Shown piece by piece: positions 1-64,000 of a stretch of 64,000 nucleotides of DNA. Numbering within the stretch: position 1 is the first letter of the stretch; each line of letters starts with the position of its first letter. Source of the DNA: Mycteria americana. Lineage: Eukaryota > Chordata > Aves > Ciconiiformes > Ciconiidae. Where the stretch lies: NCBI RefSeq assembly GCF_035582795.1, contig NC_134390.1, forward strand, positions 2,247,560-2,311,559, in the 5' to 3' direction. The notes beneath the pieces are model-generated. The model had not been told where the DNA came from. It made no database searches and was given only the letters and a program-made list of their open reading frames with translations. Both the position numbers and the translations under genes were made by a program.

Positions 1-251
1 GGGGTCAATCCTCAGCCCCCCCCCTTTTCCCACCCTCCGCCTGGGCGAGGTCTGACCCCCCCCGCTGCGGGGCAGGGCAGGGGGTCCGGGGGTCCCCCGC
101 GCGGGGAGGGGCGCGTGGCTTTACCCAGCGAGCGAGGAGCCCGGGTTCAACTTGGGGCGCAGGGGCTGACGTGGCGGGGGGGGTGGCACGGCCCAGGACG
201 CCTGGGTTCCTCTCCCACCGCCCCCCACGCCGGCCCCGCAGGCCCCCCGCC
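1..251 (+). promoter_or_regulatory. RDH5: RDH5 upstream region and 5' UTR
   Basis: GC-rich sequence before the RDH5 start codon. A CAG ending at 241, preceded by a C-rich tract, looks like a splice acceptor, so the coding exon probably begins at 242 after an upstream non-coding exon, as in human RDH5. No TATA box is visible. In humans BLOC1S1 lies upstream; no part of it is seen here. Confidence 0.4.
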
Positions 252-2895
252 ATGTGGCTGTACCTCTTACTGGCGGCACTGGCCTGGGCGCTGGGCTGGC
301 TGGTGCGGGACCGCCAGAGCCTGCCCTCCGTCAAGGACAAGCACGTCTTTATCACCGGCTGCGACAGCGGCTTCGGCAACCTGCTGGCACGGCGGCTGGC
401 CTGCCGGGGCTACCGGGTGCTGGCCGCCTGCCTGACCCAGAAAGGGGCCGACAGCCTCCAGCGGAGCTGCTCCGGCCACCTCCGCACCACCCTGCTCGAC
501 GTCACCCGCTCCGACAGCATCCGCCGGGCCGTCGAGTGGGTGCGGGCAGAGGTGGGCGAGAAAGGTGAGGAGGGGGCAGGATGGGACCCGGGGAGGTGCT
601 GGGGGGGGGGACACGATGACGACGACATGGGGTCCCAGGGGAGGTGCTGGGGGGGGGACGGGGACAACGATGACGACGACATGGGGTCCCAGGGGAGGTG
701 CCGGGGGGCAGGATGGGACCCGGGGAGGTGCTGGGGGGGGGACGATGATGACGATGACATGGGGTCCCAAGGGAGGTGCCGGGGGGCAGGATGGGACCCG
801 GGGAGGTGCTGGGGGGGGGGGACGACGATGATGACGACATGGGGTCCCAGGGGAGGTGCTGGGGGGGGGACGGGGACAACGATGACGACGACATGGGGTC
901 CCAGGGGAGGTGCTGGGGGGGGGGACAGACGGGGACAACGATGACGATGACATGGGGTCCCAGGGGAGGTGCCGGGGGGCAGGATGGGACCCGGGGAGGT
1001 GCTGGGGGGGACACACAATGACGACGACATGGGGTCCCAGGGGAGGTGCTGGGGGGGGGACGGACGGACGGGGACAACGATGACAATGACATGGGGTCCC
1101 AGGGGAGGTGCCGGGGGGCAGGATGGGACCCGGGGAGGTGCTGGGGGGGGGGGACACGACGATGATGACAACATGGGGTCCCAAGGGAGGTGCTGGGGGG
1201 CAGGATGGGACCCGGGGAGGTGCTGGGGGGGACGATGATGACGATGACATGGGGTCCCAGGGGAGGTGCCGGGGGGCAGGATGGGACCCGGGGAGGTGCT
1301 GGGGGGGACACACAATGACGATGACATGGGGTCCCAAGGGAGGTGCTGGGGGGCAGGATGGGACCCGAGGAGGTGCTGGGGGGGGGGGGGACACACGATG
1401 ATGATGACAACATGGGGTCCCAGGGGAGGTGCCGGGGGGCAGGATGGGACCCGGGGAGGTGCTGGGGACGACGACGATGATGACAACAAGGGGTCCCAGG
1501 GGAGGTGGGGGGGGGGGGGGGGACAACAATGACGATGACATGGGGTCCCAGGGCAGGTGCTGGGGGGGACGACGATGATGATGACAACATGGGGTCCCAG
1601 GGGAGGTGCTGGGGGGCAGGATGGGACCCGGGGAGGTGCTGGGGGGGGGGACGGGGTCCCAGCAGGATGGGTGGTCTCAGGGGAGAGGCTTGGTCCCACC
1701 AAGGGATGCTCTAGGACAAGACGGGGAGCTCCACAGCGGGGGTACGGGGCAGGACGGGGGGTCCCTGGGGAGGTGCTGTGGGGCAGGATTAGGGGTCCCC
1801 GACGAGGTGCTACAGGGCAGAACAGGGGGGTCCCACCAGGGCACCCCACGGCAAAGGATGAGGGGGGTCTGGAGAGGGGCTGCGGGGCAAGATGGGTCCT
1901 GCCACCGGGTGCTGTGGGGAGCCCTAGAGAGGGGCTACGGGGGGGGTCCCTGCAAGGTGCTGTGGGGCAGGATGGAGGGGAGGGTCCCCCCGGGGCACAC
2001 TAGGGCCAGGACGGGGGTCCGTGGGGCAGGGAGACAGAGGAGGGGACCGCGGCCACCATCCCCGACCTCGCGCGTGCCCCCCAGGGCTCTTCGGGCTGGT
2101 GAACAACGCGGGGGTGGCCAACCCCATCGGCCCCACGGAGTGGATGGGGATGGAGGACTACCGCCAGGTCATGGCCGTCAACGCCTTCGGGGCCATCGAG
2201 GTGACGCTCCAGTTCCTGCCCCTGCTGAAGCGGGCGCGGGGCCGGGTGGTGAACACCTCCAGCGTGCTGGGCCGCCTCTCCGCCAACGGCGGCGGCTACT
2301 GCATCTCCAAGTACTGCATCGAGGCCTTCTCCGACAGCCTGCGGTGGGTGCCGGCCCCCCGCCCGCCCCGCGGCCCCCGCCCCGCGCCCTGACGGCCGTG
2401 CATCCCGCAGGCGCGACATGTACCACTTCGGGGTGAAGGTCAGCGTCGTGGAGCCCGGCTTCTTCAAGACAGCGGTGACCAACCTGGAGAGCATCGAGGC
2501 GTCCCTGCGCCGGCTCTGGGACCGCCTGGCGCCCGAGACGCGGCTCAGCTACGGCGAGGATTTCTTCCATAAGTGTGAGCGGGCTGGGGGGGTGCCCGCT
2601 GCCTCAGTTTCCCCTGGCCGCGGGCTGCCCGTCCCTGCCTGACCCCCCCCCTCCCCGCCTGCACCCCCCAGACCTCAAGGTGCAGCGGCTCATCATGAAC
2701 GTCATCTGCGACGCGGACCTCAGCAAGGTGACCCGCTGCATGGAGCACGCGCTGGGCGCCCGGCACCCACGCACCCGCTACAGCGCCGGCTGGGACGCCA
2801 AGCTGCTCTGGCTGCCCGCCTCCTACCTGCCCGCCTGCCTCGTCGACTTCGCCCTGGCCACCATCCTGCCCAAGCCGGCCCACCGTGCCCGCTAG
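252..2895 (+). CDS. RDH5: Retinol dehydrogenase 5 (11-cis retinol dehydrogenase)
   Basis: Four coding exons, 252-564, 2085-2343, 2411-2574 and 2672-2895, all with GT-AG introns, join to 319 residues (human RDH5 has 318). It is a short-chain dehydrogenase that oxidises 11-cis-retinol to 11-cis-retinal in the visual cycle, in the smooth ER of retinal pigment epithelium. A hydrophobic N-terminal anchor covers residues 1-18, with RDRQSLP after it. The cofactor motif TGCDSGFG is at 35-42, NNAG at 111-114, the catalytic serine near 164, and YCISK with Tyr176 and Lys180. The C-terminal part [15 protein letters not shown] is typical of RDH5 and its relatives. The start is the first in-frame ATG ahead of the hydrophobic anchor. 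Intron 1 (565-2084) is filled by a minisatellite. RDH16-type paralogues are the alternative, but the next-door CD63 and the sequence favour RDH5. Confidence 0.95.
575..2030 (+). repeat. G-rich compound minisatellite filling RDH5 intron 1
   Basis: Two related units alternate. A long unit of about 45 bp contains an ACGATGACGACGACATGGGG-type core followed by TCCCAGGGGAGGTGCTGG. A short unit of about 31 bp contains GCAGGATGGGACCC followed by GGGGAGGTGCTGG. Units are clear from about 575 to 1660 and decay to about 2030. Variable G runs separate them. The array makes long open frames on both strands that are by-products of the repeat. Every unit carries GAGGTG, which resembles a weak splice donor. 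Confidence 0.9.
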
Positions 2896-2963
2896 TCCCC
2901 TGCTGCAGCCACCGGCCCCCCCCCAGGGCTGTGAGACCCCCTCCTGCCCCCCCCAGGGCTGCA

Positions 2964-2969
2964 AATAAA
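2964..2969 (+). terminator. RDH5: RDH5 poly(A) signal AATAAA
   Basis: A canonical AATAAA lies 69 bases after the RDH5 stop codon and gives a very short 3' UTR. The stretch 2970-3500 between this signal and the CD63 end is GC-rich spacer in which I see no gene. Confidence 0.85.
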
Positions 2970-3513
2970 CCACCCATCCCGGGTGCCGTGCAAACTGCCG
3001 CCTGCGGCGCTCGTCCCTGCGGCAGCCCCGGGGCCGGGGGGGGTCCCCGCGCGGCTCAGGGACCGCTGGTGGCATCGCCGTGCGGAGCCCCCAGCCCCGC
3101 TGCACCGGGGGGGGGGTGGCTTCCAGGGTCACGGCCCTCGGGGGGACCCACGGGGACGCTGCCACCATCGCTGCCCTTCCGCCGGTCCCGGCACGGCCTG
3201 GCGTCCTGTTGACGCGGCCCTGAGCCAAGCTGGCCCCCCCGGTTGCCCCCCGGCGCCGGGGCGGGACGGGGCTGCTCGCACCACGGCCACGCACGCCGGG
3301 CCCCCCCGTGCTCCCATTGCTCCCAGTGGGACCAGTCCCTTCCCGGTGGGGAGGTTCCAGTCATAGGACGGGGCAGCACCCAGGGGCTCCCTCAGCCCCA
3401 CAGCACCCGCAGGGTCAGTGGATCTCGGGGGACACCCCCCACCCACGAGGGACCCCGTCCCCCCCCCAGCCCGGTGGGCGCGGGGGACGCGCGGCGCTAC
3501 AGAAGCTTTTCTG

Positions 3514-3519
3514 TTTATT
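3514..3519 (-). terminator. CD63: CD63 poly(A) signal AATAAA
   Basis: TTTATT on the plus strand is AATAAA on the minus strand, about 215 bases after the CD63 stop codon. RDH5 and CD63 therefore converge with roughly 0.5 kb between their ends. Confidence 0.8.
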
Positions 3520-3733
3520 TCCACACCCGGGGACGCTCCCCGGGCCCCCCCAGCCCCCACCGGCACGCGGGGAGGGGTCCAACGGCAGCGACCCCGGGGG
3601 GGGGTTGGCACGTGGGGCCCTGCCCCGGAGGAGCTTGCAGAAGGCAAGCGAGCGGGAGCAGCCCCCCGCGGCCCCCAGAGCCCCCCGGGTGGGGGGCAGC
3701 GGGAGCCGGGGGGGCCACGGCGCCCGCAGGGGG

Positions 3734-6449
3734 CTACATGACCTCGTAGCCGCTGCGGATGCCCTTCATCAGGCAGCAAGCGAAGATGATGCCCAGGATC
3801 TGGGAAGGGAGAGGGGAGAGGGGGTGATCCCCATCCTGCACAGCCCCACACGTGGAGGGGGGGCTCAGCCCCACACGGGGGGGCTCAGCCCCACGTCCTA
3901 CCTCGAAGAAGGCGATGCCCAGCGCGACGGCGGCCACGATGAGGATGTTCTTCTTCATCCAGGCTTCGATGCTCTGGAGGCAGCCCTGGGGGAGCAGCGG
4001 GGCTCAGGGGGCGGCCGGACCCCTGGGGCTGAACGGGGGGGGAGGGGGGGGCACGGGGGGGGGGGTCTCACCTTCTCGTAGACGGTGGCGGGGCTGGGGC
4101 GGACGTTGCAGGAGGTGGTGTTGACGCGGCAGCAGGACCGGGGCACCGTGTTGTTGAACCTGAACCGCTCGATGGTGGCCCAGTCCGTGTAGTTGTTGAC
4201 TCCGCAGCAAGCGAACTACCGGGGGGGGGGGGGGGGGGGAACCCCAGGGGGTCAGGGGGGCCGAGCCCCAGACGCCCGCCCCCCCCCCGACCAGGGCCAC
4301 CCCGTGACTCACATCCCTCTGGAGCTCGTCCACCGCCGCCGTCGCGGGCTCGTCCTCCCCGTACTTGTGCATGGCGTCCCACAGCCCGTCCTCCAGCACC
4401 GAGCGGACCTGGGGGGGCCGGGGGGGGTCAGAGGGGGACGGGGGGGGGGGTCCTGCAGCACCCAGGCGGGTCCGTGCCCCCGTGCCCCCTCCCCACGAGT
4501 CCCCCACCTTGTCCTTGAAGACGTATCCGGTGATGGCAGCGGCGATCTCCACCAGGAAGATGATGCTGAGCAGGACGGCGAACTGCGGGGGGACAGGGTG
4601 GGGGTCAGGGCGGGGGGGTTAAGGTGTGGGGGGGGGAGTGGGGGGGGGATCCAGGGTGCCCACCGTGGTGACCATGCAGTAACTCTCCTTCCAGGCGCCG
4701 CAGCAGCCGAAGAAGGAGATGAAGAAGATGATGATGCCCAGCACCAGGATGGCGACGGGGGTGCTGGAGGCGGAGGCGCTGCTGACGGCCAGCGCCTCAC
4801 TGAGGGCCACTTGGGCGTAGATGCCGATGGCGATGAGGGCCACGCCGCAGACCTGGGGGGGGGGCAGCGGGAATTGGGGTGCAGCTGCCACCCTGCGGGG
4901 CCAGGACCCCCCCCGAGCCAACGGGGTGGGAGGGGGGCACCCGCAGCTGAGCATTGTTCCCTTCCCGGGGGGCGGGGGGGGGGGGGGGGGGGGGGCAGCG
5001 CCGGGGGTTGTCCCCAAATGGGGGACCCCCCTCCCCGGGGGGGATGAGAAGGGGTGGGGGGGAACCTCTGGCCCCCCGGCCCAGCACAGCCCCGCCAGCG
5101 ATGTCCCCACGGGGGCACGGCGGAGGGAGGGGGCCCCACTCCTGCCCCACGGCGGGACACTCCCCAGCCCCGCTGCGGTGAGGGGGGGCCGGGCTGGCGG
5201 CCGCAGGAACGCCGGGAAGTCCGGCCTTCCGGCCGCAGCGAGAGGCCTCGGAGGGGGGGACCTGGCACCAGCCCCCCACCCCGGGGGGCCCCGGGCAGAC
5301 CGGGGGGTGCCGGGGCAGGGGGCCACGCCAGGCACATGCCGTCCCGGTGGGCACCGGCAACCCCGCTGGCGTGGGAGCCGGGAGGCCCACGGCCCTTCCC
5401 GGCACCGGGGCAGGAGTGGGTCCGTGCTGCCCGTGTCCGCCACCCCCCCACGGGTGGGACACCCCACCCCCCCACGGCCTCGGTTTCCCCGTGGCGGTGG
5501 GGACCCCCCCGGGCCGGCCTCCCCGGGTGCCGCCGGCCCTGTTTGCTCGCAGGGCGTGGGTAAACAGCGCGGCCCGGCCGCCCGCTGCACAAACACTCCG
5601 GCAGCGGGGGCCGGGGGGGGCTGGCGCCGGTGTCCCCATCATGTCCCCCCGCCGCTGGCGGCCAGCCCGAGCCCCCCCGGGCCGTCCAGGGGTGACTCAG
5701 GCCGGCAGGATCAGGGTGGGGACCGGGACGAGTCACTCCCTGCGTGGGGGGACAGGATGACGGCCAGGAAAGCGCCCGGCCCCCCTTCACCCCCCCCGCA
5801 CCCCGCTACGGCCGTTGGCCTTCTCACGCCTCTTTCCTCACCCCAACTTCCCCAAACCCGTGCCCTGCCCCGCGCGGGGACCCCGGCCGGGGCAGCCGGG
5901 AGCCGTGGGGCTCGGGGGGGACCTGGCCACCCGTGGGGTTCCCACCCTCACCTCGGGGCTCGGCTTCCCCCGGCCGGAGCGTGCCAGCCTCGCCCTGCCC
6001 GGCCTCGTTACCCCTGGAACCTACCGATGGCAGCGTGCGGCCGCAACACTGCCCGGTGCCCTGCTTCTCGCAGGGTGGGCGGCCTCACCCCCCTCCCCCC
6101 CCAGCACCCGCTGCAGCCCCCCCCAGGCAGCAGGGCCCCCCCCGGGGTCCCCATGACCCCCAACTCAGGGCCTGCAAGGGGGGGGAAAGGGGGTGTCAAA
6201 GGGGCCGTACACGGGGGGAAGCTGACGTCAGCGGGGGGGCAACACGGGGGGGCTGCTGCTTGCCGTGGGGCTGGGGCGGGCCCGTCCCCGGCAGGGCACG
6301 GCTGGGAAGGGCCCGTCTGCCCGGTTCTGCCGGCCCCGGGGCCCCCTCCCCGGTTTCCCCGGTCCCCCCCGTCCCCCACTCACCCAGAAGATGAAGTTGA
6401 AGATGAAAACCAGATACTTCACACATTTCATCCCGCCCTCGACCGCCAT
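3734..6449 (-). CDS. CD63: CD63 tetraspanin (LAMP-3)
   Basis: Seven coding exons on the minus strand, 6384-6449, 4664-4852, 4508-4582, 4313-4408, 4072-4215, 3902-3985 and 3734-3799, all in phase 0, join to 239 residues (human CD63 has 238). CD63 is a four-pass membrane protein of late endosomes, lysosomes, secretory granules and exosomes that partners integrins and TIMP1. The N-terminus MAVEGGMKCVKYL is nearly that of human CD63. Four hydrophobic segments are visible. The large loop has CCG at 145-147, a second CC pair in PRSCC, and glycosylation sequons NYT, NNT and NTT. The C-terminal GYEVM is the known lysosomal sorting signal. Intron 1 (4853-6383) is GC-rich and holds a 22-G run; other introns are about 70-170 bases. 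Confidence 0.96.
4974..4995 (+). repeat. 22-base G run in CD63 intron 1
   Basis: An uninterrupted run of 22 G on the plus strand (C on the transcribed CD63 RNA). It may form a quadruplex, and its exact length is uncertain because long homopolymers are often miscounted. Confidence 0.8.
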
Positions 6450-6949
6450 GGCCCGTCCTGCGGGAGCCGCCGCCTCAGCCCCGGCACCGGCACCGGCACC
6501 GCGCCCGCTCCCAAGCCCCGCTGTCCCGCTCCCAGCCCCCCCCGCCCCGGTCCCGCTCCCGGTGCCGCTCCCCCTGCCCGGGTCCCACCGTCCTGGCCCC
6601 GGTGCCCGAGCCCCGGCGTCCCGGGACCGCTCCCGGTGCCGCTCCCCACCCGCTCCCGCCGCCGCTGCCCGCCCGGTGCCGGTGCCGCCCCCTGCCCGGT
6701 GCCGGTGCTCCCGGTGCCGCCGCTCCCCCGCCCCGGGCGCTCACCGACGCCGCTGCTCCGCCGCCCGCTCCGTGCGCTCCGCGATCATGTGATGGGGCCG
6801 GGGCGAGCCAAGAGGCAACCCCGGGCCCGCCCCGGGCCCGCCCCGGCCCCCGCCGCCGCCCCGCGGGGGTCCCGCCCCGCGTGGGTCCCGCCCCGCGCCC
6901 CCCCCGGCCCCGTCCCGGGGCAGCACAGACACGCGGGTGCGGGGGACAC
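6450..6949. other. CD63 promoter and 5' flank, GC-rich
   Basis: The DNA between the CD63 start codon and the 3' end of the INPP1-like gene is extremely GC-rich with repeated GGTGCCGGTGCC-like runs. It has no TATA box near the CD63 start and no coding signal that I can support. It is most likely a CpG-island promoter for CD63, with the 5' UTR just above 6449. Confidence 0.5.
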
Positions 6950-6955
6950 TTTAAT
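6950..6955 (-). terminator. Candidate poly(A) signal ATTAAA of the INPP1-like gene
   Basis: TTTAAT on the plus strand is ATTAAA on the minus strand, about 490 bases after the stop codon at 7446. It is the only poly(A)-like signal I noticed between this gene and CD63. The 3' UTR would then span about 6930-7445 and contain the repeat noted separately. Confidence 0.55.
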
Positions 6956-7077
6956 GGGGTGGCGAAGCCACCGGGCCCGCCTGGGGGGACACGGGGGGGC
7001 CGCGCCGGGGGGGGCCCCGCGCCCCAGAGCTCCCACCCCATCCCGCAGCCCGGGGCCTGCTGCCCTGCGTCCGGGGG

Positions 7078-7440
7078 GCCCTGGCCACCCCACGGTCCCT
7101 GGCACCCCATGCCCCGCGCCCCGGGGTCCCGGGGTACCCCACACCCTGCATCCCAAAGTCCTGGCCGGCCCATGCCTGCACCCGGGGTCCCTGCCACCCC
7201 GTACCCTTGCACCTTGGGGTCCCACCCACCCTGTGCCCCGAGGTCCCTGCCACCCTGTGCCCTGCACCCCAGGGTCCCTGCCACCCTATAACCTGCACCC
7301 TGGGGTCCCGGCCACCCCGGTCCCTGCAACCCCGTGCCCTGCACCCCAGGGGCCTGGTCACGCTGTTCCCAGCCACCCTGTGCCCTGCACCCCAGGGTCC
7401 CTGCCACCTCATACCCTGCACCCCGGGGTCCCGGCCGCCG
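7078..7440. repeat. C-rich imperfect tandem repeat in the 3' UTR of the INPP1-like gene
   Basis: About 12 imperfect units of roughly 25-35 bases built around CCCTGCACCCCAGGGTCCC followed by TGCCACCC. Units differ in length and sequence. The array ends a few bases before the INPP1-like stop codon on the minus strand. Confidence 0.75.
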
Positions 7441-7445
7441 TGGGC

Positions 7446-8941
7446 TCAGAGCCCCGGCACGGTGGCCAGCGCGGCCAGCACGGCCTCCAGGTGCTGAGGG
7501 TGCGCGTAGGCCACGAGGCCACCCCGGTTTGCCCAGCGCTCGGCCCCCGCTGCCCCCTCCGCCGGGCAGTTGTAGACCAGCTCGGGGGGTGGCCCGGTGT
7601 CACCCGCCCGCCGTGCCCGCAGGGCCCCCGCCAGGGCCACCGTGCCCCCACCCAGGGCCCGCAGGATGGCGTGGGGGGCGCAGGCGTCCCAGGCGAAGGT
7701 GCTGCCCTCGGAGAGGACGTAGGCGTCCGCCAGCCCCAGGATGACGCAGAGCATCTTGTAGCCGGCACCGGCGGCGAAGCGCAGGCGGTCACCGCAGAGG
7801 GGACCCAGGGCTGCCCGCACCGCTTCCCCCTCCGCCCGGCTCAGCACCACGCAGGGCGCGGGGCGCAGCGGCGGGGGGCTCAGCGAGCACAGCCGCGTGT
7901 CCCCGTACGCGACGCCCCAGTGGTACCTCCCCTGCCACCTGTGGGGACGGGGACTCTGAGCGTGGACCCTGCCACCGGGTCCCCAGGCTCTCCCCGGCCT
8001 CTGGGGCCAGGATCCGGCCATGACCCCCCGGTGCTCCCCGCGGTGCCGGTACCTGCGGGTCAGGGGGTCCCGGCGGAAGAAGGGCTCGTTGATGACGCCC
8101 AGCACGGGGCAGCCCGTGTGCCGGTCGTAGGCCCCGATGAGCACCAGCGCCGAGCACAGCCCTGCCGGGGCGATGCCGTCGACGGGGGCCACGTCCTCGT
8201 GCCCAACGATGTACTCGTTGGTGGAGTCTGCGGGTGCAGCCGAATTCACCGGGGCTCAGCCGCGGTGTGCGTGTGGGGGGGGTCCCCGACCCGCCCTCTC
8301 CCAGCACCCCCTCACCGATGGGGTCTATCCAGATGGCCAGGTCCTGGGGGGGGATGCTGAGCGCCACGCCGGCCAGCTTCGCGTCCCCCAGCGCCACGTC
8401 CCGGTGCACGGCGGCTGCCAGCAGCTCGGCGGCCGCCCGCTCGGGCTCCAGCACGGAGAGCAGCAGGGCCGCGGTGTCTCCCGGCGTGGCACAGACCCGC
8501 ACCGCCACCGTCTCCCCTGCCAGCACCCCGGCCTCAGCGACGGCCCCGCGGCCCCCCGTGTTGGGGGGCCCCGGCTCCGCCGCTCCCCCCGGGACTCACC
8601 CTGCCCGTTCCTGAACTCGTTGGTCTCCTCGCCATGGATGTGGCCCTGCAGCTCGGGGAACTGGGGGGGGACACGGGGCGGCTCAGCCACGGTGCAGGGG
8701 TTTGCGGGGCCACCCTGGGGACCCCCCCGTCCCCTACCTCCTTCCCCAGGTCGTGCTTGATGACCTCCTGGATGAGGACGTCCGCCAGCGTCTTGAAGTC
8801 CTGCAGGAACCTCCTGTTCCTGTCGGCCCCCGTCTTCTCGGCCACCAGCAGCTGGAAGAGCGGCTGCTCCCGCCGGCACAGCCGGGCGATGTGTGCCGCC
8901 TTCTCCGAGGCACCCACCAGGGCCTGCAGCAGCCCCGCCAT
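7446..8941 (-). CDS. Inositol polyphosphate 1-phosphatase-like protein (INPP1 paralogue)
   Basis: Five coding exons on the minus strand, 8738-8941, 8600-8660, 8316-8516, 8053-8227 and 7446-7938, join to 377 residues (human INPP1 has 399). INPP1 is a Mg-dependent, Li-sensitive phosphatase that removes the 1-phosphate of Ins(1,4)P2 and Ins(1,3,4)P3. All metal-site motifs are present at the human numbering: GEETNE with Glu79 and Glu80, IDPIDST with Asp153, Asp156 and Thr158, and WDACAPHAILRALGGG with Asp298. The loss of about 20 residues lies in the linker before Asp298, where human INPP1 has a low-complexity stretch. Other matches are FKTLADVLIQEVIK and RWANRGGLVAY. The exon 3 acceptor has a poor pyrimidine tract, but it alone keeps the frame and the alignment. 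It lies head to head with GDF11. In humans INPP1 is beside MSTN, the GDF11 paralogue, so this is probably the other 2R copy and not INPP1 itself. The intact frame and motifs suggest a working enzyme. Confidence 0.92.
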
Positions 8942-10740
8942 GGCCGGGCCTGGGGGACGCAGCGCTCAGGGGGGGCCCGGCCACCCCCCAGCTCCCAGCG
9001 TGGCCCCGCAGCCCTGGCCCCGAGCGCCCGCCCGTAATTGCCGGGTGCGGGCAGCACCCAGGGCCGCGTGCGGCCCGGGCCCCAGGGTGGGGACCCGGCT
9101 CAAATTATCCTGCCCGGTGCCAGAGGCCGCAGCCCGGAGGTGGGGACGTGGCCGCGGGGACGTGGCCGCGGGGACGTGGCCGTGGGGCCGTGCCTGGCCA
9201 AGGACACGGCCCCACTGTGGCGTTCCCGCGTGGGGGGGACCGTCCCGCGTGGAGGAGGAAGCAGCCAGGGCTGGGGGGGGGGGGGACGTCCCCGCTGCAC
9301 CCCCAGAGAGGAGTGGGGTGTCGGGGCCGCGCACCCCCCCAGCAGCGCGTCACCGGCAGCGATGCCCCGCGGCGGCGGCGGCCCATGCCCCTCCCCGGGG
9401 CCGCGCCACGTGGGGGCACCCCCGGGACCCCCCCCCGCGGGGGATGCCCTCCCCGGGGTGCCCCCCCCACCCCCCCACCCGCGGAGGGGCCCCCACCCCC
9501 TGCCACGCCCCCGGGGGGGATCCCGGGGACCCGCGGGAGCCGCCCGCTCCCCCCCGTTGCCGTTACCGGGGCCGGGGCCGCTGACAGCTCCTGCGGGGCG
9601 GCCCGTGGGGCGGGGCCGGCCGGGCCGCGTCACGCCGCCGCATTAACCCCCTCGGCCCCACGGCCCGGCGTGCGGGGGACCCCGGCGTGCGGGGGAGACC
9701 CCGTCGTGGTGGTTGGAGGGGGGGGGGGACGGACCCGGTGTCGGGGCTCCGAGCGCCGCTTCCGCGTCGCGCCCCCGCTGCCCCGGGGCCGGTGACACCG
9801 GGGTGCGGCGATGCCCATCGCGGCGGGGAAACCCCGGCACCGGGACCCGACGGGGAGGTAACGGAGGGGAGGGCCGGCACCGGGACCCCCCGCTCCTCTC
9901 CGACCCCCCGGGACTACCGGTGCGGCGGTGCCACCCCGCGCCGCGCGGTGGCGCTCTCGTCCCGGCGCTGCTCCTCGCTCCGGTTTTACCGGCTCCGGTG
10001 TGGACGCGCCCGCTCCGGAGCGACGCCGCAGCGCCCCCTAGCGGGATGCGCTTGCGCCACGCTCCCACCGCGCACCGGGGGTAACGGGACCGTTCCCCTA
10101 CCCCCCCCCCCCCCAGACACCCCCCCCCTGCCCCGCCACACAGGCAGCCCCCCCCCTCCACACACCCCGCCTCGGGTCTCCCCACCGCGCCGGGTCGGGA
10201 CCCCCGCCACCTCCCGCCACACCGGGAGCGGGGCCCGGAACGTGCAGCCCCGGTGCCACGGGCGCGGTCGCATCTCCCTCTTGCCCTCTCCATGGTTCTG
10301 ATGGGGCCGGCACCGGGGGAGCGGGGGGGACCGGCACGGAGCGGAGTTTGGGGGGGGGGGGGGGGGGTCCGGGGGCTGTTGAGGACACGGGGCGGGAGGG
10401 GACGGGGAGCGGGAGGGGAGCGGGGGTACGGTTGAGGACGCGGGGCGGGGGGGGGGGGGAAGGGGGAGGGGGGTGACACGGAGGGGGACGGAGGCACCGG
10501 GACGCGCATCCCCGGTCCCCGGGGGCGGTGCGGCGGGACCCAACTCCCGGCAAGTGCGGCGGGGCCGGGCGTTCGCCCGGCCCCGCCGCACTTGCCGGGA
10601 GTTGGGTCCCGCCGCACCGCCCCCCGCCACAAGCGGAGGCGGGGGGGGGGGTCGGAGCGAACCGGGTGGCGGCGGGGCCGTTCCCGGTGCTCGGGGGGCC
10701 GGCGGCGGCTGGTGACAAGCCCCTGCCAGAACCTCTTTTG
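8942..10740. other. Head-to-head spacer between the INPP1-like gene and GDF11
   Basis: About 1.8 kb of CpG-rich DNA separates the two divergent genes and contains both promoters. Short direct repeats GGGGACGTGGCCGC occur near 9140-9180, and C or G homopolymers near 10,100 and 10,345. I see no coding exon. The inverted repeat at 10,521-10,624 is described separately. Confidence 0.6.
10521..10624. repeat. Perfect 51-bp inverted repeat (hairpin) upstream of GDF11
   Basis: Left arm 10,521-10,571 and right arm 10,574-10,624 are exact reverse complements over all 51 bases, separated only by TT. I checked the pairing base by base: the next outward pair is C against C and does not match. The arms start GGGGGCGGTGCGGCGGGACC and are about 80% GC. 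The hairpin ends about 160 bases before the TATA box. It may be real or a sequencing or assembly fold-back. Confidence 0.95.
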
Positions 10741-10751
10741 TGCGCCCGCAG

Positions 10752-10794
10752 CCAATCAAGGCCGCTGACGACACACTTCTCTTGGGGTATAAAA
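10752..10794 (+). promoter_or_regulatory. GDF11: GDF11 core promoter (CCAAT and TATA boxes)
   Basis: GCCAATCA has its CCAAT at 10,752-10,756, and TATAAAA lies at 10,788-10,794. They stand 229 and 187 bases before the GDF11 ATG. The spacing is right for transcription starting near 10,820, in a C-rich stretch, giving a 5' UTR of roughly 160 bases. Confidence 0.8.
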
Positions 10795-10980
10795 CCCCGG
10801 GGCCGCCGCTACCGCCGCTTTTTTCTTTCCCCCCCCCCCCCCCTTCACCCCCCCCGGTCCCTCACCGCCCCCCGCTTCCCCGCCCCCGCCACCGTTACCG
10901 CCTTCCCCCCGTTCCGCGCCCCTTGCGCGTTGCGGTGGAAGCGGGGGGGGGGGCGGCCCGGCGGGGAAAGGTTTCCCGGT

Positions 10981-13900
10981 ATGGCCCCGGTATTGCTGCG
11001 GTTGCTGGCGTTGGTGATGGTGGCGGGGGGGTGGGTTGAAGCGCAGCCCCCCGCCTCCGAGCCCGCTTGCCCCGTGTGTCTCTGGCGGCGGCACAGCAAG
11101 GAGCTGCGGCTGGAGAGCATCAAGTCGCAGATCCTGAGCAAGCTGCGGCTGAAGGAAGCGCCCAACATCACCCGGGAGGTGGTGAAGCAGCTGCTGCCCA
11201 AGGCCCCGCCGCTCCAGCAGCTCCTCGACCTCCACGACTTCCAGGGGGACTCGCTGCAGCACGACGAGTACCTGGAGGAGGACGAGTACCACGCCACCAC
11301 CGAGACCGTCATCAGCATGGCCCAGGAAAGTCAGTGCCGCCTTTGTTCCGCCCCGCCGCCGCTGCAAACTTCGCCGGCGGACTCCCCCCCCCCACCCCCA
11401 CCCCGGCTCCCGGCCCCCCCCGACCCCCCCGGCTCCCCTCCCGGCTCCCCCCCCCCCGCCCGCCTCGGCCCGCCCGGCGGCAGGCACCGGCCCCCCGGGG
11501 CTCCCCCGCCGACCCCCCGGGGTGCCCCCTCCTCCCCCGCGGCTCCCCGTTCCCCCCCACCCCCCCACCCCCCCCCCCGGGGATGCCGCGTTCCCCCGGC
11601 ACCCCCCGGGCTCCCCACGGGGCTCCCCGGGCACCGGCCCGCAGCCCCCGCTCGCCCCCCCCCCCCCCCCGAACCCCCCCCCCGACCCGGGGCGGCTCCG
11701 TGCGAGTCCCGGGGGGAGGCACCGCGCCGCACCGGGGACCCGGGAACCCGGCGACGGGACAGCCCGGCCGGCAGCCGGGACGGGGCAGCGGGAGCTGGGA
11801 GATGGGACCGGGACCGGGGCCGGCCAGCGGGAGCTGGGACCTGGCAGCAGGTAACTGGGACCCGGGACCGGGGACCGGGACCCGGCACTGGCACCGGAGG
11901 GTCGTGGGACCGGGCGCTGGCAGGAGGTACCAGGACCCGGCACTGGCACCAGCATCAGCACCGGCGCTGGTGCTGGGTACCGGGACCTGGCACCGGCACT
12001 GGGACCCGGCGCTGGGTACTGGAACCCGGCACTGGGCACCGGCACTCGGCACCGGCACCGGCACTGGGACCGGACTGGGGGCACGGGGCAGACGGCACGG
12101 TGACCTCCCTGTCCCCAGGGCCCCACCGGGCAGCGGGTGCCAGCGCTCGCCTCCTGCTGCGGCACGTGGCAGGGTGACAGCAGGGTGACAGCAGGGTGAC
12201 GGCAGGGTGACGGCAGGGTGACGGCAGGGTGACAGCAGGGTGACAGCAGGGCACGCTGGGGACAGGCAGGCGCCTGCCCTGGGCCTGCCCGCGGCCGGCA
12301 CAGCGAGGGGCTGCGAGGGGCTCCAGCCCGGGGTCCCCGGCAGGGAGGGGAGGGGGTGCGGCGGCTTTGCTGCGCTGTGACACGGCTCCGTCCGTCCGTC
12401 CGTCCGTCCGCGGGCGAGGAGGGGGCGAGCGACGGGGCTCCGGGGCGGCTGCACCCCGCACCTCTCCGTGCCTCAGTTTCCCCCGGTGCCAGCGTGGTTC
12501 CGCGTGTCCCGGCCCCGGCTCCACCTGCTCCAGCGGCGGGACGGGGCGGTGGGACCCCCGAGGTGCGGGGGCTGCGGGAGCCCCGGGAGCGGGGCCGGGG
12601 GGGCCGGGTGCGAAGGGCGAGCGGAAGGGAGGGAAGTGTGAGGCGCTGCCCCCCCCCCCGCGGCCCCCCGACGAATTTCCTTCCCAGGCATTAATAGACT
12701 CGGGCGGCTTTGAAATTTTATTACCCATAAAATTGACAACACGCTGGGGTTTTCCTCCCCGCGCCGCGTTAACGCTCGCTGCCCCCGGCCCCCCCTCCTG
12801 CCCCTTAACAGCTCGGGGGCCCCCAAAATAAATACCAGAGGGTGACCCCTCCTCCCGGCTGGCCGGGCCCCGCACGGCCCCGCTCCGGGGGTCCCGCAGC
12901 CCCGGCCCCGCAGCCGGATGCGCCGCGGGGTCCGGCCTGCTCCGGCGGCGGCCGCTCCGTTATTATTATGATTTTTCCTCCCTCCTCGCCCCCCCCGTGG
13001 CAATTGTGTGGGGTTTTATGGTTCCTGAACAGAAGGAGGGAAAGGGCTTTATAGGCGGCAGAGCCATAAAGCTCTCGGGTTCCCCCCGGCTGCCCCCCCC
13101 CCGTTAATCCCAAGCCACCACCCCCAGCACCCCCCGCCCCCCCGTTTTTTTTTTTAACTGCAGAAGGAACCCGGGAAGGTTAATTGGGTCCTAAACCCAT
13201 TTAGGGGCTACCCGTGACCCCCGCGACCTGCGGGGTGGAGGGAGCTTAATGAGGGGCGATGGGGGGCCGGCCGGGCACGGGCCGGGGCGAGGGGCTGGCG
13301 GGGCCGGGGGGCCGCCCGTGCCGCTCGCTGCCCTGCCAGGGCCGGAGCCGCTCAAGGTCAGCGGGACACGGGGACACGGGGACACGGGGACACGCCGGAG
13401 GCACCGCTGGCACGTGGACCCTCGGGGGTCCCCAGGGTGCCTGGACCTGGGGGGTCTCCGGTCCCCCGCGGCAGGCGAGGGGTTAACGGGGCAGAGGTGG
13501 GAGCCCCAAATCCGGGCCCGGTGGGAACAAAGGGGGGGGGGGGCTCGGGGCCGCCCCCCTCCCGGCACATACTCAGCTGTGACCGATGTCCCGGTAACCT
13601 TTATCCCCCGTTGCCAGAGCGACGGGACGAGCATCCTGGCACCGCCGCAGCCCCGTGCCAGGAGCAGCCGGCGTGGCACAGCCCCCGCGCTCCCACCCCC
13701 CGGCACCCCAGACCCCCCTCTCGCCCCTGGGCCCGCAGACGCCCGCTGTCCCCCGGGATGCCAGGCCCGGTCCTGGTCCCGGGCCCGAGGAGGGTCGGCG
13801 GTGCCGCCGGTGTTGCCGGTGCCGCGGCGAGGGGCTTCGGTGGCAGCTTTAAGGGACCTGCACCGGCTCCAGCGCTGCTTTGGCATCTCTCACCTGGAGA

Positions 13901-16900
13901 CCCTACCAAAACAACCCCACCGGCACGGTCCTCGCCGCGGAGCCAGCCACGGCGAGCCCGGAGCAAACCGGCACCGCGTCCCCTAAGGCCGCCGGTGACC
14001 TCTGTGCGGTGTGGGCACGGTGCCACCGGGACCACAGGGGACCCAGAGCCCCCCGAGGTGGCCGCCGGCCCAGGCTGGGACGACGTCCCACCGGTGACGG
14101 GAGGCAAAGCCCCCACCAAGGGGCTGGGGGGCACAACCTGCCCCGGGCTGGGAGCCGGGGGGGGCCAGCGCGGCTTCGAGGGGACGGGCGGCGCGGGGGG
14201 GGGGAGCGGTCCCCGGGAGGGTCCCGGGGGAGCGCGGGTTTAATCGGGGGCTTGTGCGCAGCAAATTGCTGGGAGGGGTTTGGGCGGCCGGCGCCCGCGG
14301 CCCCCCAGCCCCTGTCACTTTGGTTTATGTGCGGCGCGGCGGGGGGCTGGATGGCATTCCCGGGGCTGCGGCCGGTGTCGTGACCCCCATGTGTTCGGGG
14401 AGGCCTCGCACGCAGCAAATGGCCCCGCGCTGCAGCTGGGTGCTATTAAACCTGACCGGTGCGTGGCAGGGGGAGGGGGCCGCACGGGGGGGGGGGAAAT
14501 TCCCAGCTCAATTTGACACAGATGTTTGCCGAGCAGGGAGGGCCGGCGTGGGGCCGGCTCCAGCCGGGGTGCTGCCGCGGGGCTGGGGGAGGGCGGCCGG
14601 GGACCCCCGGATCCGACGGATGCTCGGGCCGGGATGCTCGGGGTTGTCACCCCCCCGGGGCGGGTGTCCCCGTCCCCACGGTGGCCGCTCGCCTTCGCCA
14701 CCTCTGAGGGCATCACCCTGGGCGGGACCCGCCGGGGTCCCGGGTGAAGCATCCCCGGCTGCTTTGCCGCCGGCCGGCAGAGGCGTGGGGCCGCCCCGAA
14801 AACAAGCCCGGGGGGGTGGGAGACGGGAGGGTGGGAGATGGATGCCCTCTGAGATGCAGACCCGGCGGGATCCCGCTGGCCAGGCCCCGCTGGCGGGGAG
14901 CCCGGCGGTACCCGTACCCCAGCTCGGTGCCACGGACCCTCCTCGGGGCTTGGCCGCAGCCCCGGGGCTTTGCCGCAGCCCCGGGGCTGTGGGACCAAGC
15001 GCGTTCCCGGCTCCGACACAGGGACGCGTTGGGAAGCGGCTGCCCCGGAGCAGGTGCCGTGGGGCCGGAGCCCCCCGCCCCGCTCCGCCCGGCCCCGCTC
15101 GGCGGGGGGCTCGGTCCCCGCAGCCCCCGCGGGGGATCGTGAATCCCCGGCGACGCGGGGTCAGGGGGCAGCCGGGGACCTTATTGCGAATGGAGGGGCA
15201 ATGACCCCCGGGGCGGCCTCTGACCCGACCTTCAACTCCTAACGACCGAGGAGGAGCTCGCCCTGACCCTGCGTGCGATGCGATGGAGGCGGCGGCGGCG
15301 GGGGGGGGGGGGGGGGGTCCCGGGGCCGCCCCTGACGCCTCCTTCCTCCCCGCAGCGGACCCCGTGGTGCAGATCGAGGGCAACCCCCATTGCTGCTTCT
15401 TCAACTTCAGCCCCAAGATCATGTTCACCAAGGTGGTGAAGGCGCAGCTGTGGGTGTACCTGCGGCCGGTGCAGCACACCTCCACCGTCTACCTGCAGAT
15501 CCTCCGCCTGAAGCCGGTGACGGAGGAAGGCAGCCGCCACATCCGCATCCGCTCCCTGAAGATCGACCTCAATTCCCGCATCGGGCACTGGCAGAGCATC
15601 GACTTCAAGCACGTGCTGCAGAACTGGTTCAAGCAGCCGCAGAACAACTGGGGCATCGAGATCAACGCCTTCGACCCCAACGGCAACGACTTGGCGGTCA
15701 CCTCGCTGGGACCCGGGGCCGAAGGGCTGGTAGGTGGCTGTCGCGGGGTGGGCGCGCGGCTCAGGGTCCCCGCGGTCCCGGGGCTCGGTGCCGCGCGGAG
15801 CTCGTGGGGCGTCGCGGTGGCCCCGGTGCTCAGCTGGGCACGGGGCTCCCAGCCATCCCCGGGGAACCGGAGGGCGAGGGGGGGCGACGGGGACAGGCAG
15901 GGGTGGTGGTGCAGCTCTGTGGGGCTGGTGACGGCTTGTGGGGGTGGTCACAGCTCTGTGGGGACAGCGACAACTCCATGGGGACAACGACAGCTCTGTG
16001 GGGCTGATCACAGCTCTGCCAAGCTGGCGACGGCTCCGTGGAGCCGGTCACAGCTTTGTGGGGACGATGACAGCTCCACGGGGACGATGACAGCTCCATG
16101 GGGACGATGACAGCTCCATGGGACCAGCCACAGCTCCACAAGACCGGTCATATCTCTGCAGAGCTGGTGATGGCTCCATGGGGCTGGTCACGGCTTTGTG
16201 GGGACAGTGACAGCTCCATGGGACTGGTCACAGCCCCACGGGGACGGTGACACCCCCACGGGGTTGGTGACACCTCCACGGGGTTGGTGACACCTCCACG
16301 GGGTTGGTGACGCCTCCGTGGGGCTGGTGACGGCCCCGTGGGGACAATTACAGCTCTGCGGGGCCAGTTACGGCTCCGCAGGGACGGTCGCAGCTCCATG
16401 GGGATGACAACACCCCCGTGGGGCCGGCGACACCCCCGTGGGGCCGGCGGCAGCTCCGCGGGGCCGTGCGGGACCCAAGGAGCCGGGACGGCGGGGCCAC
16501 GGGGCGGCGGGGCGGCGGGTCAGCGATGGGGCTCACGCCCCCCCCCCCCCTCTCCCCCCAGCACCCCTTCATGGAGCTGCGGGTGCTGGAGAACAACAAG
16601 CGCTCGCGGCGGAACCTGGGGCTGGACTGCGACGAGCACTCGACCGAGTCGCGCTGCTGCCGCTACCCCCTCACCGTCGACTTCGAGGCCTTCGGCTGGG
16701 ACTGGATTATCGCCCCCAAGAGATACAAAGCCAACTACTGCTCGGGGCAGTGCGAGTACATGTTCATGCAGAAGTACCCCCACACCCACCTGGTGCAGCA
16801 GGCCAACCCCCGGGGCTCGGCGGGGCCCTGCTGCACCCCCACCAAGATGTCCCCCATCAACATGCTTTACTTCAACGACAAACAGCAGATCATCTACGGC

Positions 16901-16942
16901 AAGATCCCGGGCATGGTGGTTGACAGATGCGGATGCTCCTAG
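10981..16942 (+). CDS. GDF11: Growth/differentiation factor 11 precursor
   Basis: Three coding exons, 10981-11329, 15356-15729 and 16562-16942, join to 367 residues (human has 407). GDF11 is a secreted TGF-beta-family ligand acting through activin type II receptors and ALK4/5, and it sets trunk-to-tail and neural patterning. A signal peptide covers about residues 1-22. The prodomain has the latency helix [19 protein letters not shown] and the FQGD site (Gly89-Asp90) corresponding to the tolloid cleavage point. RSRR at 255-258 is the furin site and leaves a 109-residue mature peptide with nine cysteines, ending VVDRCGCS. From memory the mature part differs from human by only Ser-to-Thr at position 11. 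The missing 40 residues are the human poly-alanine N-terminus and a glycine run. MSTN is excluded by mature-domain residues and neighbours. The first donor is GTCAGT, slightly unusual. Confidence 0.97.
11746..12080. repeat. GC-rich imperfect tandem repeat in GDF11 intron 1
   Basis: Units like CGGGACCGGGACCGG, GGCACTGGCACCGG and TGGGACCCGG repeat with variable length through this stretch. It lies in the first GDF11 intron, downstream of a C-rich segment at 11,380-11,700. Confidence 0.7.
12171..12251. repeat. 11-bp tandem repeat in GDF11 intron 1
   Basis: About seven copies of GGGTGACAGCA or GGGTGACGGCA follow one another with an exact 11-base period. Confidence 0.9.
12387..12410. repeat. (TCCG)6 microsatellite
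   Basis: Six perfect TCCG copies in GDF11 intron 1. A similar TCCG/TCCA run occurs near 62,625-62,650. Confidence 0.9.
12670..13215. promoter_or_regulatory. AT-enriched island in GDF11 intron 1, candidate regulatory element
   Basis: Within a very GC-rich intron this stretch contains AT-rich blocks with repeated homeobox-like sites: CCATAAAA at 12,725, TTTTATGG at 13,014, TTTATA at 13,048, CCATAAAG at 13,063, and GCATTAATAG near 12,689. TTTATG/CATAAA are the type of site bound by CDX and posterior HOX proteins. That it is an enhancer is inference from composition and motifs only. Confidence 0.35.
14240..14535. other. Second low-GC patch in GDF11 intron 1
   Basis: GGTTTAATCGGGGGC, CAGCAAATTGCTGGG, TTTGGTTTATGTG, GCTATTAAACCTG and CTCAATTTGACACAG are concentrated here, unlike the surrounding GC-rich intron. 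It could be a conserved non-coding element; nothing else supports this. Confidence 0.25.
15941..16460 (+). repeat. 20-bp minisatellite, 26 units in exact register, GDF11 intron 2
   Basis: Units such as GGGACGATGACAGCTCCATG repeat with an exact 20-base step from 15,941 to 16,460 without any insertion or deletion, although units have diverged at many positions. The array occupies most of intron 2 (15,730-16,561), with weaker similarity just before it. Confidence 0.92.
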
Positions 16943-17178
16943 AGCCCGGCTGGTGCTGCCCCTCCGCCCCGCGCCCCCCTCCGCCAACAAACTCCTCTTT
17001 TCTTCCACTGGTTTTTGGGGTCTTTTTGTTGGTTTTTTTTGGTTGTTTGTTTTTTTTTTTTTTTTTTAAATACAAAGAACAAAGCGTTGAAATTCCTTTG
17101 GATGTTGGGGGAAGAGAGAGAGAAGAAAATCCCACGGAGAAACGCTGCACCAAACCCGCGCTTCGACATGCATTGTGC

Positions 17179-17184
17179 AATAAA
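17179..17184 (+). terminator. GDF11: GDF11 proximal poly(A) signal AATAAA
   Basis: TGCAATAAAGC lies 237 bases after the stop codon, following a T-rich tract. It is the first canonical signal after the coding sequence. Confidence 0.65.
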
Positions 17185-19748
17185 GCAACCGGACGGAGAA
17201 GGGAAGGGGCGGCCGGGACCCCCAGCACCGCCACCCCCGCCCGCGGCACCCGCAGCGGCACGGCACGGCGGCACAGCTCTTCACCGGACGGCTCTCCCGC
17301 CCCGGCTCGACGGCGATGGGGAGAGGAGGCGGCTGAGCAGACCCCGCATCTCCTCGTGCTTCTGGAGTGGCAGCGGGGACGGGGACATCCCCGCCCGCCC
17401 CGCGGCCAAGGTGACACCCAAGGGCGGGTGGCCCCGTCCCCGAGCAGCTGACGGCCCCGTCGCGACAGCCCCGCTCCGGCTGCTCTGCTGCAGCGAGGAC
17501 GGCAGGATCCGGCAGCGGGACCCCCCGGGACGGGCGCGCCGGGGCGGCTGGGCCACGCGAGCGCTGGCGGCAGCTCCGGCCCGGGAGGAAACCGTCTCCC
17601 TTCTTTAATTTATTTATTTATTAATCACCCTCCCGGCCAGCGCTTTGCTGCGGGAAGCCCCCGCTCGCCCTGGTCCCTCCCTTCACGCCGCCGGCACCGT
17701 CCCGGCACCCACGACCCGACAGCGGGGACGGCCCTGGAGGGGCTGCTTCAGCCCAGAGCCCCCCAGGGACCGGCCGGTGGCAGCCGGCACCGCCAGCATC
17801 CCATGGCATCCCCAGGCACGGATGCCTTGAGGGGGACGGAGCTGCCACCCACGCTTCGGATCCGGCCCTGGCACTGCCGGCAGGATGGCGACGCTCACCC
17901 CGGCGCTGCCGGCAGGACGGCCGCGCTCGTCCCGGTGCCCAGCGCTCTCCCGGGGCGGCCGGAGGAGCTGGCGGCTCGGGGGGTCTCCTCCAGCGGGAGG
18001 GAGGGCGGCCGGCAGCCCGGGGTTATCCGGAGGCGGCACCGGCCAGAATTGGACGGAGGCTCCGGCTGGGGAGAAATTCCGCTTACGCGGCAGATTCGCC
18101 TCCCCCTGCCCTCGGCGTTTGGATTATTTTCGCGTGAGAACAGGCTCCCGCTTTCTCAAGAGTTCAGCCGTCCCAGCGGCTCCGGCGGTTCCCCTCCGCT
18201 TGCACCGCAGCCGGAGTGATGCAACCGGGGCCACGCCGGGTCCCAGCCGGGAGCCGTCCCTGGCGCCAGGCGGCCACCGACCCCGCGCCGGGGTGGAACC
18301 GGTGGCTCTGCCTGGCCCGGGGGGTACGGCCCGGGGGAGCCCCCGCAGACCCCGGCCCCAGCACTTATCCCGAGGGTGCCGGACGGCTCCGGCCGGGAGA
18401 CGCGCGTCCATCCCTCCTCGCCCACGGCACCGCAGGGCAGAAGCACCGGGGCCACGCGGGGAACGACCCCGTGGCCGCAGCCGGGCCGGCCTGGCACGTC
18501 CACACCCCGCGTAGCACTTAGGGACGGTGCCGGGCGGCCGGGGACCGGCAAGGCGCTGGGGACAGAGCCGGGGGCACCCGGGATGTTTAGCACTTGTCCC
18601 CGGCTCCGCGGAGCCCAAAGCGCTTACAAGGACGAGGCTGCCCCGGGGCGAGGACGTGGCGCGGGCCCGGCGGTGCCAAACCCCGGCCGTGCCGAACCCC
18701 GACCACCCTGCCCGGCACCGAAGCACTTAAGGCCCCTCGTGCCGGGTTCCCAGCACCGCCGGGGTCCCACCACTGGCACCGATGCCACCGGCCCGGCGGC
18801 TCCGGCGATGGCGGCCCTGCGGCCCCGCTGCGGCATCGCGGGGGGTCCCAGCACCCCGGCCGGACCCCGCGGCTCCAGCTCGTGGCAGGAGTCGGAGGCG
18901 AGGGGATGGGGACGGGCAGAGCTGGGGTCCCCCAGGGAGGAGGGTGCCGGGCAAGGGGCTCAGCTCAGCCCCGAAACACCGGCCTGCGGTCGCACCGTGG
19001 CAGACGGCCCCACGCTGGCGGCTTTATGGCCGAGGTCCCCGAGCCCCGCGCCAGCACGCCAGCGGGTTGCTGCCGGCGGGCCGTCGCCGGCTCTCGCAAT
19101 ACATCGGATACAGGGATGGCCTGGCCGGAGGGGAATTAACCCCACAGGCAGTGACAGCCCCTGCCAGGGCTGGGGACCATGGCACCCCCTCTCCCTGCCG
19201 TTCAGTGCCTTTCGGGGGACCACGTCCTCCGGCAGCGCCGGGTCTTGCCATGGAGCCGGTGCGTCCCGCGCCGGAGGAGGGGGCAGCCTCCCGCCTGGCA
19301 GGGGGGAACCTCCCGACCCGCCGAGCCAGGGACAACGCCTGTGTCCCCGCCCGGCGTCCCCCGCCCCGGCGGTGCCCGTGTGATGCCGAAGGGGCCGGTC
19401 CTGGCGAAGCCGCTCGTGGAAATATTTTGCCGGTCCCCGTTTCGCTTCCACCCGGCGCTCGCAGATCGCGAGGGCTCGTCCAGCCCTGGCCATCGCCGCT
19501 CCCCTCTGCCACTGAAACCACACCGGACGCGGCCAAAGACGCGCTGGCACGGAGAAGCACCGTCCTGCCATTGCCAGCACCGGGGCCAGTCCCCCCGGGC
19601 CCTGCGAGGCGCCGGGCACGGCACGGCCACCGCTGGGAGTGCAGCCGCGCGCCGGGAAAGAGCCAGAAGCCACTTGGAAGGGACTGGAAAGGTCACGGAG
19701 CCGCCCTGGCCACGGGATCCCACTCCGGGGTCAGGGGAGCCGCGGTCT

Positions 19749-19792
19749 GGCTGGGATCCGGCTGGGATCCGGCTGGGATCTGGCTGGGATCC
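19749..19792. repeat. 11-bp tandem repeat, four copies
   Basis: GGCTGGGATCC is repeated about four times with one T/C change. Confidence 0.85.
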
Positions 19793-22044
19793 ACCTGCCC
19801 CCCTCGCCCCAACCATCGCCACGTGCCAAAGCCCCGTCTGGCGGGGGGGGGTCTCACTCCCCCTGACCCGGGACGTGGCCACCGGCCTCGCGCTTGGGGC
19901 ACGTGGCCCTTCCCTGGGGAGGGGGAGATGCGCGGCCGGGCTCTGGCTGGCGGCGGGGGCTTCCTGCCCGGCACGGGGGCAACGGCAGCGATTCGGAGCT
20001 GGGAAGGACGGGAGGTGCCGGGGACGGGCGCTCCCCCCAGTTTTTAAGAGCCTCGAACAAGGGGGTGGCCGAGGCAGGCGGGACCCCCCCCGGGCATCGT
20101 CCCCCCACGGGCATCGTCCCCCCGCGCCGGGGCAGCGGCAGCCACCGCGGGGTCCAGCCCGGCGCGGAGCCCACAGCCGGGGGGTCCGGCCCCCCCATCT
20201 GCCCCCGGCACTGGGGGAGCCCCGGAGCACCCCAAACCCGCAGCCCGTTGCCCCAAAAGCCCCCGCAGGGCCCCGGGGCGGCTGTTACAGGCAGGTGGCG
20301 CTGAAGAAGAAAGGACGGGGCCGCCCCGGGCACTGGGACCAGTCAGCCCTGGGCACTGGTCCCAGTGCCGGGGCGGCACCGGTCCCGCAGCCCCCAGCGG
20401 CGGGCGGCACTGGGACCAGTGCCCTGGGCCGACTGGCCAAGGGCGGGCAGGGGGCGGCAGCCCCGTCAGTATATTATTATTATTTACCCGGTGTATTGGT
20501 CCTGTGCGTAACGTCTTAGGTTATTTTTCTGTTTGTTTGTTCGTTGTTTTGTTCCTCGTTCCGTCGTTCAGGGGTGTCCGGGGGGGCAGGGACGCGTCTG
20601 CCAGGGCGGGGGCTCAGGACGGGCCCCGGGAGAGGGGGGGGACGCGGCGGGTCCAAATCGCACAACCAAAAGGCCATGGATGGTCGGGGGGTTTTAATCG
20701 CGTGACCAAACACAGCACTTGAACATCAAAAATAAAAAATAATAATAAAAAAAATTTTAAAAATATTTAAAAAAAGAAATAACCCAAGAGTTCAGAGCTT
20801 TCAGCTCCATCCCGCACTGGGGGCTCCCGGCCAGCCTGGGGCTCGCCGGCACCGCAGCCAGGCTCCCACACCCAGCGGCACCAGTCCTGCCGCAGCACCG
20901 GGACCCCCAGCCAGCGCGGCCGGCGCCACGTCCCCCTGCGACGTCGACGTCCCACGAGGCGCCGGGCTCGCGCTGCCGGCTCATCCCCAGCGCAAGCGTC
21001 ACCGTGACGGAGCTGCGCGGCGATGCCGGAGCCAGCGGCGAGAGGTGGCTGGAGGGAGCGGCGTGGCGGCCTCGGGGATGCCGAATGTTCCCCGTAAAAC
21101 TCGCGTGGGGGGAGAGAGAGGAAGAGAGGGGAGAGAGACTGCGGGGCTGGGGAACCATTTGCACTATGGAAGGTCAAAGACGAGAGGAGGACGGGATCGC
21201 CTTCGCCGCCGAGCCAGGGCCGGGCCAGAGCCGTGTCCGTGGGCCGGCCGGGCGTGAGGATCGGTCCGTCTGTGCCAGGATGGCTTTTCCTCGCCGCCGG
21301 AGGAGACACCAAGGTGCCGCCAGCTCCACCGCGGTGCCGCGGCATCGGGGCACGAAATCCCCCTGGCCCTGGGGCGGAGGAGGGGGCTCCAGCCCCACCA
21401 GCCCGGCAGGACGCGGGCGCCGGGTCTCGGGGGGCTGCGGCAGCCCCAGGAGACAGAGGGGACCGGCGGGGGACGGGGATCGGTGGGTCCGGACCAGCCT
21501 CCCCAGGAGAAGACCCCCGCTCCCGGGGCCGTCGTGAGGCTTCAGATGCCGGCGACGCCGACCCACGCTCTCGCACCCAGCCGTCCCGCAGCGGCTGCCG
21601 CGGTGCCCGGCCGAGCCCTGACCCGCAGGCAAAGCCGGAACCGCTCTCCAAGACGCCGCTGGCCGGGGGCCGCGGGGGGACCCCGCTTGGCCACCTCGTT
21701 ACACCCCGGCCTCGTTACGAAGCTCCTTTCGGCAACGCCACCCTCCACCTCCGCTACCAGGCAGCGACCGCGCCGGCACCCGGCAGCAGTAACGGAGGGA
21801 GCGGGTGCCCCCGGTGCGGGGGGACAGGACGGGGGGGACTCGCGGCTCCTCGGTCACAAACCGGATTAGGAAGAGCTACAGGAAAGGAAAAGCTTAATGA
21901 GCGTCCCAGTTACTTCTGTGTTGTATAAATTACATTTGGTCTGTAACTCGCGTTAGTCTCCTGTGTACGATATCATAACCACTGCTCTGTCCCGGTTCCG
22001 TCCTTGGTTGTTTTTTTTTTTTTTTTTTTTTAGACTTTTTGTAC

Positions 22045-22050
22045 AATAAA
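22045..22050 (+). terminator. GDF11: Candidate distal GDF11 poly(A) signal
   Basis: GTACAATAAAAAATTTATAT follows a 22-base T run and an AT-rich block from about 21,880. This context resembles the end of a long 3' UTR. Beyond it the DNA becomes GC-rich again. Confidence 0.5.
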
Positions 22051-22174
22051 AAATTTATATAGCCAAAAAGAAAAACAAAAAAAAGGGGAAAACTGCTGAC
22101 AAAACGCATTTTGCTTGGGTTACTGCGCTCCGCTCGCTGCCTCATTGCCCCTCGCCCAGGCCCGGCCCCTCGCT

Positions 22175-22288
22175 GGCACCGGATCCCGGGGTCGGCACCG
22201 GATCCCGGGGTTGGCACCGGATCCCGGGGTCGGCACCGGATCCCGGGGTTGGCACCGGATCCCGGGGTTGGCACCAGATCCCGGGGTC
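22175..22288. repeat. 19-bp tandem repeat, six copies
   Basis: Six consecutive copies of GGCACCGGATCCCGGGGTC, with C/T alternation at the last base and one internal change in the last copy. Confidence 0.92.
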
Positions 22289-25200
22289 GGCCACGCAGCA
22301 TCCCCACAGGAGCGGAGATGGAGGAGGCCGGCTGGGGGCTGGGAGGGGCGCGAGCAGCTCTGCTGTTCCTCGGGGCCTTCGTCCCCCGTGTCGATCCCGG
22401 GACGGGCCCTCGGCCTCTCCATCCGCTCGCCCAGCTCCGCACGCCGGGTCCCTGCGTCACGGCAGCCCCCCGCGCCCGACCCCGCCGTCCCCCTCCCGCC
22501 TCCTCCCTCGGGAGCTCCCGGCCTGATCCGGCGACCGTGGCTTTGACCAGCTCGGGAAACATTTCCTAATGCTTCTCATTTTTCCCACGCCCCCGACGCT
22601 GGCCGCGCACCACGGACGAGCGGATGAGAGGGGACGAAATCCGCCCCGACGCCCCGTGCCCAGCTCGGAGCCGCTTGCGGCCAAGGCCGTTCCCGGGTTT
22701 ATCTCCCAGCTGGGGCCAAACCGCAGCCCCCTCCCCTCCCAAACCCCCCCGAGCACGCTTGGCCTTGCGCTTCAGCAGCCAGCGCTGAGCCAACGCCTTG
22801 AGAACCGGCCCAGGAGAACGCGGCCACCCCAAAATCTTCCCCGGCCCACCGGAGAAGGACGTCCCCGTCCCAGCGGCCGACGCGGGGGTGGCCCGCGCCC
22901 AGGGACGGGGCCGCGTTCGCCATCCTGAGCTCTTCTTCCACCCCCCCGCGCACCGAGAGCCGCGGCGAGGCTGAGCAAACCCGGGCGGGTTGACCCCGAG
23001 CAGGGGACAGAGGACGCGGGACAGGGATGGAGACAGCCGGGACAGCGCCGGGGACAGCGCCGGGGACGCCCCGCGTGGGAGCCCCGGCTCCGGGCGACGG
23101 CCAGAGCCGCGCTCCCCCCCGGCTGGGAGCCCCCCGCCCTCCCGCCGGCCCCCGCTTCCTCCCGGCGCAGCTCCCCGTTGTAAAGCTGAGATTTACAAGT
23201 GGCCCCGAGTGCCGGAGGAGCCGAGAGCAGGGGCAGCCTTTATGGAGCCTCATTAGGGGCTGCAGGTATGCCGAGAATGCCGCAGCTAATTACCGCCGTG
23301 GCGGCGGGAGGGGACAGGGTGGGCAGCGGAGGGTCACTGCCCACGGGGCCGGGGGAGCAGGGGGACCTTCTGGCCCAAGCGAGGACCGGACACGAGGACG
23401 CGGCTCCGGCACGGACTCTCGCCCCGCTGGGGTCAGCTGGGTCCCAGGCCCTGCCGGCAGCGGCGGCGGCTCGGGGGACGTTGGCCGTTTCCCCGCTCCC
23501 GCTCCGGCCGCCCTCCAGCCGAGGTCCTCCAGGGGAGGCTGGGAGGCTGCCGCTCCCCCCGGCCCCGGCAGCACCCCGGCCCGGCCCTGCACCCCTCGCT
23601 GCTGCTGCGGGCCCCGTCCGCTCCAGCTGCAGACCCCAGCCCCATCTCGGCCCAGAGCTCGCTATGGGGGGGCCGTGGGCAGCTCCAGGCTGGGCCGAGG
23701 TCTCGGCCGCGGTCGAGGACAAGGTGCCGAGTCCCTCCAGCGCCAGAGCTGCTCCGGGGAGAGCTGCCTGCTCTGCCCTCTCCGGACTCAGCTTCCCCAC
23801 GGATAAAGCTCCCGGGGGTCTTCAGGACCCGCAGGACGGCACCGAAGCAGCACCCGCGGGGCAGCACGAAGCACGACGTGACGGCAACGACGCCCCGGTT
23901 CCCCCGGCCCCGGGGGACGAAACCCAGCTCTGACGGGGAGACGCGTCCACGGCTCCGCAGCATCCCCATCGCCGCCAAGCCCCCGCTCTGCCCACCGTCC
24001 CCTGGGGGCCACGGCCTCGGGGTCCGCCTGGGGGGGGGCCAGGCTGTGCCACCCACCCAGAAGGGCCGCCGGAGGAACGGAGGTCCCGGGGGCGTTGGTT
24101 TGTTTGCTTCGGAGGACGATGTCAAGAGTTTAACGAGCGCTTGCTTTTGTTCTGGTCACGTCTCCCCCGAGGCTGCGGGGGCTGCACCCCACATCGCTGC
24201 TCCCCCCCCCCGGCCATCGGGTGACCTAATTCAGAGACCCAGAGGCAGGGCTGGGGGGGGGGGGGGGACAAATTAGGACAGGGACATCCGGACGACCACA
24301 CACAGCTGCACCATGACACACCATGGCTCCCCGAACCTTCCCCTCTGCCGCCTAACAAGACCGTCCGCACGCAACATTCACAGTAATTAAACCATCAACG
24401 GGGAGCTGGCGGAGCTCCACCGGCCTCGCCGCGGCCCGGGGGGAGACGCCAGAACCGGGGTGATTATCCGGGAGAGCTGGGCACGGTCCAGCCCCCCCAC
24501 CGCCGGCGACGGGGCGGGATGCCGCGCTGGCACAGAGCTCGCACGCAGGCAGCGGCAGCACGGGGCCGTGCCCGGCTCTAGGGCCAAGGCTCCCGGGGAC
24601 CGGGTGGCTCAGCCCCCCGGCAGCGCTGCCGCTCGACCTCCAGCCTGCGGCAGGGATGGGATTTTGACGCAATCCCGAAGATCCCCAAACCATCCCAGGC
24701 TCCAGGCAGCAGGTTGCTCGCAAGGAGGACTTGAGGCATCCCAATTCCCCGTCCCCCAGCGAGCACGTCCCTTACAGAGCCACCTCCTCCCCGGCTGCAG
24801 CGGTGCCCGGGCTAGAAGGAAGGATTCAAGGGGCCGGAGGCAGCGGCCAGCCATCGCTCCTGCTTCCCGGCCAGCCTCCCGCCACCGGAGAAAGGCCCTG
24901 CGGGACGGGAGCAAGGAGCCGAGGAAGGTCAACGCTCAGGCTCCTTGGGGAGAAGATGCACGAGACCGGTGAGTCTGCAGAGAGAGAAGGAGAAAGTCTT
25001 GACAGCAGCGGCCCAGGGCCACCTCCTGCGATGGAAATCCCTCCTTCAGCCCCCATGGAGCCCCGCGGTGGGACCCAGCACATCCCAGATCCCGGCTCCC
25101 ATCTGCGGGAACGGCGGCAGCGAGCCGGGAGGGCCACCGGCCACGCTCATCGGCTCCGGCACAAGCGCAGGCGGAGGGCGGTGGTGAGGGCTCGGTGCGG

Positions 25201-26864
25201 GACTGCGGTGCTGTCCCTCCTCGGGCTCACCCGCACTTGCAGGCTCCCCTCTTTTGTCTCCCAATTTTTGTGAATTTGAACAAAAGACGTTTCCCAACCC
25301 ACCCACGGAGGATCTGGGGGCAAGAGGCCGTTGGGAGACGAGGACGGCGCAGCGGGAAGAAGGGACACGTTGGCACCGGAGCGCACGTCCCTCCCGCCGC
25401 GCACCTCGCTCCTCACCCCATTGTGCAAACCCCCCGTTTCTCCCTCTCATCCCCCCCGGCCTGACCTATCGTCCCACTCGCATTTACAGCCCAAGCGTCT
25501 GCTGTGAAAAGTGACTTCATGCTGAATTTGGGCACTGCTCGGCGTTACCAGCTCTCACGCTGCAAGCCCCGGCCCTCCTTTTCTTTCGCTCGCTTTCCCA
25601 CACTTTCCCCCGCTCATTGTGTGCCCGCTGCTTTTTTTCTTCCCCTATTCAGCCCAAATTAGTCACGAGCAGCCCCCAGCTTGGAGAGGAAAAATAAATT
25701 AGGTGGTGTTTTAAACACAGTGTGATTGGAATGATTCTCCCCTACACCCAGGAGGGGAAAGCCCGGCGGGTGAAAGATGCAGCGTCCTCTACAAAACAGC
25801 CCCCGGCACCTCCCCGGGGAGCTGGGGGGGAAGGAGAGCGAGGGCAGCGCTGCCGGCACGGGCCGGGGACACCGGCACATCGGCACGGAGAGGGAGGGAG
25901 CGGAGCTCATCCCGGTTTTGGTACCACGGCCAAGGGAAACTCATCCCCAACGAGGGGAGGAGACGGCGCGAGGGAGGGAGGGGGAGAAGAGGCGCACGTC
26001 GCTTCACCGGCCCCGGGAGGAGAGCTGCCGGGGCAGAAACACCACCGGGACCCCGGGAGCGACCCAGGGAGGAGGACGCGCGGCCGGGCAGGGCGGAAGC
26101 GGGGCCGGGACCCCTGTGCCGCTCTGGTCCCCGGGGCAGAGAGCAGAGGCGGCGGCGAAATTGGGAGCCCTTGGTTCTGCCCTGGGCTCAGGGGGAAGGC
26201 GACGGCGTCCCAGCGTCGGAGCGGAAGCCCCACGTGCCGTCGTCACCGCTGCTGGAAGACGGGAGGCACAGCCCACGGCGTCTGCTCAGCATCCAGCCAC
26301 CACCGACCTGCAGCCCCTGGAGAGCTCCTGGAGCAGCAGCACCTCACGCCGCGGCAGTCCCCGGCTCGTCCCGTCGGCCGTAACCCCCAAGCTGTGACCG
26401 AGGGACCCGGAGCAAGCAGACACGGCGAAGCCGAGAGGTATCCGTGCTTCCCCTCAAGTTCTGCCACGACCCTTGGTCTACGGCACCAAACCATCAGCTG
26501 CGAGAAGCGGCGACCGCCCCGTTACTCGTCCGCAGTCCCGATCTGGGTTACGGCCGGGTCCCAGCCCCGACGAGCCCGCGCAGCTCCCCGAGGTCAGCGG
26601 GAAGCGAGAAGATTTGCATCCGAACGAAGCAGCAAGGTCAATCTGGAGAGGCAAGGGGGGGGTTCGGACTTTGGCCAGGCCACACGCAGTAACGTCAGGA
26701 CAACCCCTGACCGCTGGCGACGGGCAGGGCCTCTGCCCCCCCCAGCCACCCCCGCGCAGCCCGGAGCGGCAGCGCCCAAGTCTCCATCTGCTCCGGCTCC
26801 CTCCCGGCGGCACGCTCCGGCCCCGAGCCTCGGCCGCGCCATGCATCAAACTGACAGATACCAG
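22289..26864. other. Intergenic DNA between GDF11 and SARNP
   Basis: About 4.6 kb of GC-rich DNA with no protein gene that I can support. A less GC-rich patch at 23,180-23,300 (TTTACAAGTGG, TTTATGGAGCCTCATTAGGG, CTAATTACC) and another at 25,250-25,730 could be conserved non-coding sequence or lie in an unseen transcript. Open frames here lack codon or motif support. Confidence 0.5.
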
Positions 26865-26884
26865 AATTGCCTTGGAGAAGCAGT

Positions 26885-26890
26885 TTTATT
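26885..26890 (-). terminator. SARNP: Candidate SARNP poly(A) signal AATAAA
   Basis: TTTATT on the plus strand, about 2.3 kb after the SARNP stop codon. If used, the SARNP 3' UTR covers about 26,870-29,161. A nearer, non-canonical AATGAA near 28,968 followed by an A-rich stretch (minus strand) is an alternative end. Confidence 0.45.
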
Positions 26891-29161
26891 ATGAAACCGA
26901 GAATGAAATGCAGTGTTTGCCCTGGCACACTACAAAACATTTCAAGCAAATGACCAGCAAAAAGATCATGAGCCAAATAGAAAATACATCTTACAAAATC
27001 CGACGTACAAAAAAAAAAAAAAAATCAGAATAACGTTATTACATTAAATCAGGAAGGAGCAAGGGAGCTTCGATTCACTCGGCCACTGACGACCCAAGAC
27101 ACGCAACGTAACCCGGACCCCGTGGCTTTTAGCTGCCCTTTGGGAAAGTAAACAAACGTCCAAGGTATTGCTTAGAGTCACCGAGGGCACGCGGACACAG
27201 TCAGCCTGCAAACGTTAATGGAACAGAAGCGGGTTGAAGACTGCTACGTTAAAAAATATATATATATTGCTTATTAAGAATCGGGTATAAGCCTCTGGAA
27301 AGCTCGATTTGTACACGCACCCGCTGTTCTCTAGCATCTTAAGGAACCAAGCACGGACAAGGCAAACACCTCTCTGGTAAGAGGTTACGGTCAGAAATAA
27401 GAATCCTAGGACGTCAGTCTTCAGACAAGAGAAGGATTTCGGCCACAACGCCCACCTAAAAATCCAAGCAGACAGACAGATTTCTGCTTACGCCTGGGGC
27501 CGAGGCATCTGCGGGAGGGAAAGCTCTGCGCAGGGTGGGGGACGCGGCGGGAACCAACGCTTGCGAGTGAAACGAATTCTCTAGGCAGGCAAAGGAGGGG
27601 AGGGCACCAGGCAGCTCCTCTGCCCCAGCGCTGCCGGTCCAGTGCCACCGGCGTCGGGGTCCTGCGCTCCTCCACCGCCACCACTTCTGCCCGCGCAAGC
27701 CACCCCGGGGAATCGCTCTTTACGGCTCCCCAAGAACAAAGGTGCCGTCTGAAACACTCGAGCAGCAAGAAGCGCTTCACAAGCCGCGGCAGCGCCGCCT
27801 TTCACGTGACTTGGCCAAATTTTTTTCCGTAATTTCACGGGAAGAGTTACGGATAACGCAGCAGAAGGAACCGTGTTCCTCCGCGGCTACCGAGAACTTC
27901 CACGCTCAAAACACAGGTCCCGGGATAACGCCGGTGCTCCCCTGCACCGCCCGGCAGCTACTCTGAGGCCAAGAGAGGACGAGATAAAATCCAGCCTGAG
28001 GACAACATGGGACAAAGCGACTCTGCTGGTTTGCCGTTTAAGGAGGGGAACGTATCGCTGACCTTAGAGGAACCCGGAAAACGTGGGTGAAACGCCACGA
28101 GCCGCCGAGGGCTTAACAAGGTGGGACAAACGAAGCGGTGAGAACGGGCTCCGTACGCGAACGCATTGCTACGTTTTCCTCCTTGTTTTAGGACACCGGT
28201 CTTGATCTAGGGTTAATTGGCAATTCTTGCTCTGACAATTCCCATTAGCCTCACCCGGGGAAGGACGGCAGTCGTGAAACTGCCCCGCGTGTCGGCTATC
28301 ACACACGCCACTTCCATTTTTTTAAAACATGAGACAATATAATTGAGAAAATCCTTCCCTGACGTTCAACCTGTCAGATCTCAGACGAGCCAGGGGTAAG
28401 ACAGCAGAGATGCGGAGCAGGCCTCGCGTAATGCATCGTGCTCTCGAGACGAGGCGCGTTCTCGTCCCAGCTGCTGGGAAGAGACCACGATACGGCTGCA
28501 CCTTGGGGCCCGTTTTCACAAGGCGGAGGAGGAGAGGACCAGGGCAGCCTGAGAGGTGCAGACGGCATCGGACGGCAAACAGAGGGCACGCTGCAGACCG
28601 GTCCTGGCTTTAGCAGCACACCGGGAGTCCTTAAACTAGAAAAGCAACTGCCGAGGGCAGAGCAAACCCTGCTCTATCCCCAGTCCTCAAGGTTTTCCCT
28701 TCCTCGTCGCACAGCAGACGCTGCACTCCCGCCGTCGCTCTATCTGCCCGCCTATTCCCCGGGCAGAGTTTGACTCTCCCCTGCGCAGGCGTTTGCCAGC
28801 GGCACTCGCAGGGCACCGGGACACTCTCCATCTCTCCCCACCGGACGGCACCTCCGGTGCGAGCTGCTGCGAATGACCCCGCCAGCAGCTGGGAAACCCC
28901 CGGACCGCGGGCTACCGGAGATGCACTGAGAACAGTTTCCTTTTTTTTTTTTTTCCCTCAACTTTTCTTCATTTTTAAACTTCGTAACTTGAAAAAAATA
29001 AGTAGCACAATCATACAACTACAGGGGATTCCCTGTCTACTCATCACTAAAACCTAGAGAAACAGTGTGGGAGTGAGAGAAAGTGGGGGAAAGAGAGAGA
29101 AAGAGTATGCACGCACTCGAGAGGCACACTGCAAATGGGCTGAAGCTAAAAAGGACCGGCA
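26891..29161 (-). other. SARNP: Possible 3' UTR of SARNP
   Basis: Non-coding on both strands as far as I can see. It begins at the compositional switch and has A/T-rich blocks at 27,010, 27,250 and 28,940. Its inclusion in the transcript depends on which poly(A) site is used. Confidence 0.4.
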
Positions 29162-32100
29162 TCAGACGATCCCAAAGCGTTCTGCTCTTTTCCTCTTCTT
29201 TGCCTGCGGAGAGGAATTACAAGAAAAAAAAAATCAAAACCAAAGAGAAACAAACAAACAGGTTCTTTAAAATCTCACACAACCCGATGGAGAATTTATT
29301 AAATGTTTGGTATCGGTAACAACGCCGGAGCTCAGCGGTTCCGGCCCCTTCCGGAGCACGCCACCACCACGTTAGTTCAAGGGAGCTACGCAGTTGTTAT
29401 TCTAACGTTGGGACAAAGAGTGCCCCAAAATCAAGTAGCAGAAATATACAGTGCCTGAGATACAGTGCTGCTGAAGTCACTTCGTCCTGCTGGCAAAGCG
29501 CTACAAAGGGGCTGAGCTGGGAACAATGACTACTTCAGAGGCCTGGAAACCCTTCCAGGCAGTGGGGAGGTGGGAAATGTAAAAGGGCAAAGGGTTAACA
29601 CTCTCCTATTCATGGAAAAGGTGAGAGGGACACACTAAAACGCATTAAATATACTATTGCGTCTCTCAGATATGCCTTTAAGCCGATACACGAGGGGCGT
29701 ATAAATCTTAATTTTTAGCAGGATAAATAGCCCGGGGGCAACAGAAGCCCTAATCAAGAATCTCCAGGGGAAAGGTGCATTTGAGTGCACACAATACCAG
29801 TAAAAAGACCTTTTTGTTCCAGGCACAATCTCCAAGTGACCTAACGGAAAAGCATGGAATCCCTCGCCCAGCCGCCCCCTCTGCGCGGGCCGGAGGGGCT
29901 CATTCTCCCATGCTCGGCAGAAGGCTGGGAACGCCGCTCCCCGCTTCACGCGGGGCAGCGTTTCTGCAGTAAACCCAAAACAAAACACAGACACAAAAAG
30001 CAGCCCCTAAACCCCACCTGAATGGTCGAGATTGCTCTCAGGAACCAAACAAAACCCACTTCTTGTCTGTCGAGCCCAGGAGCCGTCTGGTTAAGCAGTT
30101 TCCAAGACCCAACGCTCGCCCTGCCGCAACCTTTGCCATTTGATTGTTAACGCAGGAGTCCCCGGCCCGGAGGGGTCCCTTTGTCCCCAGGAGAGGGGTG
30201 CCCGACTCCGGCTGATCCGTGCTGGAGCCGTATTTATGCGGCACCATAGGTGTGCACGGCACTCCCCACCTAACTTAACGTAGGAGCTACCGCGCCGGAG
30301 CACAGCCTGCGTGGTGACTCGGAACAATTTGAAGCAGAAGAAAGCCTAAAAGTACATAAAGGAGCACAAAAGTGCCCTGAGGAGCTTACAAATTTAAAAG
30401 GTGGGCCAAAACCCCAGAGGACAGAACAAAGCATGGAGGAGAAATGCTGGAAACAGGGTCAGCATCTCAATCCTCATTATATTGTAGAGTCTCCGGGGAT
30501 TTATTGATGAAGACCTACAATAGCGTCCAAGGGGAAGCAGAGGGTCCAGAAGCATCCAGGACACAGGGAATTACAGAGCACAAGGAGCAGACAGAGTGAG
30601 TCAGCTCAGACCGAGGGGACGGGGAACCAGGGTGGGAGAAACCAGAGTAGAGAGGATGTGCCCCCCACCTCTTCTGGAAGCATCCGTGCCATCCCGCGAG
30701 AGGAGGAGCTGGATGCCAACACGTGCTGGCACGCTCCCGTGGCTTGGAAGACTCCAGAGCAGCCTATTTCCAGCAGGAGCCAGGGGAAAAGCCGCGACAG
30801 ATCGGATGGCAGAAGCTCAACGCTCGCTGCCAAGGAAAAGGGGCTGAGCGGCCACGGGAGCGCACCCACCCACAGCTTGGGGCCAGCCCCACGCCAGCGC
30901 GGGGGACCCGGCACGCGGAGTCACGCGGCCACCCTCGGGACCGTCACCGCTCCCCATCCGCTCGGGAAAAGGTTTTACCTCTGTGTCTTCTGTAGCTCCA
31001 GCCCCGGCTGAACTCGTTACGATGCCAAACCGTTCCTTTCTCTTCTTCAGTTTCTCGTCTTCTTCACTCTGGCACAAAGAAGGATGAAGATTTATTTTGT
31101 TGGCAATGCCCCGGGGTGCTCGTTTAATGGTAAATCGTGTTCCTCCTACCCCCACTCCTCCCGCAGTCGGCTACCAGAGCACCTGCTAAAAGTTGGAGGA
31201 AGGCAGCGGAGACGCCGAGAGCGGAGAAGGCTTCTCCTCTGCCTCGGCAACGCGCGCTGTCTGTAGGGGATGCGTTGCACGTGCTGGAGAAGAGCTCCTG
31301 CAGAGCACGTCAGATAACGAGGGCAGCTCTGGTTCTTCAGCAGTGACCAGCGAAGACACACAAGGGCAGCGTCCACCTACCAGCCCATGGCACGGCCTCC
31401 TCAAATAAAGCCACAGCCCCGTATCGTCTTTGCTCTGAATTTCTTCACGCTCAAACCCAAGCACGAAGGAGGGTGGAAGGAAAGGACGGACGCTCGTCAC
31501 AGCTACTGCGACAGGGCGCGGGTGGGCACGCGCGAAGGAAAACCCAGCCTCAGCGGCCAGAACCTCACCTTTGTCTGGACGTGGTCTAGGAAGGATTTGG
31601 GGGAAACCTTTACAGCTGTCGCAGGGACCTTCGTAGTGCCCTTGGGAACGCGAGCAGTAGGAACCCGACAGCCACCCCGAGGCACAGACAGCACGACGCT
31701 TCTCTCAGAAACTTTCTAATCTGGAGATGGAGGCTCAGCACTCACCCCATCTTCCTAAGTCTCATTTAATTTATTTCCAGCCTGAGTGAGCAAATGTCTA
31801 CTGACAGTTCCCAGAGCCTCCCGATCCCTGCTTCTCAAGGTTCTCCAGAAAACCTGGAGGCTTTTTACCTCCGCCGCCCTCACCCACACCAACGTCCTGA
31901 TCGCCAAAGCCATCATCACCCGTAAAAGCCTCAACGCATCCATTTTCTGCGGATTTATTCCTACCTCTGGCTGTTTTGTGCCTCTTTCAGGCCATTTCTA
32001 CAGTTAAGGCCGCCTGATTGCTTTGCTAGGCTCCTACCACTTCTCCCTCCCTTGTCATTAAGTACATCTGAGCTCTCACTCCCCACAACCCCACCCACTA

Positions 32101-33797
32101 CCTCTCGTTATCCGGGGCAGCGTGGCTCACGAGCAGGCTCTCACTTGCCAAAGGGTCCCCGGCCACGCCGCCCCGATGCACGGCTTCCCACCGCGTTGAG
32201 GAACAAGAGGTACCAGTGCCAATGCCCGGGGTTTAGAGCAAGGGGCACCAGGCAGAAGGAGAACAGGAGCACCATTTCCAAGAAAATACACTTGCCAGTC
32301 CCAGTGCTCTACCTGGATCAACTGGACTTAGCCGGCCAAGCAGAGGAATCAAGCTGGACGCTTATCCTTTAAGCTCGGGGTCATAAACCTCGCCATCAGC
32401 AGCCAAATTTGACCAAGAATGGCACCGGGCACCCTGTTAGCGAGCAGCGGGGCAACCTCACCGTGTCAACGCCTTACAGAAACGAGGCCACAGCAACCCG
32501 CTCAGTGCTATTACTCCTGACACGGACGCGCGTTGTGGCAACAGGGCTGGCCGAGGCGTTTGAACTGAAAGAAGTGAAAGCTCCGAGGTTCTCACAAGCT
32601 CCGGCTCCGTAGGAAGCCGCCAGCAGCCGTGGCCCCAACACGTTTGATTCCCCCCGTGCGTTACAGCCCCTCACCGCAGGGACTGCCGCCGGACACCACG
32701 GCAAGCGCTGGCAGCCCTACCGAGCCCGCAGCTTAAACCTTCCTTCCCAGAAATCCTCTGCGCAGGACTGTTTTGAAGACGGCTCCGTCATTAGGACATC
32801 ACCACCCTCACCCACCTGCTCTACTCTGCCGGTCCTCCTTCCCCTGGTTTGATAGCGAAGCTATGAGCAAAGGTTAGATCACCCTTGGTGCTCCCTGCCC
32901 TCCCCAGTCCTGTTTCATGGAGGGGGACAGCAGGTACGCGTCTGTCCGAGGCTCTCGGGGGGAAGCAACCAAGAGCCCTCTCCCAACCCAGCACCCGATC
33001 CAAGTTAGGATCACTCCAGCTTTCGGGAAGAAGCAACGTCCCAGAAAAGCAGCGAAACTCGAGGGTTGTGAACAAAGGACGCCGGGAGGGATTATCATCA
33101 CGGGGACAGAGAAGGGAAGGAAAAGTTGCTCGCTGGAGCAGCGCGACGTGCACGCAAGCTGTGGCCACACAAAGAAAATCCAACCTGTGCGTTAGCGACA
33201 TTAAACAGGCTCTTAAAAACCATCACTGCTGCCCGCGTGGTTTAAACCCCACGAGCGAGAGGACGGCCCCAAAGCCACCTTCAAGAAGAAAAGCGCTGTG
33301 TCTTTAATAAAAGGACACGGGCGGCTCCCAGGGACTGCACCGAGCTGTAGGTTTTTATTTATTTTTTCGGTAAGCCACCCCCACGCCTCCCGCCCCCACC
33401 ACTGCCCTGCAGGGAAAGCACATAACCGTCCTACTAAATCAACACGGTCCTAATGATCTCGCTCACTTGACCCCCTAGCACGACAGTGTCAGATGCAAAC
33501 ACGCGTACAATAAACTTCACTCCATCTTTAGCTTCTCGCTGACAGGTTTTGATTCATGGGGTGCTGAAACCCATCTGAGGAAAATTACCTCTATCAAAAC
33601 GCTGCTATCTCTGCATCTATCAACCCCTGGTAGTGCCCCGGGGCCGTGCTCCAGCGTGCAAATGGGTGCACCAGCATCTGCAGGGAAAGCTGACCTTTCT
33701 GGCAGGATGTCAGATTTATTTTCTAACCTTACTACTTCTAGGCTTGTTCCCTTTGCACTCACGCCACGATAGTTATTTTGTAGTTTGTCTAAAAAAA

Positions 33798-33828
<31 letters not shown>

Positions 33829-36800
33829 GGGAAGGAAGAAGAAAAAAAGCTTTTATGGAGGACTCCAAGCCCTGAAGCAAAGTCCTTCCTGCGATCTGGT
33901 AACGAGGGAGCATTTACACAGGGGTATCGATATATTTGTGCTGCATGCAATCCCAAAGCTTTAATTTTGACCCCTACATTTCATCTGCGGGACTGCAGGG
34001 CGCCGGTACAGCTCCACACGGGGCTGCCGTCGGGAACAGCATCCCAACACCACGGGACTCTGCCTCGGGATCCGCTTCCTCCCCATGCGAGATCCGGGCT
34101 CCCTCTTCGTCTGGAGTGCCCGGTCTAAACCCCACGGACTCCAGGCACCGAGGGGACGGACTCTGCACCACCCCAGGCAGAATCAGGCTCTTCTGTCCCC
34201 AAGGCTGATGTCCCCAAGCTGCTGCTGACCCTCTTCCATGCAGGGACAGCTTGAACTGAGCAGAGGGATGGAGAGAAGCAGAATGAGAGCGCCAAGTGAG
34301 GAAAGGGGGCTTGCCCCTCCACGCCATGGCATTTCAACGAGCCCCGTGCAGCATCCAGAGAAACCTCGGGCTTCGAGCAGTCTGTTTTTTCTTGGAGCGA
34401 GTGACACAAGTCGGGGAGCTCCCCGGTGCGCACGGAAAGAGGTCCCAAAGGGCAATAGGGGCTGTGCAGCTCCAGACTGGAAGAGCGCCTGTCAGCAGGG
34501 ATTAAATCCAGGTTTAACGGCTCGTCCTCTGGCTCATATCGCTAATTCCGAAAAGAGAGAAGGAGCCATTTAAAAACTGGATCATTCCCTCTTTCCCGGA
34601 AGAAGGCAGAAGTGCTACTGCTGGTGCCGGAAGAGTTAATGCCAAAAGGCATTAATTTGTGGTTTCCATGGTGCGCAGAGCTCTGGCACTCACCGCTGCC
34701 CTGCCAACAGAGCAGACCCCAGCTCGGGGCAGGCAGAGCACAGCCGGTTACCTCTCAACACCACACACCAGCTCCCTGCAAGGGAGGTCTCAGCCCTCCG
34801 CTGACAGCGAGCCTGCCGCTCGCCTCTCCCACCTGAGCTCGGCAAGATGCAAGCAGCAATTCCCGCAGCGGTGGAATAAGGAGCCGCGGCAGCAGTGCTC
34901 CGGTGCGATGTTCCGGTTAACTCACCTGCAGGACTCAAACTTTTACAGAGGGGAAAACCCCACCGCCGGCCTCGCTCTTAAAGGGCGGACAAAAGTTGAT
35001 CCCAGATCACCTAAAAGCATCTCGCTGCCTTTGGTGTTCAGGGCAAGAAGCAGGACAGCCGCCCTCGGCCCCCAGCGCCTAGGAGCTTCTAATAAATGAT
35101 TCATCCCGAGCATCTCTGATCTGTTTTGCACCGAGCGAGCTGCTGCAAAGGACGAGGCCAGCAAGGCCCCACCAGCCATTAACACGTCCCCCTCCGCGCT
35201 CACAGCACCCAGGTCTCAGACACGTAGACGTGTGTGCTAGGAAATGAGATGCCAGGAGTAACGTCAGGCTCACCCCGAGCGGCCGGGCAGGGAGAAGGCT
35301 GAAGAACCAGCCTGGCTCTCCAGGAGCCCCTGGCACACATTCAGACCAGGGGAAAGGGACCAACGCACGGGAGACGCTCCACGCGTTCAGCTGTCGTCTG
35401 CGGCTATCCCCTTGTCAGCTCACAGCTCGCTGCCCTGGTTTGGCCAGGCCCGTTGCACTACAAAAGGTAAAGCGGCCGCCTTCTTCCAAGGGGCAGCTCC
35501 CCGGCGTGCAGGGAAACGACTTGCTCGGTGCACCCACTCTGTATTTTAAAAGCCCACGTCGCTATGAAATGTCTGCCCCGAGGCCAAGTTTCATGCTGCA
35601 TGGGCAGAGTGCTTCTTTCTCCGCAGATTAAAGCATCCCCAGGAGGAAACTGCTCTGGATTTGCAGATGAAGCCCAGAGTATCCTCATCACAAATGCAGA
35701 GAGACAGACACGAGCCTCCGTAATCGCATCCTCGGTGTTTTCATTCTCGGAGAATGGAAGGGTGTGTGCCCACATGTGTGTATAAAACCAGACCCTTCTG
35801 GTCACTCTCCTGTATCTCGCTGCAGCATGACGGATGGCAGGATGAAAAGCAGAGCCCCGAGGCTTTCAGGCGATGGTAGATTAATGATGACATGGCCTTG
35901 ACCTCCAAAAGGTAAAGGTTATGAAACACTCAAGGGTAACTGGGCTTCCAATTTCATACCCGGAGGGTGAATGACAGCAACTGATGGTTTTATTCTCAGA
36001 AACACTCCAATCCTAGGACGCACAGCTGTCACCCACCACCTTTTTGAAATTCATCTCAACGTATTTATTCCTCCTGCTTCTTTCCCCTCGCAGGCTCCGA
36101 GTGCTGCTAAGTCCTTCTGGAGTCGATGCTCCCGTACACCAGCAAGCGTTCAGCAGGGGCCGGGAAGCAACAGGGAAGCCCAGGGTTTACACTGAAATAT
36201 TCCACGTGTGCCTTACGCCCCTTCCCGTTTCCCTCTGCAAAATTTCCTTTCACACAGGAGATCTTCGCCTCACAGAGCAGGGTGCAGAACGAGGAGCGAC
36301 GCTGGCTTTCACGCTCCACTCCTCCAAAAGCCCGACAAAACACAGGGGTGATCTCAAGCTGCCCCTCTCAACCCCAGTCAGCACAGCTCTTTCGTCTCCA
36401 ACATCACTTCATGCTTCCAGCCCAGATTTGGAGCTGGTTGCAGAGGGATACACGCTGAGACTGAGCCAGCAGACAGTCACAGCCTTTCTCCAAAATACCG
36501 CCAACATGAGGACTCCACTTAGATTAGATACACGCGGCAGGAATATACATTAAAGTCCCTATCACCGTCCTTATACAAACAGTGTTAGTGTTAGAAGGAC
36601 CCTCTATTCTGCTGCCATGTAGGAATGACTTTTAAACAGCACAGCTTACACAAAATCTCACAACGTAGGCGGATCCAAGGGCCTCAGACGCATTTCAGAA
36701 ACATCAAACACGGCTTTATCTCCATGGGAAATGGACACCAAACCTCCCGCGCCAGAAGCTCAACTTGGGGATTCAGAGAAACGTCCCGTTCACCAACTCA

Positions 36801-39800
36801 CAGCAAGACGATGGCGACATCCAACGCAGCTGGGTCTCGCCGATGGCCTCGCTCAAACACAGCCCAGGCCAGCCGATGCCCCTGGACGATCTGCACGCTC
36901 CCTGCTGCCTCTTCTGGAACTAGATTACAGAGTTAGTCCACAAAGTCACCTAAAGTTAGAGCAAAGCTTGATCTTCTGGCTCACTTCTTTTAAAAACCTA
37001 CTCTAAGTGCCTGGGACATGTCTAGTGCAAGAACAGACCAAGCTGCAGGTCTCTGGAGATCTTTATTTATAAAAGGAGATGGGAAGCATAAAGAGCAGGA
37101 GCTGTTTAAAACGCCGCACCCGTTCTGCTTGTACGCCGGGGAGGTCCTGATTTACTCACGCACACTAACGAAGCCTGAGCAACTCGGGATCAGTGACCGG
37201 CTGCTTTCTTGGACTAATTCACCTTCTCAGCAACGTTTTTTTACACAAGCTAAGGGAAACAGGCAACCACAAGCTCGCTCCTCATCCTTTCTTCCAACAT
37301 GCATCTTGGAAAACAGGTTTGGAAGGCAAAAAAAAAAATCCAGCTGAAGTGTTTTTCTGTACATCGTGTTGGGCAGGAGCCACAACAGCCGACAGTTCTG
37401 AGGTTTTTCTGTGTCAAGACACCACGGCTTTCACAGTTAGAAGTTTATGCTCGCCCCAAACGGGATCAGCAGGGGAGGAAGAGAAGAAAGTCACAGCCAT
37501 GTGCTAAGAGTACACCTGCAACTCTCCCAGCGCCGAGTTGAAAAGCATTCTTCGACTTCGACGTCAGAGATGAAACAAACATGTCAGGAATGCCGCACGG
37601 CCAAGTGAAGGAGACACATTTCAGGTGCACCACAAGGCAAAAGGCCTCGGAAGGGGCTTTTTATCTCTTTGCACCCACCGAACAGCATCTTAAATATCAT
37701 ATGGCATTTACAGAGGCTCTTCCCTCCTAAAGTTCACTGGCCTCAGCATGGGAAGGCTTTGAGGAGAGCCCCCCGCCTTCGGCAGAGACCCCAGGAGCAC
37801 GTTTAAGAGCGATACACCTGGCTCTGGAACGGGAGGCCGGCAGAGTTAAAGCCACTTGGCAGAGCAAGAGAGTTTTCCCTCGAAGAGTCCAGCTGTTATT
37901 AAAAAGAGGCAATCGGGCGATGACTAAACATGATTTGAATTGCACATTAGCCCCAGATTTAAGAAAAAAAAAAAAAATCCATTCTATTCAAACCCAACAA
38001 GCGCAAAAACGGCAACACACCACGGCAACATTAACCCTTCCCCGGCAAACCCACGCGCCTCTGCGAGGCACGGGACGCACCGAGCCCACCACGCTGCCGG
38101 GTCCGGCAGACCCCACCGGCCAGCTGAGAAGTGCCCCGTAGCGTCTCAGTGCTGTTGCTTTACAAGTTAAAAGAAGTCCCTGTAGAAGATGAAATTGCAG
38201 TGAGTTTGTAGAACAAGAAAACTCTCGGGTGCAAACGTGCCCGCTGCAACTGGTGGACAGCAAAGACGGTCGCCGGAGCCGTGCAGGTTTATTCTCCCGG
38301 GGATCCCTGGGTGCACAGCTTAATTTTGACGCAAAGGCGGTTGTATCCCCAGGCTCCGCGCACAAACCAAGGGCCCAAGAAGCCAGGTGAGCGCTCACCA
38401 CTCCTAACCCCAAAGGTAAAAGGTTTTTCAGTAACAAGGGAAGCAGGTTTGGAGAGAGACCAAAGCGTTTCCTCCTGCTGCCCGGAAGCTCCCGAGGCGC
38501 CTGCGGCCTGGCAATGACTTTGCACCCCACAGACCGGCCACTGCAGAGAAGTCAGCGGCTCAAGAGAGCAGAGTCAGGGACCCGTCAGTCCAAACATGAC
38601 CAGGGAAAACTAAACTGGCCCCCAGGAGAAAACCGGCAGGCAGAGCAGCACCTCCCAGTGCAATTTCACTGCCCAGAGTTTAATTATAAGAGACTTTGCG
38701 CTAATCTTTAAACTACTTCAGGCACCAACCTCCAAGCAGAGAAGCACAGCGCTGGCCAGAACTCAGCCCTTCTCTCACCACTTACACCCGGTTTCTCTTT
38801 TTGAGAAGTATCAGAGCAAAGGCTGGATTATCAGTTCTCTCCTAGACCCAACCTTTTTTCTCTGCCAGATAACTATCTTGAGCCGAGGGCACGCCTGGAC
38901 CCTGCACGTCCCCGCACCGACAGGCCAACCCCTCACCCAGGCAATGCCGGGATGCTCCGTATTTGACTTCTAGGCTGGACGCTTGGTTTCTCAGCCTCAC
39001 CCCACAGACCATCCTCCTCCCGGGCAGCAGCGGCAGGGATGAGCAGAACAGCTCTACCTTCCAGCGGAAAGGCAAAGACAAAATCCCGCGGAGGGAGGAC
39101 CTGGCGTAGCGGGTCACGCGATTAGATTTCGGCCAGGGAACCGAACTCAAGAAGGTAGCTGCCCTACCCCAGCAAACAGGAACTGCCCTACAGAAAGAGC
39201 TGACACCCAAGGGCACCCAGGGCTGCCTCCAACCCGCGAGGTACCACGGAAAAACCAAACCAGTCTGCTGTCTGGGCAGCAGACTAAGAAAGGAAACACG
39301 CGGGCTGACAGCCTGCATCCGCACACAGCCCAGCACCTCTGGAGTCAGGATCTACGTGGACGCTCATCGCTTCCACACGTACAAAGTCTTCAGAGCTCTT
39401 TCAAGCAGAAGAGATAAAAGGCGGTGGGTAAAGCACTCAAAGTACCTTATGTTTGATCTTTTATGGTCACTTAATTTGGTTTCTCCAGTATCGCTGAAAG
39501 CTTGAGATTCTAGCGGAGCTCGAAGGGAAATCTAGCAAAAGAGCTGCGGCTCTGCAAATATTCAACCAACTGAACCCTAATAATTGTTACATCCGTGCAT
39601 TTATTCCTCCAGGATGGCAGCTCACGTGCCAGCGAGCCTCTGCCGGCCAGCTGCACGCCAGAGCCGGAACAGCCTCGTCCATGGGGACCCCTCCTCTCCC
39701 CTGCCAGCCAGACCTCCTGTACGAACACCCCTCGCTCGCTTTTATGCCTTTTTTAAATAACAAGAATGGCCAGAGCCCAGGAAAAGGTCTATTAGCCACT

Positions 39801-42800
39801 AAATTACCCGTGGAATTAAGCTGTTCCATCCCAAAAGTTATTATAAGACCAGGTTTTTAAACAAGCCTGTTTTGGCCCTGCGGGATGAGCTCGGCTGCCA
39901 AACGGTCCAACCTACAAAAGCACGTTACACATCCGCAGTTAAAACATCAGAGAACCTAAATTCACGTGTTCTGACAAAGCCAGGCCTGGGAGACACCCAG
40001 CCACATGCCAGCAGCCTCGCCGCAGGGCACCCACTCACAACGCTTCGTCTGTGAAAAGGTATTCGAGGTGCTCCTGGATCTGGATCTACATTCCAGCGGC
40101 TCTAAGCCCCCACGAGTTCAGCGCTCCCCAACCCTGTGCCCGTCGGTGCCCTAAAGGGCCTTCCAGAAAGCGCAGAGCTGGGAAAGATCAGCTCCGCTAC
40201 CCGATAACCAAAGCGGAGAGGGTTTTCTGAGAAAGTGAGGCTTTCCATTGCTGAATTAGTAAGACTAGGAAAACTTTTTGGGACCTGAGAGCGTGGATCA
40301 TTTGCCTTCACAGAGGTTTTTCTAACGCTCCGACAAAACTGTCGGCACCGCGCGCACGGCCGTGAAGAGGAAGCTCAGCGTCCCCCTCGAAAGCCACAGC
40401 CACAAACCAGACTTGGTGCGACATCACCGCAAAGCCCAGCGCTGCCGGGGGATGCAGAACCGTTGAGTCTTCAAGAACAGAGCAAGCTGCTTAAGTTATC
40501 TTAATTAAAAGGATTAAACGGAAAGGAGGGGATCCTCGGCAGAACGGCACAAGGTTTAACTCCCCCGCAGACATTCCTCGCAGTCCCCCCGCATGCGTGC
40601 AGCACACGCACCCCTCTGTGCATTTCACGGGGGGGTTTGGGCTATTTTTACTTTTGTCCTCCTCGGTGAAGAGGGGTTAAGGGGAAAACTGACTTTGTTT
40701 TTCCGGTTGAGACTCGAATGGGCTCTGGAAGGCCGGGAGGGAGCGAGAGCCGGGTCTGCCATTCTTCCCCTGGCCGCTCCTCCAAATTCCTGCAGCCAAA
40801 TGGTTCAAGAGCCCCTGAATGGGACATAATGACATCATTGATTGAATCATAATAGAGGGGGAAAGGGGGGGTGGGGAAAAGATGTATTTGTGTTACAGAC
40901 AAAAGCGAAGTTCTGTTTCACAGCGGGGACCAATGAAGAACCAGATGACTGGGCAGAGGGAGGTCAGAGAGTCCCCCCCAGCATTGTCCCCCCCCTGGGA
41001 GCGAGCCCTTCGCCACTCCCCGAAGGTTTGTCCGGGACGGGGAGCCCTTTCAGGCGGCACTGGGATCAATGCGCGAGCAGGAGTCCCCCTGACCCCGCGC
41101 AGCGCTCTCGTCATTTATTTTTAAAATGACATCGTGGGTGTGTGTAAGCGCGCGTAAAGGGCTGGGGCGGAGGGGGAAGCGCTTCCGAAGGAATAATGGT
41201 CAACGCCAAATTGCTTCAGGAGCTGGAGCCGGCAGCAGACAGGAGCGACAGCGCGGCACTAAGCCACGCAGTCACTTCTGGTTTGTTTGTTTCACAACAG
41301 CTTTTTCCCTTTGCAATAGGACTGCGGTGAACACGTAACCGCAGTTTTGGGACCGGCTTAGCTGAGCCACGATGGTGCTGCACCGGCAGACGTCCTGCAG
41401 CCCAACAGAAGACCCTCCAGCCCTTTCGGAGGGCAGCTGGATGCCAAGTTAGCATTTCTATTGGAAATAAAGTTACGGGTTTCTTCGACTGCTGTTTTTC
41501 CATCCTGCCTAGGCAACGGCTAGAGAAAACATCACATGATACCCAGTAGGCACTGAAAAGATAACGAAAGCCACAGTCTTATCAGCTGTAGAAGGGCGTA
41601 AGATGTTCTCGTGCTCAACCACGAGAGTTTCCAGTACAAAGAGAAGGACAATGACACGGCATACGGATCCCACCACCAACCCTGGAGACAGCTCTGCGCG
41701 TAGGAGAGCCAAGGGCAGGCTCTGGGGACCTTACGCCATCCTCGGGTGGGCACGTGGCCTCCAGCCTCCGGAGGGGCTGGCTCTGCACCTCCCTCCACTC
41801 CTTCCTACAGCCCCAAACCTTCATGACCAGGTCACGCACACCCCGAACTCCCGTGGCACCAAAACCCTCGTCACTTAAGCACTGACCGTAGTAAAGGACA
41901 GCTCCACCTTCGCCTGACATGGAGCTTATTCATGGGGAAGCAAGAACTAAGCCCTTGCAAAGCCCCTGGTAAAGTGCAAAGAGAGAAGGTCCAGAATTGA
42001 AAATTCAGGAAAATCCTGGCAGGTAAGGAACAAAATCCCCAGCAGAACACGTGCAAGAGGGACGGGAGAGCCTGCCTGGAAGGGGGTTCACAAAGGGCTC
42101 TGGGGAGATTGGGAAGAGCCTGGTCGTGGTGACGCCTGCTCACGGATGCGGCAGCCAGAAAGCAGCCAGCGTGATGGGAGAAAACCACACGACCAAGAAA
42201 CACGCAGGGCAGCTCTGCAACCCCAGCACTTGCCACAGCACCCTACTCACTGCCCCGGCCCTCCAAGAAGGGAAGAAAGCCGGTGGCAAGATTTACAAGA
42301 GCGTGGGTAGCTGAGGCAGCAGGAGAGAGGGAAATTACTGTGGATATGCTGGAGAGGAAATGCCAGAGGGGAGGAAATAACAGCAGCTGAGAGCACAGGT
42401 GACCGAGGGTCACAGCTCAGGCACTGGGGAAGGGACGCTGCAAGACACTGGCTCTCCGGCTTTCCAGCCCCTCGGGCACAGCGACTTACCCACTGCACCG
42501 TTGAACTTGAACCCTTCTGGCACAACCAAGTTTTAGGGGAGCAGCAGGAAAGCACCGGCGTCTCCGCCAAGGCAATAGGACGGGCTGCCCAGGAGCGTTA
42601 CGCTTGCATTCCTGTGCGGTTACGAGCCTGCAGGCACACGGTCAACCTGAAACCATGAAGTTACGCTCCCACCTGAAAAGCGTAACTTGTTGTTTGCTAC
42701 AACACACCTAAGGCTCCCCGCACCTCGTGCAGCACGACCGAGCTTGGCGTCTCATTAACTTCACTACTTCCTTATTAGCGTGACTCATCCACAGGAGCAG

Positions 42801-45800
42801 GGAGTAAAACATTTAGAAAAGCAACGAGCATTACGCCACTAAAATAGTGGAGAGACTGCGGAGGCAGGAAGCTTGAGCGTATTTCAAGCTTTTAAGACCT
42901 GCCTACTCCAGAAAGGGTGTCAACCCCCTTGCAGGTGTTTCAGTCCAATACCGGCGTTTCAAATTCGTCTTTACTCTCCTGCCCAGGAATCAACCCGCGC
43001 AGGGTCGGGCTCGCAGCAGCCTGCAATACGCGACCATTGAACGCAGCAGCGCCGAGGCTGGTTTTTCCCCAGGCACAGCGGCTGCAGCTGTTCAGGCCCA
43101 CGGGCACACATCACCTCGAGCTCCTTAGGGCTTCAGTGAGATTTCTGCTTCTAGCAGCAACCCAGATTTCTTTTCCCCTGCGTACCAGTCTAGAGGTATT
43201 TGCAGGGACAAGGCTGGTTGGACAAAACTCGTTATTTGCCTTCTAGGAAACGCAAGACCTTAATTTCCTTGCACAATCCCAGCGTATGCCAGCTGGATCA
43301 CCAGGGATCGGGACTGGAAACCACAAATCCATCCCTCTTCCCAGAGGAGACTGCTGCACTGCCCTTGACCGGAGTGCATCAGCCAGTGAAGACCACCACG
43401 GCCCTCAGGGGGAAGCTGTTGCTTTGTCTTAAACAAAAAACACAAAAGGGAAAAAAAAAAAAATGTCTCTTAAACCTCTACATTTGCCTCGAAGCCTCAG
43501 GTCTTATTGTCCACAGGGCTGCAGCCCTATGAAGATCTGGGTCCATCTTCAAGCACGCCAGTAAGCCCTGTGCTGGCACGCAGGCTCTGCCGTGCCTTCC
43601 CTTCCCGTGCCCACGTCTCCAACCACGGCTGCTCTGCCCTGCGTCTCGCAGCCCAGGTCAGAGCCAGGGCCGGGCTGCAGCACGCCACGCAGCCGGCTTT
43701 CGACGGCATCTGAGAGCCTTTGTCCAGAGGCACCCTGGTGCTGAGCTTCACCACGTCCAGGGTGGGGACGGGGAGGGCTCCGTGGGTGCAGGAGTGTTAA
43801 AAACAAGACTACAACCCCCCCATTACAAAAGGTGAACATAAACATCTCGCCCGCCCTGCCCTCCACCCCGGGATGCTGCCTGCGCCGGCGATTCGGTCAA
43901 CACAAACCCCTTCCCCAAGCGAGCCGGGAGGGGGCAGGGGCGGCGGAGGCCTCGCTTACAGCACCCTTGTGTTAAAACGTCCACGACTGCCAGCACTATT
44001 CTTCACCTTGTCACTTCCCATTATCTTAAACCAACAGGCCTGCATTCAGCAGCTCAACTTGGAAAATAGTGACGTCGGCTTGCAGGGGTTGGGGGAAGGA
44101 GCGGCAGCGAGGGGACAGGCAGCACGCACCGACAGTTACTGCGGCACGCAGCTAAAGCGCACGGCGAGCCGAACGCGGACCAGTGCGGGGCTCCCGTCCA
44201 GGAGCCAGGAGAGAAAAATAAGTTCGTCGAGGATTAGTGCTCAGTTTCTCTAAATCCTTACAGGGCCCAGCTGGAAACGCTCCAGCATTTACCCGCAAAA
44301 GCACTAAGGCTGGAGTGCCCCAAAACCGCTCCCTCTCTCCTCAAGACTGCGGTTTTACCTTTTGACTGAGGTTTACCTTCCGATACGGACGCTGTTACCT
44401 ATCTGCAGTCAGACCTGCTCAGCAACAGCTAAGGCAAAGACAAGGCATGAAACAGCTCAGCCTTCTTTGAGTCAGCTGCTGCCGAGCCTTCCACGAGCGC
44501 TCCCGTAGTTAGCACGGACCAACGGCTTTCCGGGCTCACAGAATCGCATCTCGCCAGCTCCGACACTCCTTGCTAGTTGCATTATTTTGTATCTGGATCT
44601 TCCGACTTCGTTTCTGCACACCCATGCAGTTCTAGCTGCATTCTTCTACCTGACCTAGTTTCTACCTTCCGCAGAACTACCGAAAAGTTTCTGTAACAAG
44701 CAAAAACACGAGCGGTGTTTTAGAGGGCTTTGCTTGCATTTTACTCTTTAAACCAGGACTACTTTTAATCTCCCTCTGTAAATCCAGCTGCCTTAGTTAC
44801 CACTAGTCCAACTCAGAGGGAGATGGAAAATCCTTTAAAAATTACCTAAAGCAGCTTTTTTAAATACCTAAAAATATTAAGATGTAAAAGCACAATGTCA
44901 TGGGAATTTCAGGGCACGGGGAAAGAAGTCCCGAGCGCGGCACCAGGGCTCTGCCCGCAGAAGCACTCTCACTCATCGTGCGGTCTATCACGACATACCA
45001 GCTCCTCCACATCTGGCACGCTACCCTGCCCGTTCCACGTGTCCCTGTGATGCTGCTCCAAGGGAGAAAAACTTCTTTTACGTGGCTGATTTAAGAAGCG
45101 CCAAATGCTCCATAAGCCCATTCAAAAAGCAGAGCTCGTGCAGTAGTCCTGAAGAGGACGGATGTGCGGACAACGCGCAGATGAAGCGATAAGCTTCTCA
45201 GGACAAATACAACCTCGCTACGAATTTCCAGCATGGTGAAGACGCTTTCCTGGGCCATCTTTTATATGTATTCTAATCACAATGCCCTACAGAAGGCAAA
45301 AGAGAAGGTGAGAGAGAAAGAGGAATTAAGACGAAGCACACAGAAAGAGAAGGGGCTGGGTTATAACCCAGAGGAGACGGCTCTCCTCACTCTGCCCCAG
45401 CAGAGAGTGGGTAGAAAGCAGAGAGGACAGCAACAGAAAGACACAAAGCTGACAACAGCCAGAAAAAGCAAAGTTTGGAAAGACAATAATATTCAGGGCA
45501 CGTGCCCTTTCAAAGAATGCAGGAGCCATCTCTTCAAAGTGACAGCAAAAGGCATTTCTTGACAACAAACTGGCCACATAAGCCAATCGCGCTTCTCAAA
45601 AACGCAGGCATGTGCCACCACGCATGACACGTCCATCCCCGGTGCTTGCTAGAAACAATCCTCGTCCACGAATCCTTTTTCCTTTCCTCTGCCAACATCT
45701 CCCCCCTCCACCACCCTTTGCTTCCTTGGTGGTTAATAGCTTCTCATCCGGGGCTGGCAGGGGGTGTTTGGAAAGATTGCAGGCAGAAAAATTATCCAGG

Positions 45801-48800
45801 AAAAGGATTCCTCCTCAGCACGTTATTATAAGCTTGCTGGAAGCCAAACAATTAAGCCAATTGTTTTCTCTCTCTCATTTAGCTATTTTGTATACACACA
45901 GACTTTCTGCTGGTCCACTGACCCCTGCTCTCCTCCAACACCACACGAACGTCACGCAGTCAGCCTGCCAGCTCATCTCGGGCGAGCGCAGCTCTTATCT
46001 GCTCCATGTAAAACACATTCTCATTAACTGGAATTAAACCAGCATTAATCTAGAATCATGACTGATGGCCGTATTAAAACATTAACTCTTCCTAGCCAGG
46101 AGAGTCAGAACCTGATCAAGGGGATACTTCGGCATCCTGTGCTGCTGCCCCTGCTCAGGATCCGACCCGGGATGCCTGCAGGGCTCTCGACATGTCTTAC
46201 GGCTACACCGCTCCGGCTGTAAAATGGAAGGCTTGCAACCAGGCAAAGAAAAATGAAGTTATTCAAGGTGGCACATGGCTCGGGAGCCACACTCCCCGCT
46301 CTGCCTCGCTACAGGCAGGTCACTCCACCTCTCAACAGACACAGAAACTTCCCCCCGCACCAAGAAGTCGCCGAGTTGGCGATGGGACAGGTTCCCCATG
46401 ACGAGGAACAGCAATGCTAGGCACACGTACGGAGATTTGCGGCAAAAATCCTTTGTTTCACCCCGAGCTCAGGGAAACGCGCTGGGGAGAAGAGGGCTCC
46501 GAGCGGGGACCCTGGGCTCGGGGTGACCTCGGAGCAGAGTCACTTCACCTCGCTGCTCCCAACCTCTGAACGGCCGAGGGTTAATCAGCTCATTGTTCGT
46601 AAGGCGGTTTGAGACCTCCACGTTAAAGAGGAGATATAAAAGCCAATTATTTTAGTCATCTGTTCGGATCGGGAAAGGTATTTGATAATGTAATACAAAG
46701 GTGGCAAACAGAGCTTTTATGTTATCCCAAGGGCTCTCGCTGTCCATTTGGTGCCAACGCTTTCTCAGCGGGAGACTTACAAGGCTATTTTATACATAAA
46801 GAGCAAACCACCCCCTTGGAGAAATGCTCCTGAATCACAGCCACGACGCAGGCAGCTCCCTCTGCAGCATCGAACCCTGCATATAAAACATGCAGCTAAA
46901 CATCCTCCCCCGGGGAGCGGAGAGTTTGAGGGTTACAGGGAGCAGCTGCTATAGAGAGGGAACATTTACAAGTGTGGGGGGTTAAGTACAACTAACAGGA
47001 GTCAAGGGATGGTAGCTTTAGGTCAGCGAGCGTGTGCTTTAACAGGAGGCCTCGGAGGGGAGAGTCAGTGCTACGGGGAGATAAACGCTTGCTTGATTTA
47101 TTTTAAAAATTAATTTGATGGCCCCGTGCTGCCTTGAGACAAATGAGCACCTGCCTCTTCTGCTCCAGCACAGCCAACCTTTCTGTTCGCCTCCTCTCCT
47201 CCCAGCGACCGGGGTCTCGCCTTCCCTTTAGGCAGAGAGGAAGAGGATTTTAAACTTGAAAGATTTCTACCCCAGAGGGCTAACAGAGGGGGAAGGGGGG
47301 TTCAAAGCTACAGATGAGTTCACAGCCACTAACGCAGCTCTGCATTCGCTCCCTGCTCACAGCAGGTCTGAAATCCCCCTTAGCTACGATTCTCCCCCCC
47401 ACATCCCTACCCCTCCCCAAACCAATTTGAATAGGAAATGAAGTGTGGCTCCGTGGAGACAATGGTTTATTGTAAAGTTTTTGCTGCGACGCACGGTATA
47501 AAAACCTGCCAAGACACATGTAAACATTTGCAACTGCCAGGCTCCTCCGTAATGAAAAGCTATAAAGAACACCCAGGTGGGAAGCACAATACTACCAGCT
47601 AATTAAAGTAACCAATAATATTCCTCCCAGGAATGCAAGAGTGTGTTCCGCTCAGTGGGAGAAGCCACTTCTAAGCCCATGAACTCGGCTTCCTGGTGGA
47701 GCAAACAAAAAAGGGACACGGCGCGGCGAGGCGAGCCCTGCCGCTGGACACCGCTCCGCAGAGCGCGCGGCCGGAGCTCGCAGGGGACACAAAGCCCAGC
47801 GTCGGGCAATCTGGAGGCCAGAGCCACCCTGCCACCGACTCCTGACCTTGGGCAAGTCATTTTCCCCACCGGTAGGTCTCCAGCCGTACAAAGGGGAGCC
47901 GTGCATTAGTATACAGCGAGCTGCATTTGCTGGTGAACGGCTCGGGGAGGTCGGACCTCGCACTTTGGTGGTTTTGGGTTTTTGCCACATACAGGGGCCA
48001 CGGTGCAACCCAGGAAGCCCGCTCCTTCCATAAGCCCCGGCTTTATTAAGCTGCAGCCACACAATCCTACCCAGGGAAGGCCACGGCCATAAACATTGAC
48101 AAGGCATATATTCCTCCTGAAAAATGGGAGCTCCTAGTGACAGGGTTAATGATGTTTGAGCAGCCTCTCACCCTGAGCTCCACATATCCCGGCTTTAATG
48201 CACTGGCCTCCTTCCCCCACCCCCAAAGGGACAGGAGAGGGAAGGGGGGGGGAACAGCGACCTCCAATGCCAGATATTTTCTACATCAGTGAATTCCCAG
48301 GGCCGGTGGAATAAAGCAGAACACTCGTACGTGGAGAAACAAGCAGCAAAAAAGGTCAAATCCATCCCCCCCCCGAGGAGGAGAGGGGCTTGTTTCACAG
48401 GGACGGAGAGGAGATGAACCTCCCCTGGCTCTTACCCTTTTCCACACCGAGAGGAGAGGTCTCCATGCCAACATTATCCAGCTGTTACAGCTGGACATTT
48501 CTTTTTCACTCACCACTATTTCTGAACAGTGCTGCAGCATGAGGTTCGTTACAGGCCAGAAGAGGAAAAGGCTATTTTTGTTTGGGAAGCGCACAGGATG
48601 TTGTATTAATCTCAGACTATATATTTATCCTTTCTTCTGTTCTCCCCAAACATGCTAAATTCATCTTCCCCCCCGCCGTTTGCTACGGAACACATTTAGG
48701 CAAGGGATTATCGCAGCGGTAAGCACACCATTCTCCGGCACACGTTTACCTCCAAGCACGCCCTGCGGCCCCCCCAGCACGTTCAGCGCCCTTCGGCAAA

Positions 48801-51800
48801 GCCCACCCTTCCAGCCGGAGACAGAGCGTGGCTCCATCTCCTGCCCCACCGACAGACCCCCGCAGTCAGCTCCAGCCCGCGAAGGCTGAGCTAAATCAGT
48901 TGCTAGGTACGAGGACCAGAAGAGGGGTTACGCTCAGAAGCTTGTGTATATTTCTCCCCTGGAAAAAATAAATAGCTTTAAGACCAAATCCATCCCCCTA
49001 CAAAGCTCATCTCATTTGTACTTCAAAGGGTTATTTCCTACCAGGGAGCTCTGGACGCCTTCTCTTCAGAGAGCTCATTACCTTGGTCTTTACAGACTTG
49101 GCTCCCACCCAATCAGAAATGTGCGCTTACACAGCGCGAGCCGAACGCCTGAAAACAAACCAATTACACAGCCCGCTAAACGGTGCCTCTTCCCATGTTA
49201 AAATCTGGATGAACAACCTTAAAATCCAACACCTCCGTTCAGCAGTAACTCCCTCAAAACCGTATCAAGAGTCACACGCAAAAACACGCAGAAGGAAAGA
49301 TGAAGGAAATGGTCTTGACAAGGCTCCCCCGGGGTCCGGGGCCCATGCCGCTGCATTAATAACGAGACGTAAAAACTCAAGCAGCACGAAGGCTTTGAAC
49401 GGTCACGGCACGCTACGAGCTGGAGCACTGGGCTAATCTGGAGGTGCAAAGAGTGTCCTAGAGGCCAAGGCACCTTACCTTCTTGGAGAGCGAGGAGACA
49501 TTCAAGCCAAATCTTTGAGCCCTTTCCTTTAATTTATCCATGTTTACCTATAAAGACATAGGAAACAATTTATATATTTTTTTAAATCACCATCACTCTA
49601 GGTGCAGGGATAGAGAGAAGGCCACCCCCGGAAAAGCCTCCCAGAACAGACTTGTGCACAGTGAGCAGCCCCAGGGAAAACTCCTCGGGGCACCGCGCTG
49701 CACTGACGTCCACAGCAGCAGCTCCTGCCAGCGCCGAGGGCCGCGAGACAGAACCAGCGTCCCAAATGAAGCTGCCAGAAACTGCCAGTCTGCCCCTCCG
49801 CTGCCCCAAACCAACCAAAGGATAAACACGCCAGGGGCTGCTCCCCCTCCTGCAGCAGCAGCTGTTTCAGACTGTCGCTGTGAGCCAGCTGTACCTGGTA
49901 CCTTCCCTGTGGGGGTCTGGTCAACACAAACAGAAAATAAACAGCCTTGTAGGCAAACTTGCTAGCACCGCTAAAAGTTACCACTGCTACCTGGCTGCCA
50001 CAGGTTTAAGAAGCCATTGCTGCACCCTCACTCTTCCAAAACTATTGTGTCGCATCTAAGCGGGTCCCCGGACCAAGCAGCTTCCCCACACATCACCCAG
50101 CCGGACTGCTTTCCCAGAGAGGCAGCAGCCACCGTTACGGCAGTTATCCCTAACGAACGCAGACTTTCAGGGACAAGCCGTCTACAGTCCGTGGCTCTGC
50201 AGAGGAAATCCTGGTGCTATTCTGCCTCGCAGATGCTCATGCAAGATCTTTTATGTCCCGGGCACCAGGGAAACCTATAACCTTGCCTGGTGACAGATCT
50301 TGTCTTGGCTTAACTCTGCTCCGCTCATCCTCAATCGGGTGTGCAAATACTGAGCTGGCTGCCCCGTGTAACAGAGCTCTCAGCCCTGCACACTTTGGTG
50401 CCTCCTGCTCAGACCTGGAAGTCAGACAGGCAAAGCAGCATTGGCCATTAAAAGCAGAGTAATTTATTACAGGTCACTCATTGTTCCCATTCCTGAGGTG
50501 TAACTCAAGCAATTCAGAAAAAGCAGAGAATGAAAAATCGGGCGTATTGGGGAAAAAAATAAATTTTTTTAAAATCCATCTTTGTTCCTTTCAGCATTTC
50601 ATTCTAAAATCAGCTCATCTGAGAAAACCGTCATAGAGGCGGCCAAAGACTACAAAGGGATGTGAACCCATCAAGCCCAGTGCAGGCACGACATCCAGGT
50701 GGGCTACGTCATCAACTCGCTCCACGTACGTTGTTCCCGGGCCATTTTGGCAGTTCACCCCTGCGGGCAGGACCCTCCTTCTACAGATTACAACACGCCT
50801 TGAGAGCCTGACCAGCAGTAAACTCAAGAACAAGAAGCATTTCTTACCGTGGGTTTGCTGTCTGCAGAGAGGCCTGAAATAAGAAGGCAAGAAAAAGAAA
50901 TCCCAGTTAGAGAACAAACATCTCATCCAAAAGGAGGTGCAGTAAAGTCACAGCGCTGCCTGAAGCAGCCCTGCACCCGTCCCACCACACACTAGTGAAG
51001 AACCGCTGTCCCGTTTTTCCCAGCTTCTATCTCTGCTCGCTACAGAATGAGTTTCCCAATTTCTTTTTCACCTTCAAATCAGCTTCTCCACCCGCCAAAC
51101 TGCTGCCGTCCCACCTCGCTACGACAGCTTTGGCAATGCAACCTGGCATTTCACAAAGCCAAAGGATGTTTGGCACTCTGCTCGAGGATACCACAGGAAA
51201 TTCGGGCTAGCGTCTTCCAGTTGTGCTTAGAAGAGATGCTGGGAAAAGTGTCTGAACTACCAAGGGAACAGCACGTGTCCTTTTCTTCCTGATTCTACAA
51301 TTCCCGCTCGGAGCTCCTGGGCGCGGTCAGGAATAGGGACAGAAGGGAAAACAAAGGTAGTCCCCACCGGCAATTTTTTTCTTCCAGCAATAATTAAATA
51401 TTTGCAGTAAGGTCACTCCATGGAGTGGTTTGCTTCACCTCCTCACCTTTGGTCGAAACTGTGGCCAAACCAAACCTGCCGAAGGTAAACAGAGCTTAGT
51501 CAGAGACTGAGGCAAAGACAAGGTCAGCCACTACCCGACACGTCGAGTCTTATGCGAGAACTTTTCCTTCAAATACTTTTCGTGAGGGTACTTGAGTCAA
51601 ACCGGTTTGGGGGCAAGATTAACTGGAGCACGCTATTATTGGCTCATGTAATTACTGCAACAGCTCCTGCGCTTACTCTGCATACAGCGATTCCCCACTT
51701 TCTTCATAAAACCGACCTCAAAGTCCAGAAAGCTAGTCGCATCACCAGCAGCTCACCATTTTTCCCTTTCATTGCCCTGTCTTTCCAGAATAACTGTGAG

Positions 51801-54800
51801 AACCGCCAGAAATTTCACCAGTATTTTAGCCCAAGCAACCAGTAAAGCATGCATCAAGCACCCCACAATCAGACACAGCCCAAGTTTGACAGGGGGGTCT
51901 CCTGCCTCGTGAGGAGCACCACCTCCCTGCAGGTCTAACGCAGCACGTGTCTGTAAGCCCTCCAGTAAACCCCTCCGCTCTTTGTTCAGGCTGGGGGCAA
52001 CCTCCACCTCATTTTTCACGCTCCCCCCCCAGTGTTGATGTCCCAGCACCCGAGCACAGCACAGAGCCACGTTCACCTCACACCAACACAACCTGCCGCT
52101 GGCAGACGTGTCCGGAGAGGTCTTCTCCCAAGCAAGAAGGGGGGAGAAGGCTCCAAGCATAGACTCACCGAGCTGCCCGCGCTGCCTTCTTGCTCTCCAG
52201 GCTCACGGGCACATTGAAGCGTTCAGCCCTCTTCTGCATTCGCTGGAAGAGGGAGAGAAAGGAACCGACTGAGAAAGAGCGAAGATTTGAAGGGTACAGA
52301 AAGGAGGTTCTGCAGATGGAGAGAGGCAGGCAAACTGAACGCGCGGGCGGCTAACGCTCCACCGTGCCCTGCTAGAGCAGCAGCGCGCCGTCTGGAAAGG
52401 GGAAAGACAACCCCTGCACCCGCAGGCAACGGGAGAGATGCTGCAGGCACCTTCCGCTGGCTTGTGCCCTCCAAGAAGCCACCCCGCAGCCTCCAGCTTG
52501 ACCAAAAGGCGCTCTCATGGCTCTGATAAACGCAGGCCTAATAAAGAACCTAATAAAAAAGGCAACGCCGTTACTCTGCTGCTGGGGGAGCGTTCCTAGG
52601 AAAGGAGACGTGCCAAAAGAGAACGGGACCAGGGAGCTGACGGAGACAGGCGACTGTTTCAAGATGATACAAGGCTGCAACTGCGCTGGAGGCCGGCGTG
52701 CCAGCACGCAGGCTGGAGCGCTGCGCACCTCGCCCAGGGAAGCCCTTGTGCCAGAGGGAAAGGAGCAGCGCTCCTGGCAGGGACTACAAAGGGAGCGGCC
52801 CTGACTTCCCTCCCGGAGGCAGGAAGCAAGCGGTAGGCACAACCGGCTTCGGCTGATTTGCAAGAAGAGAGGCAAACAAGATTTCCTTTTCTTCCCCCCT
52901 AAGCAAGAGGCCAAATACGCTAGAAAAGGGGATGGGGGTGTTTGTTTTCAGGGAACTTGTTTGTTTGGCACAAGCCTTTTCACAAGAGACCGACACTATT
53001 CATGCAGTTGGCTCAGCCTTGCAAGCAGAGTTTGCCACTAGCAGTGCAATTCAAGACGAAATTCAGCTACGTAGAAAGGACTGGGCCTGCTGCAGGCAAG
53101 GCTTGCCTGGCTTAGAGCACGCTGGCCTCGGCACGGAAAAGCTTGGAAACATGGGAAGCGCAAGGGTTTGCACCTACGAGTGTTAAGTCCCCTTAAAAGC
53201 TTAAGGGAAATATTTAACATTTTATTATTACACAAGGGCCCAAAAATGTGTTTGGTGTTTTAAAGGTTAGAGAAACAGATAGTATTTTAATGGAAACATT
53301 TACTTCAGCCAAAATCACAGTGAGGAGCGTAAAAAACATGTGCATCAAAATATAAATGTTTAGAAAAGATGGATTAGGAACACCACTCCTAACCGTGTCA
53401 GTTCTGAGGAACTTTTACTCAACTGAGTAGAAACAATAAAGGCAGAAAAACGTACCACTGGGGTCAGAGCATACTGCCTTATTCCTCCCGACACCCTGAA
53501 GAATATCCAGAAGTACCTGAAGAGGCAGCTTCCGAAAGGGCTCTCGACTGCAGGCAAGCCACGCCAGGTCAGAGCAGGGGCTCCGCTACCCCGGAGTCGC
53601 CCCGCGGGCGAGGGCTGCAGTCAGACGGGTGGCCTGCCTCCTCCGCGCCCTCCCAGACTCAAGGAACCGCAGCAAACGACTGACTGAATTTCGGGCTGCG
53701 CTCACATTTGCAGTCGTTAATCCCTGATGGTCGCCCGTCCTAGGAATCTGTCTCCTTGCTTTTTGAATTCGTCTGTATTTCTAGCATCTGTAACAGCCCA
53801 CGTCAACAGCCTCCAGCGTCCATCGTATGGGGAAAATAATCCCCTTTTATCTTCAAAAACCAGCTACAACATAATTTTGCTGAGATCTGATTTACAGTCA
53901 ATTAAAAAAAAATGTGGATTTCCTGCAAATAGGTTCAGCAGAATTTGCAGAAAAACAAGGGCAAGAGAGTAACTTCAGTGAGTTCGCCTAACGAGCTCTT
54001 GAACCAGCTACGGCCAAGGGCAGCCCCACGTCACGGGGGACGTCGCTCCTGCAGCAACGCTTCCAGCTCACATCAGGTACTGTGTTTCTCCTCATTACTC
54101 CTTCACTGAGGTCATAATCCTCCGCTTGCGACATCACCCTGGTTGCTGTGGAAATGATCGTGTCCCAAACAGAAGATTAAAACTCTAAAGTAGTGGTGAA
54201 CAGCAGGGAGACAAGAATCATGTTTTCATAGCGATTCCTTTCTTACGGAACACGAGCAAAAAAATAAGGGGGAGGATTAGAGAACCACAATCAGATTCCT
54301 GAAACTCAAAGTTTCGCAAAGTTTTCCCCAAGGAATCGGCAGCTTCTAAGCGTGTTTGTTTTAAATAAGCCCAGTAAATGTAAGTGACAAAGTTAGAGAA
54401 GATAAAGATGAGATGATCTGTTAGCTCCTATCAGTTCCTCCCCAGCTGATTACTCCCCGAGGCGCACCCTCAACAAAGCTTTGTAGTTTTACGTGTCTGA
54501 AGCAAGTCGGGCTCGCAGCGAGTCCCGAGGGACAGGGACATGCCACGGCCTGGTGAACTCCGCAGCGGAACTTTTCGTGTTCGCTATAGCAGGAAACACA
54601 ATTTATACACCAGAGTCACAACAGAGGCGGTTCAAGCCTATCAGCCTTCATCATCCAGAGCAGAGGACGCTACGGGGCAAAGCCCATCTTTGTCTGCGAT
54701 GGAATGACACCCCGGGAACGACTCGGCTTGTCGCTGCGAAATCGGAACTATTGAGGTAGGGTCAACGGTGGTTGGTGGCGGAAAGCAGCGGCAGCGAGCA

Positions 54801-57800
54801 GCACGGAAAGAGGCACAGAAAGTTAACGGACAACTGAGAGAAACGCTCCTTAAGATCTAGCGTCAAAATGAAACGTGCCATGGGGTCACCACCCTGCCGC
54901 GTCACTTCACAGCCAGTGACCGGTCATTCATATAAAATCACGGAAAAATAAAGCAGGTTGACAATGGAAACACTGACGCAGCCCCAGCAACACACACATG
55001 AGACTTTGAATGAAGTGAATAAGGAAACCGACACCTCGGAGGACGAAGTAGCAGAAGGAACCTTACCTCCATCTGCGATATTTCTGACGTTATTTTCACT
55101 AACTTCTTCTCTGTAATCCTAGAGGTGTTGGGAAAGAGAGAAATCAGTCAGAACAGCTCCCACTACTTCCACAGGCACGCCCCGGTGGGAGAGGGATCGA
55201 GGCTCTCCTCCCAGCCACCCGTCTCTGGCAACACCACCGCCATCTTAACTGAGGGCCTGTTTTTAAAACAGGAGCAGCCACACGCCAGCACCCCCCTTAG
55301 GAGGGCAAGTCGAGAGCCAGGTATCGATGCTGAAGTGAGGTACGAAGCCTGTGAAACTTATAACCAAAGCCTAGGGTGTACCAGGGGCAGGAAACACACG
55401 ACTCGGTGAAGGCGCAGCCTCCTGCGAGCCTCACCAGTGCCTTGAGCACTCCCAGTTCCTCTGGCAATGATGGGAAGCAAGCTGGCAAAGACCTGAGAAC
55501 CAGCCACACTCTCACCCCTTCTCTACACAGGCTTGGAGGAATAATTAATCCGTTTAAGGCAAGAGAAATGTTCTTCAATTTTAGTGGGGCGCTGCAGATG
55601 CATCTCAAAATGCCGGGTGGAGATTACAGCGAGAGGCCGCAGACCTACGCGCCCAAGAATAACCCCCGGCTATCTTAAGGCTCTTAAAGCAAGATTCAGC
55701 TCTTGTTAGAAGCCCAAAGCCTCGACTGCAAGCCCCGAAGAGCTTTATTTCTTTATGGCCCTCAAATACAAAGGATTGTTCTGTTCTAGTTCATGGGACA
55801 GCCACAGGCAACTTTCCCCAGGTCAGCACCAGCACCCCGAGCCCAGGCTCCATTTCAAACACACACTTCCTGAACAATGTGCAGCTGACAACAGCGGGAC
55901 CTGTAAAAAGACTGAACGAAAATATAATGGAGTGGGCGTGCTCCAAAGTTTATGCTCCGAAAACAGAGCTCAGGCTCGAGGGGGAAAACAAAAGAGGAAG
56001 AGACAAAGTTCGGAAGTTCCCAGGCTAAATGAAATAGCATCCTCCTCCTCCAAACAACTCCCATAAAACAGTGGGTCACAGCCAGCCTCATTAAGGCCTC
56101 CCATTTAGAAAAACGCGCTGCTTTTGTTCCAGATTCCCGGACAGGTTTCTCATTTTATGCCCTGAAAGGTAGTAATGGTTTAATGGCACTTTCACAGGAA
56201 GCAATTCTGCCTGGGAGCTGGCGCTCGCCGGCACTGGCGGGGCGGCTCGGCGGGCACAGGACGCCCCCTCCTGCCCGCGGGCCACCTCGGGCCCGGCGGC
56301 CACGAGCCCGGGGCTCGCCTCGTCCTTTGAGCCACGGAGGGGAGAGCAGCCACGCAGGCAGATAGACGGACCACGGCGTTACCACACAGGGCCGAGGCAA
56401 GAGCCGCGATCCTGCTCCAACACGTGCCGCGACCTCCTTTGGGCCCAGACTCCGAACCGGGGCTGTACGAAGCTTACGGCCGCCGGCCCTCGCACCCCAC
56501 GGGTTTGCTTTGGTCTACTCAGAAAGGATAGTTACACGTCGGGCGATTTTACAGGAGGCTCTTCTACTTTGACGGGTGGCTCTACCGGCTTCTGCTCTTC
56601 CTCCTGCAAGTCAAGGAGTTGAGAAGAGGTCAGATAATAAACACTGCGGCCAGCTGAGCGAGAGAGAAACACCACAGCGGGGACACCGGCACTTTTTTTG
56701 GTTTCCCGCTGCTCTAGGAGGCCCAGACCTCTCCCTCAGCCTGCGCGTACCTACAGATTTCTGCACTGGGTGTTCAACTCGGCCCCCGGAGGCAAGGTGT
56801 GCAGCAAGCAGTGATATTACGTGCTCACAGCCTCAGTCTGGCAGGGCTTGAACGCCAGCTGTTACGGACGCAGGCTCTGGTTTTATCCAAAGTCTAATCC
56901 CTTACCAGAAAGCCCGGGCTTCACAAGGCTTCCGAAATACCTCGAGCGAGGCGTTCTCCAGCCCACGGAGCCAGCGGCGAACACTGAAACTACCCAGCGC
57001 TCGTGCTCGGTGCCCAGCACGACTCCGGAAAGACCTGTCTCGCTTCTCACCAAATCATTTTTGTGAAACTGGGTAGAAAGCTTCCACATCCCCCACCCGT
57101 CCATGCGGGGCACGTGCCTGCCGAGCAGCAAAGAGCCTGACAGTTGGAAGAATCCATTTCCGCTGGTGTTTTAAGCGCTTTGTACTTCCCCGGGTCGAAT
57201 CTCCTCACCTCCCTCCGAACAAGCTCTCCTGCTCTAAGGCTCGCTCCCATGGGCTGCCCTGCCCGGCCCGCACCCGGCACTGTCAGGGCACCAGCTGGGC
57301 AACTTTTTCTTCCACGTTCTTCCCTAAAAGCACACTGCGCTCCAACCACACGTGACACAGCGTGAATCCTGCCAAACGCGGACGGAACGACCCCGCTCTG
57401 AGCTGGCAGCCGCACACCGAGACTACGCACGCTGCCAGAAAGCTCCGCCGTGCGTTCTGCGGGCTAACACGGCGACATCGAGCTTTGCAATAAAAACCAG
57501 CGGGTTTAGACCCGACAGGGAACGACAACGGTGCTTTCAACGAGACACAGCCCCGGGTATTGCCTCGCTCCTCACGCACAGAACCGCGACGCAGCCGGGG
57601 GGAGGCCGCACGCTGCCGGGCAGACCAGACGCCCCTGCACCGGCCGGACAGTCTGCCCGCAAGAAGACTTACCTCTATTTCTTCTCCCAGGACATCTTCT
57701 TCATTGGCCTCTTCTTCAGCTGGAGGACAAAACGACAGAGCAATTGCCGTAGCAAATCGCTTCGGTAACATCTCTGGCTTCTCGGTTAAAGCCTACTAGG

Positions 57801-58849
57801 AGAATTTTGCTCGGGAAAGCGGGAAGCGAAGGCAGTTACAGCAAAGCACTCGGAGCAGGGTTCTCCTCTGTCACCCCGGAGTTCTACACCAACAAAGGCC
57901 AAACCCCAGGAGATCCCTCACCCCCGATAACCCCGGGAAGGGGCCCACCGACGCCCAGCCAGCCCCCGCAGCACCCACCGTGCTCCTCCAGGTAAGCCTG
58001 CAGCCGGTTGATCAGATCCTGCTTGTTGCCTTTTGCTTCCAGGCCACGGGCCAGACATTCCTGCTTCAGTTCAGCCAACTACGCAACAGAAGGAGCTTGC
58101 GATTAGCGTGTGCGGCGCCCTGGCGTGCGCAGGGAAACGAATGAACGATAATAATAATTTTAAAAAGCACACGAATGGGCCAAGACGGTTTGCTTTTCCT
58201 CCCCGTCTCGAGCACCAGCCGCACCCCCGGTGCTTCCCCGGGCAGCCTGGCTGTCCCCGCCGCCGGAGGAGGATCCCTCGCCAGCGCCTGCCGCAGGCCG
58301 GCCCGGCCGCCGCGACCGAGGCCCCGCAGCAAGCGGAGGGCGGCGGCGATGCCCCGGGGCGCGGGCGCATCCCCAGGCACCGCGGGCGGGCAGCGCCGAG
58401 AAACGCGGTTCCCGGGCGGGATGGAGGCGGACCCGGGTAGGCGGCGTGACCGCCGCCGGCCCTACGCGAGGCGGGGACGCTGCCGGGACAGCCCCGGGCC
58501 CGGGGCGGCCGGCGGAGCTCTCCCACGTGCGTGCGCGGCCCAGCGGGGCCGGGACCGCGGGGAGCGCAGCCTCGAGGGGCTCCCGGCCGCAGGGCCGCGG
58601 CTCCGGGCAGCGGCAGGCGCTGCCCCCCGGGCCTGGCCTGGCCTGGCCTGGCCTGGCCGGGTCGGGTCGGGTCGGGCCGGGCCGGGCCGGGCCGGGCCCG
58701 GCGGCGGCGGCGGGAGCCCGCGGCCCCCGGCTGTCCAGACCGGGCCAGGCCGCGGCCCTTCCCGGCGGGGCCCCCGCTGCAGGGGCGCGAGGCCGCGGCG
58801 GCTCGGCCGGTACCTTCAGCTTATGGAGCTCCACAGTCTCCGCCGCCAT
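29162..58849 (-). CDS. SARNP: SAP domain-containing ribonucleoprotein (CIP29, THO/TREX component)
   Basis: Eleven coding exons on the minus strand: 58814-58849, 57979-58078, 57673-57719, 56536-56603, 55067-55118, 52169-52242, 51447-51475, 50848-50873, 49479-49547, 30979-31068 and 29162-29203. Phases agree throughout and the product is 210 residues, as in human. SARNP works in nuclear mRNA export: it binds the helicase DDX39B/UAP56 and ALYREF in TREX. The SAP DNA/RNA-binding fold covers about residues 8-42 (LAELKQECLARGLEAKGNKQ). An acidic segment follows, then five copies of an R-x-x-R-F-[GN] module at about 106-111, 123-128, 153-158, 177-182 and 203-208, the multivalent DDX39B-binding repeats. 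Basic KKRKR near the C-terminus fits nuclear import. The exon 4 donor is set at 56,536 because only that choice keeps frame and matches human PPEKTVDV. Intron 9 is 18.4 kb. Confidence 0.96.
29204..30978 (-). other. SARNP: SARNP intron 10
   Basis: About 1.8 kb between the last two coding exons. I recognise no gene or repeat in it. Confidence 0.7.
33798..33827. repeat. 30-base G run within a homopurine stretch
   Basis: Seven A followed by 30 G and then GGGAAGGAAGAAG-type purines up to about 33,850. The whole 60-base stretch on the plus strand is purine. Confidence 0.9.
46260..46350 (+). repeat. Possible MIR/CORE-SINE fragment
   Basis: GGCTCGGGAGCCACACTCCC, then CTCTGCC and GGTCACTCCACCTCTCA match in order the core of MIR-type SINEs (a GGCTCTGGAGCCAGACTGCC-like start, then CTCTGCC and GTCACTTAACCTCTCT). 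Strongly diverged; identified by eye only. Confidence 0.35.
46500..46665 (+). repeat. Amniote MIR-like CORE-SINE remnant
   Basis: GGTGACCTCGGAGCAGAGTC plus ACTTCACCTC resembles the conserved GTGACCTTGGGCAAGTCACTT core. It is followed at 46,595-46,650 by GTAAGGCGGTTTGAGACC and GAGGAGATATAAAAG, which resemble the common tail word GTAAAGCGCTTTGAGATCCT and GGCGCTATATAA of old reptile and bird SINEs. Old and diverged. Confidence 0.5.
47800..47915 (+). repeat. MIR-like CORE-SINE remnant
   Basis: CTGACCTTGGGCAAGTCATT at 47,843-47,862 is almost the exact MIR core word, preceded by GCCAGAGCCACCCTGCCACC and followed by TACAAAGGGG, in the order of the MIR consensus. Confidence 0.55.
49548..52168 (-). 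other. SARNP: SARNP introns 6-8
   Basis: Three introns, 49,548-50,847, 50,874-51,446 and 51,476-52,168, surround two tiny exons of 26 and 29 bases. No additional gene or repeat was recognised. Confidence 0.7.
52243..57672 (-). other. SARNP: SARNP introns 3-5
   Basis: Introns 52,243-55,066, 55,119-56,535 and 56,604-57,672. Apart from the possible LINE remnant near 53.7 kb I see no further elements or genes. Confidence 0.65.
53695..53880. repeat. Possible very old CR1-type LINE remnant
   Basis: GCTTTTTGAATTCGTCTGTA and the words after it (TTTCTAGCATCTGTAACAGCC) resemble a CR1-like stretch I know from birds and turtles (GCTTTTTGAACCCATTTATA, then a short tract and CATCC). The match is loose and made by eye. 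Confidence 0.25.
58630..58699. repeat. Graded pentanucleotide repeat in SARNP intron 1
   Basis: About five GGCCT units pass into three GGGTC units and then about five GGGCC units, one after the other, at a constant five-base step. Confidence 0.85.
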
Positions 58850-59608
58850 CTTGTCGCCCCCGCAGGCCGCTGCCGACCCCGCCCCCGCCGACCGCCCATG
58901 GCCCAATCAGCGCCGAGCTTCCTGGACCGGCGATTTCAAACCACTTCCCAACACCGTTTCTCACGACTGGCCAGTCCTCACCCCGCGCCTTCCGCTCGCG
59001 ATTGGCCTGCCAGCGCGCGAGGGGCGGGGCGGCACTGAGCGACGGGCGGAGCGGCCAATGGAGAGAGAGGGCCGGGTGCGCCGACTTCCTGGAGACGAGC
59101 CCGGGGGCGGGCAGGGTCCTGGCAACGGCCGCGGAGCCGGCGGGTGGGCCGGGCTGGGGCGGCCAGGCCGGGGAGGGGCCGGGGCTGCGAGGCCACGGCG
59201 GCGGGGCCGGGCCCTGAGGGCAGCAGGCGTCCCCGGCCCCGGGGAGGGGGCTGTGGTGGTTTCCCGGCCCCACGCGTGCCTTAGGGCCGCGGAGCCGAGC
59301 TGACGGGGGGGGGGGTGTTTGCCTCCCTGCCCGGTGGGGGAGCGGGGAGCCCCGTTATGGGTGGTTCTGCCTTTGTTGGCAGCGTGGCTGGTGGCCGGGG
59401 GTCGCTCCCTTCCCTTGTCCTCAAGGCGGGCGCGGGGTCGCTGCGAGGGGGCTGGCGTCAGGGGCGCGCGGAGGCCTGGGAAGGCCGGGGTGCGAGGTGC
59501 CGCGGGATCTGGGGCTACGGCGAGAGCCCTGACTGGGTCGGGAATTGCAGAGGTTTGGGGAAGCCTCTCTGAGGAGAGCTCTGGAAGCCTCCGCCTGTCT
59601 GCTCCAGG
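58850..59608. promoter_or_regulatory. Shared bidirectional promoter of SARNP and ORMDL2
   Basis: CpG-rich DNA between divergent start codons, with no TATA box. Three CCAAT boxes stand at 58,903-58,907 (+), 59,001-59,005 (-) and 59,055-59,059 (+). ETS-like CTTCCTGG occurs at about 58,919 and 59,086. This arrangement is typical of NF-Y-driven bidirectional housekeeping promoters. The ORMDL2 coding exon has an acceptor CAG ending at 59,607, so a non-coding first exon should lie upstream, probably between 59,060 and 59,300. Confidence 0.7.
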
Positions 59609-61150
59609 ATGAACGTCGGCGTGGCGCACAGCGAGGTGAACCCCAACACGCGGGTGATGAACAGCCGGGGGATCTGGCTGGCGTATGTGATCTCCGTGGG
59701 AGTCCTCCACGTCGTTCTCCTCAGCATCCCGTTCTTCAGCGTTCCTGTGGTCTGGACGCTCACCAACGTCATACACAACCTGGTTAGTCAAAGCTCGGCC
59801 CGCTTTTCTCCCAGGGCGGGAGAGCACGCGGGCTGGCGTTCGCTGGGTACGGTTCCGTGTCCCCGGGCTACGAGTGCCCCGGTTCCAGCTGGGATAGAGT
59901 TAATTTTCTTTATAGTGGCTGGTATGGGGCTATGTTTTGGATTTGTGCTGAAAACAGTGTTGATGACACAGAGATGTTTTAGTTGTTGCTGCACTGGTCA
60001 AGGACTTTTCAGCTTCCCCTGCTCTGCCAGGAGCAGAAGCTGGGAGGGGGCACAGCCGGGACAGCTGACCCCAACTGCCCAAAGGGCTATTCCATACCAT
60101 ACGGCGTCATGCTCAGTATATAAAGCTGGGGAAGAAGAAGGAAGGGGGGGACATTCGGAGTGATGGCGTTTGTCTTCCCAAGCCACCATTACGCATCATG
60201 GAGCCCTGCTTTCCTGGAGATGGCTGAACCCTTGCCTGCCCACAGGAAGGAGTGAAGGAATTCCTTGGTTTGCTTTCCTTGCGTGCACGGCTTTTGCTTT
60301 CCCTATTAAACTGTCTTCATCTCAACCCACGAGTTTTCTCACTTTTACTCTTCCGATTCTCTCCCCCATCCCACCGGGGGGGAGTGAGCGAGCGGCTTTG
60401 GGGGGCTGAGCTGCCGGCTGGGGCTAAACCACGACAACGAGAAAGCCCCCGGTTGCTGCGGGGCACGGAGGGAAAGGCTGGGGGGTTGGCGGTGCGGGAG
60501 GAGCTGTAGCTGATGAAAGATCTTTAGCTCGGGAAACAGCACAAAGGCACGAAGCCCGTTTCTGTCCCGGGCTTGCTTGACGTCTCCTCTCCCCTTGAAA
60601 CCTGCAGGCCATGTACCTGCTGCTGCACACGGTGAAGGGGACCCCCTTTGAGACCCCGGACCAGGGCAAGGATCGCCTCCTCACGCACTGGGAGCAGATA
60701 GACTACGGGACGCAGTGCACCTCGTCGCGCAAGTTCCTCAGCATCTCCCCGGTAGTGCTGTGAGTGCCGCTGAGCGAGGCAGGGCGGCACGGGGGGCTCG
60801 GGAGGGCATCCAGGGCACGCGGTGGGACCGCTGGGCTTCTGTCGGCACAGCCGCCCCGGCACGGACGGGTCCTGGGGCTGGAGAGGGTTCCTCAGCTGCC
60901 AGGTGCTGTTTTCTACAGGAAGCACCAGCGAGGCACCCGAAATCCCCCCGATGCGGGCGGAGGGGAGGGTGGGAGCGGCACAGGGCTCACCCAGGGTCTC
61001 CCTCTCTCCCCCAGGTACCTCCTCACCAGCTTTTACACCAAATACGACCCCGCGCACTTCGTCATCAACACGGCCTCCCTGCTCAGCGTCCTTCTGCCCA
61101 AGCTGCCCCAGTTCCACGGCGTGAGAGTCTTTGGCATCAACAAGTACTGA
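59609..61150 (+). CDS. ORMDL2: ORMDL sphingolipid biosynthesis regulator 2
   Basis: Three coding exons, 59609-59782, 60608-60759 and 61015-61150, join to 153 residues, the exact length of vertebrate ORMDL proteins. ORMDLs are small ER membrane proteins that bind serine palmitoyltransferase and restrain ceramide synthesis when ceramide is high. The start [20 protein letters not shown] is the family signature, including the Asn near position 13 involved in ceramide sensing. Hydrophobic segments lie at about 22-41 and 42-65, and two more in the last third (ISPVVLYLLTSFY and [13 protein letters not shown]). The C-terminus [14 protein letters not shown] is invariant in the family. ORMDL1, 2 and 3 are hard to tell apart; the neighbours SARNP and DNAJC14 identify ORMDL2. 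The first coding intron carries a solo LTR. Confidence 0.95.
59875..60436 (+). mobile_element. Solo LTR of an avian endogenous retrovirus (ERVL-like) in an ORMDL2 intron
   Basis: A 562-base element begins TGCCCCGGTTCCAGCTGGGA and ends AAACCACGACA. It is flanked by a perfect 5-base duplication ACGAG (59,870-59,874 and 60,437-60,441). TATATAAA at 60,117 and ATTAAA at 60,305 mark the U3-R and R-U5 areas. I know this sequence type as a common solo LTR in bird genomes; the 5-base target duplication fits class III (ERVL). It looks like a complete single LTR with no internal region, left by recombination between two LTRs. It stands in the same direction as ORMDL2. It is a fossil of moderate age. Confidence 0.9.
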
Positions 61151-61655
61151 GGCCCGGCGCACCCACCGCCGCGCGCGGTGCTTCCAGCGGAGCCCGGGGA
61201 CGGAGAGGGGACGCCGGAGCGGCGTGAGGCGCCGGCTGGAGAGCAGGGGTGAGGCGTGAGGAGGGCTGGGTGCGGAACAGGGACCGCTCCGGCTTTTAGC
61301 CGGGGTTTTAGCAAGGCTTCTCCGTCTCAGAGGGGCTCCTCGCTTAGGTTCTCTCTCTTTGGTGAAGAGAGGAGCGCAGCTGAGCGGTACGGAGCGAGCA
61401 GTCATGTCACACGTGCGTTTCCTTCGAGCTAACCTCCGCGTAACCGTGCGGAAAGCACCTACGAGGGGAGAACTGCTGACCAGTGGGAAGAGTCGCCCAC
61501 CTACACCTCCCTCGTCCTCATGTTTTATACGTTTCCACCATAATAAAGAACTTAGAGCGACTGGAGCGGCATCCTAACGGTGGGACCGGCCCCGGCTCGC
61601 GCCTCCCGCCCACCCCTCCCCCGCAGAGACCAGCCAGACTTCTTCAAACCATACT
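61151..61655. other. ORMDL2: ORMDL2 3' UTR and convergent spacer
   Basis: The ORMDL2 3' UTR runs to just after 61,547. About 100 bases later, on the other strand, is a possible distal poly(A) signal of DNAJC14. I see nothing else here. Confidence 0.6.
61542..61547 (+). terminator. ORMDL2: ORMDL2 poly(A) signal AATAAA
   Basis: CATAATAAAGAAC stands 392 bases after the ORMDL2 stop codon, the first canonical signal on this strand. Confidence 0.8.
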
Positions 61656-62830
61656 TTTAATTTAACAAAAGCGATAAGAAAAGGGTACATTGCCATTTAA
61701 AACCCAGCTGCTCTGCTCTGGGAGTACAAAAAGGTTAGCGAAAAGCAATCGTGGCCTGCAGCAGCAAGTTCTCGGGGCGTTTCAGCTCGGCCGGGATCGG
61801 CAGCTCGGCCGGGGGGAGGCCGGCTGCCCCCCGAGCCCCCGGCTCGGCCCTGCTCGGGCGGTCGCAGGCCGGGGAGCCTCGCGCAGCCCCCGAGGGCCGT
61901 TACTCCCCGCTAAGGACCGGCACAGCCGCCCAGCCTACGGCTCGGAGGGCCGGGAAAGGTTGGGCGAGGCGCCGGATGCTCACACGCGTCTCGGCAAAAG
62001 CCGCTCGCGCTGCAACTCAAGGTTTCAGCAGCGGCCCCTAACCAGCTCCTGCCTCCTGACTTCCCTTTTTTTTTTAAATCATAAACTGCTCTTCGTCCCC
62101 AGCGCTCGGGGAGGGGGACGAGGGTCCCTCAAGCAAAGGTGAAGCAGGAAAAGCAAGACCGGCACAGCCAGAAGCGCGGGGGGCCGGGTGATGGCACCGG
62201 CGTCCCGCCTGGGCAGCGCCGTGTGGCGAGGAGGAGGAGGAGGAGCGCAGCTGACGTACGCAGCTATATTAATACACAGGGGACGCAGGCGGTAATAAAT
62301 AGATCTGTACGAGCAAAAAGGAACAAGCTGCTTAAAAAAAAAAATACGCAAACCGTGCTGGCAGAGGCGGCCCGGCCGCAGCTCCTCGGGGCGAGGCACA
62401 GCCGGGGGCTCGCGTGAGCCCCTCCAGCGGCCGCCGGCAGCTCTGGCCCCGGGGGCAAGCTCCCCCGCCCAGCACCAGCGCGGAGGGGAAGGGACCCCAC
62501 GACGCCAGGGCCGGACGCAGCTCCCTTCCCTCCGGAGCGGCTCCGGCAGCCGCGTCCCCACGAGCTGCAGCGGCGTCACCTGAACGTTTACAATAACCCT
62601 GAAGAGATCCGGCGGCCGGTCTGTCCGTCCATCCGTCCGTCCGTCCATCCCGGCCCCCACCTGCCTGCCCGGCCCCGCCGGCTGCCCCGCCGGGCTCTTT
62701 GGTACGGCTGGCTGCAACGCGCAGCTCCTCCTGCTCGCGTTGGCCAGGGCAGCCCACAAACTCCTTGGTTACTTTTAAATATAGAGATTACTCTTTTTTT
62801 TTTTTAAAAAAAAAAGAAAAATAGATTTTT
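61656..62830 (-). other. DNAJC14: DNAJC14 3' flank, possible extended 3' UTR
   Basis: No coding exon is recognised. An ATTAAA signal on the minus strand at 61,656-61,661 would, if used, extend the DNAJC14 3' UTR over the whole stretch. A TCCG/TCCA repeat lies near 62,620-62,650 and a T12-A10 palindromic homopolymer at 62,794-62,815. Confidence 0.4.
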
Positions 62831-62836
62831 TTTATT
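62831..62836 (-). terminator. DNAJC14: DNAJC14 proximal poly(A) signal AATAAA
   Basis: TTTATTGG on the plus strand gives CCAATAAA on the minus strand, 58 bases after the DNAJC14 stop codon. A/T runs follow it. Confidence 0.7.
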
Positions 62837-62893
62837 GGAAAGAGCCCTTTTCGTGCCCGGCAGAGCACCGTCTGCCCGGCCCCGCGGTGCCGC

Positions 62894-64000
62894 TCAGCGC
62901 TGGAACGGCCGACGCACCTTCTTCCGCCTCTTGTGCTTCGCGTCGCCCCTGGGGGCAGCGCCCTCGGCCCTCGGGGGCACCCCGGGGGAGGCTGCTGCCC
63001 CGGGGGGCGCGGGGGGCGGCGGGAAGGGCCCCCCCGGCATCGGTCCTGAGCTCCCCTGAAAGACGCGGGTGAAGAAGTCCTGCAGGTCGGCAGCCGACGC
63101 GGGGCCGCCCTTGGAGGCGCTCCTGCGGGGGAAAGCGGGTGTTCGGGGGGGCCCGGCTGAGCTCGGAGCCCCCCCCCGCCCCGGGACGGGGATCAGGCCC
63201 CTTTCCCGTCACCGCTCCCGCACCGGGACCGACCTCTGCCGCCCGCCCGGCCCGGAGCTCCTCGAGCCAAAGGAGATGTGGTAGGGGACGCGGTGGGTGT
63301 CCGGGGAGATCCCCACGCGCTGGCAGCCGGCCCACTCTGCCGAGAGACACGCGGCCGCCGGTCACGCCGCCCCGGTGAGGGGGCGACGACCGGCGGCACC
63401 CGCTCGGTGCGGGGGCTCCGGGAGGCGGCACCCACCCGTGATGTCGTAGATCTTCCCGTCCATCATGGCGAAGTAGGTGATCTTCAGCCCCAGCAGGCTG
63501 GACTCGGCCCAGAAGTCGCCCTCCTCGGCGGGGTGCAGCCCGCCGCACTCGGCGCAGTAGCGGGCGCTGAGGGGGTCCCGGTCCATCTCGAACCTCCTGC
63601 GGCGAGGGCAGGCGTTTCCGACCCCCGCGGGAGCGGCGCTGGCTCTGCTCCCCCTCCTCCCACCGCCCCCTCCCCGCTTTGGACCCCCCCCCCCACGCTG
63701 CCAGCGCGGCCTCGGGACCCACTTGTGCTTCCCCTGGCACTTGCTGCACATCATGGTGTTCATGGCCTCCTTCAGGTCGTCCTGCAGCCGGCTCAGGAAC
63801 TCGCTCATGGACCTCGTCAGCTCGCTCTCCGCCATCCGCTTGCTGCGGGGCGGGGCGGGGGGGGGAGACCGGGGTCAGACCCCGCGTTAGGGGGGGGCCG
63901 GCCCGGGGCGAGGGCAGCCCCGGTGCCCCCGAACCCTCCCCGTCCCCTCGCACGCCCACTCACATCTCGTACTCCTTCCTCCTCTCCGGGCTGCTGACGA
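62894..64000 (-). CDS. DNAJC14: DnaJ homolog subfamily C member 14, C-terminal part (runs off the window)
   Basis: Five exons are seen on the minus strand: 63964-64000 (cut by the window edge), 63723-63842, 63436-63596, 63234-63336 and 62894-63122. They encode about the last 216 residues; the human protein has 702. DNAJC14 is an ER membrane Hsp40 co-chaperone linked to dopamine D1 receptor transport and flavivirus replication. The J domain and membrane segments lie beyond the window; only its tail, PERRKEYE, is visible. The visible part has the conserved [20 protein letters not shown] segment, paired CxxC motifs (CSKC and CAEC) that may bind zinc, the [20 protein letters not shown] block, and the C-terminus [13 protein letters not shown]. 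The codon joining the first two exons reads Ile where human has Met. Introns are about 100-130 bases. Confidence 0.93.

Follow-up and report, generated by a model that had tools for sequence, protein, structure and literature searches.

Which gene for INPP1, an enzyme of inositol phosphate signalling on which lithium acts directly, do birds carry beside GDF11? The question arises from a stretch of 64,000 nucleotides of the Mycteria americana genome (the window), in which a complete INPP1-type gene with five coding exons on the minus strand encodes a protein of 377 amino acids. All four introns have GT-AG boundaries. As the preliminary description had stated, the gene lies head to head with GDF11, whose three exons span positions 10981-16942 of the plus strand. 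Among solved structures the window protein matches bovine INPP1 (1INP) best, with 377 bits and an E-value of 8.7e-112 over residues 1-371, and a full-length match at this level is far beyond chance. The protein further contains the Inositol_P domain PF00459 (97.2 bits against a cut-off of 27) and is 99% identical to the Ciconia boyciana protein P0001, named inositol polyphosphate 1-phosphatase. Full-length match and domain place it in the INPP1 family. The window also holds an ORMDL-family gene, by position ORMDL2, and tetraspanin-like exons, which we take to be CD63 from their position and the human gene order. The neighbours CD63, RDH5, SARNP and DNAJC14 are presumably so named, from the Pfam class where one was found and from human sequences and gene order.

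Table 1. Positions of coding features in the window (first letter = 1); C26 is the sequence that contains the window.
Feature	Position	Strand	Remarks
Tetraspanin-like exons	3734-4990, approximate	-	PF00335, E 1.3e-4, under the Pfam curated cut-off
INPP1 type-B coding exon 5	7938-7446	-	stop codon included; GAGYK and WD motifs
INPP1 type-B coding exon 4	8227-8053	-	starts at DST of DPIDST
INPP1 type-B coding exon 3	8516-8316	-	3' end is DPI of DPIDST
INPP1 type-B coding exon 2	8660-8600	-	holds metal-site residues E79/E80
INPP1 type-B coding exon 1	8941-8738	-	ATG at 8941; residues 1-68; donor GTAGGG
GDF11 coding exon 1, TGF-beta propeptide	10981-11329	+	ATG at 10981; 3' limit is the donor read by eye
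GDF11 coding exon 2, TGF-beta propeptide	15356-15729	+	limits are splice sites read by eye
GDF11 coding exon 3, mature TGF-beta domain and stop	16562-16942	+	Pfam TGF_beta, E 1e-30
ORMDL-family gene	59639-61126 (C26:2307198-2308685)	+	PF04061, E 1.6e-11; limits of the Pfam matches

A tree of 42 INPP1 proteins resolves two clades, A and B, each with support of 100/100, and the split is recovered under LG+G4 with support of 100. Clade A comprises mammals, frogs and salamanders together with sharks and rays. Clade B comprises birds, reptiles, caecilians, lungfish, ray-finned fishes and, again, sharks and rays, and includes the window gene, which thus does not group with mammalian INPP1. The separation from the mammalian gene that the preliminary description had anticipated is borne out; its notion of a copy kept by birds proved too narrow, as turtles, alligator, squamates and tuatara carry type B just as the window gene does, and caecilians, lungfish and ray-finned fishes have the same type. 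In both clades cartilaginous fishes stand beside the bony vertebrates, whose groups are supported with 95/90 (A) and 98/94 (B). The type-A protein P0257 is placed at the base of the bony vertebrates. Two features have to be borne in mind when reading the tree, the atypical amino-acid composition of the avian rows and the length of the lungfish row. Consistent with the two clades, all 120 matches listed for the window query score as B and all 120 listed for the bovine query score as A. No mammal is found among the 108 named of the 120 matches listed (of 615) for the window query. Type A seems to have been retained in mammals, frogs and salamanders, and type B appears to have been lost in mammals, judging from the matches listed and the human map. 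Three type-A proteins considered as reptile sequences (P0207, P0208 and P0215) were rejected as such, since a quick tree puts all of them inside the placental mammals.

We then ask how many INPP1 genes are live in this genome. A genome search with a salamander type-A query gives five matches, of which four fall on the window gene and one on a C3 exon at an E-value of 0.08. Neither this query nor a search for the Inositol_P family yields a second INPP1 gene, and the window gene is the only live INPP1 found in this genome. The preliminary description had proposed a second lithium-sensitive inositol phosphatase in birds, and the coexistence of the MSTN-linked and the GDF11-linked blocks in one genome would give two working INPP1 genes, one in each, a place to reside. 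This is very improbable given the outcome of both searches and the state of the MSTN-linked site, which holds only broken remnants with frameshifts.

These remnants lie at C9:9.150-9.151 Mb between HIBCH and MFSD6 and represent decayed type-A exons 1 and 2. In cattle INPP1 lies by HIBCH and MSTN (PMC8908906). The cattle site is located between HIBCH and MFSD6, i.e. at the same place as the C9 remnant, while the window gene is found on C26 by GDF11 and C9 holds only a remnant. With 14 queries taken from 142 type-A proteins, the exon 2 remnant is matched by all 14 (best 34.3 bits) and the exon 1 remnant by 11 (best 29.3 bits), compared to a best score of 27.7 bits and a median of 25.0 in 40 dinucleotide shuffles of the 32-kb gap. 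The exon 2 remnant retains 19 of 23 residues with one frameshift, the exon 1 remnant 25 of 48 with two frameshifts. Their order, strand and location are those expected of the type-A exons; they lie about 1.3 kb apart, and each is followed by a GT (9150085 and 9151420). The spacing and the GT dinucleotides led us to reject a processed copy. Orthologous location, preserved exon-intron layout and a broken reading frame together characterize the C9 locus as a unitary pseudogene.

Could the C9 matches be due to chance, type A having been cleanly deleted or having never existed in birds? In a 200-kb scan of C9 the single matches are short and weak (best E 0.001 for exon 2 and 0.12 for exon 1, with chance matches elsewhere at E 0.2-0.9), a per-exon profile gives the exon 1 remnant only 2.1 bits, and exons 3 and 5 of type A were not found at the C9 site. 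An exon-4-like match is doubtful, with 26.2 bits (C9:9160098-9160325) and 23.9 bits (9160203-9160319), both within the range of the shuffles. Against chance stand the recovery of exon 2 by every query, the scores of exons 1 and 2 above the best shuffle, and the joint agreement of two exons in order, strand, place and following GT; we regard coincidence as highly unlikely and rejected it. The exon 2 remnant is strangely well preserved for an old pseudogene, which is not what one would expect had type A simply been lost in the ancestor of sauropsids.

A single live copy would also be expected if, within the sauropsid line, one INPP1 had left the MSTN block and settled in the GDF11 block, the bird and mammalian genes being orthologous. 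The preliminary description had named the lack of any other INPP1 in the genome as a sign of such a translocation; no other gene was found indeed, yet both the tree and the remnant left at the old site contradict a translocation. In AU tests three groupings are rejected: a single amniote clade (p 2e-107), a clade uniting A with the birds (p 2e-5) and a single clade of cartilaginous fishes (p 1e-6). Moreover, sharks and rays carry both types: Narcine bancroftii has P0260 (A) and P0264 (B) on contigs that differ in length, and Pristiophorus japonicus has P0266 (A) and P0259 (B). With a type-A remnant at the old site and a type-B gene in the window, a translocation is hardly credible. We thus conclude, with a probability of about 0.9, that the only live INPP1 in this genome is the GDF11-linked type-B member of an ancient pair and not the orthologue of the mammalian, MSTN-linked type-A gene, and that the bird type-A gene has decayed.

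How old is the pair? Both clades hold cartilaginous fishes, and INPP1 A and B are jawed-vertebrate paralogues whose duplication precedes the divergence of cartilaginous from bony vertebrates. The genomic surroundings provide a further indication. On C9 we find ORMDL at 8.94 Mb, MSTN at 9.04, HIBCH at 9.09-9.14, the INPP1 remnant at 9.15 and MFSD6 at 9.17-9.18, and on C26 INPP1, GDF11 and ORMDL. ORMDL and MSTN/GDF11 accompany both INPP1 sites, so that the pair resides in paralogous blocks with other duplicates and the repetition of three families in two blocks, expected from the preliminary description, is observed within a single genome. The block paralogy, including the linkage of type B to GDF11, was observed in this genome only. 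Very probably the A/B pair is a 2R duplicate, together with ORMDL1/ORMDL2 and MSTN/GDF11, as the block structure suggests. No amphioxus or tunicate row is present among the matches listed, and the tree comprises jawed vertebrates without lamprey, hagfish, amphioxus or tunicate rows, so that the case for 2R is built on the shared blocks rather than on a date. As to the earlier proposal of a retained 2R duplicate, a duplication before the cartilaginous/bony divergence stands on the tree, while 2R itself derives from the block structure. A segmental duplication that predates the jawed-vertebrate radiation would be compatible with a date left unbounded by jawless-vertebrate or invertebrate rows; it is nevertheless unlikely, as three shared families (ORMDL, MSTN/GDF11 and INPP1) are what a duplicated block predicts.

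According to these data the pair arose before the cartilaginous/bony split, most likely by the early vertebrate whole-genome duplications, and both copies persist in at least two cartilaginous species. In this bird, type B has been kept and type A has decayed, leaving the exon remnants between HIBCH and MFSD6; mammals apparently show the reverse, with type A seemingly kept in frogs and salamanders as well. Somewhat more tentatively, we favour a long-delayed reciprocal loss under one gene name: the twins probably coexisted through the tetrapod, amniote and amphibian ancestors before being lost independently, with A kept in mammals, frogs and salamanders, B in sauropsids and caecilians, and a late death of the bird type-A gene, whose exon 2 is still readable. 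Such a coexistence would span about 150 million years or more. It would make testable what allowed the two copies to persist for such a time and what then led lineages to settle on different ones.

Database entries from birds and reptiles that go by the name of INPP1 or INPP phosphatase, P0001 among them, represent the type-B gene seen in the window and carry an orthologue-like name, although the tree makes them paralogues of mammalian INPP1. If our reading is true, the bird and reptile 'INPP1' has been apart from the human gene for the entire jawed-vertebrate history, and one-to-one comparisons of INPP1 between birds and mammals (expression, regulation, lithium response) concern different genes. 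'Cryptic' vertebrate genes such as Bmp16 (PMC6395752) likewise are duplicates overlooked because well-studied species lack them. In contrast to Bmp16, the place of the missing INPP1 copy is taken by a twin that bears an identical name, which hides the swap, and a remnant of the lost copy is still visible. Gene-loss surveys limited to duplicates with human orthologues, as is the bird survey of PMC12954441, cannot see such a swap; INPP1, GDF11, CD63, RDH5 and SARNP do not occur in the text searched. The main text of PMC4290089 contains no INPP1, GDF11, CD63 or MSTN. Our literature search found nothing on INPP1 as an ohnolog or on INPP1 synteny in chicken, and for INPP1 together with GDF11 and MSTN it returned one cattle paper. 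INPP1 was absent from the papers listed in two broader searches (15 of 569 and 8 of 646), as was the full enzyme name from 15 listed of 23,801.

Does the type-B protein retain the chemistry of its twin? Compared with bovine INPP1 (1INP, 7KIR) it shares the fold, the full-length match and every residue examined at the metal, substrate and lithium sites, while the bovine protein is a clade A paralogue and the window gene belongs to clade B. The metal-site residues D54, E79, E80, D153, I155, D156 and D317 and the substrate contacts T158, E269, G290 and K294 (bovine numbering; residue roles from PMC7948987) all match in the window protein, and its lithium-site residues are kept, in agreement with the earlier statement that the gene retains all catalytic residues. 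Metal and substrate residues are identical in all 10 type-A and all 17 type-B rows of the alignment, and their columns are invariant across the 52-row alignment. A structure prediction for the Ciconia protein (99% identical to that of the window) has a pLDDT of 90, and INPP1 entries take the first six places among its PDB matches. Given this conservation at the catalytic, substrate and lithium sites, it is likely that a non-orthologous copy performs ordinary INPP1 chemistry. From residue conservation we infer that the window protein would remove the 1-phosphate of Ins(1,4)P2 and Ins(1,3,4)P3 with Mg2+ and be inhibited by Li+ like bovine INPP1, and that one INPP1 copy may be able to stand in for the other. 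The window protein keeps S157, a position at which 3 of the 17 type-B rows have A or G. Around position 240, type A carries an additional stretch of about 20 residues that is missing from the type-B rows.

The INPP1-type gene of the window consists of five coding exons with GT-AG introns throughout and encodes a product of 377 amino acids, which shares 99% identity with its counterpart in the stork Ciconia boyciana. GDF11 is encoded on the opposite strand, its start codon 2,040 bases from that of INPP1. The coordinates given in the preliminary description, and its account of an INPP1-type gene head to head with GDF11, are right.

Database searches separate two kinds of INPP1, type A, the MSTN-linked kind of mammals, and type B, the GDF11-linked kind of the window. 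Among the 120 listed of 615 matches to the window protein are birds, turtles, alligator, squamates, tuatara, caecilians, lungfish, sturgeon and teleosts; the 108 named rows among them contain no mammal, frog or salamander, a hint that type B is missing there. Bovine INPP1 retrieved mammals, then frogs and a salamander (120 listed of 868 matches), and the lack of any bird or reptile in the 87 named rows among these gives the corresponding hint for type A. A mixed five-row profile (120 listed of 786 matches) gained 27 further proteins, including cartilaginous fishes of both types. Scored against A and B profiles, which were built in part from rows that were also scored, the listed matches of the window query were B in 120 of 120 cases and those of the bovine query A in 120 of 120, while the 27 further proteins divided into 22 A and 5 B, with a smallest margin of at least 81 bits. 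The nearest relatives of 36 type-A rows from the bovine and mixed queries were a placental mammal (31), frogs (3), a salamander (1) and sharks (1, entry P0257). P0257 is of type A and takes a basal place among the bony-vertebrate rows; a source such as sturgeon, gar, lungfish or coelacanth would make it a case of a bony fish with type A. Entries P0207, P0208 and P0215 belong to placental mammals and are type-A proteins that have diverged strongly, with about 68-73% identity to the closest named rows.

The main tree comprises 42 proteins picked for breadth out of 268, holds no outgroup and was rooted on the A/B branch, a placement that needs one duplication. Clades A and B are each supported at 100/100, and in each of them the sharks and rays lie next to the whole set of bony-vertebrate rows (95/90 in A, 98/94 in B), the branching order in B being ray-fins, lungfish, caecilians and sauropsids. 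The A/B split also appears in a 33-row tree and, at support 100, in a quick LG+G4 tree. In a separate quick tree, fast evolution of songbird type B is visible in the end branch of 0.49 of P0053 (Taeniopygia). A tree constrained to a single amniote clade is worse by 176 log units (p 2e-107), one that joins A with birds by 73 (p 2e-5) and one that unites the cartilaginous fishes by 54 (p 1e-6). Because sharks and rays occur in both clades, and Narcine bancroftii and Pristiophorus japonicus have one A and one B protein each, the duplication predates the divergence of cartilaginous from bony vertebrates.

Searching the bird's own genome for the Inositol_P family gave 11 exon matches, on contigs C2, C3 and C26, the last of which carries the 64,000-base window at positions 2247560-2311559. 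Loci on C2 and C3 look like other exons of the family (DPIDGT, DPVDGT, WDLAA and similar), presumably IMPA and BPNT, with a best similarity to INPP1 queries of 43% over 42 residues. A salamander type-A query recovered four exons of the window gene plus one C3 exon at E 0.08. These searches thus found one live INPP1, so that of the two expectations raised earlier, a clade apart from mammalian INPP1 and a genome with both genes, the first holds at 100/100 and the second does not.

The MSTN block lies on contig C9; besides its ORMDL gene, the genome has one on C22 and one in the window. Four of the HIBCH and MFSD6 stretches are confirmed by Pfam ECH_2 and MFS_1_like. In cattle the order, according to the tables of PMC8908906, is MFSD6, INPP1, HIBCH, MSTN, PMS1.

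Location of the INPP1 genes, remnants and neighbours
Feature	Position	Strand	Remarks
INPP1 type-B coding exons	window 8941-8738, 8660-8600, 8516-8316, 8227-8053, 7938-7446	-	five
GDF11	window 10981 (start) to 16942 (end)	opposite to INPP1	
ORMDL gene	C9:8943675-8947996		92 kb from MSTN
MSTN	C9:9039973-9040350		87% identical to window GDF11 exon 3
HIBCH exons	C9:9089557-9136038	-	
Type-A remnant exon 1	C9 ~9149871-9150084		EILREL, CRQQ, SQLLIE etc., frameshifts and stops; then GT at 9150085
Type-A remnant exon 2	C9:9151355-9151419		SFPGLE, frameshift, NIAGEESNEFINELG; then GT at 9151420
MFSD6	C9:9168092-9181645	+	

Between HIBCH and MFSD6 two broken type-A exons are found in the expected strand and order. 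A first scan of 200 kb gave a best E of 0.001 for exon 2 and 0.12 for exon 1, with unrelated chance matches elsewhere at E 0.2-0.9. Within the 32-kb gap, exon 2 was matched by 14 of 14 type-A queries (best 34.3 bits) and exon 1 by 11 of 14 (best 29.3 bits), the best of 40 dinucleotide shuffles reaching 27.7 bits. Per-exon profiles gave 20.5 bits (E 9e-8) for exon 2, a weak 2.1 bits for exon 1, a doubtful match for exon 4 and none in this gap for exons 3 and 5; the exon-2 stretch scores higher with the type-A (6.2 bits) than with the type-B profile (2.0 bits). If exon 2 opens at the same codon as exon 2 of the window gene, it is preceded by CG instead of AG. The broken exons at the expected site thus indicate that this bird's ancestors once had the MSTN-linked INPP1, which decayed where it stood. 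Despite the broken gene, exon 2 (19/23 identical to Ambystoma type A, one shift) is far better preserved than exon 1 (25/48 identical to Sarcophilus type A, two shifts), which may reflect late loss, chance in about 61 bases or another use of the stretch.

Both copies reached the tetrapod ancestor, since A is live in mammals, frogs and salamanders and B in sauropsids and caecilians. This bird shows that both also entered the sauropsid lineage, and mammals and this bird appear to have ended with opposite copies. Loss of type B in mammals is hinted at by the best 120 of 615 matches and by the human gene map, on which type B is not known to occur. That birds and their kin kept an ancient duplicate in place of the mammals' copy, with a remnant of the lost copy still visible, is well supported; the case is one of reciprocal loss of old duplicates, a known phenomenon, and the swap is hidden behind a single gene name. 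Databases already call the bird gene INPP1, and what seems new is which INPP1 copy it is. In the literature searched, which leaves most subscription journals outside, no paper brings INPP1 and ohnolog together, which is not proof of novelty, and INPP1, GDF11 and MSTN occur together only in a cattle selection paper.

The window protein matches Pfam Inositol_P at 97 bits, and among solved structures bovine INPP1 entries match it best (377 bits, E 8.7e-112). A structure model of the Ciconia protein (P0001), built with 52 rows, has a mean pLDDT of 90; its first six structure matches are INPP1 (E 2e-38 to 7e-37), followed by BPNT1-type (4e-15). The window protein is identical at E79, D153, I155, D156 and D317, which we take to be further family residues. 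As in bovine INPP1, it keeps the lithium-site and Ins(1,4)P2-contact residues given in PMC7948987 (D54, E80, S157, T158, E269, G290, K294). Given these identities, it should act like the bovine enzyme, by metal-assisted 1-phosphate hydrolysis with lithium at the D54/E80 site. S157 is replaced by A or G in 3 of the 17 type-B rows aligned.

Several database entries labelled 'lgn', a label that we read as assembled sequencing reads, come from contigs of 1.3-2.3 kb that span the complete open frame; P0029 has 407 amino acids on at most 1,336 bases and is nearest among named rows to the duck Cairina (90%). Between its start and stop codons the window gene with introns spans 1,496 bases, so these contigs look like spliced transcripts.

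Tandem repeats occur at several places in the window. A 31-base minisatellite lies immediately 3' of the INPP1 stop codon (7086-7436), GDF11 intron 2 contains arrays of 20/40/60/140-base repeats (15970-16403), minisatellite arrays adjoin short-chain-dehydrogenase exons (607-1616; TRF units of 49-76 bases and multiples, GGGGACGACGATGACGACGACATGGGGTCCC...), and a 19-base repeat forms an array of 6.2 copies with 94% matches at 22175-22291.
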